Below are positions 1 to 64,000 of a stretch of 64,000 nt of DNA, one piece after another. The notes beneath the pieces are model-generated. The model was not told the origin of the DNA. It saw only the letters and a program-made list of their open reading frames with translations, and ran no database searches. Position numbers and translations under genes: made by a program. The stretch is from Paucibacter sp. B2R-40. GTDB lineage: Bacteria > Pseudomonadota > Gammaproteobacteria > Burkholderiales > Burkholderiaceae_C. The stretch's first letter is position 1, and each line of letters opens with the position of its first letter. The DNA is taken from positions 310,001-374,000 of the forward strand of contig NZ_JAJIRP010000002.1 in the NCBI RefSeq assembly GCF_025717555.1. The letters are read 5' to 3'.

Positions 1-1
1 G

Positions 2-355
2 TCGCTCAACCCCGCCAGCGCGGATGAACCTGTTTGCAGGGCCGAATTTGAAGGGGTGCCCTATGAGTTGACTGCGGCGCATGTGCGGCACGTCATCCAT
101 GCTTATGCGATGACCATTCACAAGGCGCAGGGAAGCCAGTTTGAACGTGTCATCGTCCCTATTCGGTACTCCAGGATTCTCGACAATTCCTTGCTGTACA
201 CGGCCATAACTCGGGCGATTGGCCAGGTGGTCTTGGTCGGAGATATCCGAGCTGCGGAACAGGCCATACTCGCCCCGAGTTCCGCTTCGTTGCGCACCAC
301 CAGGTTGCAGGCGCTGATGCAGTGCGCAGAAACACCCCCTTCAAGACCGAATTAA
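2..355 (+). CDS. Superfamily 1 DNA helicase, C-terminal fragment (5' end outside the window)
   Basis: The reading frame is open from the left edge, so only the last 117 residues are visible. They carry the C-terminal signature of superfamily 1 helicases (UvrD_C_2, as in RecD/RecD2- and TraA-type enzymes): the helix with TIHKAQGSQF, where motif V/VI couples DNA binding to ATP hydrolysis, and the downstream LLYTAITRA stretch with its conserved arginine. Such enzymes unwind duplex DNA. The visible part does not say whether this is a RecD2-like, relaxase-associated or plasmid helicase. The region to its right has no housekeeping gene and contains GC-rich hairpins, so it may border an accessory segment. 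Family confident; specific role unknown. Confidence 0.8.
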   Translation, partial: SLNPASADEPVCRAEFEGVPYELTAAHVRHVIHAYAMTIHKAQGSQFERVIVPIRYSRILDNSLLYTAITRAIGQVVLVGDIRAAEQAILAPSSASLRTTRLQALMQCAETPPSRPN

Positions 356-564
356 AGCTGGCTGCGTAACACCCTCGTTCCAGAGGAGCATCGGCCCCTT
401 GCCCGCCGCTAGCGGCGGGTCGCCGGGAAGGCCCCGGCGAGGGTATGCGACGAACACCCAATCTTGGCGGCGCTGCCCCACGCCTCGGGTCAATTGGCGT
501 TAGCCGAGTTTGTGACGGAAATGTCGGTAACGGCCCACGTCCAAGTCGCTTACCTACTAACTTA
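356..564. other. Non-coding stretch with two tandem GC-rich hairpins
   Basis: No convincing gene between the helicase tail and the promoter at 565. It holds a perfect 18-bp palindrome at 402-419 (arms CCCGCCGC/GCGGCGGG). Two bases later comes a second hairpin at 421-439 (arms CGCCGGG/CCCGGCG, 5-nt loop). Neither is followed by a T tract, so they are not typical intrinsic terminators. They could reduce read-through from the helicase gene or be remnants of a mobile element boundary; the sequence does not decide. Confidence 0.5.
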
Positions 565-593
565 TGGACATAATTCAAGCAATCTCGTATAAT
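565..593 (+). promoter_or_regulatory. Near-consensus sigma-70 promoter
   Basis: A -35 box TGGACA (565-570, five of six consensus bases), a 17-bp spacer and a perfect -10 TATAAT (588-593). This is the best sigma-70 promoter I saw in the window. Predicted start of transcription is near 600, giving a leader of about 80 nt before the ATG of the GST gene at 679. Confidence 0.7.
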
Positions 594-678
594 CAGACCT
601 CTTTACATAGAGGAAATTCCACTCACTCAGTCAGTTTGCAAGCGCTGAACTCTCCTTAATTATAAGGTCAAGTTCTTC

Positions 679-1287
679 ATGCTGGAGAAGGGCATCCCCT
701 TCGAAGAGCAGTTGGTGATGACGCACTCGCACGAAGAGGCCGTGTTGACCTGCAGCCCGCTCGGCAAGGTGCCTTTCATCCGCACGCCGCAAGGCGCTTT
801 GTGCGAGAGCCAGGTCATCCTTGACTATTTGGAGGCCGCCCACCCGAGCCCGGCGCTGCTGCCCAGCGACGCCTTCGAAGCGGCCAAACAGCGTGAGCTG
901 ATCGTCTTCATTGAGCTGCACCTGGAGTTGGTGGCGCGCGAGCTGTACGGTCAAGCCTTTTTCGGCGGCACCGTCAGCGAAGGTACGAAGGCGCGCGTCC
1001 ACAAACTGCTGGTCAACAACATCGCCGGCTTCAAGCGCCTGGCCCGCTTTGGTCCCTACGTCGGCGGCGAACAGTTCGCCATGGCCGATTGCGCCGCCTG
1101 GGTCAGTCTGCCGCTGGTGGCAATGGCCAGCAAGGCGGTGTTGGGCGAAGACCTGTTGGCGGCCGGCGGCATCGACTGGAAGTCCTATGCCAAGCTGGTC
1201 GGCGAGCGACCCGCCGCGCTGACGGTGGCCGCCGACCGCAAGGCCGATCAAGACCGCATCGCCTTGTTGAAGGCGCAAGGCGGCTGA
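679..1287 (+). CDS. Glutathione S-transferase family protein, N-terminally short
   Basis: 202 residues with GST fold features: an N-terminal thioredoxin-like half containing the cis-proline region GKVPFIRTP and the glutathione-contacting ES pair (CESQVILDYLE), then an all-helical C-terminal half. GSTs conjugate or reduce substrates with glutathione in the cytoplasm. Homologues normally start about 10-15 residues earlier, with strand beta1 and the Ser/Tyr/Cys that activates glutathione. Here the frame continues upstream as a plausible GST segment (649-678, ending KVKFF) but meets TGA at 646-648 with no start codon between. Either translation starts at ATG 679 and beta1 is missing, or the 5' end is mutated. 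A strong promoter lies 86 bp upstream, so it is probably expressed. Confidence 0.75.
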   Translation: MLEKGIPFEEQLVMTHSHEEAVLTCSPLGKVPFIRTPQGALCESQVILDYLEAAHPSPALLPSDAFEAAKQRELIVFIELHLELVARELYGQAFFGGTVSEGTKARVHKLLVNNIAGFKRLARFGPYVGGEQFAMADCAAWVSLPLVAMASKAVLGEDLLAAGGIDWKSYAKLVGERPAALTVAADRKADQDRIALLKAQGG

Positions 1288-1331
1288 TCCGACCGCTTCA
1301 TCCCGCGTTTTCTGCAGACTGTCGTTTCACA

Positions 1332-1353
1332 GGCCCCCCAGGTGGGGGCTTTT
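1332..1353 (+). terminator. Intrinsic terminator after the GST gene
   Basis: GC stem GCCCCC/GGGGGC with a 5-nt loop followed by TTTTGTT. It lies 45 bp after the GST stop. The T tract runs directly into the control region of the GntR gene, so it insulates that operon from upstream transcription. Confidence 0.75.
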
Positions 1354-1359
1354 GTTATG

Positions 1360-1381
1360 GTGTGCTACATCAGCAACACAC
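1360..1381. promoter_or_regulatory. Possible GntR/YtrA operator
   Basis: Imperfect inverted repeat GTGTGCT-acatc-AGCAACAC with a one-base bulge, 22 bp before the start codon of the GntR gene. YtrA-subfamily regulators usually autorepress by binding a dyad in their own promoter. The position fits, but no consensus could be tested. Confidence 0.35.
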
Positions 1382-1402
1382 AGGCCACAGGCCCTCGTTG
1401 AT

Positions 1403-1753
1403 ATGCACAACTGGAACGACACCGCCCCCATCTACCAGCAGCTGGCCGACCGCCTGGCCGTACAACTACTGGACGGAGAACCGCCCGAAGGCGACGCCAT
1501 GCCCTCGGTACGCAAGCTGGCAAGCCAATATCTGATCAATCCGCTGACGGTCAGCCGCGCGCTGCAAAGCCTGGTCGACAACGGCTTGGTGGAAAGCCGC
1601 CGCGGTCTCGGCATGTATGTGCGCGGCGGCGCCAGAGCGCGCTTGCGGCAAAGCGAGCGCGAGCAGTTTTTGCAAACCGAATGGCCACTCTTGCGCGAGA
1701 AGCTGCAGCGCCTGGGCCTGAGCGCATCCGACTTGAATTGGGAGACGAAATGA
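1403..1753 (+). CDS. GntR-family (YtrA subfamily) transcriptional regulator
   Basis: 116 residues, the short form typical of YtrA-type regulators: an N-terminal winged helix (PIYQQLADRL, then SVRKLASQY and the recognition segment NPLTVSRALQ) and only about 40 C-terminal residues for dimerisation, with no large effector domain. ATG 1403 is preferred over the in-frame TTG at 1352 because it gives the usual MHxW...PIYQQ start. Its stop overlaps the ATG of the ABC ATPase (ATGA at 1750), so regulator and transporter are translationally coupled. This arrangement usually means the regulator represses the transporter until an antibiotic or cell-envelope signal appears. The inducer cannot be predicted. 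Confidence 0.88.
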   Translation: MHNWNDTAPIYQQLADRLAVQLLDGEPPEGDAMPSVRKLASQYLINPLTVSRALQSLVDNGLVESRRGLGMYVRGGARARLRQSEREQFLQTEWPLLREKLQRLGLSASDLNWETK

Positions 1754-2625
1754 GCAACTTGATCGAAGCCCGCAATTTCAACATTCGCTACGGCAAGAAA
1801 ACTGCCGTTGACAACATCAGCTTCAACATCGCCAAGGGCCGCGTCATCGGCCTGCTGGGCCACAACGGCGCCGGCAAGACCTCGCTGATGAAGGCCATGG
1901 TCGGCTTGATCGCAGGCAGTGGCGACTTGAAGGTGCTGGGCCTGGACCCGCGCAATCAACGCAACGAGCTGCTGCAGTCCATGTCCTATATCCCCGACGT
2001 GGCAGTGTTGCCGCGCTGGGCCAGGGTAGACGAGCTGATCACCTTGATGAGCGGCTTGCAACCGAAGTTCTCGGCCGAACGCGCCCGCGTGCTGTTGCGT
2101 CGCACCAGCGTCGGGCCGCGCGACAAGGTCAAGAGCTTGTCCAAGGGCATGGTGACGCAGCTGCATCTGGCCTTGATCGCCGCCATCGACACCAAGCTGA
2201 TGATTCTGGACGAGCCAACGCTGGGCCTGGACGTGATGTCGCGCAAGAGTTTTTACGAGATGCTGATCGACGAATGGTGCGACGGCGAGCGCACGGTGGT
2301 GATTTCGACCCACCAGGTCGAGGAGATCGAGACCTTGCTCAGCGACGTGATGATGCTGGACGAAGGCCGGCTGGTGCTCAATATCAGCCTGGAAGAAATG
2401 GATTCACGCTTTGTGGCACTGTCGCATGACGCTGCCGCCGCGGACGCCGTCGCGCAGGCCCACCCCTTGCTGCGCTACCGCCAGCAGGGCCGGGCCGCCG
2501 CGCTGTTCGACGGCGCGCCGCCCGCCCATGTGCAGGAGCTGGGCCAGCGCTTTCGGCCCAGCCTGGTTGATCTGTTCATGGCACTGACCCGCAAGCCAGA
2601 ACTGCAATCCCGCCAATCCGCTTGA
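1750..2625 (+). CDS. ABC transporter ATP-binding protein
   Basis: 291 residues. Walker A GHNGAGKT lies at about residues 37-44, Walker B is LMILDEPTLGLD, and the H-loop is ISTHQVEE. The ABC signature reads LSKGM instead of LSGGQ, a common degeneration in ABC-2 exporters. The C-terminal ~75 residues after the nucleotide-binding domain are variable, as in YtrB/CcmA-like ATPases. It should energise the permease encoded 19 bp downstream. Start ATG 1750 overlaps the GntR stop. Substrate unknown; antimicrobial peptide or lipid export is a family-based guess. Confidence 0.92.
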   Translation: MSNLIEARNFNIRYGKKTAVDNISFNIAKGRVIGLLGHNGAGKTSLMKAMVGLIAGSGDLKVLGLDPRNQRNELLQSMSYIPDVAVLPRWARVDELITLMSGLQPKFSAERARVLLRRTSVGPRDKVKSLSKGMVTQLHLALIAAIDTKLMILDEPTLGLDVMSRKSFYEMLIDEWCDGERTVVISTHQVEEIETLLSDVMMLDEGRLVLNISLEEMDSRFVALSHDAAAADAVAQAHPLLRYRQQGRAAALFDGAPPAHVQELGQRFRPSLVDLFMALTRKPELQSRQSA

Positions 2626-2644
2626 GCTTCAAGGAGAAGAAGAT

Positions 2645-3538
2645 ATGTTTTCGACAAGATTTATGACCTTGCTGCAGCGCGAGTGGATGCAGCACCATCT
2701 GGGCTGGTTGCTCGTGATGTTGAGCCTGCCATTGATCCTGCTGGTGGCAATGCCCTTTGGGCATATCCAGATGGATGATCATCTGCCCCCGCCTACACTG
2801 CTGGCCGCAGCGGTGATATCAATGTCGACGCTCGTCGTCTTCGGCATCACCTTCTTGGTCACCTCATTCCAGCTCTCGGGGCTGGCGCGTCGAGACACCC
2901 AAGATCGCAGCATCGAGTTCTGGATGTCGCTACCGGGCAGCCACAGCGAGAGCATTCTGGCCACCGTTTTGATGCACACCGTGTTCGTGTTCTTGCTGGC
3001 GCTAGGCATCGGTGCGGCGATGGGCGTGCTGCTGTCGATAGCCGCCGTGATCAGGACGATGGGCGTGGGCGCGCTGATGGATGTGTCTTGGTGGGCCTTG
3101 CTGGTGGCCGGCGCTGCCGGGCTGGCCAGGCTAGCTCTTGGCACGGTTTTGTTCACCTTGTGGCTCTCGCCGATGTTCATGATCTTGATGGCAGCATCAG
3201 CGTGGCTGAAGCGCTGGGGCACGCCTGTCGTCATCGCTGCGGTCGTGATCGGCGGCAATGTGCTGGACAAGCTCTATGGCAATCCGGTGGTTTGGGACTT
3301 GCTGCACGCCCAATTCGACGGCGCCAGTCGCGCCATGATGGATGCCGACAACCAGATGCGCAACGGCTCGGTCCTGCCGGAGGCGATGCCGCAGTTCATC
3401 AGCCATTTCGCGACTTGGGCCATCACCGATGCAGGCGCGGCCTTGGCTCAAACCGCTTCGCTGCATTTCATCGGCGGTTTGGTGGTGGCAGCCCTCGGCT
3501 TCGGGCTGGTGATTCTGTACCGTCGCCGCGCGCATTAA
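2645..3538 (+). CDS. ABC-2 type transporter permease
   Basis: 297-residue integral membrane protein with about six hydrophobic segments: near residues 20-40, 50-75, 105-135, 140-175, 180-200 and 270-292. A polar region around residues 200-255 lies between the fifth and sixth. It is preceded by AAGGAGAAG as ribosome binding site and follows the ATPase by 19 bp. Together with the ATPase it forms a likely homodimeric exporter under control of the GntR protein. The family is not informative about substrate. The gene converges on the MerR gene, with 9 bp between the stops and no obvious terminator. Confidence 0.85.
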   Translation: MFSTRFMTLLQREWMQHHLGWLLVMLSLPLILLVAMPFGHIQMDDHLPPPTLLAAAVISMSTLVVFGITFLVTSFQLSGLARRDTQDRSIEFWMSLPGSHSESILATVLMHTVFVFLLALGIGAAMGVLLSIAAVIRTMGVGALMDVSWWALLVAGAAGLARLALGTVLFTLWLSPMFMILMAASAWLKRWGTPVVIAAVVIGGNVLDKLYGNPVVWDLLHAQFDGASRAMMDADNQMRNGSVLPEAMPQFISHFATWAITDAGAALAQTASLHFIGGLVVAALGFGLVILYRRRAH

Positions 3539-3547
3539 AGCGCCAGG

Positions 3548-4603
3548 TTAGAGCTGTGGTTGCGCCGCCCGCCAGCGCGCCACGGCCGCCGGCAGGGCCG
3601 CCAATTCGGTGATGACCTGGATGCCGCTCAATTTAAGCGGATGCTTCAAGAGCAAGGCGCTGCCGCCGGCCCAGAGTTCTATGGAGGCCGGCAAGGCGGC
3701 GCGCAGATCGGCCAAGCCGCGCCGCACCATGCTGGCCGACATCAAGCCGCTGAAGCTCAAGGCCACGATGTCGCTGCCATGGGCAGCGGCCGCACGCGGC
3801 AACTCGTCCGCCGGGGTCTGCACTCCCAAGGACAGACATTGGCAGGCATCAACCGCCAGCAGCGACTCCACCATCAGCAGCCCCAAGCCATGCGGCTCGC
3901 CCGGCAAGGTGGTCAGCAGCACGCGGGGTCGGCCGCTGCCCCCCTGGGCCGGCACGCTTTGCACCGCCTGCCGCAAGATCTGCTGCACGCATTCGGTGTA
4001 AATATGCTCTTCAAACACCTCCAGTTCGCCGCGCATCCATTGCTCGCCCACCACACGGGTCAGGGGCGCCACCCATTGCTGCACAAAGTCGCTCAAACCT
4101 TGGCGCATCAAGGCCTGCACCAGATGCAGACGCAACTCGTCAACCCTATGGCTGCGCAAGAGCTGCAAACACAAGTCCCTTTCAGCGCACTGATCTGATT
4201 GCGCAACAAGCGCTGCGGCACCGCCACCCACCTTGTTCAGCCCATTGCGCTTTGCTTGTACGGCAAGCCCGGCTCGCCCCCCGGGCCGACTGCCGTCTTT
4301 GTCCTGCAGCAAGGCCTGCAAAGCCTGCACCGACGCCGGCACCACATGCCCCGGCCTGTGCCCGCCATCCAGCAAACGTTTCAGCAGCCGCAAGCGCTGC
4401 ACCTGATCTGGCGGATAGACACGGTCGCCTGCACCGTCTCGCTGCGGTAGCGGGAAGCCATAGCGCCGCTCCCACACGCGCAAAGTGTCCTTGCTCAGAC
4501 CTGTATCCCGCTCGACCGCCGCAATCCCCACCCAGCTGCCGGTGTTGTCCGCGATCGCGGCATCGGTCGCCGCTCCGGTCGGCTTTTCTGCCCCATTTCT
4601 CAT
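3548..4603 (-). CDS. MerR-family regulator with cobalamin-binding domain (CarH/LitR-type photoreceptor)
   Basis: 351 residues. Residues about 24-95 form a MerR winged helix (VERDTGLSKDTLRVWERRYGFP). Residues about 140-215 form the helical bundle and carry W189-x9-E199-H200, the Trp...Glu-His pattern that caps adenosylcobalamin in CarH. Residues about 225-350 form a B12-binding Rossmann domain with E236-P-H238-G-L-G241 (the E/DxHxxG motif whose His ligates cobalt) and a later GG pair. In the known family the B12-loaded tetramer represses in the dark and light breaks it. Here the divergent peroxidase and two matching operators at 4689 and 4752 are the evident targets. ATG 4603 is chosen; TTG 4609 is possible. 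An atypical low-complexity linker (residues about 100-135) separates HTH and sensor. Family confident; light response inferred. Confidence 0.88.
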   Translation of the reverse strand: MRNGAEKPTGAATDAAIADNTGSWVGIAAVERDTGLSKDTLRVWERRYGFPLPQRDGAGDRVYPPDQVQRLRLLKRLLDGGHRPGHVVPASVQALQALLQDKDGSRPGGRAGLAVQAKRNGLNKVGGGAAALVAQSDQCAERDLCLQLLRSHRVDELRLHLVQALMRQGLSDFVQQWVAPLTRVVGEQWMRGELEVFEEHIYTECVQQILRQAVQSVPAQGGSGRPRVLLTTLPGEPHGLGLLMVESLLAVDACQCLSLGVQTPADELPRAAAAHGSDIVALSFSGLMSASMVRRGLADLRAALPASIELWAGGSALLLKHPLKLSGIQVITELAALPAAVARWRAAQPQL

Positions 4604-4688
4604 GCGCAAGCCACCACCAAAGCCTCTTGACGTTTACCCATGCCGGGCGTTTCAATCAGATCGCACATGCCAAGCCCTTACAACTCTA

Positions 4689-4703
4689 TTTGTCCTAGAC
4701 AAA
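4689..4703. promoter_or_regulatory. Operator 1: perfect palindrome between merR and gpx
   Basis: TTTGTC-CTA-GACAAA, a perfect 6+3+6 inverted repeat lying just upstream of the -35 box of the rightward promoter. It also sits in the leftward control region of the MerR gene. A second copy (14 of 15 bases on the opposite strand) is at 4752-4766. The likely ligand is the adjacent MerR/B12 regulator. Confidence 0.65.
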
Positions 4704-4706
4704 ACA

Positions 4707-4738
4707 TGGACAAGAAACAAATCCTGCCCTAATATAGA
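4707..4738 (+). promoter_or_regulatory. Promoter of the glutathione peroxidase gene
   Basis: -35 TGGACA (4707-4712). A -10 reads either TAATAT (4730-4735, 17-bp spacer) or TATAGA (4733-4738, 20-bp spacer, the long spacing typical of MerR-controlled promoters). It is bracketed by the two operator copies, so a looped or cooperatively bound regulator could shut it off. Confidence 0.5.
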
Positions 4739-4751
4739 TGCATGTCAATGA

Positions 4752-4766
4752 TTTGACTAGGACAAA
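4752..4766. promoter_or_regulatory. Operator 2: second copy overlapping the gpx ribosome binding site
   Basis: TTTGAC-TAG-GACAAA; its reverse complement differs from operator 1 at one base. It ends 2 bp before the peroxidase ATG and includes the AGGA used as Shine-Dalgarno, so a bound repressor would lie downstream of the transcription start and act as a roadblock. Centre-to-centre distance from operator 1 is 63 bp, six helical turns. Confidence 0.65.
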
Positions 4767-4768
4767 CT

Positions 4769-5377
4769 ATGAAAATGATTCCCCAACTGCTCCCAGTCAG
4801 CAAGCTAAGCCTGGCTGGACTGTTGGCAGGCGCCATGAGCAGCGCTTGCTTTGCCGCTAGCGCGCCAGCCCTGCCGAACACGGCGGCTTGCCCAGCCCTG
4901 CTGCAGCGGGAGATGCCCCGCTTACAAGACGAGAAGCCTCTGGCCCTGTGCCAATATGCGGGCAAGGTGGTGATGGTCGTCAACACAGCCAGCTTCTGCG
5001 GCTTCACGCCGCAGTACAAGGCGCTTGAGACCTTGGCTGCACGCTATGCCGACCGCGGCTTGGTGGTGCTGGGCTTCCCGTCCAACGACTTCGGCAGCCA
5101 AGAGCCCGGCAGCAACAAGGAAATCGCCGAGTTTTGCGAAAACACCTTCAATGTGAAGTTCCCGATGTTTGCAAAATCGGTGGTGAAAAGCGGCAAGCCC
5201 GACACCAACCCGCTCTTTGCTGACTTGATCAAGCGCAGCGGCAGCGAGCCCAAGTGGAACTTTCACAAGTATCTGATTTCACGCGACGGACAGCAGGTCG
5301 TGAGCTTTTGGTCCACCACTGATCCCTTGAGCAAAGGCGTCACCGACGAGGTGGAACGCCTGCTGTCCAAACCCTGA
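4769..5377 (+). CDS. Glutathione peroxidase family protein, exported
   Basis: 202 residues. The first ~30 (a charged start, then a hydrophobic run ending SSACFA-AS) look like a Sec signal peptide, placing the enzyme in the periplasm. The mature part has the GPx fold: NTASFCGFTPQY with the peroxidatic Cys, then GFPSNDFGSQEPGS and a catalytic WNFHKYL tryptophan/asparagine motif. Such Cys-type enzymes reduce lipid and other hydroperoxides, usually with thioredoxin or glutathione as donor. It is divergent from the B12-type MerR regulator and flanked by its presumed operators, which suggests light-induced peroxide defence. No terminator directly follows; the structured RNA element starts about 200 bp downstream. 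Confidence 0.9.
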   Translation: MKMIPQLLPVSKLSLAGLLAGAMSSACFAASAPALPNTAACPALLQREMPRLQDEKPLALCQYAGKVVMVVNTASFCGFTPQYKALETLAARYADRGLVVLGFPSNDFGSQEPGSNKEIAEFCENTFNVKFPMFAKSVVKSGKPDTNPLFADLIKRSGSEPKWNFHKYLISRDGQQVVSFWSTTDPLSKGVTDEVERLLSKP

Positions 5378-5574
5378 ATTTCAGCCGAAAAGCATGGCAG
5401 CGGTCGCATCAAGCCTTAACAAAGCATTCAGCGGATCGCCATGTCCAGCGAGTGCTAATGCCATGCCTGTACGGATCAATTCATCTATGGCAAACAAGTT
5501 CAATGCGCTTTGTAAACAATTGCAAACGCAAGAAAATTTTCGCAATTCTTTCGAATTTTCGGTAGTATTGTCAC
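5378..5574. other. Spacer between gpx and the structured RNA, with a candidate promoter
   Basis: No gene seen. The last part is AT-rich and contains TTCGCA (5539-5544) and TAGTAT (5563-5568) 18 bp apart, a moderate sigma-70 match whose start would fall near 5575. That is just before the 11-bp closing stem of the RNA element. An in-frame extension of the downstream amine oxidase frame passes through here but has no family similarity. Confidence 0.4.
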
Positions 5575-5718
5575 ACTTACAGTCGCAAAGTCACTCCCTC
5601 AGTGGAGCAGCAATCTCGAAGCCGTTTTCCTCCTCCTCCCTCCCTCCCTCGTTGGCTTCGAGGCACTTTGCGACTACTTTTATGCCAGGGGCTTGCGCCG
5701 TTAGCGCAAGCCCCTTTT
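5575..5718 (+). ncRNA. Candidate structured RNA with anti-Shine-Dalgarno loop (sRNA or operon leader)
   Basis: The sequence folds into a three-way junction. A closing stem pairs AGTCGCAAAGT (5581-5591) with ACTTTGCGACT (5665-5675), 11 perfect pairs. A short hairpin CACT/AGTG lies at 5592-5604. A 9-bp stem CTCGAAGCC (5615-5623)/GGCTTCGAG (5654-5662) presents a 30-nt loop (5624-5653) that is almost all C and U, with repeated CCTCC units complementary to Shine-Dalgarno sequences. A perfect 11-bp terminator hairpin follows. C/U-rich anti-SD loops are known from alphaproteobacterial stress sRNAs of the CUCCUCCC type; relationship here is only by analogy. Alternatively it is an attenuator leader of the amine oxidase operon. 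Not matched to any named RNA family. Confidence 0.6.
5688..5718 (+). terminator. Perfect intrinsic terminator ending the structured RNA
   Basis: Stem GGGGCTTGCGC (5688-5698)/GCGCAAGCCCC (5704-5714), loop CGTTA, then TTTT. Eleven uninterrupted pairs. It would stop transcription coming from either the gpx promoter or the RNA's own promoter before the amine oxidase gene. Confidence 0.88.
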
Positions 5719-5762
5719 CATTGCCCGGCGCACTGGCCAATTCTTCTGCCGCTTTATTGCGG

Positions 5763-7169
5763 GTGACGGCGCCCTCCAGCGCTGGCCATGCGCAGCACTT
5801 GCTGCCTTTTTTGAGCCAGCTGTGCACGCAACCAGCCAAGGCGCCTGAAGGCAGCCCCAAACGTCGCGTCGCCGTGATCGGCTCCGGCATTGCCGGCTTG
5901 TCAGCGGCCTGGGCGCTGAGTACGCAAGCCACCGTCAGCTTGTTTGAAGCCAATGACTATTTCGGTGGTCACACGCACACCGTCGACATCGAACTGGAAG
6001 GCCAGCGCCACGGCGTTGACACCGGCTTCCTGGTCTTCAACGAACGCACTTATCCCCTGCTGATCGAGCTGTTCAAGCAATTGGGCGTTGACGTCGCCGC
6101 CAGCGAGATGTCGTTCTCGGTACAAGTGCCGGATCAGCAGTTGGAGTGGAGCGGCAGCAATCTGAACGGCGTGTTTGCTCAGCGCGCCAACCTGCTGCGG
6201 CCGGCCTTTTGGGGCATGTTGACCGACCTGCTGCGCTTTAACCGCCTGTGCACCGAGTTGGCCGAGCAAGGTCGTGAAGCCGCCCTGGCCCAACCCATCG
6301 GCGACTTCCTGCAACAGCATGGCTTCGGTCAAGCCTTCAGGAATTGGTATTTGCTGCCCATGGTCGCTTGCATCTGGTCTTGCCCGACCCAGCAAATGCT
6401 GGAGTTTCCGATCTCGACCTTGATACGCTTTTGCCACAACCACGGCCTGCTGCAGGTCGCTAACCGGCCGCAGTGGTACACCGTGCGAGGCGGTGCCAAG
6501 CACTATGTGGAAAAGCTGCTGAGCCGGATCACCGATGCCCGCCTGTCCTGCCCGGTGCAGCAGGTGCGGCGGCTGGCGCAAGGTGGGGTGGAGATCCACA
6601 GCGCTCGCGGCGTCGAAGTCTTCGACGAGGTGGTGATGGCCGGCCACAGCGACCAGTCGCTGCGAATGCTTGCCGAGCCAAGCAAGGCAGAGCAGCAAGT
6701 GCTGGGCGCCATTCCCTACCACCGCAACCGCGCGGTCCTGCATACCGACGCGCAGCTGATGCCGAGCCGGCCGCGCGCCTGGGCGGCTTGGAATTATGAG
6801 CATGGCGGCCAACAAAGCGGCAGCGAGCAGCGCGCCGTGTGCCTGCATTACTGGCTGAACCGCCTGCAGCCGCTGCCTTGGAAGCAGGCGGTGATGGTGT
6901 CGCTCAACCCCGTGCGCGAGCCGGCGCCGGCGCAGGTCCTGGCCGAATTTGATTACGCCCACCCGGTCTTTGATCGCCCGGCCGTTGCCGCGCAAGCGCG
7001 GCTCCCCTTGATTCAGGGCGAGGGCCATGTCTGGTATTGCGGCGCCTGGACACGCTACGGCTTTCACGAAGACGGTCTGCTCTCCGGCCTGAGCGTGGCC
7101 AAGCAATTGCTGGAGCGCTGGACTCAGCAGGCGCCCCAGCAGCCCGCCAGCCCGGCGAGCGCCGCATGA
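5763..7169 (+). CDS. FAD-dependent amine oxidase/desaturase-like protein
   Basis: Flavoprotein with the dinucleotide-binding motif VAVIGSGIAGLSAAWAL and the second motif GGHTHTVD, followed by the substrate domain of the amine oxidase/phytoene desaturase superfamily. In singlet-oxygen and LitR-controlled clusters such proteins occur beside CFA-synthase-like methylases; a fatty-acid desaturation role has been proposed for some. The N-terminus is uncertain: between the terminator at 5718 and the FAD motif (5867) there is no in-frame ATG. GTG 5763 is a tentative choice; TTG 5799 and 5811 are alternatives. An ATG at 5788 is out of frame and would need one extra T in the run at 5807-5812. The stop overlaps the next ATG (7166). 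First gene of the eight-gene run. Confidence 0.85.
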   Translation: MTAPSSAGHAQHLLPFLSQLCTQPAKAPEGSPKRRVAVIGSGIAGLSAAWALSTQATVSLFEANDYFGGHTHTVDIELEGQRHGVDTGFLVFNERTYPLLIELFKQLGVDVAASEMSFSVQVPDQQLEWSGSNLNGVFAQRANLLRPAFWGMLTDLLRFNRLCTELAEQGREAALAQPIGDFLQQHGFGQAFRNWYLLPMVACIWSCPTQQMLEFPISTLIRFCHNHGLLQVANRPQWYTVRGGAKHYVEKLLSRITDARLSCPVQQVRRLAQGGVEIHSARGVEVFDEVVMAGHSDQSLRMLAEPSKAEQQVLGAIPYHRNRAVLHTDAQLMPSRPRAWAAWNYEHGGQQSGSEQRAVCLHYWLNRLQPLPWKQAVMVSLNPVREPAPAQVLAEFDYAHPVFDRPAVAAQARLPLIQGEGHVWYCGAWTRYGFHEDGLLSGLSVAKQLLERWTQQAPQQPASPASAA

Positions 7170-7984
7170 AACCCGCCGCAGGCCAGCCCAGCGGCAGCGC
7201 CGCCTGGCCCGAGCAAGCGCTGATTGGGCGCGGCCAGGTGCGCCATCGGCGTTTGCAGCCGGCCCAGCATGGTTTCAGCTACCGCAGCTATTTTTTGATG
7301 CTGCCGCTGCGTGCGCTGCGGCGCTCGCCCTGCCCGGCGCTGCACCGCAATGCCCGCTTCGCGGCACTGCGCTGGTTGAGTTTTGCCGATGCCGACCACG
7401 GCGACGGCAGCCCCGACTGCCTGGCCTGGCTGGATGCCCTGCTGCAGCGCGAAGGCGTACATGACGCCGACGGCGAGGTTTGGCTGCACTGCTACCCGCG
7501 TGTACTCGGCCACACTTTCAAGCCGGTCAGCTTTTGGTATTGCCAGCGCGCCAACGGCGAGTTGGCGGCCATCGTCGTCGAGGTCAACAACACTTTCGGC
7601 GAGCGTCACTGCTATTTGCTGCAAGGCCCTGAGTTGGCCCTCGGGCGCGAGATGCAAGCGAGCAAGGTGTTCCATGTCTCGCCGTTTTGCCGGGTTGCCG
7701 GTCGTTATCGCTTTCGCTTCATGCACAGCAGCGGCCCCGGCGGGCTGCGCACCATTGCCCGCGTGGACCATGAAGACGACAACGGTGAGCTGCTCTTGCA
7801 GACCAGCGTCAGCGGCCAGCTGCAGCCCTTGAGCGAAGCCAGCGCTCGCGCGGCATTCTTCGCCGTGCCGGCGCTGAGCTTGCTGGTGCTGGCACGCATC
7901 CATTGGCAGGCCTTGCGGCTATGGATCAAGCGCGTGCCTTTCTTCTCGAAACCTCTCCCTCCCGAATCCCTGTTGACTCGCTGA
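7166..7984 (+). CDS. DUF1365 domain-containing protein
   Basis: 272 residues, recognisable as DUF1365: RGQVRHRRLQPAQHGFSYR near the N-terminus, CYPRVLGHTFKPVSFWYC in the middle, and KVFHVSPFCRVAGRYRFRF. The molecular function is not established. The family is nearly always encoded next to an FAD amine oxidase and a CFA-synthase-like protein, as here, which suggests a shared lipid-modification pathway. Start ATG 7166 overlaps the preceding stop and gives the usual short N-terminus before the first conserved block. A hydrophobic C-terminal segment near residues 228-248 could contact the membrane. Confidence 0.88.
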   Translation: MKPAAGQPSGSAAWPEQALIGRGQVRHRRLQPAQHGFSYRSYFLMLPLRALRRSPCPALHRNARFAALRWLSFADADHGDGSPDCLAWLDALLQREGVHDADGEVWLHCYPRVLGHTFKPVSFWYCQRANGELAAIVVEVNNTFGERHCYLLQGPELALGREMQASKVFHVSPFCRVAGRYRFRFMHSSGPGGLRTIARVDHEDDNGELLLQTSVSGQLQPLSEASARAAFFAVPALSLLVLARIHWQALRLWIKRVPFFSKPLPPESLLTR

Positions 7985-8000
7985 CGAGCCCATACCCCGT

Positions 8001-9221
8001 ATGAACTCCACCACCCTCAAACACCGCCTCGCCCTGCCCGACGATGCACCCGCGGCCGCCCGCACCGTGTTCGGCCTGCTCACGCATCTGCGCCACGGCA
8101 GCCTGGATGTGCAAATGCCGGACGGCGCGACCGCCCACTTTGGTGACGCCCATGGCCCGCGCGCGGCTTTTCGCATTCTCGACTGGGCCGTTTGCTCGGC
8201 CAGCCTGCGCTCGGGCGATATCGGCTTCGCCGAAAGCTATGTGGCCGGCCACTGGAACACGCCCGATCTGCGCGCCTTGCTGGAGCTGTTCATCCGCAAC
8301 CGGGCCAGCCTGGACCAGGCGATCTTCGGTTCCTGGTGGGGTGCGGCCCTGCACCGCGTTCGGCACCTGTTCAAGCGCAATAGCCGCGCCGGCAGCCGCA
8401 AGAACATCCATGCCCATTACGACATCGGCAATGATTTCTACAAGCTCTGGCTGGACCCGAGCATGAACTACTCCAGCGCCTGGTTCGAGGCCGGTGCCCA
8501 GCAATCCTTGAGCGAAGCGCAAACGGCCAAGATGCAGCGCGCCCTGCGCGAATGCGGCGTCCAAGCGGGCGACCGGGTGCTGGAAATCGGCTGTGGTTGG
8601 GGTGCGGTGGCCGAGACCGCCACGCGCGACTTTGGCGCGGCGCTGACCGGCGTCACCTTGTCCAGCGAACAACTGGCCTGGGCCCAGCGTCGCATGGCGG
8701 ATGCGGGGCTGAGCGCCAAAGCCGACCTGCGCTTGCAGGACTACCGCGACATCGCCGACCCGGCCTTCGATGCAGTGATCTCGATCGAGATGTTCGAAGC
8801 CGTCGGTCAGGAATACTGGGATGGCTATTTCAAGACCGTGCACGCCAAGCTCAAATCTGGCGGGCGCGCCTGCATCCAGACCATCACCATTCGCGATGAC
8901 TTGTTTGATCGCTACAGCCGCTCAAGCGACTTCATCCAGCAATACATCTTCCCCGGCGGTATGTTGCCCAGCCCAAGCAAGTTCCGCGCTCATGCAGCTA
9001 AAGCCGGCCTGCGGGTCGTCAATGAACTCGCTTTTGGGCAAGACTACGCGCGCACCTTGCAGCTTTGGCGCGACGCCTTTTTGCGCCATGAGGGCGCCGT
9101 GCGCGAGCAGGGTTTTGACACTCGCTTCCTGCGCCTGTGGGAGTTTTACCTAGCCTATTGCGAAGCCGCTTTCGCGGCCGGCAATACCGATGTGATGCAG
9201 TTCACTTTGGCGAGGGACTAG
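8001..9221 (+). CDS. Cyclopropane-fatty-acid synthase-like SAM methyltransferase
   Basis: 406 residues, the usual length of CFA synthases. The N-terminal ~110 residues are the family's substrate domain. HYDIGNDFYKLWLDPSMNYSSAWF is the conserved lipid/active-site stretch, VLEIGCGWGAVAE is SAM motif I, and EMFEAVG follows. These enzymes transfer a methyl group from SAM to double bonds of membrane phospholipid acyl chains. Next to an amine oxidase the product may be a methylated or furan fatty acid precursor rather than a cyclopropane (inference). It begins 16 bp after DUF1365 and ends 2 bp before the next ATG. Confidence 0.9.
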   Translation: MNSTTLKHRLALPDDAPAAARTVFGLLTHLRHGSLDVQMPDGATAHFGDAHGPRAAFRILDWAVCSASLRSGDIGFAESYVAGHWNTPDLRALLELFIRNRASLDQAIFGSWWGAALHRVRHLFKRNSRAGSRKNIHAHYDIGNDFYKLWLDPSMNYSSAWFEAGAQQSLSEAQTAKMQRALRECGVQAGDRVLEIGCGWGAVAETATRDFGAALTGVTLSSEQLAWAQRRMADAGLSAKADLRLQDYRDIADPAFDAVISIEMFEAVGQEYWDGYFKTVHAKLKSGGRACIQTITIRDDLFDRYSRSSDFIQQYIFPGGMLPSPSKFRAHAAKAGLRVVNELAFGQDYARTLQLWRDAFLRHEGAVREQGFDTRFLRLWEFYLAYCEAAFAAGNTDVMQFTLARD

Positions 9222-9223
9222 CC

Positions 9224-9793
9224 ATGCAACGCCGCCGCGCATGCCAACTCGGGGTCGCCGCCCTAACGCCAATTTTACTGACACCCCAGCTCAGTTTGGC
9301 GGGCCCCGGCGAAGCGGCGTCGGCGGCGCCTCCGGAGCTGACGAACTTGCGCCAGCTGGCGCAAGCGCAGATGCGCTTCTTCGGCCTGCTGATTTACGAC
9401 ATCCGGCTGTGGGCCAAGGACGCGGTCGACGCGCAAAACTGGCCGCAGCAGGTTTTGGCACTGGAGCTGGAATACGCCCGCAGCCTGAGCGGCACCGAGA
9501 TCGCCAAACGTTCGCTGACCGAGATGCGCCGCCAATCCGAGATCGGCAGCGAACAAGCCCAGCGCTGGTTGGCCGAGATGGAGGCTGCATTCCCCGACGT
9601 CAAAGCGGGCGACCGCATCAGCGGCCTCAACGAACCCGGCGCTGGTATCAATTTCTTCGTCAACGGCCGCCTGCAACGCAGCATCAAAGACCCCGTCTTC
9701 AGCCGCCTGTTCATGGGCATCTGGCTAGCCCCGCAAACGTCCGAGCCCAAGCTGCGCAAGCAGTTATTGGGTAGCGCAGCCGGTGGTGCTTGA
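9224..9793 (+). CDS. Chalcone isomerase-like exported protein
   Basis: 189 residues. The first ~30 (RRRACQLGV, then a hydrophobic run ending LSLAGP) look like a signal peptide with a twin-arginine-like start. The mature part resembles the bacterial chalcone isomerase-like domain: FFGLLIYDIRLWA at its start, LELEYARSLSGTEIAKRSLTEM, and PGAGINFFVNG near the end. Bacterial members are not flavonoid enzymes; they are thought to bind fatty acids. ATG 9224 follows the CFA stop by 2 bp. Its end overlaps the MFS gene by 11 bp, so it is translated with the lipid-modification genes. Function unknown; periplasmic lipid binding is the likely role. Confidence 0.8.
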   Translation: MQRRRACQLGVAALTPILLTPQLSLAGPGEAASAAPPELTNLRQLAQAQMRFFGLLIYDIRLWAKDAVDAQNWPQQVLALELEYARSLSGTEIAKRSLTEMRRQSEIGSEQAQRWLAEMEAAFPDVKAGDRISGLNEPGAGINFFVNGRLQRSIKDPVFSRLFMGIWLAPQTSEPKLRKQLLGSAAGGA

Positions 9794-11048
9794 ACCGACG
9801 CTGAGCCCCGCAGCCGGCGCGCGCTATGGCGCACTCGGCTTCGCGCTGGCCTTTGTGGCCTTGCCGCTCTATATCACCCTGCCCGCCCATTACGCCCAAG
9901 AATTCGGCATGCCGCTGGCCCTGCTGGGCGCGCTGCTGCTGGGCGCGCGCTTGGCCGACGCCTTGATCGACCCCTGGATCGGGCGCTTGTGTGACCGCTG
10001 GCTGATTCAGCACGCGAGCCGCGTCCTACCCTTGATGGCGGCCGCCGCAACACTCTTGCTGCTGGGCTTTGTGGGCCTGTTCTTCCCGCCCTGGCGCGGG
10101 CAGACCGCCTTGCTGCTCTGGTGCGGCGCTTTTCTGATGCTCACCTATCTTGGCTATAGCTTGCTGAGCGTGATGCACCAAGCCTGGGGCGCGCGCCTGG
10201 GCGGCTCGGCCGGCAAGCAGACAAGGGTGGTCGCCTGGCGCGAGGGCTTTGCGCTCGCGGGCGTGATCAGCGCCAGCTTGCTGCCGGGTTTGCTCGGCCT
10301 ACCGGTCACGGCTGCAGCCTTGGGCGCGGCCCTGCTGCTGGGCCTGTTGTTGCTGCGCCTGGCCCCACGTGCGCCGGCTTTACGGCTTGAAGCCAGTGTT
10401 GCAGCCGTTCCAGTCTGGGAGTCGGCGGCATTCAGGCGTCTGCTGGCGGTGTTTTTGCTCAACGGCATTGCGGCCGCGATACCGGCCAGCCTCTTGCTGT
10501 TTTTCGTCCGAGACCGCTTGCAAGCGCCGCAATGGGAAGGCGCCTTTCTGGGCCTGTACTTCATTGCGGCGGCGCTGTCTTTGCCGCTGTGGCTGCGCAT
10601 GGTGGCCCGCATAGGCCAAGCGCGCAGCTGGGGCTTGGCCATGCTATTGGCCGTGGCGGCTTTTGCCTGGGCGGCCACCTTGGGTGCCGATGACAGCTTA
10701 GCCTTCGCCTTGATCTGCGTGGCCAGCGGCTTTGCTGTCGGCGCCGACCTGGCCATTCCTGGCGCCATGCTGGCCCGCGTGGTGCACGCGGCGGGCTATG
10801 GCGGGCGGGCCGAGGGCGCTTTCTTTGGCTGGTGGAATGCGGCCACCAAGCTCAACCTGGCCTTGGCTGCCGGCTTGAGCCTGCCGCTGCTGCAGGTGCT
10901 GGACTACGCGCCCGGCCGGCGCGACGCCGATGCCTTGCGCGCACTCACGCTCGCCTATTGCCTATTGCCCTGTGTATTGAAGCTGCTGGCCGCCGGCCTG
11001 CTGTACCTGTTCTGGATACGCCCCAAAGGCGCCGAGGAGTTGATGTGA
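9783..11048 (+). CDS. MFS transporter (GPH/MFS_2-like)
   Basis: 421 residues with about 12 hydrophobic segments spread over the whole length. A cytoplasmic-loop motif DALIDPWIGRLCDR after the second segment is typical of the glycoside-pentoside-hexuronide/MFS_2 branch, which also includes lysophospholipid carriers such as LplT/Mfsd2a-like proteins. Start GTG 9783 (or GTG 9786) lies inside the end of the previous gene, and its stop overlaps the GTG of the next. Within a fatty-acid-modification operon a lipid or lysolipid substrate is more likely than a sugar, but this is context only. Confidence 0.85.
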   Translation: MVLEPTLSPAAGARYGALGFALAFVALPLYITLPAHYAQEFGMPLALLGALLLGARLADALIDPWIGRLCDRWLIQHASRVLPLMAAAATLLLLGFVGLFFPPWRGQTALLLWCGAFLMLTYLGYSLLSVMHQAWGARLGGSAGKQTRVVAWREGFALAGVISASLLPGLLGLPVTAAALGAALLLGLLLLRLAPRAPALRLEASVAAVPVWESAAFRRLLAVFLLNGIAAAIPASLLLFFVRDRLQAPQWEGAFLGLYFIAAALSLPLWLRMVARIGQARSWGLAMLLAVAAFAWAATLGADDSLAFALICVASGFAVGADLAIPGAMLARVVHAAGYGGRAEGAFFGWWNAATKLNLALAAGLSLPLLQVLDYAPGRRDADALRALTLAYCLLPCVLKLLAAGLLYLFWIRPKGAEELM

Positions 11049-11590
11049 AGCTGCTGTTCAAATTTTTCTGGGCTCTCAAATTCGCCGCTTTGGCGCTCTT
11101 GTTGAGCGCCTGCGCCGCTCCGCCCAACCCGGCCGACTACGCGCAGGAAACGCCCAAGCTGGAACTGCGCAATTATTTGAACGGTCCCTTACTGGCCCAC
11201 GGTATCTTCACCGACCGCAGCGGCCATGTGAAGCGGCGCTTCACCGTCAAGCTCAAGGGAACCTGGGAAGGCGATACCGGCGTGCTGGAAGAAGACTTCG
11301 AATACAGCGACGGCGCCAAGGAGCGGCGCGTCTGGACCATCAAGGACCTGGGCGAAGGGCGCTACAGCGGCACGGCCGGCGATGTGGTCGGCACGGCCAC
11401 CGGCGTGGCCGCCGGCAACGCCCTGCGCTGGAGCTACACGCTCAAATTGCCGGTGGACGGCAAGGTCTACGAGGTCGATTTTGACGATTGGATGTACCTG
11501 ATCGACGACAAGGTGATGCTCAACAAGGCGCGCATGAGCAAGTTCGGCTTCGAGCTGGGCCAAGTGACCTTGTCCTTCCAGAAGCTCTGA
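11045..11590 (+). CDS. DUF3833 family lipoprotein
   Basis: 181 residues. A signal peptide ends in the lipobox LLSAC (Cys about residue 21), so the protein is probably anchored in the outer membrane. The body (LRNYLNGPLLAHGIFTDR, then KGTWEGDTGVLEEDF and DDWMYLIDD) matches DUF3833, a calycin/lipocalin-like family. GTG 11045 overlaps the MFS stop. Members co-occur with the FAD oxidase-CFA-DUF1365 set. A role in carrying or sensing modified lipids in the periplasm is plausible but unproven. Confidence 0.82.
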   Translation: MKLLFKFFWALKFAALALLLSACAAPPNPADYAQETPKLELRNYLNGPLLAHGIFTDRSGHVKRRFTVKLKGTWEGDTGVLEEDFEYSDGAKERRVWTIKDLGEGRYSGTAGDVVGTATGVAAGNALRWSYTLKLPVDGKVYEVDFDDWMYLIDDKVMLNKARMSKFGFELGQVTLSFQKL

Positions 11591-11596
11591 GTCACC

Positions 11597-12382
11597 ATGT
11601 CTTTGAACCCCAAAATCAGCCACTGGCAGGGCCGCATTGTCTGGCTGGTCGGCGCCTCCAGCGGTATCGGCCAGGCCTTGGCGCACAGCCTGCATCAGGC
11701 CGGTGCGCGCGTGATCGTGTCGGCCCGCCAGGCGGAACTGCTCCAGCAATTTGTGGTCGAGCATCCCGGGAGCTTGGCTCTGCCACTCGATGTTTTGGAC
11801 CCTGAGGCCTTGAAGCAGGCCGCTAAATCGGTGGTGCGCAGCTATGGCCGTATCGACCTGACGGTCTACTGCGCCGGCTACTACCAAGCGATGAGCGCGC
11901 AACGCTTCTCGCTCGCCGAGGCGCGCCGGCATATCGACGTCAACTATATTGGCGCCTTGAATCTGCTCGACAGCTTGCTCCCACAGCTGCTGCTGCAAGC
12001 CCATCAAGGCTGCGGCGGCCACATCAGCTTGATCTCGAGCGTGGCAGGTTTCCGCGGCCTGCCCAAATCGCTGGCCTACGGTCCGTCAAAAGCGGCACTG
12101 AGTCACTTGGCCGAGGCCCTCTATCTTGATTTATCCGGCGAAGGCATCGGCGTGTCTGTCATACACCCCGGCTTTGTCGAGACGCCGCTGACCGCGCAGA
12201 ACGACTTCAAGATGCCCGCCTTGATCACTGCCGAGGCAGCGGCGGCGGCCATCATCAAGGGCTGGGGCCAAGGCAAATTCGAAATTCATTTTCCTAAACG
12301 ATTCACGCTTTGGCTCAAGGCCCTGCGCCTGCTGGGCCATGGGGCTTACTTTGCCGTGATCAGAAAATTCATTCAGCCATGA
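11597..12382 (+). CDS. Short-chain dehydrogenase/reductase
   Basis: 261 residues with the classical SDR pattern: cofactor motif GASSGIGQ near residue 20, structural segment YCAG, catalytic Ser in ISLISSVAG and YGPSKAA with catalytic Tyr and Lys. The residue pattern after strand beta2 (VSARQ) favours NADP(H). It is the seventh gene of the run and ends in an ATGA overlap with the next gene. The substrate is likely a hydroxy/keto intermediate of the lipid-modification route; no closer assignment is possible. Confidence 0.88.
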   Translation: MSLNPKISHWQGRIVWLVGASSGIGQALAHSLHQAGARVIVSARQAELLQQFVVEHPGSLALPLDVLDPEALKQAAKSVVRSYGRIDLTVYCAGYYQAMSAQRFSLAEARRHIDVNYIGALNLLDSLLPQLLLQAHQGCGGHISLISSVAGFRGLPKSLAYGPSKAALSHLAEALYLDLSGEGIGVSVIHPGFVETPLTAQNDFKMPALITAEAAAAAIIKGWGQGKFEIHFPKRFTLWLKALRLLGHGAYFAVIRKFIQP

Positions 12383-12825
12383 GCCCTCACGCCGAAGACC
12401 ACCCCGACCCACGCGCCGCCGCCGCGATCCGCTTTTTTGAGCAGCTCAGCGCGGACGATGTGCAGTGGATGGGCCGGCATTACACCGAACAGGCTTTCTT
12501 CAAAGACCCGTTCAACGAAGTCCGCGACTTGATCGGTGTGCAGCGCATCTTTGCCCATATGTTTGAAACCTTGGACGCGCCGCGTTTCGAGGTGCTCGAC
12601 TGCCTGGTTCAAAACCAGCAATGCTTTCTGACCTGGGACTTCAGCTTCAGGCTCCAGGGCCAAACGCAGCAGCGCCATATTCACGGCAGCAGCCATCTGC
12701 GCTTTGCCGCCGACGGCCGCATCGCCTACCACCGCGACTATTGGGACGCGGCCGAAGAGTTCTACGAGAAGCTGCCGCTGCTGGGCGGTTTGCTGCGCTT
12801 GATCAAACGCCGGCTAAAGGTCTGA
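12379..12825 (+). CDS. NTF2-like (SnoaL-type) protein
   Basis: 148 residues of the SnoaL/NTF2 alpha+beta cone fold: IRFFEQLSADDVQWM, then YTEQAFFKDPFNEV, FSFRLQ and the paired strands GSSHLRFAADGRIAYHRDYWDAAEEFYEKLP. Family members are small isomerases, hydrolases or ligand-binding proteins. The conserved ending is the form seen in photolyase/LitR clusters of other proteobacteria. Last gene of the presumed operon; converges on corA with no visible terminator. Catalytic role unknown. Confidence 0.82.
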   Translation: MSPHAEDHPDPRAAAAIRFFEQLSADDVQWMGRHYTEQAFFKDPFNEVRDLIGVQRIFAHMFETLDAPRFEVLDCLVQNQQCFLTWDFSFRLQGQTQQRHIHGSSHLRFAADGRIAYHRDYWDAAEEFYEKLPLLGGLLRLIKRRLKV

Positions 12826-12843
12826 TCAGCGGCGCCGGCCGAA

Positions 12844-13818
12844 TCAGCGCAGCCAACCCTTGCGGCGGAAGTAAATGAAGGGGGCCGCGACCGAGGCCGC
12901 CATCAGACCCAGCGCAAAGGGATAGCCCCAGGCGTAGTCCAGCTCGGGCATGAACTTGAAATTCATACCGTAGATGCTGGCAATCAGCGTTGGCGGCAGC
13001 AGCGCGACGCTGGCCACCGAGAAGATCTTGATGATCTTGTTCTGGTTGATATTGATGAAACCGACGGTCGCGTCCATCAAGAAGTTGATCTTGTCGAACA
13101 AAAAGGCGGTGTGCGAGTCGAGCGAATCGATGTCGCGCAGAATCTGCCGAGATTCCTCGAACTGCTCGGCATTGAGCATGCGGCTGCGCATCATGAAGCT
13201 CAAGGCGCGCCGTGTATCCATCACGTTACGGCGGATGCGCCCGTTCAAATCTTCCTCGCGCGCAATCGCCGACAGCACCTCGCCGGCCTCGGCGTCATTG
13301 ACGTCCTTCTTCAACACGCGGGCGCTGACGGTTTCCAGCTTATCGTAGATGCCTTCCAGGATGTCGGCCGAATATTCGGCGTCGGCGTCATACAGCTTCA
13401 GCAAAACATCCTTGGCGTCTTCGATCAAGGCGGGGATACGCCTTGCGCGCAGACGCAAGAGGCGGAACACCGGCAGGTCTTCGTTGTGAATCGAAAACAG
13501 CACATTGTTGTGAAGGATGAAGGCGACCCGCACATTGCGGGTGTTGGCATCGTCGTCGATCAAGAAGTCGGAGCGGATGTGCAACTCGCCGTTGTCTTCT
13601 TCGTAAAACCGCGCCGACTCTTCCAAATCTTCGTCGACGATGTCCTCGGGGATAACCAAGCCGAAGCGGTCCTTGATCCAGCCTTTTTCCTCGGCGCTGG
13701 GCAACTCCAGATCCACCCATACTGGGCGCGACTGAGCGAGATCCTCGGCGGATTCAATTTCTTCTTGGAAAAGCCCGCCCTTCAGGCGGCCGTTGTCGAG
13801 CGTGAAAACATTCAGCAT
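12844..13818 (-). CDS. corA: CorA-family magnesium/cobalt transporter
   Basis: 324 residues. A soluble alpha/beta N-terminal domain and long coiled stalk helix lead to two C-terminal transmembrane segments separated by the selectivity motif YGMNF. The C-terminus is basic (RRKGWLR), as in CorA pentamers that conduct Mg2+ (and Co2+, Ni2+) down the membrane potential. ATG 13818 is chosen because GGAG stands 7 bp before it and MLNVFTL is the usual start. An in-frame ATG 18 bp upstream is less likely. A long leader with several hairpins precedes it. Confidence 0.93.
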   Translation of the reverse strand: MLNVFTLDNGRLKGGLFQEEIESAEDLAQSRPVWVDLELPSAEEKGWIKDRFGLVIPEDIVDEDLEESARFYEEDNGELHIRSDFLIDDDANTRNVRVAFILHNNVLFSIHNEDLPVFRLLRLRARRIPALIEDAKDVLLKLYDADAEYSADILEGIYDKLETVSARVLKKDVNDAEAGEVLSAIAREEDLNGRIRRNVMDTRRALSFMMRSRMLNAEQFEESRQILRDIDSLDSHTAFLFDKINFLMDATVGFININQNKIIKIFSVASVALLPPTLIASIYGMNFKFMPELDYAWGYPFALGLMAASVAAPFIYFRRKGWLR

Positions 13819-14293
13819 GCAGATCTCCAGCGCCATTGCGCCGCATTGAGTCTGGACGGGCTCGCCGTCCGGGAGTGGATGGGGGGTGGGACCGTCTCAC
13901 TCCGGACAATCGGCTGATTGCTTCAATCAGGGCCGACAGGCGATAGTGTGGACGGTCACCTAGGGTGATCGCTGTCCAAGAAAAGGCTCCGTAGCTGTAA
14001 TAGAGCAATTATCACCGAGCATCAGCAGCCCAACGATCCAAAAGCGCTTGAAATCAAGCATTTGACTGCCAGAAATTGACCCCAACACAAACCCGCAGCG
14101 CTGTCGCCAAGTAAGTAGCTCGGACTATGCCCCTTCCAAATGCCGTAAAGGACTTGTCACGAAAGCTCTTCCGGTGCAAACTGAATTCACCGATCCACTC
14201 CCAAAGCCGAACTCAGCGACCCAGCAATAAATCAACTCGTTCTTTGCACTTTGTTTTTTGTCTTCTCGATTTCCCCTTGTGAAAGGAGGCTTT
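13819..14293. other. Gene-free divergent control region of corA and hpf
   Basis: About 475 bp with no supported gene. The corA-proximal half holds several dyads: GGACGG/CCGTCC (13854-13870), GATTG-CTT-CAATC near 13915-13927, and GGTGATC/GATCACC-like pairs near 13955-13975. If transcribed, these give corA a structured leader. An 84-codon minus-strand frame crosses into corA and has no recognisable similarity. The hpf-proximal end carries AAAGGAGG (14282-14289), a near-perfect Shine-Dalgarno. Confidence 0.45.
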
Positions 14294-14647
14294 ATGAACC
14301 TGACAATCAGTGGCCACCATTTGGAAGTAACACCGTCTCTGCGTGAGTATGTGCTCACCAAGCTTGACCGAGTGACCCGCCATTTTGACCAAGTCGTTGA
14401 CATCAATGTCTTGCTCACCGTGGAGAAGCAAAAGGAAAAGGAACGCCGGCAGAAGGCCGAAGTCACCGTGCATGTGAAGGGACGCGACATCTTCGTTGAA
14501 CATGCCGCCGAAGATCTTTATGCCGCCATTGATCAATTGATGGACAAGTTGGACCGGCAAGTCTGCCGCCACAAGGACAGGCTGCAAGATCACCATCATG
14601 CATCCGCCAAGCGCCTGGAAACACCCAGCCAGAGCCTGGATTCTTGA
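14294..14647 (+). CDS. hpf: Ribosome hibernation promoting factor
   Basis: 117 residues matching the short HPF/RaiA family: [20 protein letters not shown] at the start, the basic segment [18 protein letters not shown] and [18 protein letters not shown]. It binds the decoding centre of 30S subunits in stationary phase, promoting 100S dimers or idle ribosomes. ATG 14294 is fixed by AAAGGAGG 4 bp upstream. It is followed by an intrinsic terminator and then ptsN-hprK; in many proteobacteria hpf lies between rpoN and ptsN. Here rpoN is not adjacent on the left. Confidence 0.93.
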
Positions 14648-14911
14648 TTTGATGAACAACCGCCGGGCAGTTTGTCCGGCGCCCCAGCAAGGCGATCTCC
14701 GGATCGCCTTTTTGCTGTTCGAAAGCATTGCAAGCTGTAAGCTTTCGCTATTTACATGATTTTGTTGCTATGCAACAGCGACATGTGCGATTGTTCACCC
14801 TGACATGCGTATGAACCCCCCGTGGTTCAGCCAGCTTTCTATAATTCAGCGCTTAGATATTGAATGAGCGACTCGCCCAAGGCTTGCAGCCCGAATCGGC
14901 GCTTTGACACC
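14648..14911. other. hpf-ptsN intergenic region
   Basis: Contains the hpf terminator (14691-14713) and a -10-like TATAAT at 14840-14845 without a good -35. An in-frame ATG at 14864 would add 16 residues to PtsN, but those residues do not match the family start. Confidence 0.4.
14691..14713 (+). terminator. Intrinsic terminator after hpf
   Basis: Stem GGCGATC/GATCGCC with a 4-nt loop followed by TTTTT. It separates hpf from ptsN transcription. Confidence 0.8.
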
Positions 14912-15382
14912 ATGAACCGTCTCGCCGCCATCCTCCCGTCCAGCAATGTGCTGGTGAATGTGGACGCCTCAAGCAAGAAACGTGTTTTCGAGCAGGCCGG
15001 GCTATTGTTCGAGAATCACCACGCGATCTCGCGTGCCCTGGTTGCCGACAACCTGTTTGCCCGCGAACGCCTGGGCTCGACCGGCCTCGGTCACGGTGTC
15101 GCTATTCCCCATGGCCGTATCAAAGGCCTGAAAAATCCACTCGCGGCGGTCTTGCGCATACAACAGGCGATTGGCTTTGACGCACCCGACGATGAGCCCG
15201 TCGGCCTGTTGATTTTCCTGTTGGTGCCCGAGGCCGCAACCCAGCGGCACCTGGAGATACTGTCGGAAATCGCCGAAATGCTGTCGGATCGTGACCTGCG
15301 CGAGCGCCTCAAATCCGAGACCGACGCAGCCACCCTGCATGGCCTGATTGCGGCCTGGCAGCCACTTAAGTCGGTCGCCTGA
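14912..15382 (+). CDS. ptsN: Nitrogen-regulatory PTS EIIA protein
   Basis: 156 residues. The EIIA(Ntr) fold carries the phosphorylatable His in [12 protein letters not shown], and family landmarks [15 protein letters not shown] and [16 protein letters not shown]. It accepts phosphate from the PTS-Ntr chain and regulates potassium/nitrogen-linked targets by protein contacts. ATG 14912 gives MNRLAAILP, the usual start. ATG 14864 is an alternative closer to the -10 at 14840. hprK follows 28 bp downstream, the arrangement typical of betaproteobacteria, tying PtsN to HPr kinase control. Confidence 0.92.
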
Positions 15383-15410
15383 CCAAACCAAGACCGAGAA
15401 CCCACGTTCA

Positions 15411-16373
15411 GTGAAACCCACCTCCATCAGCGCCGACCGCCTTTTTGAAGAACATCGGGAGGCGCTGAGATGGGAATGGATTGCCGGCCACGCGCACCCC
15501 GAGCGCCGCTTTGATGAGGCGGCCGTACGCGACGCGCACTCTGCCGCAGATCTGGTCGGTTACCTCAACTACATCCACCCCTACCGCGTGCAAATCGTCG
15601 GGCGCCGCGAGGTGGCCTATTTGAGCGAAGCCACCGGAGAGGTGCTGGACCGGCGCATTTCCCGCATCGTCACGCTGGAGCCGCCCGTCATCATCGTGGC
15701 CGATGATCAGTCGCCCCCGGATCGCTTGGTGGCGATGTGCGACCGCGCCGAGATTCCGATGTTCGTGACGGCCGAGCCGGCCGGTCATGTGATCGACGTG
15801 GTGCGCGCCTATCTGGCTCACCTGTTTGCCAACCGCACGACCCGTCACGGCGTCTTCATGGACATTTTGGGCCTGGGCGTGCTGCTGACCGGCGAGTCGG
15901 GCTTGGGCAAAAGTGAATTGGGCTTGGAACTCATTTCGCGCGGCCACGGTCTGGTGGCCGACGACGCGGTGGACCTGTTCCGCATCTCGCAAACTGCCAT
16001 CGAAGGTCGCTGCCCGGAGTTGTTATTGAATCTGCTCGAAGTGCGCGGCATCGGCCTGCTCGACATCAAGGCCATCTTTGGTGAGACTGCGGTGCGCCGC
16101 AAAATGCGCCTGAAGTTGATCGTGCACCTGGTACGCAAGGAAACCATGGAGCGCGACTTCGAGCGCCTGCCCTATGAGCCACTGTACGAAGAGGTGATGA
16201 ACACGCCGGTGCGCAAGGTCATCATCGCCGTGGACGCGGGGCGGAACTTGGCGGTGTTGGTCGAGGCAGCCGTGCGCAACACCGTGCTGCAATTGCGCGG
16301 GATCGACACCTACCGCGAGTTCGTTGAGCGCCACCAGCGCGCGATTGAAAAAGGTCAACTCGACGAGAGTTGA
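15411..16373 (+). CDS. hprK: HPr kinase/phosphorylase
   Basis: 320 residues. The N-terminal domain is followed by a C-terminal kinase domain with Walker [11 protein letters not shown] and the HPrK signature [10 protein letters not shown]. Walker-type Asp residues lie in LVADDAVDL. It phosphorylates a serine of HPr using ATP and removes it by phosphorolysis; in betaproteobacteria it signals to the PTS-Ntr branch. GTG 15411 gives the common start [15 protein letters not shown]. The frame extends upstream into ptsN but without similarity. Downstream lie two near-identical hairpins before fur. Confidence 0.95.
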
Positions 16374-16374
16374 G

Positions 16375-16435
16375 CTTTTCGCGGTACTCCGCAAAAAGGC
16401 CAGAGAGCTAAACCTTTCGCGGTGACCCGCAAAAT
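16375..16435. repeat. Two tandem near-identical hairpins between hprK and fur
   Basis: 16375-16399 reads CTTTTCGCGG-TACT-CCGCAAAAAGG. 16413-16435 repeats the same design, CCTTTCGCGG-TGAC-CCGCAAAATG. Both are stem-loops with TTT(T)CGCGG/CCGCAAA(A) arms. They lie between convergent genes, so they could act as a bidirectional terminator pair or mark a small repeat family. Confidence 0.6.
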
Positions 16436-16472
16436 GAACAGCACAAGCTGGATTAAGCGGGATCTGCCCGAC

Positions 16473-16901
16473 CTAGCTATTGCGGTGCGGGCAATCCGTC
16501 TTGATACAGCTGGCGTAGAGCGCTAGTGAATGTTCTTGCAAATCGAAGCCACGTGAGCGTGCGATCGCATGTTGCCGCTCCTCGATCTCCGCATCGAAGA
16601 ACTCCTCCACCCGCCCGCAAGTCAGACAAACCAAATGGTCATGGTGGTTGCCCTGATTGAGCTCGAAGACCGATTTGCCGGACTCAAAATGATTGCGTGA
16701 CAGCAAACCGGCTTGTTCAAACTGCGTCAGCACACGGTAAACCGTGGCCAAGCCGATGTCGGCATCTTCGGTCAGCAAGGCCTTGTAGACATCTTCGGCC
16801 GTCATATGGCGCTGCGTCGTCTTCTGGAATATCTCCAAAATCTTGATGCGAGGCAATGTCGCCTTCAGCCCGCTGTTCTTGATTTCTTCGGTCCGGTTCA
16901 T
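16473..16901 (-). CDS. fur: Ferric uptake regulator Fur
   Basis: 142 residues, normal for Fur. The winged helix has IGLATVYRVLTQFEQAGLL and the metal sites HHDHLVCLTCGRVEEF, with a C-terminal H/C-rich tail ending CPHRNS. Fe2+-Fur dimers repress iron acquisition. The gene is divergent from bamE, its usual neighbour in Burkholderiales. The start ATG 16901 has no clear Shine-Dalgarno. A perfect 8-bp dyad (16912-16928) lies 10 bp upstream in the leader. Confidence 0.95.
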   Translation of the reverse strand: MNRTEEIKNSGLKATLPRIKILEIFQKTTQRHMTAEDVYKALLTEDADIGLATVYRVLTQFEQAGLLSRNHFESGKSVFELNQGNHHDHLVCLTCGRVEEFFDAEIEERQHAIARSRGFDLQEHSLALYASCIKTDCPHRNS

Positions 16902-16911
16902 GGCTTGATGG

Positions 16912-16928
16912 GGTGGGCGTCGCCCACC
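16912..16928. promoter_or_regulatory. Perfect 17-bp dyad in the fur leader
   Basis: GGTGGGCG-T-CGCCCACC, directly in front of the fur start codon. It may be a protein-binding dyad or an mRNA hairpin at the ribosome entry site. It does not resemble the AT-rich Fur box. Confidence 0.35.
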
Positions 16929-17008
16929 GTGGGCCTGCCGCTAGAATGGCCCGATCATAGCCAGCTCTGGCGACCCTTCAGCAGCCCAAGCCCCCACAGA
17001 ATTACCTC

Positions 17009-17572
17009 ATGCACCCGAATTCTAGAAATGACTCGCCAATTCGCCTGGGTCTGCTTGCGCTGACCGCTGCCTTGACCACCTTGCTGAGTGCTTGCTCGGG
17101 CTTTCCATCCGTGTCCGGTGATAAGGTCTTCGGCCTTGTGCGCCCTTACCGAATGGACATTGTGCAAGGCAATGTGCTGACCAAAGAGCAGGTTGCCAAG
17201 GTCAAACCCGGCATGAGCCGGGCCCAGGTGCGCGATTTGTTGGGCACATCCTTGCTGACCGATGTTTTCCATGAGGACCGCTGGGACTATGTATTCACGA
17301 TTCGCCGCCAAGGCATTGAGCCGCAGCAGCGACTCGTGGTCGCTTGGTTTGACGGTGACTTGTTGAAGCAACTCGACCTGCCACCGGACTTGCCGTCCGA
17401 AAACGAATTCGTTTCGGCCATCAATACCCGCGAGTTGCGCGGCGATGCGCCCAAGCTGGCGCTGACCGAGGAAGAGCGCAAGGCCCTGCCCGTGCCAGCC
17501 AAGCCACCCACCCCTGCTGCGGAGACCATCGGCGTGCAGCGCAGCTTCCCACCATTGGAAGCGCAGAAATGA
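17009..17572 (+). CDS. bamE: Outer membrane protein assembly factor BamE (OmlA)
   Basis: 187 residues. A signal peptide ends in lipobox LLSAC (Cys about residue 30). The SmpA/OmlA core follows: [24 protein letters not shown] and [20 protein letters not shown]. BamE is a small lipoprotein of the BAM complex that inserts beta-barrel proteins into the outer membrane. The C-terminal ~70 residues form the Pro/Ala-rich extension usual in Burkholderiales. TAGAAT at 16942-16947 is a possible -10. The end overlaps dapB by ATGA. Confidence 0.94.
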
Positions 17573-18375
17573 GTTTGCGCATCGCCATCGCGGGATGTTC
17601 CGGCCGTATGGGCCGGATGCTGATCGAAGCCGTAGTTGGCAGCCCTGACTGCCAACTGCACGGCGCCCTGGATAGGCCGGGCAGCCCGACGCTGGGCCAA
17701 GACGCCAGCGGTTTCCTGGGCCACGCCAGCGGCGTGCTGGTGACCGACGATCTGCATGCGGCCTTGCGCGGCGCCGATGTCTTGATCGACTTCACCCGGC
17801 CCGAAGGCACGCTGGCCCATTTGGCGGTCTGCCGTGCCCTGGGCGTCAAGGCCGTCATTGGCACCACCGGATTCGATGCCCAGCAAAAGGCCGTGATCGG
17901 CGAACATGCTGGACACATTGGCATCATGATGGCGCCCAATATGAGCATCGGCGTCAACGTCGTGCTGCGCCTGCTGGATCTGGCGGCGCGCTCGCTCAAC
18001 GAAGGCTACGACATCGAAATCATCGAGGCCCATCACCGCCACAAGGTCGATGCGCCGAGCGGCACGGCGCTGCAAATGGGGGAGGTGGTCGCCAGCGCTC
18101 TGGGTCGCGACCTGAAGACCTGTGCCGTCTATGGCCGCGAAGGTGTGACCGGTGAGCGTGACCCATCCACGATTGGCTTTGCCACCGTGCGCGGCGGCGA
18201 TATCGTCGGCGACCATACGGTGCTGTTTGCCGGCACCGGCGAGCGCATCGAGATCAGCCACAAATCCAGCAGCCGCGTCACCTATGCACAAGGCAGCTTG
18301 CGCGCGGCGCGCTTCTTGGCCAGTCACCCGGCCGGCCTCTACGATATGAACGACGTTTTGGGACTGGGCGCATGA
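17569..18375 (+). CDS. dapB: 4-hydroxy-tetrahydrodipicolinate reductase
   Basis: 268 residues. N-terminal NAD(P)-binding motif [10 protein letters not shown], then [17 protein letters not shown] and the substrate motif [15 protein letters not shown]. It catalyses the second committed step of the diaminopimelate/lysine pathway in the cytoplasm. ATG 17569 overlaps the bamE stop and its own stop overlaps the exbB ATG. Confidence 0.97.
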
Positions 18376-19028
18376 GCGGCTTCGCCGAGTTCTGGGGCCA
18401 GAGCGACGGCGTCGGGCGCGCGGTGGCATTGCTGCTGCTGACGATGTCGGTCAGCGCCTGGGTCGTGATCTTCTGGAAATGCTGGACGCTGCGCCGCACC
18501 CGCAACAGTGTGACGCAGGCCGTGCCGGCTTTTTGGGCGGCGGCCGACCTCGACGGCGGCCGCGCTGCCTTGGAAGCCTTTGATTCCGAAGCCGTCTTGC
18601 TGCCTTTGCTGGACGCGGCCACCGCTGCCGCGCAAAGCGGCACGCTCGAAGGTGCCGGCAAGCGCGAGTCGCGCCTGACCCGCCGTCTGCGCGACGCCCT
18701 GCACCGGGTGCTGGGGCGCTTGCAGTTCGGCCAAGTACTGCTGGCCTCGATCGGCAGCGTGTCGCCCTTTGTGGGCCTGTTCGGCACCGTCTGGGGCATC
18801 TACCACGCGTTGGTCAGCATCTCGGCCGGCGGCAACATCACGATCGAGAAGATTTCCGGCCCGGTTGGCGAGGCCTTGATCATGACGGCGGCTGGTTTGG
18901 CGGTGGCGATTCCGGCCGTCTTGGCCTACAACATCTTCGGCAAACAGGTCGGCGACTGCGAGGCCGAGTTGGAAGGCTTTGCGCATGATCTGCGCGAGAT
19001 GTTGGAACAAGACCGCATCGCGGACTAG
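18372..19028 (+). CDS. exbB: MotA/TolQ/ExbB proton channel family protein
   Basis: 218 residues with three transmembrane segments (near residues 15-35, 118-140 and 162-190) and the conserved channel stretch [15 protein letters not shown] plus [14 protein letters not shown]. With the ExbD/TolR homologue encoded 5 bp downstream it forms a proton-driven motor in the inner membrane. No tonB, tolA or tolB is adjacent, so whether it serves TonB or Tol cannot be told here. The fur-bamE-dapB-exbBD order is conserved in Burkholderiales. Confidence 0.88.
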
Positions 19029-19033
19029 CAATC

Positions 19034-22197
<3,164 letters not shown>

Positions 22198-22205
22198 AGC
22201 AGCTC

Positions 22206-22694
22206 ATGCAGCGTCGACGTCTTCTGATGGCTTTGGGCATTAGCCTGACGGGCTGCGGCTTTGCGCCGCGGCGTGAGCCCGAGCTGCTGTTTCACAGTCT
22301 GGCGATCAGCGGCATCAAGCCCGATTCGCCGATGGCGGCCGAGCTGCGCCGCCAGCTCTCGCGCACCTCGGTGGTGGTGGTGGAAGACGCTAACAAGGCG
22401 CAGCTGGTGCTGGTGGTGCTGAAGGATGTGCGCGAACGCTCGGCGGTGGTGTCCACGACCGCTGGCCAAGTGCGTGAGTGGCAGTTGCGCCTGAACTTCG
22501 ACTTCATGCTGCGCACCCCCAATGAAGAGTTGCTGCTGCCGCGCACCGAGCTGCGCATGGTGCGCGAAATGAACTTCCGCGAAACCGACGCGCTCGGCAA
22601 AGAGCAGGAAGAAGCCCAGCTCTACCGCGCCATGCAGTCCGACGCGGTTGCGCAGGTGATGCGGCGCTTGGGCGCCGTGCGCCTGCCTAGCTGA
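22206..22694 (+). CDS. lptE: LPS-assembly lipoprotein LptE
   Basis: 162 residues. A short signal peptide has a twin-arginine-like start and lipobox LTGC (Cys about residue 17). The LptE core follows: LLFHSLAISG, SPMAAELRRQL, and the C-terminal MQSDAVAQVMRRLGAV. LptE plugs the LptD barrel and helps deliver LPS to the outer leaflet. The order leuS-lptE-holA is conserved across proteobacteria. lptD lies about 13 kb away. Confidence 0.92.
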   Translation: MQRRRLLMALGISLTGCGFAPRREPELLFHSLAISGIKPDSPMAAELRRQLSRTSVVVVEDANKAQLVLVVLKDVRERSAVVSTTAGQVREWQLRLNFDFMLRTPNEELLLPRTELRMVREMNFRETDALGKEQEEAQLYRAMQSDAVAQVMRRLGAVRLPS

Positions 22695-22706
22695 GGCCCC
22701 ATCAAG

Positions 22707-23777
22707 ATGCAACTCCGCGCCGAAGCCCTCGCCCCCCAACTCGCAAAAGGGCTGCGCCCGATCTACACCGTCTACGGCGACGAGCCGCTCTTGATTCAAG
22801 AAGCGGCCGATGCGATCCGCGCGGCAGCGCGCGCCCAGGGCTACAGCGAACGCAAGGTCTTCACCGTCGCCGGCGCGCATTTCGACTGGGCGCAGGTGCT
22901 CGGCGCGGCGCAGGCGCAGAGCCTGTTTGCCGACCGGCAGCTGATCGAAATCCGCATCCCGTCCGGCAAGCCCGGCAAAGACGGCTCCGAGGCGCTGCAG
23001 CGTTACTGTGCGCGCCTGCCCGAGGATGTGGTGACCCTGGTCAGCCTGCCCAAACTCGACAAGACGCAGACCAGCAGCGCCTGGTTCAGCGCGCTGGACG
23101 GCGCCGGCGTGACGCTGCGCGTCGACCCGGTCGAGCGGCGCGCGCTGCCGCAGTGGATCGCCCAGCGTCTGGTGGCGCAAGGTCAGCGCGTCGCGGACGG
23201 CGAGATGGGTCAGCGCACGCTGGCCTTTTTTGCCGACAGGGTCGAAGGCAATTTGCTCGCCGCGCATCAAGAACTGCAAAAACTCGCGCTCTTGCACCCC
23301 AAGGGCGAGCTGAGTTTTGAGCAGATCGAATCGGCCGTTTTGAACGTGGCCCGCTACGACGTCTTCAAGCTCAGCGAGGCGGTCTTGGGCGGCCAGCTCG
23401 CGCGCGTTTTGCGCATGCTGGAAGGCCTGGAGGCCGAGGGCGAGGCCGCCGTGCTGGTGCACTGGAGCCTCGCCGAAGACATCCGCGCGCTCAAGCGCGT
23501 GCGCGATGCGGTTGACGCCGGCAAACCGCTGCCGATGGCGATGCGCGAGTCACGCGTCTGGGGCCCAAAAGAGCGCTTGTTCGAGCGCATCGTGCCGGGC
23601 TTGCAATCCGCCGATTTAACCCGTTTGGTGGCTGCCGCACAGATCTGCGACGGCCTCGTCAAAGGCTTGCGCCACCCGGACTGGCCGCAAGATGCCTGGA
23701 TGGGCCTGCGCCGGCTGGCGCTGATGCTGGTGGAGACGACGGCCGCGCGGGGCCCTCGGCTGGCCTTACAGAGCTAA
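22707..23777 (+). CDS. holA: DNA polymerase III subunit delta
   Basis: 356 residues matching HolA: the N-terminal segment YGDEPLLIQEAADAIR and the central motif LAFFADRVEGNLLAAHQELQKLALL, then the C-terminal helical collar domain. It is the wrench of the clamp loader and opens the beta clamp. It lies 12 bp after lptE and converges on the histidine kinase gene with 11 bp between the stops. Confidence 0.95.
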   Translation: MQLRAEALAPQLAKGLRPIYTVYGDEPLLIQEAADAIRAAARAQGYSERKVFTVAGAHFDWAQVLGAAQAQSLFADRQLIEIRIPSGKPGKDGSEALQRYCARLPEDVVTLVSLPKLDKTQTSSAWFSALDGAGVTLRVDPVERRALPQWIAQRLVAQGQRVADGEMGQRTLAFFADRVEGNLLAAHQELQKLALLHPKGELSFEQIESAVLNVARYDVFKLSEAVLGGQLARVLRMLEGLEAEGEAAVLVHWSLAEDIRALKRVRDAVDAGKPLPMAMRESRVWGPKERLFERIVPGLQSADLTRLVAAAQICDGLVKGLRHPDWPQDAWMGLRRLALMLVETTAARGPRLALQS

Positions 23778-23788
23778 GGCCAGCATCG

Positions 23789-26602
23789 TCAAGGCGCTGT
23801 GCACGGCAGCGCCAGCGTAAAGCAGCTGCCTGCACCGACTTGGCTGCTCACGCGCAAATTGCCGCCCAGCACATGGCTGGTCAAGTTGTGGCCGATGCTC
23901 AGTCCCAGGCCGGAACCACCTTGACCAAATTTGGTCGTGAAAAAGGGATCGAACACACGCTCCAGCACGGCCGGGCTCATTCCCACGCCATTGTCCCGCA
24001 CCCACAGTTCGATCTGCCCTTCTCCCGCCAAGCCGGCCCCAAGCTCGATCTGCCCGCCAGCGCGACCCTCAAAGGCATGCAGCAAGGCATTGCTGATCAA
24101 GATGATCAAGACCTGACTCAATGCGCCGGGGTAACTCTCCAGCTGTAGCCCCGTCGGCAGCTGAACCTGCCATTTCACGCCGGCGCGACTCAGTTGCAAT
24201 GCCAGGGTCTGCACGCATTGCTCGCACAGTTCAGCCAAGTCGAAGCGGCGCCGCTGCTCCGAGCTGCGATCCACCGCCACCTGTTTGAAGCTGCGCACCA
24301 GCGAAGCTGCGCTTTCCATGCTCCGGTTGATGACCTCCAGGCCGTCAACGGTGCGGCTGGCGTATTGCAGCCATTCCGAGCGTTTGATGGCTTGCCGCTC
24401 GACCTGACGCGAGAAGTCCTGCGTCGCATCCAGCAAGGTACTGGCAACCAGCAGGCTATTGCCGATCGGCGTGTTCAGCTCATGCGCCACGCCGGCCACC
24501 ATAGAGCCCAAGGCAGCGAGTTTCTCCTGCGCCATCAACTGCTTTTGCAATTCGCTCAAGCGCTGATAGGCGGCGGCGTTGTCCAAGGCGATCGCGATAT
24601 AGGAGCAGAGCGTACGAAAAATGATTTGCTGCCGCTCACCAAAGGCACCGACGCGCGGCGACTGTATGGTCATCACGCCAATCACCCGCTCGCCCACTTG
24701 CAGCGGCGCGAAAATGACGCTTTGCTGGGCCGAGGTTCCCGGCACCTGCTCCCCCAGACCGGCATTGCTGGCATCGCCGAAGAGAAACTCTTTGCGCTCG
24801 CGCACGCAGCGCACGGTCAGCGAACGCTGCGAGCTCATCGCGATCGGGGGGTCCATGAAAGCGTGGCCGTCCTCCACGCCAAAGGCGCAGATGAGCTGCT
24901 GAGCCTTGGCATCAAGCAAATAGACGGCCATGCAGGGCGCGTCCAGCAGCGCGTGAATATGGCGCTCCATGACCTCGAAGATTCGCTCGGCCACCAATTC
25001 ATTGGTGATTTCCTGGCCTATTTGACCGAGATGGAGCAGCACTTCGTGCGAGTCGCGCAGCAATTGAAAACGCGCCGCCTCGGACTCGGCCAGGCGGCGC
25101 AGATGCTCGCTCTCGGCGCGTGCGCGCTCGATTTGATGGTGCGCCTGCAAGGCGCTGGAGCGGCGCGCCGCCTCCTCATTGAAGCTGCGCTGGCGCCCCT
25201 CGCTGGCGCGCAGCGAATGGAGATAGGCCCGCTCAAAGTCACCCGCCCGCGCATAGGCCTTGGCGGCAGCCTCCAGCAGCTTGGGTGGCGCCACAAAGCC
25301 CTCTATGGACGCGGCTCTCTGAAGGGCCAGCTCGTACCAAACCAAGGCATGATGTTGCGGCTGCAGTTGCTGTTGCGACTCCGCGATCGACGCATCTTCA
25401 TCGCGTTGAATGTCGGCCAGCACCCACAGCAAATCAAGTTCTGCACTCGGCTCATGCTGCGCGCGCGCCAACTGCAAGCCCAGTTCGGCCTGCTCGCGCG
25501 CAAGCGCAAACTGCGCCTGCATCAGCGCCGCCCGGGCCAAGCCCAAACGGGCGTTGATCTGCAGGTCAAGCGAACGCACGGCGATGCCCGCTTGCATCAA
25601 GCCCGTGAACGCGGCCTGCGCTGCGGCCGCTTGGCCCGAATCAAGTTCGGTATGCCCCAAGTAGCCCAAGGCCAGCGCATGGGTGCGGCTGCCGGCCTGA
25701 GCTTCGGTCAAGTCCAAGCATTCCAGCAGGAGGTCGCGGGCGTCGCTCAATTGCTCCAAATGCCGCAGGGCTTCGCCGGTATGCGCCAAGCACAGGCTGA
25801 TCATGCTCGGCCAGCGGGCGGTGCGCGACAAATCGAGGCCCCGCTTGAGCCACTCCATGGCGGTCTGGAAGTCGCTCATGCGGGTGAAGCTATGGCCCAG
25901 ATTGGTGGCCAAGGTGATGGCGCGCCGGATTTGCCCGGTTTGCATGGCCAACTCGAAGGCCTCCGACCACGCCTTGATGGACTGCAATAGCTGGCCATTC
26001 ATGGCCGCCAGCAGGCCGCGGAAGTCGTTCAGCGCCGCCTCCGCCATCGGGGCTTGCACTTGGCCCTCGGCAGGCAAGCGAGTCAACCAATGGCGCTCCG
26101 CTTCGGCTTGATCGACAAACACATCGGCGCGCGCCAAGTTCGCCTGAAACATCAAACTGCGCTGAGCATCTCCGCCTAGCTCCGCGCAGGCGATGGCCGA
26201 GCTCAAGGCGGCTCGCAGCCCGGTCGAGTCACCCAAGTCAGCCGCCAGGTAATGAGCCAACCAATGCAGGTCGGCCAGGCCGAGCTCGTCCGCCAAAGCC
26301 TCGAACAAAACGCGTGCTTGGGCCAGTTGCGCCGCTGCCAGATCCATTTGTCCCAAGAGCAAATGCGCTTCTGCGCGCAGCAAGCTCAGTCGGGCGCGGG
26401 CGCGGGCAATCTCAGCGGCTGGCCATTCGGTGGAGTCCAGCAGCCCCTCGACATCAAGCGCATAGGCCAACGCACGGCGGGTATCACGCTGGCGCAGACT
26501 CCAGGCCAGCAGCAGGCGCTCTCGCGTGGTCTCGATGGCGCCGCCTGCCGTGAGCAGCGACTCCCACTGCGCAATGCTTGAATCCGCCGAACAGAATTCC
26601 AT
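23789..26602 (-). CDS. TPR-GAF sensor histidine kinase (orphan)
   Basis: 937 residues with no transmembrane segment, so cytoplasmic. Residues about 1-430 are helical TPR-like repeats (for example AYALDVEGLLDS and ALGYLGHTELDSGQAAAAQAAF). A coiled coil lies around 455-520, and a GAF domain at about 530-680 (QQSVIFAPLQVGERVIGVMTI). The kinase core has a phospho-acceptor His at about 707 (GVAHELNTPIGN), N box ISNALLHAF, G1 DNGVGMSP, F box FDPFFTTKFG and G2 GSGLGLSI. This resembles cytoplasmic sensors related to PknB-associated kinases. No response regulator is adjacent, so its partner is elsewhere. Confidence 0.9.
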   Translation of the reverse strand: MEFCSADSSIAQWESLLTAGGAIETTRERLLLAWSLRQRDTRRALAYALDVEGLLDSTEWPAAEIARARARLSLLRAEAHLLLGQMDLAAAQLAQARVLFEALADELGLADLHWLAHYLAADLGDSTGLRAALSSAIACAELGGDAQRSLMFQANLARADVFVDQAEAERHWLTRLPAEGQVQAPMAEAALNDFRGLLAAMNGQLLQSIKAWSEAFELAMQTGQIRRAITLATNLGHSFTRMSDFQTAMEWLKRGLDLSRTARWPSMISLCLAHTGEALRHLEQLSDARDLLLECLDLTEAQAGSRTHALALGYLGHTELDSGQAAAAQAAFTGLMQAGIAVRSLDLQINARLGLARAALMQAQFALAREQAELGLQLARAQHEPSAELDLLWVLADIQRDEDASIAESQQQLQPQHHALVWYELALQRAASIEGFVAPPKLLEAAAKAYARAGDFERAYLHSLRASEGRQRSFNEEAARRSSALQAHHQIERARAESEHLRRLAESEAARFQLLRDSHEVLLHLGQIGQEITNELVAERIFEVMERHIHALLDAPCMAVYLLDAKAQQLICAFGVEDGHAFMDPPIAMSSQRSLTVRCVRERKEFLFGDASNAGLGEQVPGTSAQQSVIFAPLQVGERVIGVMTIQSPRVGAFGERQQIIFRTLCSYIAIALDNAAAYQRLSELQKQLMAQEKLAALGSMVAGVAHELNTPIGNSLLVASTLLDATQDFSRQVERQAIKRSEWLQYASRTVDGLEVINRSMESAASLVRSFKQVAVDRSSEQRRRFDLAELCEQCVQTLALQLSRAGVKWQVQLPTGLQLESYPGALSQVLIILISNALLHAFEGRAGGQIELGAGLAGEGQIELWVRDNGVGMSPAVLERVFDPFFTTKFGQGGSGLGLSIGHNLTSHVLGGNLRVSSQVGAGSCFTLALPCTAP

Positions 26603-26787
26603 GCTGAGTGCCTTAACTTGGAAGTAGCGGAACGAAATGAAAGTGATGGATTTGTACCCGGGACTAGGCGTGAACCACTGGCATAGCCCTAGCTATGGCG
26701 AGGATTCACAACGACGTCATGGGGCAAAGACGCGCTTTCATGTTTCGATATTTCCGAGTTTAGGTACTTACCTCCTCGGCCGCCCGT

Positions 26788-27729
26788 TCAGTACCCCTGC
26801 TGTCGCTCGACCAAATGCTGCAGGCTTGCTCCAGCGCGCAAGGCTTGAATATTGCCTTTCACCACAGCAGCCGCGCTGCGCGGGTCGGTCTGCGCTGCGC
26901 AATGCGGCAACACGGTGACCTTAGCATGGCGCCAAAAAGCATGCCCGGTCGGCAGCGGTTCATGCTCGAACACATCCAGCACGGCACGCCGCAAACGACC
27001 TTGCTCAAGCGCCGCCAGCAGGTCGGCCTCCACCACATGGGCGCCGCGAGCCAGATTGACCAGGCTGGCGCCGGCCTTCATGGCAGCGAAGCGCGCGGCA
27101 TCAAAGAACCGGCTCGTCTGCGGCGTCAAAGGCAGCAGATTGATGATCACATCGGCCTGCGCCAAGCCTTCAGCCAGCCCCATATCGCCATGCAGGGCCA
27201 GTACACCTTCGACCTGCGCCGGGCGCCGGCTCCAGCCGCTGACCGAGTAGCCCAGCGCCGCCAAAGACTGCGCCACACGGCCGCCCAACTCGCCCTGGCC
27301 CAGCACCAACACCCGCCATTCGCTCGCCCGCGGCTGCTGCGGGGCCAGCCACTCGCCCCGCAACTGCTGCGCCTGCAGGTCAAAAAAGCCACGTTGCAGG
27401 GACAGCACCGCCCACAAGGCCGTCTGCGTCATGGCCTCATTCATCGCCGGGTCGACCATGCGCGCTAACGGCACATTCACAGGCAAACTGCCGTCTTGCA
27501 GCAAGCGCTCGACCCCGGCCCAGAGCGACTGGATCAGGCGCAGATTCGGCAGGCCGGCCAGGCTGCCGGGCTCGGGGTTGGCGACGATCGCTGCCTCCAC
27601 TTCGGCGGCCTCGGCGGCGCTGCTGGGCGGGGCCAACAGCCATTGCTCATTCGGCAAGGCTGCTTGCAGCAGCCTCAGCCAGCGATCGCGCTCAGCGGGC
27701 TGCCAACGCCCCAGCAAAAGCAGACTCAT
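26788..27729 (-). CDS. ghrA: Glyoxylate/hydroxypyruvate reductase A-like dehydrogenase
   Basis: 313 residues of the D-2-hydroxyacid dehydrogenase family: NAD(P)-binding motif VLGQGELGGRVA, catalytic Arg in NLARGAHVVE, Glu in FEHEPLP and His in VTVLPHCAA. The shortened N-terminal domain and SLWAGVERLL match GhrA. It reduces glyoxylate and hydroxypyruvate. ATG 27729 overlaps the upstream pncC stop by ATGA; longer in-frame extensions are not family-like. Last gene of the thiL-pgpA-pncC-ghrA run. Confidence 0.88.
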   Translation of the reverse strand: MSLLLLGRWQPAERDRWLRLLQAALPNEQWLLAPPSSAAEAAEVEAAIVANPEPGSLAGLPNLRLIQSLWAGVERLLQDGSLPVNVPLARMVDPAMNEAMTQTALWAVLSLQRGFFDLQAQQLRGEWLAPQQPRASEWRVLVLGQGELGGRVAQSLAALGYSVSGWSRRPAQVEGVLALHGDMGLAEGLAQADVIINLLPLTPQTSRFFDAARFAAMKAGASLVNLARGAHVVEADLLAALEQGRLRRAVLDVFEHEPLPTGHAFWRHAKVTVLPHCAAQTDPRSAAAVVKGNIQALRAGASLQHLVERQQGY

Positions 27730-28232
27730 TCGTCCTTGTCTTCCACCGCCTCGCACAAGGCCATCAAGCCGGCCCGCAGGGTTGCCGTGCGCACCGCATG
27801 GCGGTCGCCGGGAAATAGTTCCCGCCAGACCTTGGGAGGCGAGCCGGCATGCACCAGCGCCAGCCAAACGGTGCCGATAGGCTTATCGGCGCTGCCCCCT
27901 GTCGGCCCGGCGATGCCGGTGACCGACAAAGCCCAATCAATCGGCGCATGCGCCAGCAAGCCTCGCGCCATGTGCAGCGCCACCTCGCCGCTGACCGAGC
28001 CGTGCAGACCGATCAAGGCGGCCGGCACACCGAGCAACTCGGTCTTGGACTCGTTGCTATAGGTCACCACGCCGCGCTCGAACCATTGGCTGGAGCCAGA
28101 CAAGCTGGTACAGGCCGCGGCGATCAGGCCGCCGGTGCAGGACTCGGCCGTGCCCATTTTTTCGCGCCGCTGCGTCAGGGCGACGCCGATGCGGTCGATC
28201 AACTCTTGCTCTTCGGGAAATAGCATGCTCAT
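27726..28232 (-). CDS. pncC: Nicotinamide-nucleotide amidase (CinA C-terminal domain)
   Basis: 168 residues consisting only of the CinA C-terminal domain: GTAESCTGGLIAAACTSLSGSS with the nucleophilic Ser, YSNESKTELLGV and SVTGIAGPTGGSADKPIGTV. It deamidates NMN for pyridine nucleotide salvage. ATG 28232 overlaps the pgpA stop and its stop overlaps ghrA, so all are translationally coupled. The COG1058 domain of full CinA is absent, which is normal for PncC. Confidence 0.93.
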   Translation of the reverse strand: MSMLFPEEQELIDRIGVALTQRREKMGTAESCTGGLIAAACTSLSGSSQWFERGVVTYSNESKTELLGVPAALIGLHGSVSGEVALHMARGLLAHAPIDWALSVTGIAGPTGGSADKPIGTVWLALVHAGSPPKVWRELFPGDRHAVRTATLRAGLMALCEAVEDKDE

Positions 28233-28777
28233 CACCCCAGAATTGCGCGCCACAGCGCGATGACCATAAGCGTACATCCTGCCGCGACAAAATCATCGAA
28301 CAAAATGCCCCACCCTTGCGCCCAGCCGACCGGCTGACCGCGCGCGCCTTTGAACAAGCGATCAGCCCAGCCGACCGGCCCCGGCTTGGCGGCATCGAAA
28401 TAGCGAAACAGCGCGAACGCGATCAGCTGACCCCAGAAACCGACCGGCGACACAAGCCACAGAATCAGCCAGAACGCGACGATCTCGTCCCAGACGATGG
28501 CGCCGGGGTCAGGTGTTGCCAAATGGCGCGCCGTCATCGTGCAGGCCCACCAGCCGAGCACCGTGCTGGCCACAATCAGCGCCGCCCATTGGCCGTCATT
28601 CAGCCAAGGGTTGATCAGCACAAAGCTCAGCCAAGCCCAAAGCGTGCCGACCGTGCCCGGCGCCTTCGGGGACAGGCCGCTGCCGAAGCCCAGCGCGATC
28701 CAGCGCGCCGGATGGCCCAACATAAAGCGCGCGGTGGCGCGGCGCGGCGGGGTAGTCAGGGTTTCTACTTCACTCAT
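28232..28777 (-). CDS. pgpA: Phosphatidylglycerophosphatase A
   Basis: 181 residues with three or four membrane segments and the PgpA motifs GFGSGLSPKAPGTVGTL near the N-terminus and DPGAIVWDEIVAF with the conserved acidic pair. It dephosphorylates phosphatidylglycerophosphate to phosphatidylglycerol in the inner membrane. The start overlaps the thiL stop and the end overlaps pncC. thiL-pgpA is a widely conserved pair. Confidence 0.95.
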   Translation of the reverse strand: MSEVETLTTPPRRATARFMLGHPARWIALGFGSGLSPKAPGTVGTLWAWLSFVLINPWLNDGQWAALIVASTVLGWWACTMTARHLATPDPGAIVWDEIVAFWLILWLVSPVGFWGQLIAFALFRYFDAAKPGPVGWADRLFKGARGQPVGWAQGWGILFDDFVAAGCTLMVIALWRAILG

Positions 28778-29733
28778 GATTTGAAATGGTCAAAGCTGCT
28801 GAATTGGTGTGCCAAGGCCTGACCCTCGGCGTCGAACAGGCGCAAGCCCGCTGCGGCTTCGATGCGGCCGATCCGCGTCACCGGCGTAGCGCTTTGCTCG
28901 GCGGCCCGTTGCACGGCCGCGCGCTGCTCGGGCGCCGCCGTGAACACCAGCTCATAGTCATCGCCGCCGGCCAGGCCGCATTCACGCCGCAGGGCCAGCG
29001 GCTGGGCGGCCAGCACCGCGCTGCAAGGCAGCAGATCGACCTCCAAACTTGCGCCAACGGCGGAGCGCTGCAGGATATGGCCGAGGTCACCGATCAAGCC
29101 GTCCGAGACATCGACCGCACTGCTTGCGATGCCGCGCAAGGCCTGACCCAGCGCAACGCGCGGCTGAGGGCTTTCCATCGCCCGCCGCACCTGTTCGAAT
29201 TGCTCGCCGGGCAGGCTGATGCTGCCGCGAAAAACTTCCAAGGCCAAGCGCGCGTCACCCAATTGACCGGACACATAAATATCGTCGCCGACCTTGGCGC
29301 CGCTGCGCAACAAAGCCATGCCGGCCGGCGCCTCGCCCATCACCGTGATGCTGATGTTCAGCGGACCCTGGGTGGTGTCGCCGCCGACCAGATGGATGCC
29401 GTGGGCATCGGCCAAGGCGAATAGGCCCTTGGAGAATCCCGCCAGCCAGCTCGCATCGGCACGCGGCAGCGCCAAAGCCAGCGTGAAGGCACGCGGCGTG
29501 GCACCGCAGGCGGCGAGGTCGCTGAGGTTGACGGCGAGGGCCTTGTGGCCGAGCCGCTCGGGCGCCACCGTCGACAGAAAATGCCGGCCCTCGACCAACA
29601 TATCGGTGGACACCAGCCACTGCATGCCCACCGTCGGCGCCAACACCGCGCAGTCATCGCCTATCCCCAACACAACACCGTCCTGGCCTTGCGCGCGCAC
29701 GAAAAACTGCTTGATCAGATCGAATTCACCCAT
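28774..29733 (-). CDS. thiL: Thiamine-monophosphate kinase
   Basis: 319 residues of the PurM-like kinase fold. MGEFDLIKQFF is the usual start, GIGDDCAVL binds metal/ATP, followed by STDMLVEGRHF, VGGDTTQGP and VDVSDGLIGDLGHI. It phosphorylates thiamine monophosphate to the active diphosphate. ATG 29733 is chosen over an upstream in-frame ATG at 29829 because the 32 extra residues lack similarity. First gene of the minus-strand run; divergent from maeB. Confidence 0.95.
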   Translation of the reverse strand: MGEFDLIKQFFVRAQGQDGVVLGIGDDCAVLAPTVGMQWLVSTDMLVEGRHFLSTVAPERLGHKALAVNLSDLAACGATPRAFTLALALPRADASWLAGFSKGLFALADAHGIHLVGGDTTQGPLNISITVMGEAPAGMALLRSGAKVGDDIYVSGQLGDARLALEVFRGSISLPGEQFEQVRRAMESPQPRVALGQALRGIASSAVDVSDGLIGDLGHILQRSAVGASLEVDLLPCSAVLAAQPLALRRECGLAGGDDYELVFTAAPEQRAAVQRAAEQSATPVTRIGRIEAAAGLRLFDAEGQALAHQFSSFDHFKS

Positions 29734-29930
29734 GCGGGGATTCTCGCCGGTGTGCAGCACGAGCTTTGCAAGATGAAGTCGCAAATACGCATTTCCGCGT
29801 ATAGCCCCGCCTTCGCCAAGGGCTGACACTTGCAGTCAGCGTAAAAGTGTCACTATGCGCACTCCTACAATCAAATGGCTCACTAGTCGAGCAAAGCAAG
29901 ACTTCACCGGCCTGCCAAGAGAAATAGCCC

Positions 29931-32225
<2,295 letters not shown>

Positions 32226-32475
32226 CAAACGCAAGATTCAGCACCGCTTGATGCACCGAAATAGTGCGTCATTCGGGCCTTCGTAGCGACTTTTTACAAA
32301 TGTTTGTGAGGGCTTACCGTGCCTATATTGCGGCAACAAACCCCAGCAAAACGGACTTATACCAGCATGTGTGCGCTCACAAACTAAAGAATAATATCGA
32401 CCCTGAGACTGGCGAAGCGCTTGAGCTTTTCAAGCGATTTAGTTACCATTGTGTTTTCAGGAACAGGGTTAACCC

Positions 32476-32886
32476 GTGTCTTTGCTCTCTCGACCACATT
32501 CGTGGTCCGCTTGGCGAAAATCAGTCCTAGCCGCTTTTTTGCTGGCAACGGTCGCGATCAACGTTCAAGTGCAGGCCAAAGAAACGCTTGCCTCGCTGGA
32601 TGTAGTCGCCTTGCCGGCACTGCCTCGTGAAGCGCAGAAAACGCATCAACTGATCTTGACCGGAGGGCCATTCCCTTACGAGAAAGACGGCATCGTATTC
32701 GGCAATCGCGAACGCATCTTGCCTAAATATCCAAGAGGCTACTACCACGAGTACACCGTCCCAACGCCGGGCGCCCGCAATCGCGGCGCAAGACGCTTGG
32801 TGTGCGGCGGCAAGCCCCCGAGCACTCCTGATGTTTGCTATTACACCGGCGACCATTACTCAACGTTCAAACGCGTTGTGCAGTGA
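32476..32886 (+). CDS. Secreted guanyl-specific ribonuclease (RNase Sa/T1 family)
   Basis: 136 residues. GTG start, signal peptide of about 34 residues ending VQVQA-KE, then a microbial ribonuclease core closely following RNase Sa: YYHEYTVPTPGARNRGARR with catalytic Glu92 and Arg residues, and YYTGDHYSTF with catalytic His127. Two cysteines (110 and 121) could form a disulfide in the exported enzyme. It should cleave RNA after G. A barstar homologue follows 47 bp downstream, the expected immunity partner. The surroundings are more AT-rich than the neighbouring genes, which may point to acquisition. Confidence 0.9.
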   Translation: MSLLSRPHSWSAWRKSVLAAFLLATVAINVQVQAKETLASLDVVALPALPREAQKTHQLILTGGPFPYEKDGIVFGNRERILPKYPRGYYHEYTVPTPGARNRGARRLVCGGKPPSTPDVCYYTGDHYSTFKRVVQ

Positions 32887-32933
32887 ATCGAAGGTGATGA
32901 AAAGTTCTGAGACTATATAGGAGGATTGTGACC

Positions 32934-33329
32934 ATGCTTTTGCAGACCGTCCGTCCCAATATCGTGCAGGCCATTCGGGCCTACCGCGTAGAGGACTTGA
33001 TGCACGCCGCACAGGATGCTGGACAGCATTTCTTGTACGCCAATCTGACCGAGGCGCAGTCCAAGCAGGATGTGCTGGAGGGGATCGCGCAAGCGTTTCT
33101 TTTCCCGGCCCATTTCGGCAAGAACCTCGACGCCTTGCATGATTGCATGACCGATCTGGTGCACAAGTCCGGCGCGCAGCCTGGATTCGTTGTCGTGCTG
33201 GAGCAGCTGCCCGATAACGCCAAATTTGATCGTGAAGTGCGCGAGCAATTACTTGATGTATTCCGAGAGGCGGCCGACTACTGGGCCGACCGCAAGGTTC
33301 AGTTCAGGTGCTTCTATTCTTTTCAGTAG
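32934..33329 (+). CDS. Barstar-family ribonuclease inhibitor
   Basis: 131 residues with the barstar fold: FLYANLTEAQSKQDVLEGIAQ, FPAHFGKNLDALHDCMTDL (the helix-loop that plugs the RNase active site, including the conserved Asp) and GFVVVLEQLPDN. It should neutralise the upstream ribonuclease in the cytoplasm before export. AGGAGG (32919-32924) stands 9 bp before ATG 32934; GTG 32928 is too close to it. The stop codon TAG is the first three bases of a 16-bp stem (33327-33365). Confidence 0.93.
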   Translation: MLLQTVRPNIVQAIRAYRVEDLMHAAQDAGQHFLYANLTEAQSKQDVLEGIAQAFLFPAHFGKNLDALHDCMTDLVHKSGAQPGFVVVLEQLPDNAKFDREVREQLLDVFREAADYWADRKVQFRCFYSFQ

Positions 33330-33365
33330 CCCGCTCACAAGACAACGCGTCTTGGGAGCGGGCTA
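33327..33365 (+). promoter_or_regulatory. Strong hairpin starting on the barstar stop codon
   Basis: TAGCCCGCTC (33327-33336)/GAGCGGGCTA (33356-33365) outside, one A-G mismatch, then CAAGAC/GTCTTG inside with a 5-nt loop. No T tract follows, so it is not a standard terminator. It may stabilise the RNase-barstar mRNA 3' end or cause pausing. The nearest real terminator is at 33517. Confidence 0.6.
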
Positions 33366-33516
33366 CCGAAGAAGCCGCAGCTGCCCCGGTCAAGCCGGCA
33401 GCAAAGAATTCCAAAGCAGCAGCCAATGCAAACTTTGGAATGAATATGCCGATGATGAGCAGCGCTTTCGACACAGCCATGTGGTTGAGCGCAGCCTAAG
33501 CGGCTCATTCAAAACA

Positions 33517-33544
33517 AAAGGGATCCTGCGGGATCCCTTTTTTT
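33517..33544. terminator. Bidirectional intrinsic terminator
   Basis: AAAGGGATCC/GGATCCCTTT, loop TGCG, followed by TTTT on the plus strand and a run of A/T giving T's on the minus strand. It serves both the RNase-barstar transcript and the lptD-surA-rsmA transcript arriving from the right. Confidence 0.88.
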
Positions 33545-33563
33545 CGCCCGAATGGTTTGAACT

Positions 33564-34334
33564 TCAGCCTGCTTCGGCCAGCGCCTGGGCCAAGGCGACG
33601 AACTCCGCCACCGGCACTTCTTCCGCACGGCGCTGCAAATCAAATTGCCCGCCAAAACCACGTGTGGTCAGCCAAACACCCAGGCTGTGGCGCAGCAGCT
33701 TGCGGCGCTGCGAAAACGCGACCGCCACCATCTCACCGAACAACTTGCGATCCAGCTCGGGCGGCTTGGCATAGGGCTGCATACGCACGATCGCCGATTC
33801 GACCCGTGGCGGCGGATCGAACGCGCTTGGCGGCACATCCAGAACGGACTCGATCGCATAGCGCCACTGCAACATCACCGTCAGCCGCCCATAGTCCTTG
33901 CAGCAAGGCGACGCGGCCATGCGGTCGACGACTTCCTTTTGCAACATGAAATGCTGATCAACCACATGCTCAACATAGCCCAGCAGATGAAAAAGGATCG
34001 GGCTGGAGATGTTGTAGGGCAGGTTGCCGACCACGCGCAAGCGCTGGCCCTTCTCGGCGGCGAGGGCCGCGAAATCAACCTTCAGCACGTCCGATTCAAT
34101 CACTTCGAGCCCAGCGCGGGTGCGCAGTTTGGCAGCCAAGTCGCGGTCCAGTTCGATCACCGTCAAGGGCTTGATCCGGTCCAACAAGGGGATCGTCATT
34201 GCGCCCAAACCGGGCCCAATCTCGACCACGGTTTCGCCGCTTCGAGGGTCAATCGCATCAACAATCGACTGGATGATGTTGACGTCGGTCAGGAAATGCT
34301 GACCGAAGCGCTTGCGTGCAATGTGCTGCGCCAT
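33564..34334 (-). CDS. rsmA: 16S rRNA dimethyladenosine transferase
   Basis: 256 residues: [15 protein letters not shown] start, SAM motif [13 protein letters not shown] and catalytic [14 protein letters not shown]. It dimethylates two adjacent adenines near the 3' end of 16S rRNA. ATG 34334 is used because the 20 residues upstream in frame do not match the family. It follows surA directly (2 bp); pdxA, often located between them, is absent. Confidence 0.96.
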
Positions 34335-34336
34335 GC

Positions 34337-35668
34337 TCAGTCCAGCCACTCGCGCATTTCGACATAGGCTCGCGAGCGCAAATCCTTGACCCATTCGAGG
34401 TAGGCCTCCTCGTACTTGCCTTCGCGCAGCGCTGCTTTCGCCTGCTCACGCAAAGCCTTCATTTCGACCTCGACCAAACGCCGCTCCACCACCTGGATCA
34501 GGTGCACGCCAAAGCGCGAAGGCACGGGGTCGGAGATGCCGCCCAGCGGCAAGGCATTCATGGCCGCCTCAAACTCGGGAACGAAAGCACCGGGGCCCAT
34601 CCAACCCAGATCGCCGCCTTCGGCAGCGCTACCGTCCTCGGAGTTTTCACGCGCCACTGCCTCGAAGCTGGTGTTGCCGCTGGCGATCGCGCGCTTGAAC
34701 TCTGCCAGGCGGCGCGTCGCGACCTCGGCACTCAACTGCGCCGAAGGACGCAACAACACATGCCGAGCATGGGTCTGCGTCACCGTCGTCAGGGAACCGC
34801 CGCCCTGGCGCTCGACCACTTTCAGCACATGAAAACCGGCGCCCGAGCGCAGCAGTTGCGGGCTCAGTTCGCCACTCTTCAAACCAGCGACGGCTTGGAC
34901 AAACAAATCCGGCAACCGGTCCGCCGGCCGCAGGCCAAACTCACCGCCGCGCTCCTTGGTCGCATCATCCGAAAACTCACGGGCCAGCTTGGCGAAATCG
35001 TCCCCTGCCTGAGCGCGTGCGAGCACCGCCTCAGCCCGAGCTTTTCGCTCGGCCACGACCGCTTCGGACGCACCATCCGGCAGCTTGATCAGAATATGCG
35101 CCAGATTCATTTGCCCGGTGCTGTTCGCCTGCTCCTTGCGCTGCTCCAAATAGGTGTCGATGTCGCCATCGGTAATCCGAATCCGCGCCTGCACCTCACG
35201 CTCACGCACCCGCTCGGTCATCATCTGATCGCGCAAGTTTTCCCTGAAGGTGCGGAAATCGGTTCCGTCTTGTTTCAGACGTTCCAGCAGTTGCGGCATC
35301 GTCAGCTTGTTCTGTGCCGCCACATTGCTGACCACACGGTCCAACTCGGGCTCATCGACCTTGCCGCTGGTTTCGCGTGCATGGGTGACCAAGACCCGGT
35401 CGTCGATCAAGGCATCCATGGCCTGCTTGTGCAGGGCGGCTGGGTCAGGCATGGACACGCCACGCCGCTTGGCCTCTTCGCGCAGCTGCATGGTTCTTTG
35501 CACCACCTCGCTGGCCGCCACCACGTCCTGGTTGACCACGGCGGCAATATAGTCGCCGGGCTTCAGGTCAATGGCGCGCTGCTGCGCCCAAGCCGCTGGA
35601 CTCAGCGACAGGCCCATCAATAATGTTGCAACGAACAGGTTCAGGGATCGAATCGACATATCAGTCAT
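34337..35668 (-). CDS. surA: Periplasmic chaperone/peptidyl-prolyl isomerase SurA
   Basis: 443 residues. A signal peptide ends SPAAWAQQ, and the N-terminal chaperone domain includes [17 protein letters not shown]. Two parvulin domains are present, the first around 185-285 (LAHILIKLP) and the second around 300-400 ([26 protein letters not shown]). A C-terminal helix completes the chaperone module. It escorts outer-membrane proteins, including LptD, to the BAM complex. ATG 35668 overlaps the end of lptD; ATG 35659 is a close alternative. Confidence 0.95.
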
Positions 35669-38168
35669 AGGGAGCTTCAGGGCTTGCCGAGCGATCATTG
35701 CTCAGGCGTCGGTAACCGGGGATATTGTCCCTCAAGACCTTGAGCGCATTGGAACCGAGTTGGGACAGGCCCACCAGCTCCAATTGCAGCATCAAGCGTG
35801 TATTGGTTTCTGCGCGTCCGGTGGACAGGCGCTCGGCACCCACCCGGAACACCCAGCAACCGGCGTCGTATTCAAAACCGAGCACCGAATCGGTCAGCTT
35901 TCTGTCAAACATACTGTACTGAACGCGCCCAGCGCTGTACCAGGCACCGCCGCAGCCGGCGCTGTCGCGCTTGGCCGCAGCGTCTTGGCCATAGATCGGC
36001 CACTGCCATGCCAGTTCGACCTGCTCACTCTGCCCGCGCGTCAGCCGATAGGCCATGCTGACGGTGCGAAACGGCCCGGGAGAATAACGCGCCCGCATGA
36101 TGGTACGCACCGGACGGCTCTCATTGGGATTGAACTGCACCGAGCCGTCGGTCCACCACTCCGGCCGCAGATGGGCCGAACCGAGCAGCAAGAGGTCGGA
36201 GAAGCGCTGGGTCACCGGCACGGCATCGGGCGTGACCAACTGGTCACGGAACAAGTAGCGCTGCATCAAACCCAAGCGCAAGAGCTCCGCACCTTGCGCA
36301 TTGTCGACCCAGCGGCTGACCACGCCGGCCGTCAACTGATGGGCATCGGAGACCCGGTCAATGCCGGAAAACTGATTCGATGAATAGATCGAATCAAAGT
36401 TGAAATCTTTGGGTGCGGAGTCAAAGTTCGGGAACTCCTGCTGCGCCCGATAAGGCGTGTTGACGTAGAGCACGCGCGGCTCCAGGGTCTGCGTCAAGTC
36501 GCGCTCGTAAATACTGGTTTCGCGTTCAAACACCCAACCATGATCGACACTGAAGGTCGTGACCGTGCGGCCGATCGACTTGCGTCCGTCGACCTGAGCT
36601 TGGTCCAGCCCATATTGGGCGGCGTTCACCTCCAGCTTGGGAATCAACCACCAGGCAGCGCCTCCCATCGGCGCGCTGACATGCGCCAACATATGCGCAC
36701 GTTGCCCGGTTTGAGTCTGTGTAGGCAAGGCGCTAGGCGGCAGGTCAAAACGGTTGTACTCAAGCTCGACCGAACCCTCCAGCCTGCTCTTGCGCCCCCA
36801 GGGCCGAAAACCCTCCATGACCGCATCATCGGCTGCCGAGGTCAGCCTCAGCCCGACCTGCGGCGAGCGCTGATAGGGTGACGCAAACTGGGATTGAGGA
36901 TCCAGGCCCTGCAATACCTGCCAATGCTGCACCCGAACATAGGAATGCATCTCGCCCCAACTCATCTGGTGGCGCCGGTCGAACTGCAGATCCGTCGGCA
37001 ATAGCCGTTCGGTCTGCGTTTGCAAACGCTGGGGCAAGTCTTTCCAATAGTCATCGTCCGAGACCCGCTCAGCGCCCAGCCGGTAACGCCAATCCCTTGC
37101 CAACTCCCCAGACTGGTCCAAGTTCACGGCCCAACGGGACTGACCCATCAAACGGTCATGCGGCAACAAGGCCAGCTTGGCGATGCCGGCATGTTGCGGC
37201 TCCAAATAGCGGAATTCACTGTCCAGGCCGAAGCCGCGACGCGTCATCACAAACGGGGTCAAGGTGGCATCACGCTGGGGCGCGATGTTCCAGTAATACG
37301 GCATGCCGAACTCGACACCGCTGCGCTTATCGATGCTGAAACTCGGCGGCAGCCAACCTGATTTACGCCCCAGCCCGAGCGGAAAACTCAGCTTCGGGGC
37401 GGGCAGAATTGGCACGCCATAAAAACGCAGCACACCGCCAGTGGCCACGCCCACATTGGCGTCGAAGTCGAGTTCCAGCTTTTGTGCGCTGAGTTCCCAA
37501 GGCAGAACCTGACCATCCTCACGCACCGGGCAGCTGCTGTAGGTACCGTCAATCACCAAGACATTGTTGGCGCCGGCAAATTTGACCCGCTCGGCATGCC
37601 CACGCCCGCCGGTCAGCGCGAGGAAATAACTCGGCGAAAGAAACTCACCCTCAAAACGGTTGACGTAGAGCTGCAACTCGGGGCCACTGAACACATTGCC
37701 GTCACGGTTGATTTCAACATTGCCGACCGCCCGCGCAAGATCTTCGACCTGCTGATAGTTCACCCTGTCCGCCTTGAGCAGGAGCTCGCCGGAACGCAGC
37801 TCGACCGCACCTTCCGCGCTCGAGTCCTGGTCCAAGCGCATGCTTAACCTCTCCGCGCCTATCACCAAAGCGGGTTTGCTGCCATGCTGACCCTTGCTGC
37901 CGGTTGAGCGCACCGGCTTCAGGCGCAGCGCTTCGCTGGCGGGGGCAGCAGATGAGGGAGGAGGCAGGTCTTGCGCCCGAGCGCCCGCCGCCAGCAACAA
38001 GGCCGACGCGCACAAGCACAGCAAGCTCAGCCGGGGCCAGCAGCGCGAGGTCGACTCGGCAACAGTTACAAGAGGGGCGAATCGAGCCAAGGCGGTGGGC
38101 AAAGACGTTGACAATGGGAGAGGCAAAGGGCGGCGCCAGATCAATGACGCGCCGTTTGTAAAATCCAT
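35661..38168 (-). CDS. lptD: LPS-assembly protein LptD
   Basis: 835 residues. The N-terminal periplasmic OstA/LptA-like domain (RLSMRLDQDSSAEGAVELR, YSSCPVREDGQVLPWEL) is followed by the C-terminal LptD beta-barrel (KSGWLPPSFSIDKRSGVEFG, YYWNIAPQRDATLTPF). With LptE it inserts LPS into the outer leaflet. ATG 38168 gives an unusually long n-region: the hydrophobic signal core and cleavage site ARAQ lie near residues 46-65, so an internal start is possible. Divergent from amgK with 60 bp between the starts. Cotranscribed with surA and rsmA. Confidence 0.93.
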   Translation of the reverse strand: MDFTNGASLIWRRPLPLPLSTSLPTALARFAPLVTVAESTSRCWPRLSLLCLCASALLLAAGARAQDLPPPSSAAPASEALRLKPVRSTGSKGQHGSKPALVIGAERLSMRLDQDSSAEGAVELRSGELLLKADRVNYQQVEDLARAVGNVEINRDGNVFSGPELQLYVNRFEGEFLSPSYFLALTGGRGHAERVKFAGANNVLVIDGTYSSCPVREDGQVLPWELSAQKLELDFDANVGVATGGVLRFYGVPILPAPKLSFPLGLGRKSGWLPPSFSIDKRSGVEFGMPYYWNIAPQRDATLTPFVMTRRGFGLDSEFRYLEPQHAGIAKLALLPHDRLMGQSRWAVNLDQSGELARDWRYRLGAERVSDDDYWKDLPQRLQTQTERLLPTDLQFDRRHQMSWGEMHSYVRVQHWQVLQGLDPQSQFASPYQRSPQVGLRLTSAADDAVMEGFRPWGRKSRLEGSVELEYNRFDLPPSALPTQTQTGQRAHMLAHVSAPMGGAAWWLIPKLEVNAAQYGLDQAQVDGRKSIGRTVTTFSVDHGWVFERETSIYERDLTQTLEPRVLYVNTPYRAQQEFPNFDSAPKDFNFDSIYSSNQFSGIDRVSDAHQLTAGVVSRWVDNAQGAELLRLGLMQRYLFRDQLVTPDAVPVTQRFSDLLLLGSAHLRPEWWTDGSVQFNPNESRPVRTIMRARYSPGPFRTVSMAYRLTRGQSEQVELAWQWPIYGQDAAAKRDSAGCGGAWYSAGRVQYSMFDRKLTDSVLGFEYDAGCWVFRVGAERLSTGRAETNTRLMLQLELVGLSQLGSNALKVLRDNIPGYRRLSNDRSASPEAPYD

Positions 38169-38228
38169 TATCCATGAGGCCACAAAAAGCCCCGCCCCCG
38201 ATTCCCTCCAATGCCTAGCGGCCCGCCC

Positions 38229-39287
38229 ATGAATTCGATCGTTTGGCCCAATAAAGTTCGCGAGCAGCACTTTCAGACCTGGCTGCAAACCCTGCAGGCA
38301 GCGCACGCCCTGCTGCCGGATAGCCTGCAAATGGCCAGCGCCGACGCGAGCACGCGGCGCTATTTGCGCATCACTGGGCTTGGCGGAGCCAGCTTCATCG
38401 TGATGGACGCGCCGCCCGAGAGCAACGACGTGCGCCCTTTCATCGCCATCGCCAGGCATATGGCCCTAGACTGCGGCCTGCTTGTGCCGGAAATCATCGC
38501 CGCCGACGAAGCCCTGGGCTTTGTGCTGCTCAGCGATTTGGGGGACTTGACCTATCTGAAAGCGCTTCAATCTGCCAGCCCGGTCGAGGCCGACCGCCTG
38601 ATGCGCGCCGCCACCCAAACCCTGCTGCAGTGGCAACTCAAGGGCGACGCCGCCCGCCTGCCGGCCTTTGACGAGAGCTTTGTGCGCCGCGAGCTGCAAA
38701 TCTTTGTCGACTGGTGTGTGCAGCGCGAATACGGTCGGCAGTGGAACGAAACGCAGCTGAAGTGGTGGGAGCACAGTTGCAAAGTGCTGGTGAGCAATAT
38801 GGCCGAGCAGGCTCAAATGCCCATGCACCGCGATTTCATGCCGCGCAACCTGATGGTTTGCACCGGTCAGGACGGTGAGCTACGGGTCGGCGTGCTGGAT
38901 TTCCAAGACGCGGTGCGCGGACCCGTAGGCTACGACCTCGCCTCGCTGCTGCGAGACGCCTTCATCTCCTGGGACGAAGAGCAAGAACTTGACTGGGCGA
39001 TCCGTTACTGGGAGCAGGCCCGCCGTGCGGGCTTGCCCGTCGACGCCGACTTTGGTGAGTTCTGGCGCCAAGTCGAATGGAGCGGCCTGCAGCGGCACCT
39101 GAAAATCCTTGGCCTGTTCTGCCGCCTCAAGCACCGCGACGGCAAACCCGCTTACGCCGAGGACCTGCCGCGCTTCTTTGCCTACGCGATCAAGGTCTCG
39201 ACCCGCTATGTGCAGCTCTCGCCGCTGACGCATCTGCTGCAGGACCTGCAGGGCAGCATGGTCGAGACCAGCTTCACCCTGCGATAG
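38229..39287 (+). CDS. amgK: Aminoglycoside phosphotransferase-fold kinase, AmgK-like
   Basis: 352 residues of the APH family: STRRYLRI near the N-terminus, the catalytic loop MHRDFMPRNLMV and metal motif LDFQDAVRGPVGYDLASLL. The protein matches AmgK, the anomeric kinase for N-acetylmuramate/N-acetylglucosamine in the peptidoglycan recycling bypass. Position next to lptD is common in proteobacteria. Its usual partner murU (nucleotidyltransferase) would be expected immediately downstream but is replaced by a convergent peptidase gene. ATG 38229 is preferred over 38211. Confidence 0.85.
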   Translation: MNSIVWPNKVREQHFQTWLQTLQAAHALLPDSLQMASADASTRRYLRITGLGGASFIVMDAPPESNDVRPFIAIARHMALDCGLLVPEIIAADEALGFVLLSDLGDLTYLKALQSASPVEADRLMRAATQTLLQWQLKGDAARLPAFDESFVRRELQIFVDWCVQREYGRQWNETQLKWWEHSCKVLVSNMAEQAQMPMHRDFMPRNLMVCTGQDGELRVGVLDFQDAVRGPVGYDLASLLRDAFISWDEEQELDWAIRYWEQARRAGLPVDADFGEFWRQVEWSGLQRHLKILGLFCRLKHRDGKPAYAEDLPRFFAYAIKVSTRYVQLSPLTHLLQDLQGSMVETSFTLR

Positions 39288-39299
39288 TCTTGCTTCAAC

Positions 39300-40775
39300 T
39301 CAGGGGTGGGCAGCCATCACCTGGGCGACTGCGGCCGTCAAGCGCTTGCCATAGGGCACATGCAGGAACTCGTTCGGGCCATGGGCATTGCTCTTCGGCC
39401 CCAAGACGCCGCAGACCATCATTTGCGCGGCCGGGAAGCCCTTTTGCAGCATGCTCATCAGCGGAATCGTGCCTCCCTGGCCGATATAGCCGACCGGCGC
39501 GCCGAAATGCGTCTCGCTGGCCTGATTCAGCGCCTGGCTGAGCCAAGGCGAGAGATCGGGCGTGTTCCAGCCGGTCGCACCGTAAGCACCGGCGCGGCCG
39601 TCGGGCACGAACGTAACCTTGGCGTTATACGGCGCGTTGTCTTCCAACAAAGCCTTCAAGCGCAGGGCAGCATCATTGCCGTCGACCAGGGGCGGCAGGC
39701 GTAGCGACAGCTTGAAGGCGGTGAAGGGGCGCAACACATTGCCCGCACTCTTCATCTCCGGGAAGCCGTCCACGCCGGTGACCGACAGCGTCGGCCGCCA
39801 GGTGCGGTTGAGCAAGACCTCGACCGGCTCGGCCGTCATTGGCAGCACCGGGCTACCATCGGCACCGCAGGCCCAGGGCAGGCGTTTGTAGACCTCATCC
39901 TTCAACAAGGCCGCCGTCGCCTTGGCCTGCTCCACCCGGTTGGCCGGGATGTCGCAGTGGAAACTCTCGGGCAATAAGCGGCCGGTCTTGGAATCCTCAA
40001 GGCGGTCAAGCACCTGCCGCAAAATCCGGAACGATGAAGGCACCACGCCGGAGCCGTCGCCGGAGTGGATGCCCTCGGTCAGCACCTCGACCTTCAGCAC
40101 GCCACTGACCATGCCGCGCAGCGAAGTCGTTAGCCAGAGTTGCCCGTAGTCACCGGCACCGGAGTCCAGACAGACGACCAGCGACACTTGGCCGAGTCGC
40201 TCTTTCAGCACGTCGAGGTAGGCCGGCAGGTCATAGGAGCCCGATTCTTCGCAGGTTTCGATGATGCCGACGCAGCGCGGGCGCGGAATGCCTTGTTTGT
40301 CCAGCGCCATGATGGCCGTCAGCGAGGCGTAGACCGCGTAGCCATCATCGGCGCAGCCGCGGCCGTAGAGCTTGCCGTCCTCGTATTTGGGTGTCCAAGG
40401 GCCCAGATCGCTGCGCCAGCCACTGAATTCGGGTTGTTTGTCCAGGTGGCCGTACAGCACGATGGTGTCGCAGCTGTCCAGCTTGGTGGCCGGCACCTCA
40501 AAGAAAATGATCGGCGTGCGGCCTTCGAGGCGGATCACTTCGAGTTTGAGGCCGGCGACCTTCTTGCTCTCGACCCAGCTGGCGGCGTCGCGCAGCACTT
40601 TTTCGATATAGCCGTTGGCGGCCCAGTCGGCGTCGAACATCGGGCTCTTGGCCGGAATAGCGATGTACTGTGTCAATGCGGGGACGATCTCATCGTCCCA
40701 AACCTGCGCCGCAAAATCGGCGATGGCGGTGGCTTGATCGGGTTGCAAGGGCAAGGCGGGGTCGCGAGCATTCAT
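39300..40775 (-). CDS. M20 family metallopeptidase
   Basis: 491 residues, M20 dipeptidase/deacetylase type. Zinc ligands and catalytic residues are visible in LYGHLDKQPEF (His, Asp), GRGCADDGYAVY (bridging Asp) and IETCEESGSYDL (Glu pair), with a dimerisation domain between. It probably hydrolyses dipeptides or N-acyl amino acids in the cytoplasm; there is no signal peptide. ATG 40775 is used because the 48 residues upstream in frame look non-coding. Convergent with amgK. Confidence 0.9.
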   Translation of the reverse strand: MNARDPALPLQPDQATAIADFAAQVWDDEIVPALTQYIAIPAKSPMFDADWAANGYIEKVLRDAASWVESKKVAGLKLEVIRLEGRTPIIFFEVPATKLDSCDTIVLYGHLDKQPEFSGWRSDLGPWTPKYEDGKLYGRGCADDGYAVYASLTAIMALDKQGIPRPRCVGIIETCEESGSYDLPAYLDVLKERLGQVSLVVCLDSGAGDYGQLWLTTSLRGMVSGVLKVEVLTEGIHSGDGSGVVPSSFRILRQVLDRLEDSKTGRLLPESFHCDIPANRVEQAKATAALLKDEVYKRLPWACGADGSPVLPMTAEPVEVLLNRTWRPTLSVTGVDGFPEMKSAGNVLRPFTAFKLSLRLPPLVDGNDAALRLKALLEDNAPYNAKVTFVPDGRAGAYGATGWNTPDLSPWLSQALNQASETHFGAPVGYIGQGGTIPLMSMLQKGFPAAQMMVCGVLGPKSNAHGPNEFLHVPYGKRLTAAVAQVMAAHP

Positions 40776-40827
40776 GATGGGTTCCAGCTTATGGCGGGGG
40801 AACCCCATCTTAAAACACGGCTCGGGA

Positions 40828-41694
40828 CTATCCAAAACGCTCCACCAGCCAGCTTTGCAAGCGAGCAAACACCTGCTCGCGTTCCGGCTCGTTGAATATC
40901 TCGTGAAACAGCCGCTCAAAGCACTGCGCCCTGCCCAAGCCTTGCGGTGCGTTCGCAGCGAACTCGGCCGCGCCGGTCGGCGCCACGCATTTGTCGCTGC
41001 CGGCCCACATCAACAGCGTAGGCACGACCCAATCGGCTGCATGTTGGCGCACCAACTCGCCGCCATCCACGATCGCCCGCGCCAAGGTCGGCGTGATGCG
41101 GTCATGCACCAGGGGGTCATCGATATAGGCTTTGACCACCGCCGCGTCGCGTGAAATCCACTTGGTCTTGAGCCCATTGCCGACCGCCAAATGCGGCGCC
41201 AGCGCCACACCGATGGCCAGTTGCAGGCGCTGGAAGCTCGACATGCCGGGGTCCAGCGCGGGCGAACTCAGCACCAGCGCGTCGATCGGGCGAAACCACA
41301 TCGGCAATTGCCCGCCGCTGCTGGCTGCCAGGCCGCCGGCCACAAAACGCGCCGCCACCAAGCCACCCATGCTGTGCCCCAGCAGTATCAAGGGGCTGCG
41401 CCCCAGTTGGGGGTCGAGCCGCAACTCGTCGATCACCAAGGCGAGATCACGCAGCAAGGACTCACCATCGGTCACATCCCCGCGCGGGCCACCCGATGCG
41501 CCATGCCCGCGCTGGTCGAAGCCCACCACATGCCAGCCCCAGTTATTCAAGCGCGCTGCCACGGCCTCATAACGCCCAATATGCTCACCCAGACCGTGGA
41601 CGATCAAGACGGTGCCTTGCGCCGGCTCCATGCCGGGCTTGCTCCATTGCCGCCAATGCAGCGGTACGCCATCGTCACATCTCAAAGTACGCAT
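40828..41694 (-). CDS. Alpha/beta hydrolase, monoacylglycerol lipase/lysophospholipase-like
   Basis: 288 residues of the Hydrolase_4 family: oxyanion region IVHGLGEHIGRYE, GFDQRGHGASGG, nucleophile elbow LLGHSMGGLVAAR, catalytic Asp in WAGSDKCVAP and C-terminal His in ERLFHEIFNEPER. These enzymes hydrolyse monoacylglycerols or lysophospholipids. No signal peptide. ATG 41694 is chosen because MRTLRCDDGVPLHWRQW is the usual start. Monocistronic, upstream of the M20 gene on the same strand. Confidence 0.88.
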   Translation of the reverse strand: MRTLRCDDGVPLHWRQWSKPGMEPAQGTVLIVHGLGEHIGRYEAVAARLNNWGWHVVGFDQRGHGASGGPRGDVTDGESLLRDLALVIDELRLDPQLGRSPLILLGHSMGGLVAARFVAGGLAASSGGQLPMWFRPIDALVLSSPALDPGMSSFQRLQLAIGVALAPHLAVGNGLKTKWISRDAAVVKAYIDDPLVHDRITPTLARAIVDGGELVRQHAADWVVPTLLMWAGSDKCVAPTGAAEFAANAPQGLGRAQCFERLFHEIFNEPEREQVFARLQSWLVERFG

Positions 41695-41856
41695 GCACGC
41701 AGTGTAGGTAGGCCGTGCCGCCTCGCGCCTCAGTGCTTGCCCGATCGGTAGAACTACGCAAACCCCGGCCATACAAATGCAAGCCAAGCGCCAAAGGCGG
41801 TTCGCCCGGCTCTACACTGCCGGGCGTAGCCTCGACCTCCCGCCCCAGAAGGCCCC

Positions 41857-43185
41857 ATGAGATCACTTTTTACACTGCTGCTGCCTCTCTTGCTGGCCGC
41901 CTGCGCCGCACCCAAGTACACCGTCGATGATGGGCGTAAGGTTGATGAAAGCCTGCTGGCCAATATCCGTGCTTATGGCAGCGGCGAGCAAAGTCTGCGG
42001 CCCGCCATTGTGCGCAGCGCCACCTTGAAAGATCCCAAATGCGACCGCCAGTGGGAGCTGCCCTTTGCGGTCGCGACCAGCTATGGCTGGGCCGAAAACG
42101 ACCGCGTCGCCTGGGTACGCGGGCTGAATGTCGACGAGCGTTTGACGGTGGTGGCCGCCGCACCCAATTCCACGCTCAATCCGGGTGACAAGCTGCTGGC
42201 CGTGGCGGGCAAGTCCGACAAGGACAGCGAGACCTTGCTGTCCTTGCTGGCCGACGCACGCGACGCCGGCAAGCCCTTTTTTGTCACCCTCAGCGGCGGC
42301 GCCAGCCGGGCGATCACGCCGTTTGAGGTCTGCCGGGGTTACGCCCGCCTGGCGCCCCCCAACACGCCCGAGGTGCAGGATTACCACTGGTTGCTGAGCA
42401 TGCATTCGCTGGAACTGTCGAAAGCACAGCTCAGCGAAGATGAAGCACTGTGGGCGGTGCTTTGGACGCAGGGCCTGTCCGAAGAGGGCGGCGCGCGGAT
42501 GAAGACCTATCACTACGGCACCAAGATCGTCGGCACGCTTTACAACTTGGCCACGCTGGCAACCGGCCTGCACGGCGCGGCCCTGGCGGCCGAGGCCGCC
42601 GTCAGCGCGGCCAAGGTGGCGGCTAAATCGGTCGCCTCCGAGATCGTCAAACAACAGCTGATCGAGCAAGGCAGGGCCTTGGCGGCGCAGCGAATTCGCG
42701 AAGGCCTGATCGATGCCGGCAAGGAGCTGAGCAAGCAGCAAGTGATGAACGGCCTGCAGGCGGCTGCCGCCAACCGCAGTTCGCTGTCCGGCGTGGCGTG
42801 GATCGCATCCACCGTGTTTGATCAAGCCGATCAATGGGCCTTCGAGCGCGCCGCGAAGCTCGGCGCTGACCCCTTGGCGGCCTTCAGTCTGCATCAGAAG
42901 TTACTTGAGCGCAGCCTCGCCGGCAATGCGTTTGCGCTTGACATCGAACGCCTGGAAGCGCTCAGCAAGCTGGCGCAGAACAAGGGGCTGGATGGGCAAG
43001 TTCAAGCGATTCTGCGCGGCTTCAAGGCGAGCGAATTGGCACTCGAAATCGGTGCCATGCCCTTGGCTTCGGCACCTACGACTTTTTCCTACGAGAGTGC
43101 CAGCGACCCCGGCAGCAGCCCCTTTGCGCGCGGCTTGATCGATGCCATGCTGGACATTCCGACCGAGTCAAGTGGACGCAAATGA
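41857..43185 (+). CDS. Lipoprotein with a PDZ-like segment
   Basis: 442 residues; not a named family. The signal peptide MRSLFTLLLPLLLAAC has its lipobox Cys at residue 16. Residues about 85-150 read like a PDZ domain (NPGDKLLAVAGKS, then LLSLLADARDAGKPFFVTL). A central Ala-rich segment (about 230-300) is predicted helical and may form a coiled coil or hairpin. Its end overlaps the MORN-repeat gene by ATGA, so the two products are made together and may form an envelope complex. No catalytic motif seen. Confidence 0.75.
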   Translation: MRSLFTLLLPLLLAACAAPKYTVDDGRKVDESLLANIRAYGSGEQSLRPAIVRSATLKDPKCDRQWELPFAVATSYGWAENDRVAWVRGLNVDERLTVVAAAPNSTLNPGDKLLAVAGKSDKDSETLLSLLADARDAGKPFFVTLSGGASRAITPFEVCRGYARLAPPNTPEVQDYHWLLSMHSLELSKAQLSEDEALWAVLWTQGLSEEGGARMKTYHYGTKIVGTLYNLATLATGLHGAALAAEAAVSAAKVAAKSVASEIVKQQLIEQGRALAAQRIREGLIDAGKELSKQQVMNGLQAAAANRSSLSGVAWIASTVFDQADQWAFERAAKLGADPLAAFSLHQKLLERSLAGNAFALDIERLEALSKLAQNKGLDGQVQAILRGFKASELALEIGAMPLASAPTTFSYESASDPGSSPFARGLIDAMLDIPTESSGRK

Positions 43186-44999
43186 TGACGAAACGCAGCA
43201 CGAAAGCCGGCCAGTTCGGGGCCATCGCCCTGTCCCTCAGCCTGTTCCTGAGCCCATGGTCCGGCTGGGCCCAAGTGGTCGCCGAAGCGCCAGACGCGGC
43301 GGCCTCCGCCCCAGAGAGCGCCGAGCCTGCCGCACCGGCGCCGGCCGCACCGACTTGCTCGGTGCTGACCCAACGCGCCATGTCTACCGAGCTGCGCGCC
43401 GCCACTGCGCTGAGCCAGAACAAGGGCATCGACGAGACCGCCAAGCTGTTTGACCGCGCGATTGCGCAATGGACCCTAGCCCTGGACGGCTGCGAAGGCC
43501 GGCCACGCGAGCGCGCTCAAAAGAACCTCAATGACAGCGAACGCCAGCGCGCGCTGCTGGCCGAGCGCCAAGCCGCCGGCTCTCAATGCGAGCTCTCGCA
43601 CCGCGATGCCGCGTCCCTGCAGGAACTGGCCGCACGGGCCTTCGGCGAGCGCCGCTGGATGGACGCCGCCTCGCTCTACAGCAAGGCCGAGACCATGTGG
43701 GACTTGGCCGCCGAGCATTGCACTGGCGCGCAGCAGCAGATCGCCAGCAAAAAGCGCGAACAAGCCGAGATCGACGCACATAACTCGGAACACTGCGCAC
43801 CCTTGTTCGAGCGTGCCCGCGAGTACACACAGAAGTTCAAAGCCGCTGCCGCCAGCTTGACCCCAACCGACAAACAGCAGCAGTCACAGACCTCGGAAAC
43901 GCTCTGGCGCAAGGCCAATGCCGCCTGCAAGGGCAATGCGCAAGAGTTGGCCGGCAACAATGCCCAAGCGCTGGCACGCGAGCGCGGCACACCTTGGGTC
44001 GCGACGCAAGCGCCCGAGGCTGCACCAACGCCCTCGCCCACGCCCACGCCCCTTGTCCAAGCAGCTGCCGGCGCGAGCGCCAACAAGGCGCCCGCCAAAC
44101 TGCCGGCAACATCAGCTTTGGCGGCGCCAACTCCCTCATCGAGCGCACCCGCGCCGATCCCTGCGCCCGCTACCGCTACCGCTACCGCTGCCGCTGCCGC
44201 GACCGCCAACCCGCTCAGTGCCGGCGTTGCAGCCGCCGTCGTGCTGACTGCGGTGGCCAGCAAATCAGCTGCTCAAGAGCTGGATGTGCTGACCGGTGAC
44301 ACCCGCTACAAAGGCTTGTTCACGCGCGAAGAGGGTCAGGTCGTGACAGGCAATGGCCGGGTCGAATGGGCCAATGGCGATGTCTATATCGGCGACTTGC
44401 TGCACAGCGTGCGCCACGGCAAGGGCGAGTTCATCTGGGCCAGCGGCCAGCGCTACAGCGGTGACTGGGTGCAAAACAAGGCCACCGGCAAGGGCAAGGT
44501 CTGGTTCATCAATGGCAACCAATTCGAAGGCACGTTGATAGACGGCAGCCCGGAAGGCGAAGGTCAGCTGCAATACGCCAGCGGTGATGTGTACAAGGGT
44601 CAGGTCAACCAGGGCCTGCCACATGGCCGGGGCAGCTTCCAATGGAAGGGTGGCCAGCAGTTCGAGGGCGACTGGGTGCGCGCCGTACCGCAGGGCAAGG
44701 GCGTGCTGCGCTTTGTCAACGGCAACCGCTACGAAGGCGATATCGTGGCCGGCCAACCGCAAGGCCAAGGCTTGATGCAACTCAGCTCGGGTGACCGCTA
44801 TGAAGGCGCTTTTCTACAAGGTGATCCGCAGGGCCAGGGTAGCTACACCTGGAAAACGGGGGAGCGCTATGTGGGCGCCTGGGTCGCCGGGCGCAAGCAT
44901 GGCACAGGCATTTTCTACTGGCCCAACGGCGACCGCTGGGAGGGCGAATTCAAGAACGACGAGCGCACCGAGTTCGGTGAGTTCACGCCCAAAGAATGA
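43182..44999 (+). CDS. Exported MORN-repeat protein
   Basis: 605 residues. A signal peptide ends SGWAQ at about residue 30. A helical, Cys-containing region (about 45-280) resembles TPR-like packing, followed by an Ala/Pro/Thr-rich linker (about 280-345). Nine 23-residue MORN repeats run from about residue 390 to the C-terminus (pattern GxGxxxWxxGxxYxGxW). MORN repeats form elongated beta-hairpin sheets that bind lipids or proteins. Start ATG 43182 overlaps the preceding lipoprotein stop. A periplasmic or surface scaffold paired with that lipoprotein is the likely role; function unknown. Confidence 0.85.
   Translation: MMTKRSTKAGQFGAIALSLSLFLSPWSGWAQVVAEAPDAAASAPESAEPAAPAPAAPTCSVLTQRAMSTELRAATALSQNKGIDETAKLFDRAIAQWTLALDGCEGRPRERAQKNLNDSERQRALLAERQAAGSQCELSHRDAASLQELAARAFGERRWMDAASLYSKAETMWDLAAEHCTGAQQQIASKKREQAEIDAHNSEHCAPLFERAREYTQKFKAAAASLTPTDKQQQSQTSETLWRKANAACKGNAQELAGNNAQALARERGTPWVATQAPEAAPTPSPTPTPLVQAAAGASANKAPAKLPATSALAAPTPSSSAPAPIPAPATATATAAAAATANPLSAGVAAAVVLTAVASKSAAQELDVLTGDTRYKGLFTREEGQVVTGNGRVEWANGDVYIGDLLHSVRHGKGEFIWASGQRYSGDWVQNKATGKGKVWFINGNQFEGTLIDGSPEGEGQLQYASGDVYKGQVNQGLPHGRGSFQWKGGQQFEGDWVRAVPQGKGVLRFVNGNRYEGDIVAGQPQGQGLMQLSSGDRYEGAFLQGDPQGQGSYTWKTGERYVGAWVAGRKHGTGIFYWPNGDRWEGEFKNDERTEFGEFTPKE
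44169..44204 (+). repeat. Hexanucleotide repeat tract inside the MORN gene linker
   Basis: Six consecutive 6-bp units: GCTACC three times, GCTGCC twice, GCGACC once, encoding an alternating Ala-Thr/Ala-Ala linker. Unit length is a multiple of three, so slippage would change linker length without a frameshift. Confidence 0.8.
44349..44969 (+). repeat. Nine 69-bp coding repeats (MORN units)
   Basis: Nine adjacent 23-codon units, each starting Gly-x-Gly and containing an aromatic/Gly pattern. They are diverged at the DNA level, so the array is old rather than a recent tandem expansion. Confidence 0.85.
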
Positions 45000-45015
45000 A
45001 GGAAGGAAAGCCAGC

Positions 45016-45990
45016 ATGACCCCAACTATCGAACTGAGTCCGCCCGACATCACGCCCTATCGAACCAGCACCGGCACCAGCGCCAGCGGAGTCGATTACG
45101 TCCATCTGTTCGACTCGGGCCGCCCCGGCCCGGTCGTGATGGTGCAGGCACTGACGCATGGCAATGAGCTGTGCGGCGCGATCGCCCTGGACTGGCTGTT
45201 CAAGCAGGGCTTGGGCCGCAGCCTGCTGCCGCTGCATGGCCAGTTGGTCATCAGCTTTGCCAATGTCGAGGCCTTCGCGCGCTTTGACGCGGCTGACCCG
45301 AACGCCTCGCGCTGCGTCGACGAAGACCTCAACCGTGTCTGGCATGACAGCGTCTTGTTCGGACCCGGCGACTCGCTTGAGTTGCGCAGGGCGCGCCAAT
45401 TGCAGCCCTTTGTAGACCGCGCGGACTTGTTGTTGGACATTCATTCGATGCAAGACGCCTGCCGCCCGCTGATGGTGTGCGGCATGCAGGACAAGGGTGC
45501 CGCGTTCGCGCGCGAACTGGGCATGCCGGGCGATTTGCTGATCGACACCGGCCACCCCTCAGGGCTGCGCATGCGAGACCGCGGCGGCTTCGGGGACCCT
45601 GCCAGCCCCAAGAACGCCTTGCTGATCGAATGCGGCCAGCATTGGGAACAAAGCTCGGCCGACGTGGCGATCGACTGCCTGGTGCGCTTCCTCAAGCTGA
45701 GCGGCATGGTGGACGCGCAATGGGCTGATGCGCGCCTGCGCCTGGCGCTGCCGGCCAAGCAGCAGTTGATCCGGGTCGACCGGGCCGTCACGGCGCTGAG
45801 CGCCGACTTTCACTTCCTGCAGCCGGTGCGCGGCCTGGATGTGATTGCCAAGGCCGGCAGCGCTTTTGCGCAGGATGGCGACACCGTCTTCAAAACCAGT
45901 TATGACAACACCGTGCTGGTGATGCCCAGCCTCAAACATGGCAAACCGGGCAATACGATGGTGCGGCTGGGCCGCTTCGACGCGTCCTGA
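45016..45990 (+). CDS. Succinylglutamate desuccinylase/aspartoacylase family protein
   Basis: 324 residues of the zinc-dependent M14-like family: zinc ligands in THGNELCGA (His, Glu) and LLLDIHSM (His), plus LNRVWHDS with an Arg of the substrate site. A C-terminal barrel-like domain carries the ending typical of the group. It should remove an acyl group from an N-acyl amino acid; the exact substrate is unknown. ATG 45016 follows the MORN gene by 16 bp with GGAAGG upstream, so it may be cotranscribed. Confidence 0.85.
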   Translation: MTPTIELSPPDITPYRTSTGTSASGVDYVHLFDSGRPGPVVMVQALTHGNELCGAIALDWLFKQGLGRSLLPLHGQLVISFANVEAFARFDAADPNASRCVDEDLNRVWHDSVLFGPGDSLELRRARQLQPFVDRADLLLDIHSMQDACRPLMVCGMQDKGAAFARELGMPGDLLIDTGHPSGLRMRDRGGFGDPASPKNALLIECGQHWEQSSADVAIDCLVRFLKLSGMVDAQWADARLRLALPAKQQLIRVDRAVTALSADFHFLQPVRGLDVIAKAGSAFAQDGDTVFKTSYDNTVLVMPSLKHGKPGNTMVRLGRFDAS

Positions 45991-46020
45991 TCCGTCCTGA
46001 CCCACCTTGAAGGGGCTGCG

Positions 46021-46848
46021 TCATTGCAGTTGCACATCATGCTGCAACACCTCAGGCGGGTAATAGCGCTGCAAAGCCTTCAGCAAGCTGCCGTCGCGAG
46101 CCGCACCGGCCAAGGCTTCGCGCAGCAGCAGTTGATCGGCCTCGGTCAGCGACTGCCGTGACACATAGGCGCCAACCTCCGAGCGCGGCAAGCCGGTCAA
46201 TTCAGCATAACGCAAATCACCAGCAGCATCCGCCACGCTGCGCCCTTCTTGCAAGGCCGAGTAAAGCAGGGTCGGCGGCAGAATGGTGAACTCAACGCGG
46301 CCGGCTCGCAGCATCAGGCCAACGGTGCGTAAATCGCTGACGTAATCGACCCTTTTCTCGGCCTCCAATTGCTTCATCAGCGCGCCATACTCATCGCCCC
46401 AGCTATAGCTGCGCACCATGGCCGCACGCCAGCTGGTTTTGGCCAGCAAGCTGCGCACATCGGCAATCAGTGCCGGCTGGCTTTTCAAAGTGATCAGCGC
46501 CGGCGTCAGTTTGAGCATGGGCACGAATTGCGCCTTTTGATCACGTTCGGAGTTGCGCGAGGCCGGCAGGAACAGATCGGCCTCATGGCTGTCGAAAAAC
46601 ATCAGGGCCAAGCGGGCTCGCGGCACCACAGGAAAAACGAACTCGCAAGCTTTCGTCAAACCAATTTGACGCAGCAAGTCAGGGTAGACGCCCTCGACTT
46701 TGTCGCCTTGCACCTTGACGTTAAAGCCTGTCGGCGCCACCGGCACGCGAATCGCGCGTGAGCATTGTTGTGCCATGGCCCGGCCATCGAGCATCAGCAA
46801 GCCGAGCAAGCCAAGACCACAACTGACAACGCACTGCCGAACCTTCAT
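46021..46848 (-). CDS. Periplasmic solute-binding protein (SBP_bac_3-like)
   Basis: 275 residues. A signal peptide ends GRAMAQQ, and the remainder resembles the amino-acid-type extracellular solute-binding fold (IRVPVAPTGFNVKV, VEGVYPDLLRQI, LPRSEVGAYVSRQSL). No ABC permease or ATPase is adjacent, so it may be an orphan sensor-like binding protein. ATG 46848 with AAGGG upstream is preferred over ATG 46863. Ligand unknown. Confidence 0.7.
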   Translation of the reverse strand: MKVRQCVVSCGLGLLGLLMLDGRAMAQQCSRAIRVPVAPTGFNVKVQGDKVEGVYPDLLRQIGLTKACEFVFPVVPRARLALMFFDSHEADLFLPASRNSERDQKAQFVPMLKLTPALITLKSQPALIADVRSLLAKTSWRAAMVRSYSWGDEYGALMKQLEAEKRVDYVSDLRTVGLMLRAGRVEFTILPPTLLYSALQEGRSVADAAGDLRYAELTGLPRSEVGAYVSRQSLTEADQLLLREALAGAARDGSLLKALQRYYPPEVLQHDVQLQ

Positions 46849-47026
46849 GTTGCCCTTGATCAAGCCAAGTCAGCAAGGGAATGGGCCTGCGCCCAATTGA
46901 GCAGAGTATCAACGACTTCGCTTGCCAGCGGCGACCCAGATTGAGCTTGCATCACTTGAGGCAAATCAAGAACAATCGCGGCTTGATATGCGAACGTGAC
47001 ACTTTCATGACAAATAACCCGCCGCC

Positions 47027-48196
47027 ATGAGTACAAGCCCTCGCAAGCCCCCTGCCGCCAAAAAGGCCGTTCCACCCAGCGCAGCCAAGCTAGCTGCCGC
47101 CGCCGACAAGCCGCGCCGCAGCCGCAGCGGCGACACCGCCGGCACTTCTGATGCCAAGCGCATCGCCCGCCATGTGGTCAAAGAAGCACTGAGTGCGGCG
47201 CGCGAGCGCGAGTTGGCGGCCTTGAAAGACATCGTCGCCAAGGGCGGCCCGGATGCACTGGCCTCGTCGGTGAAGGCCATCGTGGCCGGCGCCTCGGCTG
47301 ACGATGCTGCCGCGCTGCGCCAGGCCTTGCTGCAAGAACTGCACGCGACACCGCTGAACGGTGCGCACCCGGACGATGAGCTCTCGGCCGATTGGCGGCG
47401 CGGCGGCTACCCCTACAAAAACCTGATGTCGCGCAAGTCCTACGAGCAGCAGAAATACCAGCTGCAAGTTGAGCTGCTGAAGCTGCAGGCATGGGTCAAG
47501 GCGACCGGGCAGAAGGTCATCATCTTGTTTGAGGGCCGCGACGCCGCCGGCAAGGGCGGCACCATCAAGCGCTATATGGAACACCTCAACCCACGCGGTG
47601 CGCGAGTGGTGGCGCTGGAAAAGCCCAGCGAGGTGGAGCGCGGTCAATGGTATTTCCAGCGCTATGTGCAGCATCTGCCCACCGCCGGCGAGATCGTGCT
47701 GTTTGATCGCAGCTGGTACAACCGCGCCGGCGTCGAGCGGGTGATGGGTTTTTGCAGCAATGACGAGTATGTCGAATTCATGCGTCAGGCCCCCGAGTTC
47801 GAACGCAATCTGGTGCGCAGCGGCGTGCACCTGGTCAAGCTCTGGTTCTCGGTCAGCCGGGCCGAGCAGCGCCGCCGCTTCAAGGAGCGCGAGGCGCACC
47901 CGCTCAAGCAATGGAAGCTGTCACCGATCGATCTGGCCTCGCTGGACAAATGGGACAGCTACACCAAGGCCAAAGAGGCGATGTTCTTCCACACCGACAT
48001 CGCCGAGTCACCCTGGACCGTCGTCAAGTCGGACTGCAAAAAGCGCGCACGCCTGAACGCGATGCGCCATGTGCTGCACCAACTGCCCTACACCAACAAA
48101 GATCTGGCCAAACTCGGCCAACTCGATCCCTTGCTGGTCGGACGGGCTAACTCGGTTTATGAGCGGGGTGAAGCGAAGGGCACAGCGGGCACTTAA
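47027..48196 (+). CDS. ppk2: Polyphosphate kinase 2
   Basis: 389 residues. The catalytic PPK2 core (about 130-370) has Walker A FEGRDAAGKGGTIK, the lid/Walker B region FDRSWYNRAGVERVMGFC and the conserved KFWLSI-equivalent VKLWFSVSRAEQRRRF. A strongly basic Ala/Lys/Pro-rich N-terminal extension of about 110 residues precedes it. PPK2 transfers phosphate between polyphosphate and nucleoside di- or monophosphates. The single PPK2 domain suggests class I (NDP substrate), but the specificity cannot be read directly. ATG 47027. Confidence 0.93.
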   Translation: MSTSPRKPPAAKKAVPPSAAKLAAAADKPRRSRSGDTAGTSDAKRIARHVVKEALSAARERELAALKDIVAKGGPDALASSVKAIVAGASADDAAALRQALLQELHATPLNGAHPDDELSADWRRGGYPYKNLMSRKSYEQQKYQLQVELLKLQAWVKATGQKVIILFEGRDAAGKGGTIKRYMEHLNPRGARVVALEKPSEVERGQWYFQRYVQHLPTAGEIVLFDRSWYNRAGVERVMGFCSNDEYVEFMRQAPEFERNLVRSGVHLVKLWFSVSRAEQRRRFKEREAHPLKQWKLSPIDLASLDKWDSYTKAKEAMFFHTDIAESPWTVVKSDCKKRARLNAMRHVLHQLPYTNKDLAKLGQLDPLLVGRANSVYERGEAKGTAGT

Positions 48197-48208
48197 GTGC
48201 CTGCGCGT

Positions 48209-48790
48209 CTAACCACGGTCGAACTTGAACACGGCCATGCTGGCCAGCAGATTGGGGAACCGTCGCACCGCCTGTCCGTCCTGAATGCCGAAAGCATCCA
48301 GAATGCGCAGGCGGTTCTTGTGTGCCAACACCTCAAAGTCGGCAAAAGTGCCGACCCGGATGTTCGGCGTGTTGTACCACTCATAAGGCAGCACCCGCGT
48401 CACCGGCATGCGGCCCAAGGCGACCTGCAGACGGTTGGGCCAATGGGCGAAGTTGGGGAAGCTGACGATGCCGATGCGACCGACGCGGGCGGTCTCGCGC
48501 AGCATCGCCTCGGTATTGCGCAGATGCTGCAAGGTCTCCAATTGCAAGACCACATCGAAGCTCTGATCCTCGAAGATGGTCAAGCCGTCTTCCAGATTGA
48601 GCTGAATCACATTGACGCCGCGCTGCGCGCAAGCGAGCAAATTGGCGTCATCCAGCTCGACGCCGTAGCCGGTGCAGCCGCGATGCTTTTGTAAATAGGC
48701 CAGCAGTTCGCCGGTGCCACAGCCCAGGTCCAGCACGCGCGAGCCGACCGGCACCAGCGCGGCGATTTGTTCGATGATGCCGCTGCTCAT
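48209..48790 (-). CDS. metW: Methionine biosynthesis protein MetW
   Basis: 193 residues with a class I methyltransferase fold: SAM motif [27 protein letters not shown] and [11 protein letters not shown]. MetW is needed for efficient MetX activity in many proteobacteria. It overlaps the end of metX by ATGA and is therefore made with it under the same SAM-II riboswitch. Confidence 0.94.
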
Positions 48791-49947
48791 GCCGGCTCTC
48801 CTGCAATGCGAGTGAAATAGGCCCGCAAGACGCCGTGATAGCGCGGGTCCTCCAGCAAAAAGGCGTCATGCCCATGCGGCGCGTCGATTTCCGCGTAAGA
48901 CACATCGAGCTTGTTGTCCAGCAAGGCCTTGACGATCTCGCGCGAGCGGGCCGGCGAAAAGCGCCAATCGGTCGTGAAGCTGGCCAGCAAAAATTTGCAG
49001 CGCGCGCTGGCAAAAGCACGGCTCAGGTCACCGCCAAACTCACGCGCCGGGTCGAAGTAGTCCAGCGCGCGGGTGATCAACAAATAGGTGTTGGCATCGA
49101 AGTAATCGCTGAACTTGTCGCCCTGGTGGCGCAGATAGCTCTCGATCTGGAACTCGATGTCCTGGGTCGTGTAACCCAACTCGGCCGCTCTCCCATCAGC
49201 GCCAGCCTTCCTAAGACTGCGGCCGAACTTCTGCTCCATCGCGTCGTCCGACAGATAGGTAATGTGGCCAATCATCCGCGCCACGCGCAGGCCGCGCTTC
49301 GGGATTGCGCCATGTTCGGCGTAATGGCCGCCGTGGAAATCGGGGTCGGTGATGATGGCCCGGCGCGCCACCTCGTTGAAGGCAATGTTCTGCGCCGACA
49401 GGGCCGGCGCGGTCGCTATCGCGATGCAGTGGCGCAGGCGCTCGGGGTAGCGCAAGGCCCAGTCCAGCGCCTGCATGCCGCCCAGCGAGCCGCCCAAGAC
49501 TGCCGCCAACTGCGTGATGCCTAACTCGTCAAGCACGCGGGCCTGGGCGTCGACCCAGTCCTGCACGGTGACGACAGGGAAGTCAGCACCATAGACCTTG
49601 CCCGTGGCCGGATTGACATCGCGTGGGCCGGTCGAACCGAAGCAGGAGCCCAGGTTGTTGATGCCGATGACGAAGAACTTGTCGGTGTCCAGCGGTTTGC
49701 CGGGGCCGATCAGGTTGTCCCACCAGCCTTCGCTTTTTTCCTGGCCTGCGTAGGTGCCGGCGACATGGTGGCTGGCGTTCAGGGCGTGGCAGACCAGCAC
49801 TGCATTGCTGCGTGCGGCGTTCAGCTCGCCGTAGGTCTCATAGACCATCTCGTAGTCACGCAGCTCCAGCCCGCTGCGCAGACGCAACGGCTGCGCAAAA
49901 GCCATGCGCTGAGGGCTGACGTCGCCCAATTGACCCATATGTGGCAT
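48787..49947 (-). CDS. metX: Homoserine O-acyltransferase (MetX type)
   Basis: 386 residues of the alpha/beta-hydrolase acyltransferase family: [28 protein letters not shown], nucleophile elbow [12 protein letters not shown], and a catalytic Asp/His pair near [13 protein letters not shown]. It activates homoserine with acetyl- or succinyl-CoA for methionine synthesis; the donor cannot be told from family membership alone. ATG 49947 has GGAGG 10 bp upstream; the frame extends 11 residues further without similarity. Expression is predicted to be switched off by SAM through the riboswitch at 50014-50066. Confidence 0.95.
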
Positions 49948-49962
49948 CAGTGAAAAGCCTCC

Positions 49963-50003
49963 AAAAAACAAAACCGGCACCGCTGAGAGTAAGCGGACGC
50001 CGG
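49963..50003 (-). terminator. Terminator of the metX riboswitch expression platform
   Basis: On the minus strand, GCCGG.../CCGGC outer arms with a CCGCT/AGCGG inner stem, followed by TTTTGTTTTTT. It sits just 3' of the SAM-II aptamer and 5' of the metX Shine-Dalgarno (GGAGG, 49958-49962), so it likely serves as a riboswitch-controlled attenuator. Confidence 0.75.
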
Positions 50004-50013
50004 CTTGCGGAGT

Positions 50014-50066
50014 CCCTCTTTAGCGGAATTTATTAAGCGCCCGCAATTCGGAACAAATCGGCGCTG
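50014..50066 (-). promoter_or_regulatory. SAM-II riboswitch upstream of metX
   Basis: Read on the minus strand, the region closely follows the SAM-II consensus. P1 stem AGCGC...GCGCT, loop 1 with GATTTGTTCCG-AATTGCGG, then the TAATAAAT and GCTAAAGAGGG segments that form the pseudoknot and bind S-adenosylmethionine. It lies about 65 nt before metX. In known SAM-II RNAs SAM binding lowers expression of metX/metA genes. A -10-like TATAAT (50073-50078 on the minus strand) stands immediately upstream. Confidence 0.85.
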
Positions 50067-50105
50067 GCCATCATTATAAGAGGGCCGTCGGACGCCCTCC
50101 TGAGT

Positions 50106-51962
50106 TCACGGCGCCGTACACAGACAATGCACGACCGCCCCGAAGGGCTTGCGGCTGTTGCTGATCTCAGCGACGAAAGCCAGCTCGGCACGCGCTTCCT
50201 GCAGGGCAGCGGGCAAACTCAAGCCCAGCTCGGCGCGAATGGCAGCAGCAATCGACGGTGCCAACACATCCTCCAGACTGCTCAGCAAACGCTCCCAGCG
50301 GCCCATTTCGCCTTCGACATAACTCACCCGCGCATCGGTGCCAAGTTTGGCCTTGGCGGCGGCCGATTTGATCGCGTCGTCCAAACTGCCCAGGCGGTCC
50401 ACCAAGCCACGCTCCACAGCCTGCGCGCCGGTCCAGACACGCCCCTGCGCGACGGCATCAAGCTCGGCCACCGTCTTCTTGCGCGCCGTTGCGGCCTTGC
50501 CGGTGAACTCGGCATAGATGTGGTTGATGCCGGACTGCACCACCGAAGCCAAGCGCGGGTCGAGCGGGCGGCGCGGGTCGTAGCCGCCGGCCAGCCAGGT
50601 GGTGGTGTGGCCGCCGGTGTGGATGGACAACTTCTCCAGCAGCTTGTCGCCGGTCGGCAGCATGCCGAACACGCCGATCGAGCCGGTGATGGTGCCGGCC
50701 TCGGCAATCACCTCGTCCGAGGCCATCGAAATCCAATAACCGCCCGAAGCCGCCACATCGCCCATGGAAACCACAACAGGCTTGCCGGCCTTGCGCGTCA
50801 GCTCCAACTCACGCCGAATCACTTCCGACGCAAAAGCGCTGCCGCCGGGCGAGTTGACGCGCAGCACCAGCGACTTGATGTTCTCATCCTCGCGCGCCTG
50901 GCGGATCAGCCGGGCGGTCGAATCGCCGCCGATGCGGCCCGGCCCGGCCGTGCCGTCGCTGATCTCGCCCTCGGCCACCACCACGCCCACCGCCGGGCCA
51001 TGCTCCAAGATCGGTTTTACATGGGCCTGATATTCGGCGAAAGACACACGCCGATAGCTATTGCCTTTGTCATCCTTGGCGCCGCGCGCGATCAACAACT
51101 CACGCACTTCGTCGCGGGTCTTGATGCCGTCGATCAACTTGGACTGCAGCGCCAGCTTGGCCGCGTCGCCGCCCACGGCCTCTAAGGCCTCGGGCAGCTT
51201 TTCAATCCCGGCGGTCACCGAGCCCTTGGGCAGCTTGCGTGCTGCCTCGATCGCATCGGTGTAGCCGGCCCACAACTCGCCCAGCAAATAGCGCTCTGCT
51301 TCCAAAGAAGCTGGCGACGGTGCATTGGCGAAATAGGGCTCGGCAAAGCTCTTGTAAGTGCCGACGCGCAGCACATTGGCCGACACACCCAGCCGATCCA
51401 AGGCATCTTTGTAGTAATTGCGATAGCGCCCGAAGCCTTCGATCCTCACCGTGCCGAGCGGATTCAAGTAGATCTCGCTGGCTTGCGCGGCCAGAAAGTA
51501 GCCGCGCTGATCAAAATGATCGCCATAGGCGACGATCTTTTTGCCGCCATCCTTGAAGCGCTTCAGCGCCGCCGCCACTTCGTGCAGTCCGGCCATGCCG
51601 GCACCGTCAAACTCATCCAGTTGCAGCAGCACCATGCTGATCTTAGGATCCTTGCCGGCAGCCTCCAGCGTCGCCAGCACATCGCGCAGCCTTGTCTGAC
51701 GCTGCGCATTGCCTTTCAACTGTGCCATCACCTGCTCGCGCGGCGAACCCGAAAACTGCTCGACCAAGCTGCCGCGCAGATCCAGCACCAAGGTGGTCTT
51801 GTCCTTCAGTGGCGCCGGGCCGCGCGAGACCAGACCGCTCACCAGCGCCACCAGCAACGCCAGCATCAACAGGTTCAACAAAGTACGCCGGCTCGCATCC
51901 AACACGGCCCAGAATTTGCGAATCAGCCACCACAGGCCAAAGAACACACTTTTCACGCCCAT
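50106..51962 (-). CDS. sppA: Signal peptide peptidase SppA, long form
   Basis: 618 residues with an N-terminal membrane anchor (about residues 28-48) and tandem S49 domains. The first carries the general-base Lys region (KIVAYGDHFDQRGYFLA). The second carries the nucleophilic Ser in MGDVAASGGYWISMA after VNSPGGSAFASEV. It degrades cleaved signal peptides in the inner membrane as a tetramer. The gene ends just upstream of the metX control region, where a weak GAGGGC/GCCCTC dyad (50082-50099) may end its transcript. Confidence 0.94.
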   Translation of the reverse strand: MGVKSVFFGLWWLIRKFWAVLDASRRTLLNLLMLALLVALVSGLVSRGPAPLKDKTTLVLDLRGSLVEQFSGSPREQVMAQLKGNAQRQTRLRDVLATLEAAGKDPKISMVLLQLDEFDGAGMAGLHEVAAALKRFKDGGKKIVAYGDHFDQRGYFLAAQASEIYLNPLGTVRIEGFGRYRNYYKDALDRLGVSANVLRVGTYKSFAEPYFANAPSPASLEAERYLLGELWAGYTDAIEAARKLPKGSVTAGIEKLPEALEAVGGDAAKLALQSKLIDGIKTRDEVRELLIARGAKDDKGNSYRRVSFAEYQAHVKPILEHGPAVGVVVAEGEISDGTAGPGRIGGDSTARLIRQAREDENIKSLVLRVNSPGGSAFASEVIRRELELTRKAGKPVVVSMGDVAASGGYWISMASDEVIAEAGTITGSIGVFGMLPTGDKLLEKLSIHTGGHTTTWLAGGYDPRRPLDPRLASVVQSGINHIYAEFTGKAATARKKTVAELDAVAQGRVWTGAQAVERGLVDRLGSLDDAIKSAAAKAKLGTDARVSYVEGEMGRWERLLSSLEDVLAPSIAAAIRAELGLSLPAALQEARAELAFVAEISNSRKPFGAVVHCLCTAP

Positions 51963-51980
51963 AGGGGCTCCTTTTGCTAA

Positions 51981-52613
51981 CTAGCAGTTTGATGCCGGCG
52001 ATTGTGCAGCAAAGGGCGGCTTGGCCATGATGGCGGCGAACAGATCGCTCGCCAACCATCGATGCAACCAGCCCCGCAGCGCCGCGTGAGGAGCGGCCTC
52101 GAACCAGGCCGCGTCGACCGCCGCAAATTGGCGCACAAAAGGCAGCAAGGCCAGATCCAGCCAACTCGGCGTCGCACCGAGCAAATAGGTGGAGCGCTGC
52201 AGCAGCGCATCCAGCGGCACCAGCATCAAGGCCTCGGCCTCGGAGCGCCATTGCGGCTGAGTCGCCTGAGGGTGACGGTCCGGGTATTTGTAGCGGTCCA
52301 GCAATTGCTTGAAAGGCCCATCGTTGAGCGCCAGCCAAGGCAGGGCCTGCGCGTCCAAGTCGGGCCGACGCCAAGCTTGCGGATCGGCCTGCGCCAGGGC
52401 CCAAAACATGATGTCGGCGCTTTGCTCCAACACTTCACCGCTGGGCAAAAGCAACACCGGCACCGTGCCCTTGGGCGACAGGCGCAGCAACTCTGGCGGC
52501 TTGGCGCGCAGTTGCACCTCGTGGATCTGAACCACTATGCCGGCATACTGCAAGGCCAACCTGGCCCGCATGGCATAGGGGCAGCGGCGAAAGGAGTAGA
52601 GCTGGGGCAGCAA
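51981..52613 (-). CDS. Glutathione S-transferase family protein with CPYA active site
   Basis: 210 residues. The N-terminal thioredoxin-like domain has a glutaredoxin-type CPYAMRARLAL motif, as in GrxB-like or omega/dehydroascorbate-reductase GSTs, followed by PKGTVPVL and a helical C-terminal domain. The cysteine suggests thiol transfer rather than classical conjugation. TTG 52613 is the best start visible: a stop precedes it in frame and no ATG/GTG lies before the motif. It follows the second GST gene by 26 bp on the same strand. Confidence 0.82.
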   Translation of the reverse strand: MLPQLYSFRRCPYAMRARLALQYAGIVVQIHEVQLRAKPPELLRLSPKGTVPVLLLPSGEVLEQSADIMFWALAQADPQAWRRPDLDAQALPWLALNDGPFKQLLDRYKYPDRHPQATQPQWRSEAEALMLVPLDALLQRSTYLLGATPSWLDLALLPFVRQFAAVDAAWFEAAPHAALRGWLHRWLASDLFAAIMAKPPFAAQSPASNC

Positions 52614-52639
52614 GGCTTGGCCAATCGGCCCGCGTCAAA

Positions 52640-53269
52640 TCAGGCCACTGGCGGGGCAGTGTCGATAAAGCTCTGGCGTGCGCTGAGCTTCTCGAAATGG
52701 CGCGCCAGATTCGGATTTGCACTGCGCCAGTCAATTGCGGGGAAGCGGAAGTCCAAATAGCCCAAGGCACAGCCGACCGAGATATCGGCCAGCGAGAAAT
52801 GATTGCCCCAGCACCAGGCCTTGTCACCCAGGCCATGGTTCATGGCGGTGCAGGCGGCCAACACCTTGTCCAACTGGCGCTGCACCCAAGCTTCGCAGCG
52901 CTGCTCGGCCGTGCGCCCGGCAAACTTGTTTTCCAACAGCGCCAAAACAGCGGCGTCCATCACGCCGTCAGCCAAGGCCTCCCAAGTCTTCACCTCGGTG
53001 CGCTCGCGGCCACGTTCAGGGATCAGCTTGCCGACCGGCGAAAGCGTGTCCACATACTCAACGATCACGCGCGAATCAAACACCGCGCCTGTGATCGAGT
53101 CCTGCCCTTCCATCACCAGGCAAGGCACCTTGCCGAGCGGGTTCATCTTCAGAATCGCATCGCTGCTCCAGACGTCCTCCAGCACCAGCTGGTAGTCGAG
53201 CTTTTTTTCGGCCATCACGATACGCACCTTGCGAACGAAGGGGCTGGTAAGTGATCCGATGAGTTTCAT
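52640..53269 (-). CDS. Glutathione S-transferase family protein
   Basis: 209 residues: MKLIGSLTSPFVRKVRIVMAE start with catalytic Ser, cis-Pro loop LGKVPCLVM, FDSRVIVEYVD for glutathione binding and the C-terminal ADISVGCALGYLDFR capping motif. A typical bacterial GST of the stringent-starvation/beta-like type that conjugates or reduces small electrophiles. ATG 53269 begins the expected strand beta1, in contrast to the shortened GST at 679. Probably cotranscribed with the CPYA-type GST downstream. Confidence 0.9.
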   Translation of the reverse strand: MKLIGSLTSPFVRKVRIVMAEKKLDYQLVLEDVWSSDAILKMNPLGKVPCLVMEGQDSITGAVFDSRVIVEYVDTLSPVGKLIPERGRERTEVKTWEALADGVMDAAVLALLENKFAGRTAEQRCEAWVQRQLDKVLAACTAMNHGLGDKAWCWGNHFSLADISVGCALGYLDFRFPAIDWRSANPNLARHFEKLSARQSFIDTAPPVA

Positions 53270-53382
53270 ATGGGTTGCAATGACTTCGTCCTAGTTCGAT
53301 TCATTCTAGCCAAGGCAATGTTGCGCGCCAGACTGTACAAAGTCGGCTTTCTGGTGCAGACGCCGGCCTTGGCTCGGACAAG

Positions 53383-53405
53383 AAAAAACCCGCACAAGGC
53401 GGGTT
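53383..53405 (-). terminator. Intrinsic terminator after the CHRD gene
   Basis: Minus-strand stem AACCCGC/GCGGGTT, loop CTTGT-like, followed by TTTTTT. It ends the CHRD/PEP-CTERM transcript before the GST pair. Confidence 0.82.
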
Positions 53406-53425
53406 GGACGAAAAACAGGTCAATC

Positions 53426-54022
53426 TCAAGCCACGCGGCGACGTCGCGCCACAAAGCCCACCACGCCCAAGCCAGCCAGCAGCAAGGCGTAGCTCGAAGG
53501 CTCCGGCACCACCGACACCAAGAGCAATTGCCCGCGCACTGCGCCGCCTGGATTGGCGACGGTATGCACATTGACATAGGCCAAGCTGCCCAATAGCGCA
53601 TCCTTCATGGACATCGCCCCAAAAGCAGAAGGCGCCACATTGCTGCCGCCTACCAACAAGGTGCTGCCTGCATTCAAAGAGACAAACGGCACATTGTCCA
53701 GCCCGACCCGCACAGGCCCATTGACCCCGGCGGCGGCAGGTCCATGGATGTGATAAGCACTGGCTGCCGTGCCCGCGACAGCGCCGCCACTGAGGCCGAA
53801 CACCGACATCGCAAAGTTGTAGCTGTCGTCAGCCAGTGACACCGTGCCCATATCGTCATAAGACAGCGTCGCAACACCGGTGGCCGTTGAGGCCGAAGCG
53901 CTCACTTCTTGCGCGGCAGTGAGCGTCGCATTGAACTGGTAGACCGTCGCTTGTGCCGCCAGCGGCAGCGCCGACAAGGCGGCCAAGGCCAGCAAAGGCT
54001 TGAAGAGTGAGCGAGTTTTCAT
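53426..54022 (-). CDS. CHRD domain protein with PEP-CTERM sorting signal
   Basis: 198 residues. Signal peptide ending AAQATV, CHRD-like beta domain (about 28-165: FNATLTAAQEV, YHIHGPAAAGVNGPV, NVHTVANPGGAVRGQ) and a C-terminal tripartite sorting signal: VPEPSS, a hydrophobic helix and RRRR. PEP-CTERM proteins are processed by exosortase and exported, often with exopolysaccharide production. No exosortase gene is in this window. ATG 54022 with GGAG upstream; longer in-frame extension rejected. Function of the CHRD domain is unknown. Confidence 0.88.
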   Translation of the reverse strand: MKTRSLFKPLLALAALSALPLAAQATVYQFNATLTAAQEVSASASTATGVATLSYDDMGTVSLADDSYNFAMSVFGLSGGAVAGTAASAYHIHGPAAAGVNGPVRVGLDNVPFVSLNAGSTLLVGGSNVAPSAFGAMSMKDALLGSLAYVNVHTVANPGGAVRGQLLLVSVVPEPSSYALLLAGLGVVGFVARRRRVA

Positions 54023-54135
54023 CTGAGTTCTCCAAATAGGAAAAAGACAAGCAAAGCCGAACGATATCGACCCTGCATCTCTTGTACCAAGTATCGAGCT
54101 AGGCGGACACCCCAAGTTCATGGGTTCTAGGGTAT

Positions 54136-55416
54136 TCACTTGGAAGTCTGGGCAAGCGTCCAGTCAAGTGTGGCCGGGCGGCCATCCAGGCTCAGCCGCG
54201 CGGTGCTGGGCTCACAGCGGCTCAAAACCTGCCCCCGCCGCACCACCAGCAAACGCTGGGCCCGCAGACGCAGGGCCTCGACAGGGCTGCGGGCCTGCAG
54301 CAACACGAAATCGGCGTTAGCGCCCACTTCAAGTCCATAGCCTGCCAGACCCATCAGCCGCGCATTGTTGACGGTGACGGCGTCGAAACAGGCGTGCATG
54401 CCGGCCTGCGAAGTCATCTGTGCCACGTGCAAACCCATGCTGGCCACCTCCAACATATCGGCGCTGCCCTGGCTGTACCAGGGGTCGAGCACGCAGTCAT
54501 GGCCGAAGCCGACATTGACGCCGGCCGCCAGCAACTCCGGCACCCGCGTCATACCGCGCCGTTTCGGGTAGCTGTCATGCCGCCCCTGCAAGGTGATATT
54601 GATCAGCGGGTTGGCCACCACCTGCAGGCGCGCCTCGGCCATCAAGGCGATCAGCTTGGAGGCGTAATAGTTGTCAACCGAATGCAGCGAAGTCAGGTGC
54701 GAGCCGGTGACGCGCCCTTGCAGACCCAGGCGCTGGGTCTCAAACGCCAAGGTCTCGACATGGCGCGAAGCCGGGTCATCGCTCTCGTCACAATGCATAT
54801 CGACGGCCAGGCCGCGCTCGGCCGCCAGCTCGCACAGCAGTTTGATGCTTTGCGTGCCCTGCTCATAAGTGCGCTCGAAATGCGGAATGCCGCCGACCAC
54901 CTCGACGCCCATGTCCAGCGCGCGCTTGAGGTTCTCGAGCGCACCCGGCGCACGCAGCAAGCCGTCCTGCGGAAAGGCGACCAGTTGCAAGTCCAGATAG
55001 GGTTTGACCCGCTCCCGCACATGCAGCAGCGCCTCGACCGCCAGTAGACGCTCATCACACACATCGACATGGCTGCGTATCGCCAACAGGCCCTTGGCTA
55101 CCGCCCAGTCGCAATAGCTCAGCGCCCGCTCAACCAAGGTTTCTTGCGTCAGCAGCGGCTTCAACTCGCCCCATAGCGCAATACCTTCCAGCAAGGTGCC
55201 GCTTTGATTGACACGCGGCTGGCCGTAGCTCAATGCAGCGTCAAGGTGGAAATGCGCATCGACAAATGGTGGGCTGAGCAGCCAGCCCTGGCCGTCAAGC
55301 TCCTGCACGCCCTCGACCGCAGGCAATTGCGGCGCTATGGCTTTGATGCAGCCGCCCTGCACCAAAACGTCTTGGCCTTGGCGGCCATCGGGCAGGCAAA
55401 CATTGCGTATCAGCAT
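54136..55416 (-). CDS. codA: CodA-like cytosine deaminase/amidohydrolase
   Basis: 426 residues of the amidohydrolase superfamily with CodA landmarks: metal ligands FVDAHFHLD, IRSHVDV, the active-site VDMHCDESDD, TGSHLTSLHS and FGHDCVLDPWY. It likely deaminates cytosine or a related pyrimidine/pterin/triazine base; the exact base needs testing. No codB permease is adjacent. The gene is divergent from the D-Ala-D-Ala peptidase gene. Confidence 0.88.
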   Translation of the reverse strand: MLIRNVCLPDGRQGQDVLVQGGCIKAIAPQLPAVEGVQELDGQGWLLSPPFVDAHFHLDAALSYGQPRVNQSGTLLEGIALWGELKPLLTQETLVERALSYCDWAVAKGLLAIRSHVDVCDERLLAVEALLHVRERVKPYLDLQLVAFPQDGLLRAPGALENLKRALDMGVEVVGGIPHFERTYEQGTQSIKLLCELAAERGLAVDMHCDESDDPASRHVETLAFETQRLGLQGRVTGSHLTSLHSVDNYYASKLIALMAEARLQVVANPLINITLQGRHDSYPKRRGMTRVPELLAAGVNVGFGHDCVLDPWYSQGSADMLEVASMGLHVAQMTSQAGMHACFDAVTVNNARLMGLAGYGLEVGANADFVLLQARSPVEALRLRAQRLLVVRRGQVLSRCEPSTARLSLDGRPATLDWTLAQTSK

Positions 55417-55535
55417 GGAAAGCGGCCTCGCTGCTTCGGGACTAGAGGGGTCAGCCTAACACTCTGATCACCGGCCATCGAAGCCAAGCTCATTAGAATG
55501 AAGCCCAGCCCACCAACACTGTTTCACTTCAACTG

Positions 55536-56411
55536 ATGACCCGCTCCCCGACGCCTTCTGCACGCCAGCCTTTGAAGTTAGCTCTACTCCTGATTTTGGG
55601 CGCCGCGCTCCTCCCGGCCCAGGCCAAGAGTTCCGGCAAGGCCACCAGTGAGAAGGTGCCCAGCCTCAGCGATGTGCCCATCAACGCCAAGCATGTGCTG
55701 GTCTTGGATGACAGCTCGGGCAAGGTCTTGAAGGAAAAAAACGCCGACAGCGTGGTGCCGATCGCCTCATTGACCAAGCTGATGACCGCGATGGTGGTGC
55801 TCGATGCGAAGCCGAACATGCAGGAAACCATCCGTATCGACAGCGCCGATAGGGACACGCTCAAACACAGCCTCTCGTTCTTGCCGGTGGGCGCGCAGCT
55901 GACCCGCCAAGACGCTTTGACCTTGGCCTTGATGTCCTCGGAGAACCGTGCCGCGGCCGCCTTGGCGCGCACCTTCCCTGGCGGCTTGGCGGCCTTTCAA
56001 TTGGCGGTGAGCGCAAAAATTCGCGCCCTCGGACTGACCCATACCCAGATCAACGAAGCCACCGGCCTGTCACCGCAGAACACCTCGACGGCCAACGAGG
56101 TGGCCAAGATCGCCGCTGCAGCCGCCCGCTACCCGGCAATTGCCGACATCACCAGCGACAAAAAGGCCACCATCCCCGTCAGCGGCCGTAAGCGCGAATT
56201 TCACAACACCAATCGCCTGGTCGGCAAAAAGGGCTGGGACATCCATCTGTCCAAAACCGGCTACACCGACGAGGCCGGGCGCTGCCTGACCATGCGCATG
56301 ACCAGCGGCGGTAAAAACGTCACCGTCGTCTTGCTGGACGCCGACGGCTCGGCCGCGCGCCTGCAAGACGCCGGCAAGATCCGCCGCTCACTGGAGAGAG
56401 CGCGCGGCTGA
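55536..56411 (+). CDS. pbpG: D-alanyl-D-alanine endopeptidase (PbpG type)
   Basis: 291 residues. Signal peptide, then the class C penicillin-binding peptidase motifs: SxxK in ASLTKLMTAM, SxN in MSSENRAA and KTG in LSKTGYTDEAG. The compact size and lack of a C-terminal amphipathic anchor favour PbpG/PBP7 over DacA-type carboxypeptidases. It trims peptidoglycan cross-links in the periplasm. TAGAAT at 55494-55499 is a candidate -10. Confidence 0.92.
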   Translation: MTRSPTPSARQPLKLALLLILGAALLPAQAKSSGKATSEKVPSLSDVPINAKHVLVLDDSSGKVLKEKNADSVVPIASLTKLMTAMVVLDAKPNMQETIRIDSADRDTLKHSLSFLPVGAQLTRQDALTLALMSSENRAAAALARTFPGGLAAFQLAVSAKIRALGLTHTQINEATGLSPQNTSTANEVAKIAAAAARYPAIADITSDKKATIPVSGRKREFHNTNRLVGKKGWDIHLSKTGYTDEAGRCLTMRMTSGGKNVTVVLLDADGSAARLQDAGKIRRSLERARG

Positions 56412-56473
56412 TCTGGCCTCGCAGACTCAGCCGGCGCCTCAACTGGCGCCTTAGCCGCTTCTCAACCGCCGCC

Positions 56474-59400
56474 TCAACCGCCGCGCTTGGCCTTCAAAGG
56501 CTGCTGCACCACAAACACCACCGCCGTGCGCGCCGGCAGCGTGAACTGCCCTGTGCCGGCCTCGTACTTGGCCTGCGCAGCGCGCTTGTCGGCCGCTCCC
56601 GGCGCGCGGTGCACCGGATGCAGCTCGAAATTGCGGCCGGCCAGCGCGGGCACGCTCAGCTGCTTGTCGCTCTTGTCCACATTGATCAGATAGACCAACT
56701 CCTGGAAGTTGGCACCGGCATAGCCCGCGCCATTCAGGTGGCCGACCAAGACGGTGGCCTCCTGTGCGCTGCCGGTGTTGTGGAAGCTCAGGCGCGCCTT
56801 GATGTCCTCGGCAGTTCTGAGCCGCAGCAAGGTCGTGCTCTTGCGTATGGCCAGTAGGTCGCGGAAGGCGTCGCGAGTCCAGGCGATGTCAGCAGCGGCC
56901 GGCTTGATCAAGGGATTTGCCAACAACGGCTTGACCAGCGGCCAGTTGTCGGCGTTGTCACGAGCGGGCGGCAGGCCGACGCCGAAGTTATTGTCTGCAT
57001 AGCTCCAGTCCAGCTTATTGAACCAGTCACCCGAGTCATAACTATTGCGGTCCATGGACTTGCTGCGCAGTGTGTCGACGCCGGCATGGAAGTAGGCAAT
57101 GCCTTGACTGAAGCTGTTGATGGCCGCACCGAGGATCTGCACCCGGGCGCGGTCTTCGCGGCTGGTACTGGACGGCAACTTGAAGGCGTTGTTGTCGAAC
57201 AAAGTGGTGTTGTCGTGGTTCTCCACGTAATTGACCACTTCGGAGGGCTCCAGCACATAGCCTGCGGAGAGGCCGCCGGCATTGATTTCCTCCAAGCGCA
57301 GGTTCGCGTCCCAGCTGGTCTGAAGCTGGAAGCTGCGGATCGAGCCGGCCAAGCTGGCCTTGATCAGATCGCCCTGCCACATCAGGTCGCCGCGGGTCTT
57401 GCCGCCACCAAAGCCGTTCGGGTCATAGAACAAGCCGTTGATATAGCCCTGGTTGGCGAACTGGTTGTTGCCGGAATCAAACGAGCTGCCGCCGCGCACC
57501 GCATCGCGGATGAAGGGGTTGAAGCTGCCGATGCCGGAGCCGTTCAAGCTCATCATCTCGGCCTGCACAAAGCGCGCGCCATTGGCCACCTCGCCGAAGT
57601 TCCAGCCCTCGCCAAGGATCTGCACCTCGCGGCCGGTGGCAGCCTTGACGCGCGCCTTGAGCGCCTCCATCACCGAGCGCGGGTGGTGGCCCATGATGTC
57701 GAAGCGCAGCGAGCTGATGCGGTAGTCGCGCGTCCAGGTGATGGCCGAGTCGATCATCAGCTTGGCCATCATGTGGTTTTCGGCGGCGGTGTTTTCGCAG
57801 CAGGTCGAGCGCTCGACGCCACCCACGGCATTGAGCCGGTGGTAGTAGCCCGGCACCACCTTGTCCAGCACCGAGGCGGCATTCTGGCCGGAGGCACTGG
57901 TGTGGTTGTAGACCATGTCCATGCCAACGCGCAGCCCGGCCGCGTTGAGCGCCTGCACCATGCTGCGGAATTCCAGTACCCTTGCTGCCGGCTTGGCCGC
58001 CGAGCTGGCGTAGCTGCCCTCGGGTGTGCTGAAGTGCAGCGGGTCATAGCCCCAGTTGAAACAGTCGCTGGACGCCGTGGCTGCCACTGCGGCCTGCTGT
58101 GTCTCGCCGTCCGGCGTGCCGCTTGGCGTAGGCGTGAGGCAGTTCTTTTCATTCACGCTGGCAATGTCGAACACCGGCAGCAGATGCACATCGGTCAGGC
58201 CGCTTTGCGCCAGCGCGCCGAGGTGCTTCATGCCCTTGGAGCCGGCTTCGGCAAAGGCCAGGTACTTGCCGCGCTTGTCGGCCGGCACCGTGCTGTCATT
58301 GATCGAGAAGTCACGCACATGCAACTCATAGATGCTCATGTCCGCGCTGCTGGCCACCGTGTTCGGAGGCGCACTTTCGTCCCAGCCTGCCGGTTTCAAA
58401 GCCGGCGACTGCAAATTCGTCACCACACTGTGCTGGCTGCCCATGCTGAGCCCAAGCGAATAGGGGTCAGTCACCTGGTTGCGGACCAGGCCAACACCGC
58501 GCACAAACACCTGCACCGCAAAGCGATAGATCTGGCCGGATCGATCACCCGCCAGACTCAAGCTCCAGCTGCCGGTTGCGGGGTCGAGCTGCATTGGGAT
58601 GGATTCAGTGCGTGTCAGCGCCTGAGCGCTGTCGCTTGAAATGATCAAAGACACCGCCTGCGCGGTCGGCGCCCAGAGCTTGAAACTGGTGCGGCCTTGC
58701 GCCACCACCGCGCCGAAGTTAGCCTCGTCTGCAGCTGCTGCATACAGCTCGTCCATGGCACCGGCGATCTGCGTGGTGCTGGCGTTCTGAGCCAGGCCGG
58801 CCGCGTTCTCTTGCACCAGCACCAGTTGCTGGGTGTGCAAAAACGGCAGCCGAACCAAGTCGGCCTCGCGGACCTTGAACACCGCGCCAGCGGCCACATA
58901 TTTGAAGCGCAGCGCAGCGTCGGCTGGCACCGTGCCGGCAAAGGCGTCCAGCGTGATAAAGCCGTCACTGCCTTGCGTCAGCGCGTCGCGCTGCACGACG
59001 ATCTGGCCCTTGGCCGAGTAGTACAGGCGCACCACGCCGTCGGCGGTCACGCGCGGCCATTGCAGCAGACTCTTGTTCAACCAAACAGCGCGCGAGTCGG
59101 TGCTGGAGACGGAGCGCAAATCGGGCGGCGCCTGATAGACATCGGGGTCTTGCTGCACCAACCAGATCTCGCCGACCTGATTCTTGATATTGAGCGAGGC
59201 ATAGTCGACGCGGATATTGTTGTCACGCCCGTCCTTGTCGCCCTGGTTCGGCGCCATGCCGTGGATGATGAATTCCAAGGCCGTTTGGCCGCCGCCCAGT
59301 TGGGGGTTCAGCACCGGGATGTCAAACACCACCTCGCCCGCGCCTGCGGCGTAGCCGGGCATCGCGCTGAGCGCGACCGGGCTGCCCCATTGGTCAATCA

Positions 59401-60100
59401 CCATGCCGGCCGGCAGCGCAGCTGCGTTCAGGCCGCTGCCATTCCACAGGTGCAGACCCCAGCTCGCATAGGCGCTGTCGAAGCGCTTGTAATGCACCCG
59501 CAGCGTCTTGATGTCCGGTACCGGCAAGCCCAGCGGATTGCTGGCGTAGGTGCTTGCGTCGCCCTCGAGCCGCCAGATTTCATTCGCACCGGGCTTCAAG
59601 GTGTAGCTTTGATCGGCGCCGCCCCAGTCCTTCCAATCGCCCTTGTGAAGCAGATAGCCGACTGAGCCACCTTCACCGGCATTGGCCGCCAGCGGCACGT
59701 CGTAGATCGCGCCAAAGTCGTCGCTGCCCGTGGCGTTCCAACCTTCGTTCCAGTTCGGGCTCTGCGCCGCGCCCCAGCTGTGCAACTGCCAACCGGCGGT
59801 GTCGCCATTGGCGCGGCGGTAATGCACGCGCAGCGTCGAGGTGCTGACCGCCGCCGCAGCTTTGCGGCGCGCATCGGGCGGCAGCGGCACGGCTGCCAGA
59901 ACGGTCGAATCGGACGAATCGGCGTCGACTGACAGCCCGGTCGCCCTGCCGGCTTCAAGCGTCGCCGCATTTGAATCGGGTGCAGCGCCGCCGCCGCACG
60001 CACTCAGCTGACCCAAGGCCAGCGCAGCGGCCAGCCCCAAGCTCAGCTGAGCCACCACCCGCCGCGTCTCGCGCAGCATCCTGGACCATTGAATCGTCAT
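56474..60100 (-). CDS. pulA: Lipoprotein pullulanase (GH13, PulA type)
   Basis: 1208 residues. Signal peptide with lipobox LSAC, so anchored to the envelope. Two N-terminal CBM41-like starch-binding domains follow, each with a TLRVHY start (about residues 90-180 and 195-310). A linker and CBM48 region lie about 410-590. The GH13 catalytic barrel carries MDMVYNHTSASG, FDIMGHHP (Asp nucleophile), LGEGWNFGE (acid Glu) and NYVENHDNTTLFD. It hydrolyses alpha-1,6 branches of pullulan/amylopectin. ATG 60100 has AAGGA 5 bp upstream and is preferred over ATG 60106. No starch operon is adjacent. Confidence 0.93.
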   Translation of the reverse strand: MTIQWSRMLRETRRVVAQLSLGLAAALALGQLSACGGGAAPDSNAATLEAGRATGLSVDADSSDSTVLAAVPLPPDARRKAAAAVSTSTLRVHYRRANGDTAGWQLHSWGAAQSPNWNEGWNATGSDDFGAIYDVPLAANAGEGGSVGYLLHKGDWKDWGGADQSYTLKPGANEIWRLEGDASTYASNPLGLPVPDIKTLRVHYKRFDSAYASWGLHLWNGSGLNAAALPAGMVIDQWGSPVALSAMPGYAAGAGEVVFDIPVLNPQLGGGQTALEFIIHGMAPNQGDKDGRDNNIRVDYASLNIKNQVGEIWLVQQDPDVYQAPPDLRSVSSTDSRAVWLNKSLLQWPRVTADGVVRLYYSAKGQIVVQRDALTQGSDGFITLDAFAGTVPADAALRFKYVAAGAVFKVREADLVRLPFLHTQQLVLVQENAAGLAQNASTTQIAGAMDELYAAAADEANFGAVVAQGRTSFKLWAPTAQAVSLIISSDSAQALTRTESIPMQLDPATGSWSLSLAGDRSGQIYRFAVQVFVRGVGLVRNQVTDPYSLGLSMGSQHSVVTNLQSPALKPAGWDESAPPNTVASSADMSIYELHVRDFSINDSTVPADKRGKYLAFAEAGSKGMKHLGALAQSGLTDVHLLPVFDIASVNEKNCLTPTPSGTPDGETQQAAVAATASSDCFNWGYDPLHFSTPEGSYASSAAKPAARVLEFRSMVQALNAAGLRVGMDMVYNHTSASGQNAASVLDKVVPGYYHRLNAVGGVERSTCCENTAAENHMMAKLMIDSAITWTRDYRISSLRFDIMGHHPRSVMEALKARVKAATGREVQILGEGWNFGEVANGARFVQAEMMSLNGSGIGSFNPFIRDAVRGGSSFDSGNNQFANQGYINGLFYDPNGFGGGKTRGDLMWQGDLIKASLAGSIRSFQLQTSWDANLRLEEINAGGLSAGYVLEPSEVVNYVENHDNTTLFDNNAFKLPSSTSREDRARVQILGAAINSFSQGIAYFHAGVDTLRSKSMDRNSYDSGDWFNKLDWSYADNNFGVGLPPARDNADNWPLVKPLLANPLIKPAAADIAWTRDAFRDLLAIRKSTTLLRLRTAEDIKARLSFHNTGSAQEATVLVGHLNGAGYAGANFQELVYLINVDKSDKQLSVPALAGRNFELHPVHRAPGAADKRAAQAKYEAGTGQFTLPARTAVVFVVQQPLKAKRGG

Positions 60101-61802
<1,702 letters not shown>

Positions 61803-61824
61803 CTCGGCAAGCCCATGCCATCGA

Positions 61825-61848
61825 GGCGCCCTGCGGGGCGCCTTTTTT
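61825..61848 (+). terminator. Intrinsic terminator after purB
   Basis: Stem GGCGCCC/GGGCGCC, loop TGCG, followed by TTTTTT. Confidence 0.88.
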
Positions 61849-61892
61849 ACGTCCAAGAATCTGCGACCAGATGAAGATCCCCACGCTTCGGG

Positions 61893-62315
61893 CTAGGCAG
61901 CCAGCTTCGGTCTCCTGTACGCCATCCCGACCGAACGCGGCGCAGTGGGCACAAAGCCGAACTGAGCGTACAAATCTTGCGCTTGGCCGTCCGCAATCAG
62001 ACTAACGTAGCCACTGGGCGGAACATTGCTTTCAATGTATTTCAGAATCTCGGCCATGATGCGTTTGCCTAGTCCACGCCCTTGATGCTCTTTGAGTACG
62101 GCGATGTCCACGACTTGAAAGAAGCAGCCGCCGTCGCCGATGACTCGCCCCATACCGACGGCCTGCGCCTCATGAATGATCTGGACGGCAAAAAGAGTAT
62201 TCGGCAAGCCGCGCGCTGCGGCCTCGTCGGACTTGCCACTCAGGCCAGATCCGACGCGCAGCGCCTGATAGGTCTGAACTGAGGGGGTTTCTAGAATGTT
62301 GGAATAGGATTCCAC
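61893..62315 (-). CDS. GNAT-family N-acetyltransferase
   Basis: 140 residues with the GNAT core: VVDIAVLKEHQGRGLGKRIMAEIL holds the acetyl-CoA pyrophosphate loop (QGRGLG), and LYAQFGFVPTAPRSVGMAYRR is the conserved C-terminal strand-helix. It resembles the small acetyltransferases with a YQALRVGSGLSGK start. Substrate unknown. The start is GTG 62315, immediately after an in-frame stop and without a visible Shine-Dalgarno. Confidence 0.85.
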   Translation of the reverse strand: MESYSNILETPSVQTYQALRVGSGLSGKSDEAAARGLPNTLFAVQIIHEAQAVGMGRVIGDGGCFFQVVDIAVLKEHQGRGLGKRIMAEILKYIESNVPPSGYVSLIADGQAQDLYAQFGFVPTAPRSVGMAYRRPKLAA

Positions 62316-62419
62316 TTATTTAATCGAAGTCGGCATTTGATTGCTCTACCGCTGGGCCTGCCGAGCTTAAGTTTTGCGGGCATCTGCAAAAACAAAACTC
62401 ACTGACGCAGCAATGTCCG

Positions 62420-63061
62420 CTACCACCCCGCCGGCAACTTCTTCAACAAGACCAGACGCCCATCGCGCTGCTCGACATAGCCGCCTTGCAGCAACTGCTT
62501 GAAGATCCGGCTGATCATCTCTCGCGAAGAGCCGACCCGCTCGGCGATATCTTGCTGCGTCAGCTTGAGTGACACCAGCCGGGGCCCACCGCCCGGGGTT
62601 TCGGCGCCGGCCAATTCATTGAGCATGCGCGCCACCCGTTGATAGACATCGTCCAGTGCCAGGCTCTTGACGTTCTCGGTCGAGCGACGCAGCAGCGTCG
62701 CCAGCCGGTGAATCAAGTGAAAGGCAAAGTCGGGGTGCTGGGCCAGGAATTCCCGCATGTCCGCTCCGTGCACCAGCACGCAACGCAGCGGCTCCAAACT
62801 GGCCACCGAGGCCGAGCGCGGCGCGCCGTCCAGCAGGCTCAACTCGCCAAAATACTCACCCGGCCCAAGGGTGTTGTAGATCACTTCGCGGCCATCGTCG
62901 CCGGCGCCGTAAACCTTGACCCGGCCCGCCAACAGGATAAAAAAGGCATCTGATTGATCACCCTCGTTGATCAACACGGCATGCGCCGGATAGTTGCGTG
63001 CGCCGCCCCGGCTGGCGATCGCCACCAACATTTCATCCTGCAATTTATCGGCTTGGTCCAT
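62420..63061 (-). CDS. Crp/Fnr-family transcriptional regulator
   Basis: 213 residues. A cyclic-nucleotide-binding beta-roll (PGEYFGELSLLDGAPRSASV, with the conserved E and R-A-S of cAMP-type sites) is followed by a C-helix. A C-terminal winged helix carries KLTQQDIAERVGSSREMISRIFKQL. No N-terminal cysteine cluster, so not an oxygen sensor of Fnr type. The RSASV pattern makes a cyclic nucleotide ligand plausible. ATG 63061 is preferred over the longer frame. Divergent from the flavin reductase gene. Confidence 0.9.
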   Translation of the reverse strand: MDQADKLQDEMLVAIASRGGARNYPAHAVLINEGDQSDAFFILLAGRVKVYGAGDDGREVIYNTLGPGEYFGELSLLDGAPRSASVASLEPLRCVLVHGADMREFLAQHPDFAFHLIHRLATLLRRSTENVKSLALDDVYQRVARMLNELAGAETPGGGPRLVSLKLTQQDIAERVGSSREMISRIFKQLLQGGYVEQRDGRLVLLKKLPAGW

Positions 63062-63207
63062 GCGAGTCACTCCCAGTTCAGGCGCAAGCATAGCTTCTGC
63101 ATCGTGACGATTGGCGCCCAAGCCTGCGCAAGAAACGGGCTGACCGCTCTAAAAAGAGCCGCAACACTGTGCGCTCCCATGACTCGTTAGCCTGGAGGAG
63201 TTGTCAA

Positions 63208-63861
63208 ATGCACAGAACCATAGAGCCCGCCATCCACTACTGGGGTACGCCGGTCCTCATCATCAGCAGCCTGAACGAAGACGGTTCGGCCAACTTGGCG
63301 CCGATGTCCTCGGCCTGGTGGCTGGGCTGGAGCTGCATGCTGGGCCTGGACGCCAGCTCGCAGACCCTGGCCAACCTGCGCCGCCAGCGCGAATGCGTGC
63401 TCAATCTGGCCAGCGTGAACGAGGCCGACGCAGTCAACCGGCTGGCACTGACCTCGGGCACTTCGCCCCTGCCCATGCACAAGCAATGGCTGGGCTACCG
63501 CCATGTGGCGGACAAGTTCGCGCAGGCGGGTTTGCGAGCGCAGCCCTCGGAGCAGGTCGCGCCTCCGCGCGTGCAGGAATGCCAGGTCCAGCTGGAGGCC
63601 GAGGTGGTGGACGTGCGGCCGTTTGGCACGCAGGACCCGCGACTGCCCATTCCCAGTGCGATGGTCGAGCTGCGTATCGTTCGCGCCCATGTGCATGCCT
63701 CCATCCTGCAGGACGACCACGCTGATCGCATCGACCCGCAGCGCTGGCAGCCGCTCATGATGAAGTTCCGTCAGCTCTATGGCGGCGGCGCACAGGTGAT
63801 GCCGGAATCGATATTGGCCAGCTGCCCGGAGGAGATGTATGCGCCGTGGAAAGCGCGTTGA
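63208..63861 (+). CDS. Flavin reductase-like FMN-binding protein
   Basis: 217 residues with the flavin reductase/FMN-binding split-barrel start (HYWGTPVLIISSLNEDGSANLAPMSSAWWLGW) and CVLNLAS in the conserved strand. Members are reductases or FMN-binding proteins of unknown substrate. GGAGGAG (63194-63200) stands 7 bp before ATG 63208. Divergent from the Crp-type regulator with a 146-bp gap, so possibly its target. Confidence 0.85.
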   Translation: MHRTIEPAIHYWGTPVLIISSLNEDGSANLAPMSSAWWLGWSCMLGLDASSQTLANLRRQRECVLNLASVNEADAVNRLALTSGTSPLPMHKQWLGYRHVADKFAQAGLRAQPSEQVAPPRVQECQVQLEAEVVDVRPFGTQDPRLPIPSAMVELRIVRAHVHASILQDDHADRIDPQRWQPLMMKFRQLYGGGAQVMPESILASCPEEMYAPWKAR

Positions 63862-63871
63862 ATCTTGCCGC

Positions 63872-64000
63872 TCAGGCCAGGTCTTCCCACGCCAACGCCG
63901 CAATCTGCCAGCGCCGGCCGGTATTGAGCAGTTGCACGGTCTTGATGCCCTCGGCCTCGAAGGCCTCGCCGTCGAGAACTCCCTGCTTGCGGTAGCGCAG
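63872..64000 (-). CDS. NTF2/DUF4440-like protein, C-terminal fragment (cut by the right edge)
   Basis: A minus-strand frame is open from the right edge to TGA at 63872-63874 and encodes 42 residues. The stretch GIKTVQLLNTGRRWQIAAL is typical of the last strands of NTF2-like/DUF4440 proteins. Only the C-terminus is visible, so function and start are unknown. Confidence 0.6.
   Translation of the reverse strand: MRYRKQGVLDGEAFEAEGIKTVQLLNTGRRWQIAALAWEDLA

Follow-up and report, generated by a model that had tools for sequence, protein, structure and literature searches.

The Cuckoo or CcsR small RNAs of alphaproteobacteria (SmelA075/SmelA099, RS0680a, CcsR1-4) are associated with stress and carry CCUCCUCCC in the loops of hairpins whose stems are variable, and a role in blocking ribosome binding sites has been proposed for them (PMC3927594; PMC10253847). 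In the parts of these two reports drawn on here, these RNAs are described as built of two to four hairpins that all carry the short motif and as present in several copies per genome; an RpoHI/RpoHII promoter drives them, and their transcript includes a DUF1127 gene (PMC3927594; PMC10253847). The RNA described here is like them in that a CCUCCUCCC-type anti-Shine-Dalgarno motif lies in an unpaired loop, but unlike them it has one motif loop of 30 nt within a three-way junction, is single-copy per genome and has a sigma-E-like promoter at many loci. No Pfam match, to DUF1127 or otherwise, was found in three small open reading frames around the RNA in the window, by which we mean the whole 64,000-nucleotide stretch of DNA that was analysed. 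The RNA departs from the Cuckoo family in two features, the several motif hairpins and the several copies, and it resembles no Rfam family.

A second comparison is with the sigma-E-dependent small RNAs of gammaproteobacteria. RybB and MicA, as described in the section of the report used here, are encoded by intergenic genes with conserved flanking genes and with GGAACTTTT/GTCAAA promoter boxes (PMC1804206). The RNA studied here is similar in having a promoter of the GGAACTT-N-TC type at 113 of 193 loci, the window being without it, and in that RpoE scores above cut-off in most host genomes searched (11/15 and 66/80), the window's genome giving no match. RybB, MicA and VrrA-type RNAs repress porin mRNAs, and VrrA reportedly requires sigma-E; the RNA described here differs in that no special complementarity to porin starts was seen, as judged by eye with no control set. 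We know of no resemblance in sequence or fold between it and RybB, MicA or VrrA. From the same order, the Burkholderiales-1 motif is given, in the portion of the source used here, as an ambiguous candidate structured RNA without an Rfam accession (Weinberg 2010; PMC2864571). A literature search covering mainly titles and abstract openings returned no description of the RNA reported here.

We propose that this RNA is probably an undescribed stress regulator, namely a stand-alone, single-copy small RNA of ~110-180 nt whose anti-Shine-Dalgarno loop would block ribosome loading and whose expression would be driven by sigma-E in much of the clade, and we give this reading a probability of roughly 0.6. 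The proposal is based on how the RNA is built and conserved, on its copy number and range, and on its promoter motif and neighbours, from which we infer its transcription, length, control by sigma-E, pairing with mRNA and effect on translation. In this scheme P1, a small variable P2 and P3 would display a 30-nt unpaired C/U loop, which would pair with the purine-rich Shine-Dalgarno sequences of mRNAs and so block the loading of ribosomes. With a sigma-E (RpoE)-type promoter in much of the host clade, chosen mRNAs would be translated less under envelope stress, a mode of action that would be like that of the sigma-E small RNAs of enterobacteria. Transcription may also continue, in many species, into an adjacent membrane-lipid operon, which would make the RNA an operon leader too.

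Structure, conservation and distribution of the RNA

In the window, P1, a small P2 and P3 are arranged round a junction; 3' of them come a T-rich tract and, after it, a second terminator hairpin. The features referred to in the text are as follows, in window coordinates.

5509..5527, + strand: inverted repeat TTTGTAAAC-AA-TTGCAAAC, candidate operator lying 5' of the RNA
5563..5568, + strand: TAGTAT, -10-like element seen by eye, weak candidate promoter of the window's genus
5581..5591, + strand: P1, 5' strand, 11 bp, from folding (helix 1 in the 89 members)
5594..5607, + strand: P2 hairpin, 4 bp with a 6-nt loop in the window, variable among relatives
5608..5614, + strand: junction J2/3, conserved core GNAAT
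5615..5623, + strand: P3, 5' strand, 9 bp, from folding and covariation
5624..5653, + strand: pyrimidine loop of 30 nt in which CCUCC motifs overlap, putative seed for anti-Shine-Dalgarno pairing
5654..5662, + strand: P3, 3' strand, from folding and covariation
5665..5675, + strand: P1, 3' strand, from folding and covariation
5676..5682, + strand: T-rich tract directly 3' of P1, where the RNA may first end, P1 serving as the terminator stem
5687..5718, + strand: second terminator hairpin and short T-run, 12 pairs by scan
5865..7169, + strand: flavin amine oxidase gene, conserved part; in the frame 5394-7169 the similarity to Pfam starts at residue 158, start codon uncertain

The segment 5560-5730 folds at -63.3 kcal/mol, compared with -42.85 +/- 3.7 for shuffled sequences (z -5.5; 0/200 as good), and the core 5575-5685 gives z -4.85, again with none of 200 shuffles as good; the minus strand folds too (z -3.9), since inverted repeats fold on both strands. 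In the fold of the window RNA, P2 is formed by 5594-5597 pairing with 5604-5607. Both the letters and the fold bear out the 11-bp closing stem, 9-bp inner stem and 30-nt pyrimidine loop of the original prediction, which had also described a perfect 11-bp terminator; here the hairpin is present, at 5687-5715 and with 12 pairs by scan, but its T-run is short, at four T, with the first T counted as paired. A 16-mer from the loop occurs once in the 64 kb at up to 2 mismatches (0.01 expected).

When 59 genomes, including the window's own, were searched at the DNA level, 17 had a match, among them 14 of the 18 genomes of the window's genus. Across 17 sequences, the 24 proposed pairs were paired in 96.3% of cells and 17 of them showed changes on both sides; each of these values was reached by 0/500 shuffles, and slid controls paired at 34-50%. 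Further pair types in this alignment did not rise above shuffles (73/500 as high). A covariance model, R1, built from 17 relatives, found the RNA in 210 of the 299 genomes sampled from the window's family, spanning 105 of 141 genera and with one match per genome, and the window's genome (G000) likewise has a single match at E<=10. Carriers include, by record title, Polaromonas, Hydrogenophaga, Rubrivivax, Roseateles and Azohydromonas. Scans of more than 40 genomes used stricter filters and lost some weak matches. Outside the family no match was found among the genomes sampled from the class and the order: the class sample gave 3/369 and the order sample 6/250, all from the window's family, which accounts for 7 of the 250, so that among the matches listed there were 0/243 from other families. 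A second model, R2, built from 89 members, again gave 6/250 in the order sample.

R1 served to find the 89 members, which therefore match it by construction, and their alignment, A2, follows the R1 structure; within it 94.4% of pair cells are paired (slid controls 37-50%) and 21 of the 24 pairs have double changes. By helix, pairing and double changes amount to 96.3% and 9/11 pairs for P1, 86.1% and 4/4 for P2, and 95.5% and 8/9 for P3. Both alignments (17/24 and 21/24 pairs) show the compensatory changes in homologues to which the original prediction had looked for support, and its refuting case, conserved DNA with stems that are not, did not arise. Rfam 15 returned no match at the gathering threshold for the window and 8 divergent loci, in agreement with the earlier suggestion that no betaproteobacterial family with this layout is known to have been described, and at a relaxed E<=10 it gave three matches, all far below threshold.

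Two loci required separate treatment. Locus L084, a Myxococcales MAG, was rejected as a chance resemblance, being the sole locus that R2 failed to match among the 100 (of 118) given. At L084:1772-1792 the same pyrimidine 21-mer occurs within an unrelated GC-rich inverted repeat, which R2 does not match. The contig of L091, titled as a Methylotenera MAG, matches Roseateles puraquae (L081) exactly across the RNA region and is therefore probably misassigned. In the de-duplicated counts below, 12 of the 118 named loci, which repeat model-set loci, were removed together with L084, and L091 and L081 are still counted twice.

Conservation is higher in the unpaired loop than in the stems: in A2 the mean column majority is 0.90 for the loop, 0.78 for P1 and P3, 0.75 for J2/3 and 0.65 for both P2 and the tail, in a member set that favours RNAs with the loop as R1 includes it. 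CCTCC (CCUCC in the RNA) is present in 89/89 loops, at a mean of 4.6 overlapping copies, CCUCCU in 77/89 and CTCCTCCCTCC in 85/89, and pyrimidines make up 95% of the loop on average; loop lengths lie between 21 and 31, with 30 in 58/89. As the 16S rRNA anti-Shine-Dalgarno has CCUCCU at its core, we call the loop anti-Shine-Dalgarno, as did the original prediction for the C/U loop with repeated CCTCC in the window. The junction is conserved as well, the GNAAT core columns having G in 86, A in 85, A in 86 and T in 74 of the 89 members.

A sigma-E-like promoter motif and its relation to RpoE

Upstream of the RNA we scored a strict pattern, GGAAC[TC]-N15-18-TC[ACT]N[AT] at 20-120 nt, which was set after viewing upstream rows with GGAACTT-like boxes and was found at 118 of 205 loci, compared with 1/202 and 0/198 control intervals and ~0.5 expected from shuffles that preserve base composition only. 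After de-duplication the counts are 113/193 loci and 1/190 and 0/187 control intervals. The boxes appear sigma-E-like, matching those reported for rybB and micA in Salmonella, GGAACTTTT and GTCAAA, in the part of that report drawn on here (PMC1804206). At rpoE itself the strict motif was not found upstream: 8 of 11 rpoE loci had none, and in 3/11 it lay inside or downstream of the rpoE match.

RpoE (TIGR02939) was above cut-off in 11/15 and 66/80 of the genomes searched. The relaxed motif is present at 60 of 76 loci of RpoE genomes and at 0/10 of near-complete RpoE-less genomes (Fisher p 1.5e-6, kinship uncorrected), and the strict motif at 51/76 and 0/10 (p 5.2e-5, kinship uncorrected). Two incomplete RpoE-less genomes (G311 and G210) both have the motif, giving 2/12 RpoE-less genomes with it, and 16 of the 76 RpoE genomes are without even the relaxed motif, for which the control intervals were scored with the strict pattern only. 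The ten near-complete RpoE-less genomes come from 6 genera close to the window's, so that few lineages lie behind the correlation and, as they cluster near the window's genus, it may reflect one event. At E<=1e-30 RpoE is absent from the near-complete genomes G000, G004, G010, G024, G068, G076, G151, G167 and G245, and G005 has a match only below cut-off (126.7 bits); the relatives G156, G296 and G117 have RpoE and are without the motif. Classical sigma-E has apparently been lost in the window's clade, and most members of the family that were searched have RpoE.

The window itself has no strict sigma-E motif upstream of the RNA, and its genome gives no RpoE match at E<=1e-30. The window's genus seems to use another promoter, for which TAGTAT is a weak candidate, one that the promoter scan did not report. 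The upstream inverted repeat TTTGTAAAC-AA-TTGCAAAC has its sole match in the whole genome here, at up to 2 mismatches, and with this single occurrence it was rejected as a shared LitR site. It is found exactly in 11 of 297 loci. These belong to six genomes (G000, G001, G003, G005, G006 and G012) among the 14 of the window's genus that have the RNA.

Neighbouring genes and the 3' end

By Pfam, the window has a glutathione peroxidase gene upstream of the RNA and a divergent gene for a MerR/B12-binding_2 protein, which we label LitR, and downstream lie genes for a flavin amine oxidase, DUF1365 and the cyclopropane synthase CMAS. By eye, TTTGTCCTAGACAAA and GACTAGGACAAA occur at 4689-4766, between the divergent litR-like and glutathione peroxidase genes, and are possible sites of the MerR/LitR-like regulator. 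Among loci with enough sequence, glutathione peroxidase is upstream in 43/87 and 39/98, and a LitR-like gene, sought with a single query within a fixed distance, in just 32/87 and 51/98. The photo-oxidative role under a photoreceptor that had been suggested is not supported in that form: besides these last counts, the promoter signal at over half of loci (the window excepted) is sigma-E-like, and 60 of 175 loci are without the lipid operon.

Amine oxidase, DUF1365 or CMAS genes lie on the same strand within 4 kb of the RNA in 51/87 model-set and 67/98 named-set loci with at least 1.5 kb of sequence downstream. In the non-redundant set the RNA precedes this operon in 115 of 175 loci and the operon is absent from 60, a count that may run slightly high as operons and terminators were called with simple scripts and diverged amine oxidases (such as that beside L176) may be missed. 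The RNA therefore persists independently of the operon. The strict promoter motif accompanies it at 31/60 no-operon and 70/114 operon loci (non-redundant), and at 39 of 66 no-operon loci (not de-duplicated) a convergent corA lies within 2.2 kb downstream; in the window corA is at 12844-13836, beyond the operon. Similarity to amine oxidase starts 0-159 nt from the end of the model in all 118 operon loci, and at less than 50 nt in 78 of them, with start codons that may lie further off as some of the queries are stop-to-stop frames. At the 3' end of the RNA, where the original prediction had placed a terminator, a run of at least 3 T starting within 4 nt of P1 is found in 78/89 members, and a simple script called a second terminator hairpin at 34/126 operon loci versus 48/67 no-operon loci, with L084 among the 67.

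The tight spacing at most operon loci suggests that the operon may there be read through the RNA as well, with a possible leader role in addition to that of a small RNA. A broader form of our proposal, which we offer tentatively, is that one small RNA, single-copy in most of the family's sampled genera and driven by sigma-E in many of them, would combine a long tandem anti-Shine-Dalgarno loop, acting on many mRNAs together as a general translation brake during envelope stress, with the function of a leader of the lipid operon.

It is rather unlikely, in our view, that the RNA is instead a cis-acting leader or attenuator of the amine oxidase/DUF1365/CMAS operon. Here P1 and its T-run would end transcription early, the second hairpin would also terminate in some species, and a signal would let the polymerase through or free the ribosome binding site of the operon. 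The same-strand position upstream of the operon at 115 of the non-redundant loci, the T-run after P1 in most members and the short gap, which leaves little room for another promoter, are consistent with such a leader. However, a pure leader should decay once its operon is gone, and the persistence of RNA and loop at the 60 no-operon loci, 31 of them with the promoter motif, counts against it, as does the second terminator hairpin being commoner where the operon is missing. A ligand sensor would, moreover, be expected to conserve a structured pocket, not a 30-nt unpaired pyrimidine loop.

Proposed function and remaining alternatives

The RNA being kept without the operon favours a trans-acting anti-Shine-Dalgarno small RNA, perhaps also an operon leader, and its one copy, its own promoter signal at many loci, its 3' T-run or terminator and its conserved unpaired loop, borne by stems that vary, likewise fit a trans-acting small RNA. 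Such an RNA would work like the Cuckoo/CcsR RNAs and be regulated like the sigma-E small RNAs. Of the trans-acting translation blocker in the original prediction, the structured RNA with its anti-Shine-Dalgarno loop is borne out, and its transcription and block of translation are what we infer from it. Checks for targets gave no support for mRNA pairing. In the window's genome GGAGGAGG-N3-9-ATG has 9 sites (backward control 0), one of which precedes a plausible gene, and 22 porin start regions from 18 of 30 loci gave a median duplex of -7.6 kcal/mol, including one unusable row, with only short Shine-Dalgarno-type pairing to the loop as seen by eye and with no control set.

A role in binding protein seems doubtful to us, and somewhat more so than that of a pure leader. 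The loop or the junction would then bind and titrate a regulatory protein, for instance a cold-shock protein, ribosomal protein S1 or a chaperone like Hfq. The repetition of a short motif in one long unpaired loop, the conserved GNAAT core and the single match per genome could all be accommodated by such a sponge. The repeated motif is, however, the anti-Shine-Dalgarno core, for which base pairing would be the simpler account.

The region had been predicted to be non-coding, and this holds across the family, where no frame is open through the RNA in all 89 members (46, 79 and 60 in the three frames), though in the window itself the frame 5394-7169 is open right across it. A coding reading of the RNA region was rejected on these counts and because lengths are not constant modulo 3. 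That the inverted repeats and pyrimidine tract are no RNA gene, and are kept at the DNA level or because they belong to the amine oxidase coding frame, is very improbable and already strongly opposed: a frame is open in the window and in 79/89 members, but compensatory changes occur on both sides of the stems, lengths differ modulo 3, ATG is present in only 44/89, a promoter motif lies upstream and there are loci without amine oxidase. As a separate observation, the amine oxidase frame in the window is open upstream through the whole RNA (5394-5865), and automatic annotation of its start codon could be misled by this.

If the trans-acting anti-Shine-Dalgarno reading is true, a large clade has an undescribed conserved stress small RNA whose anti-Shine-Dalgarno loop is unusually extended. 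This would allow a direct test of how specificity is kept by an RNA able to pair with almost any ribosome binding site, and a test of whether envelope-stress small RNAs arose independently in betaproteobacteria.
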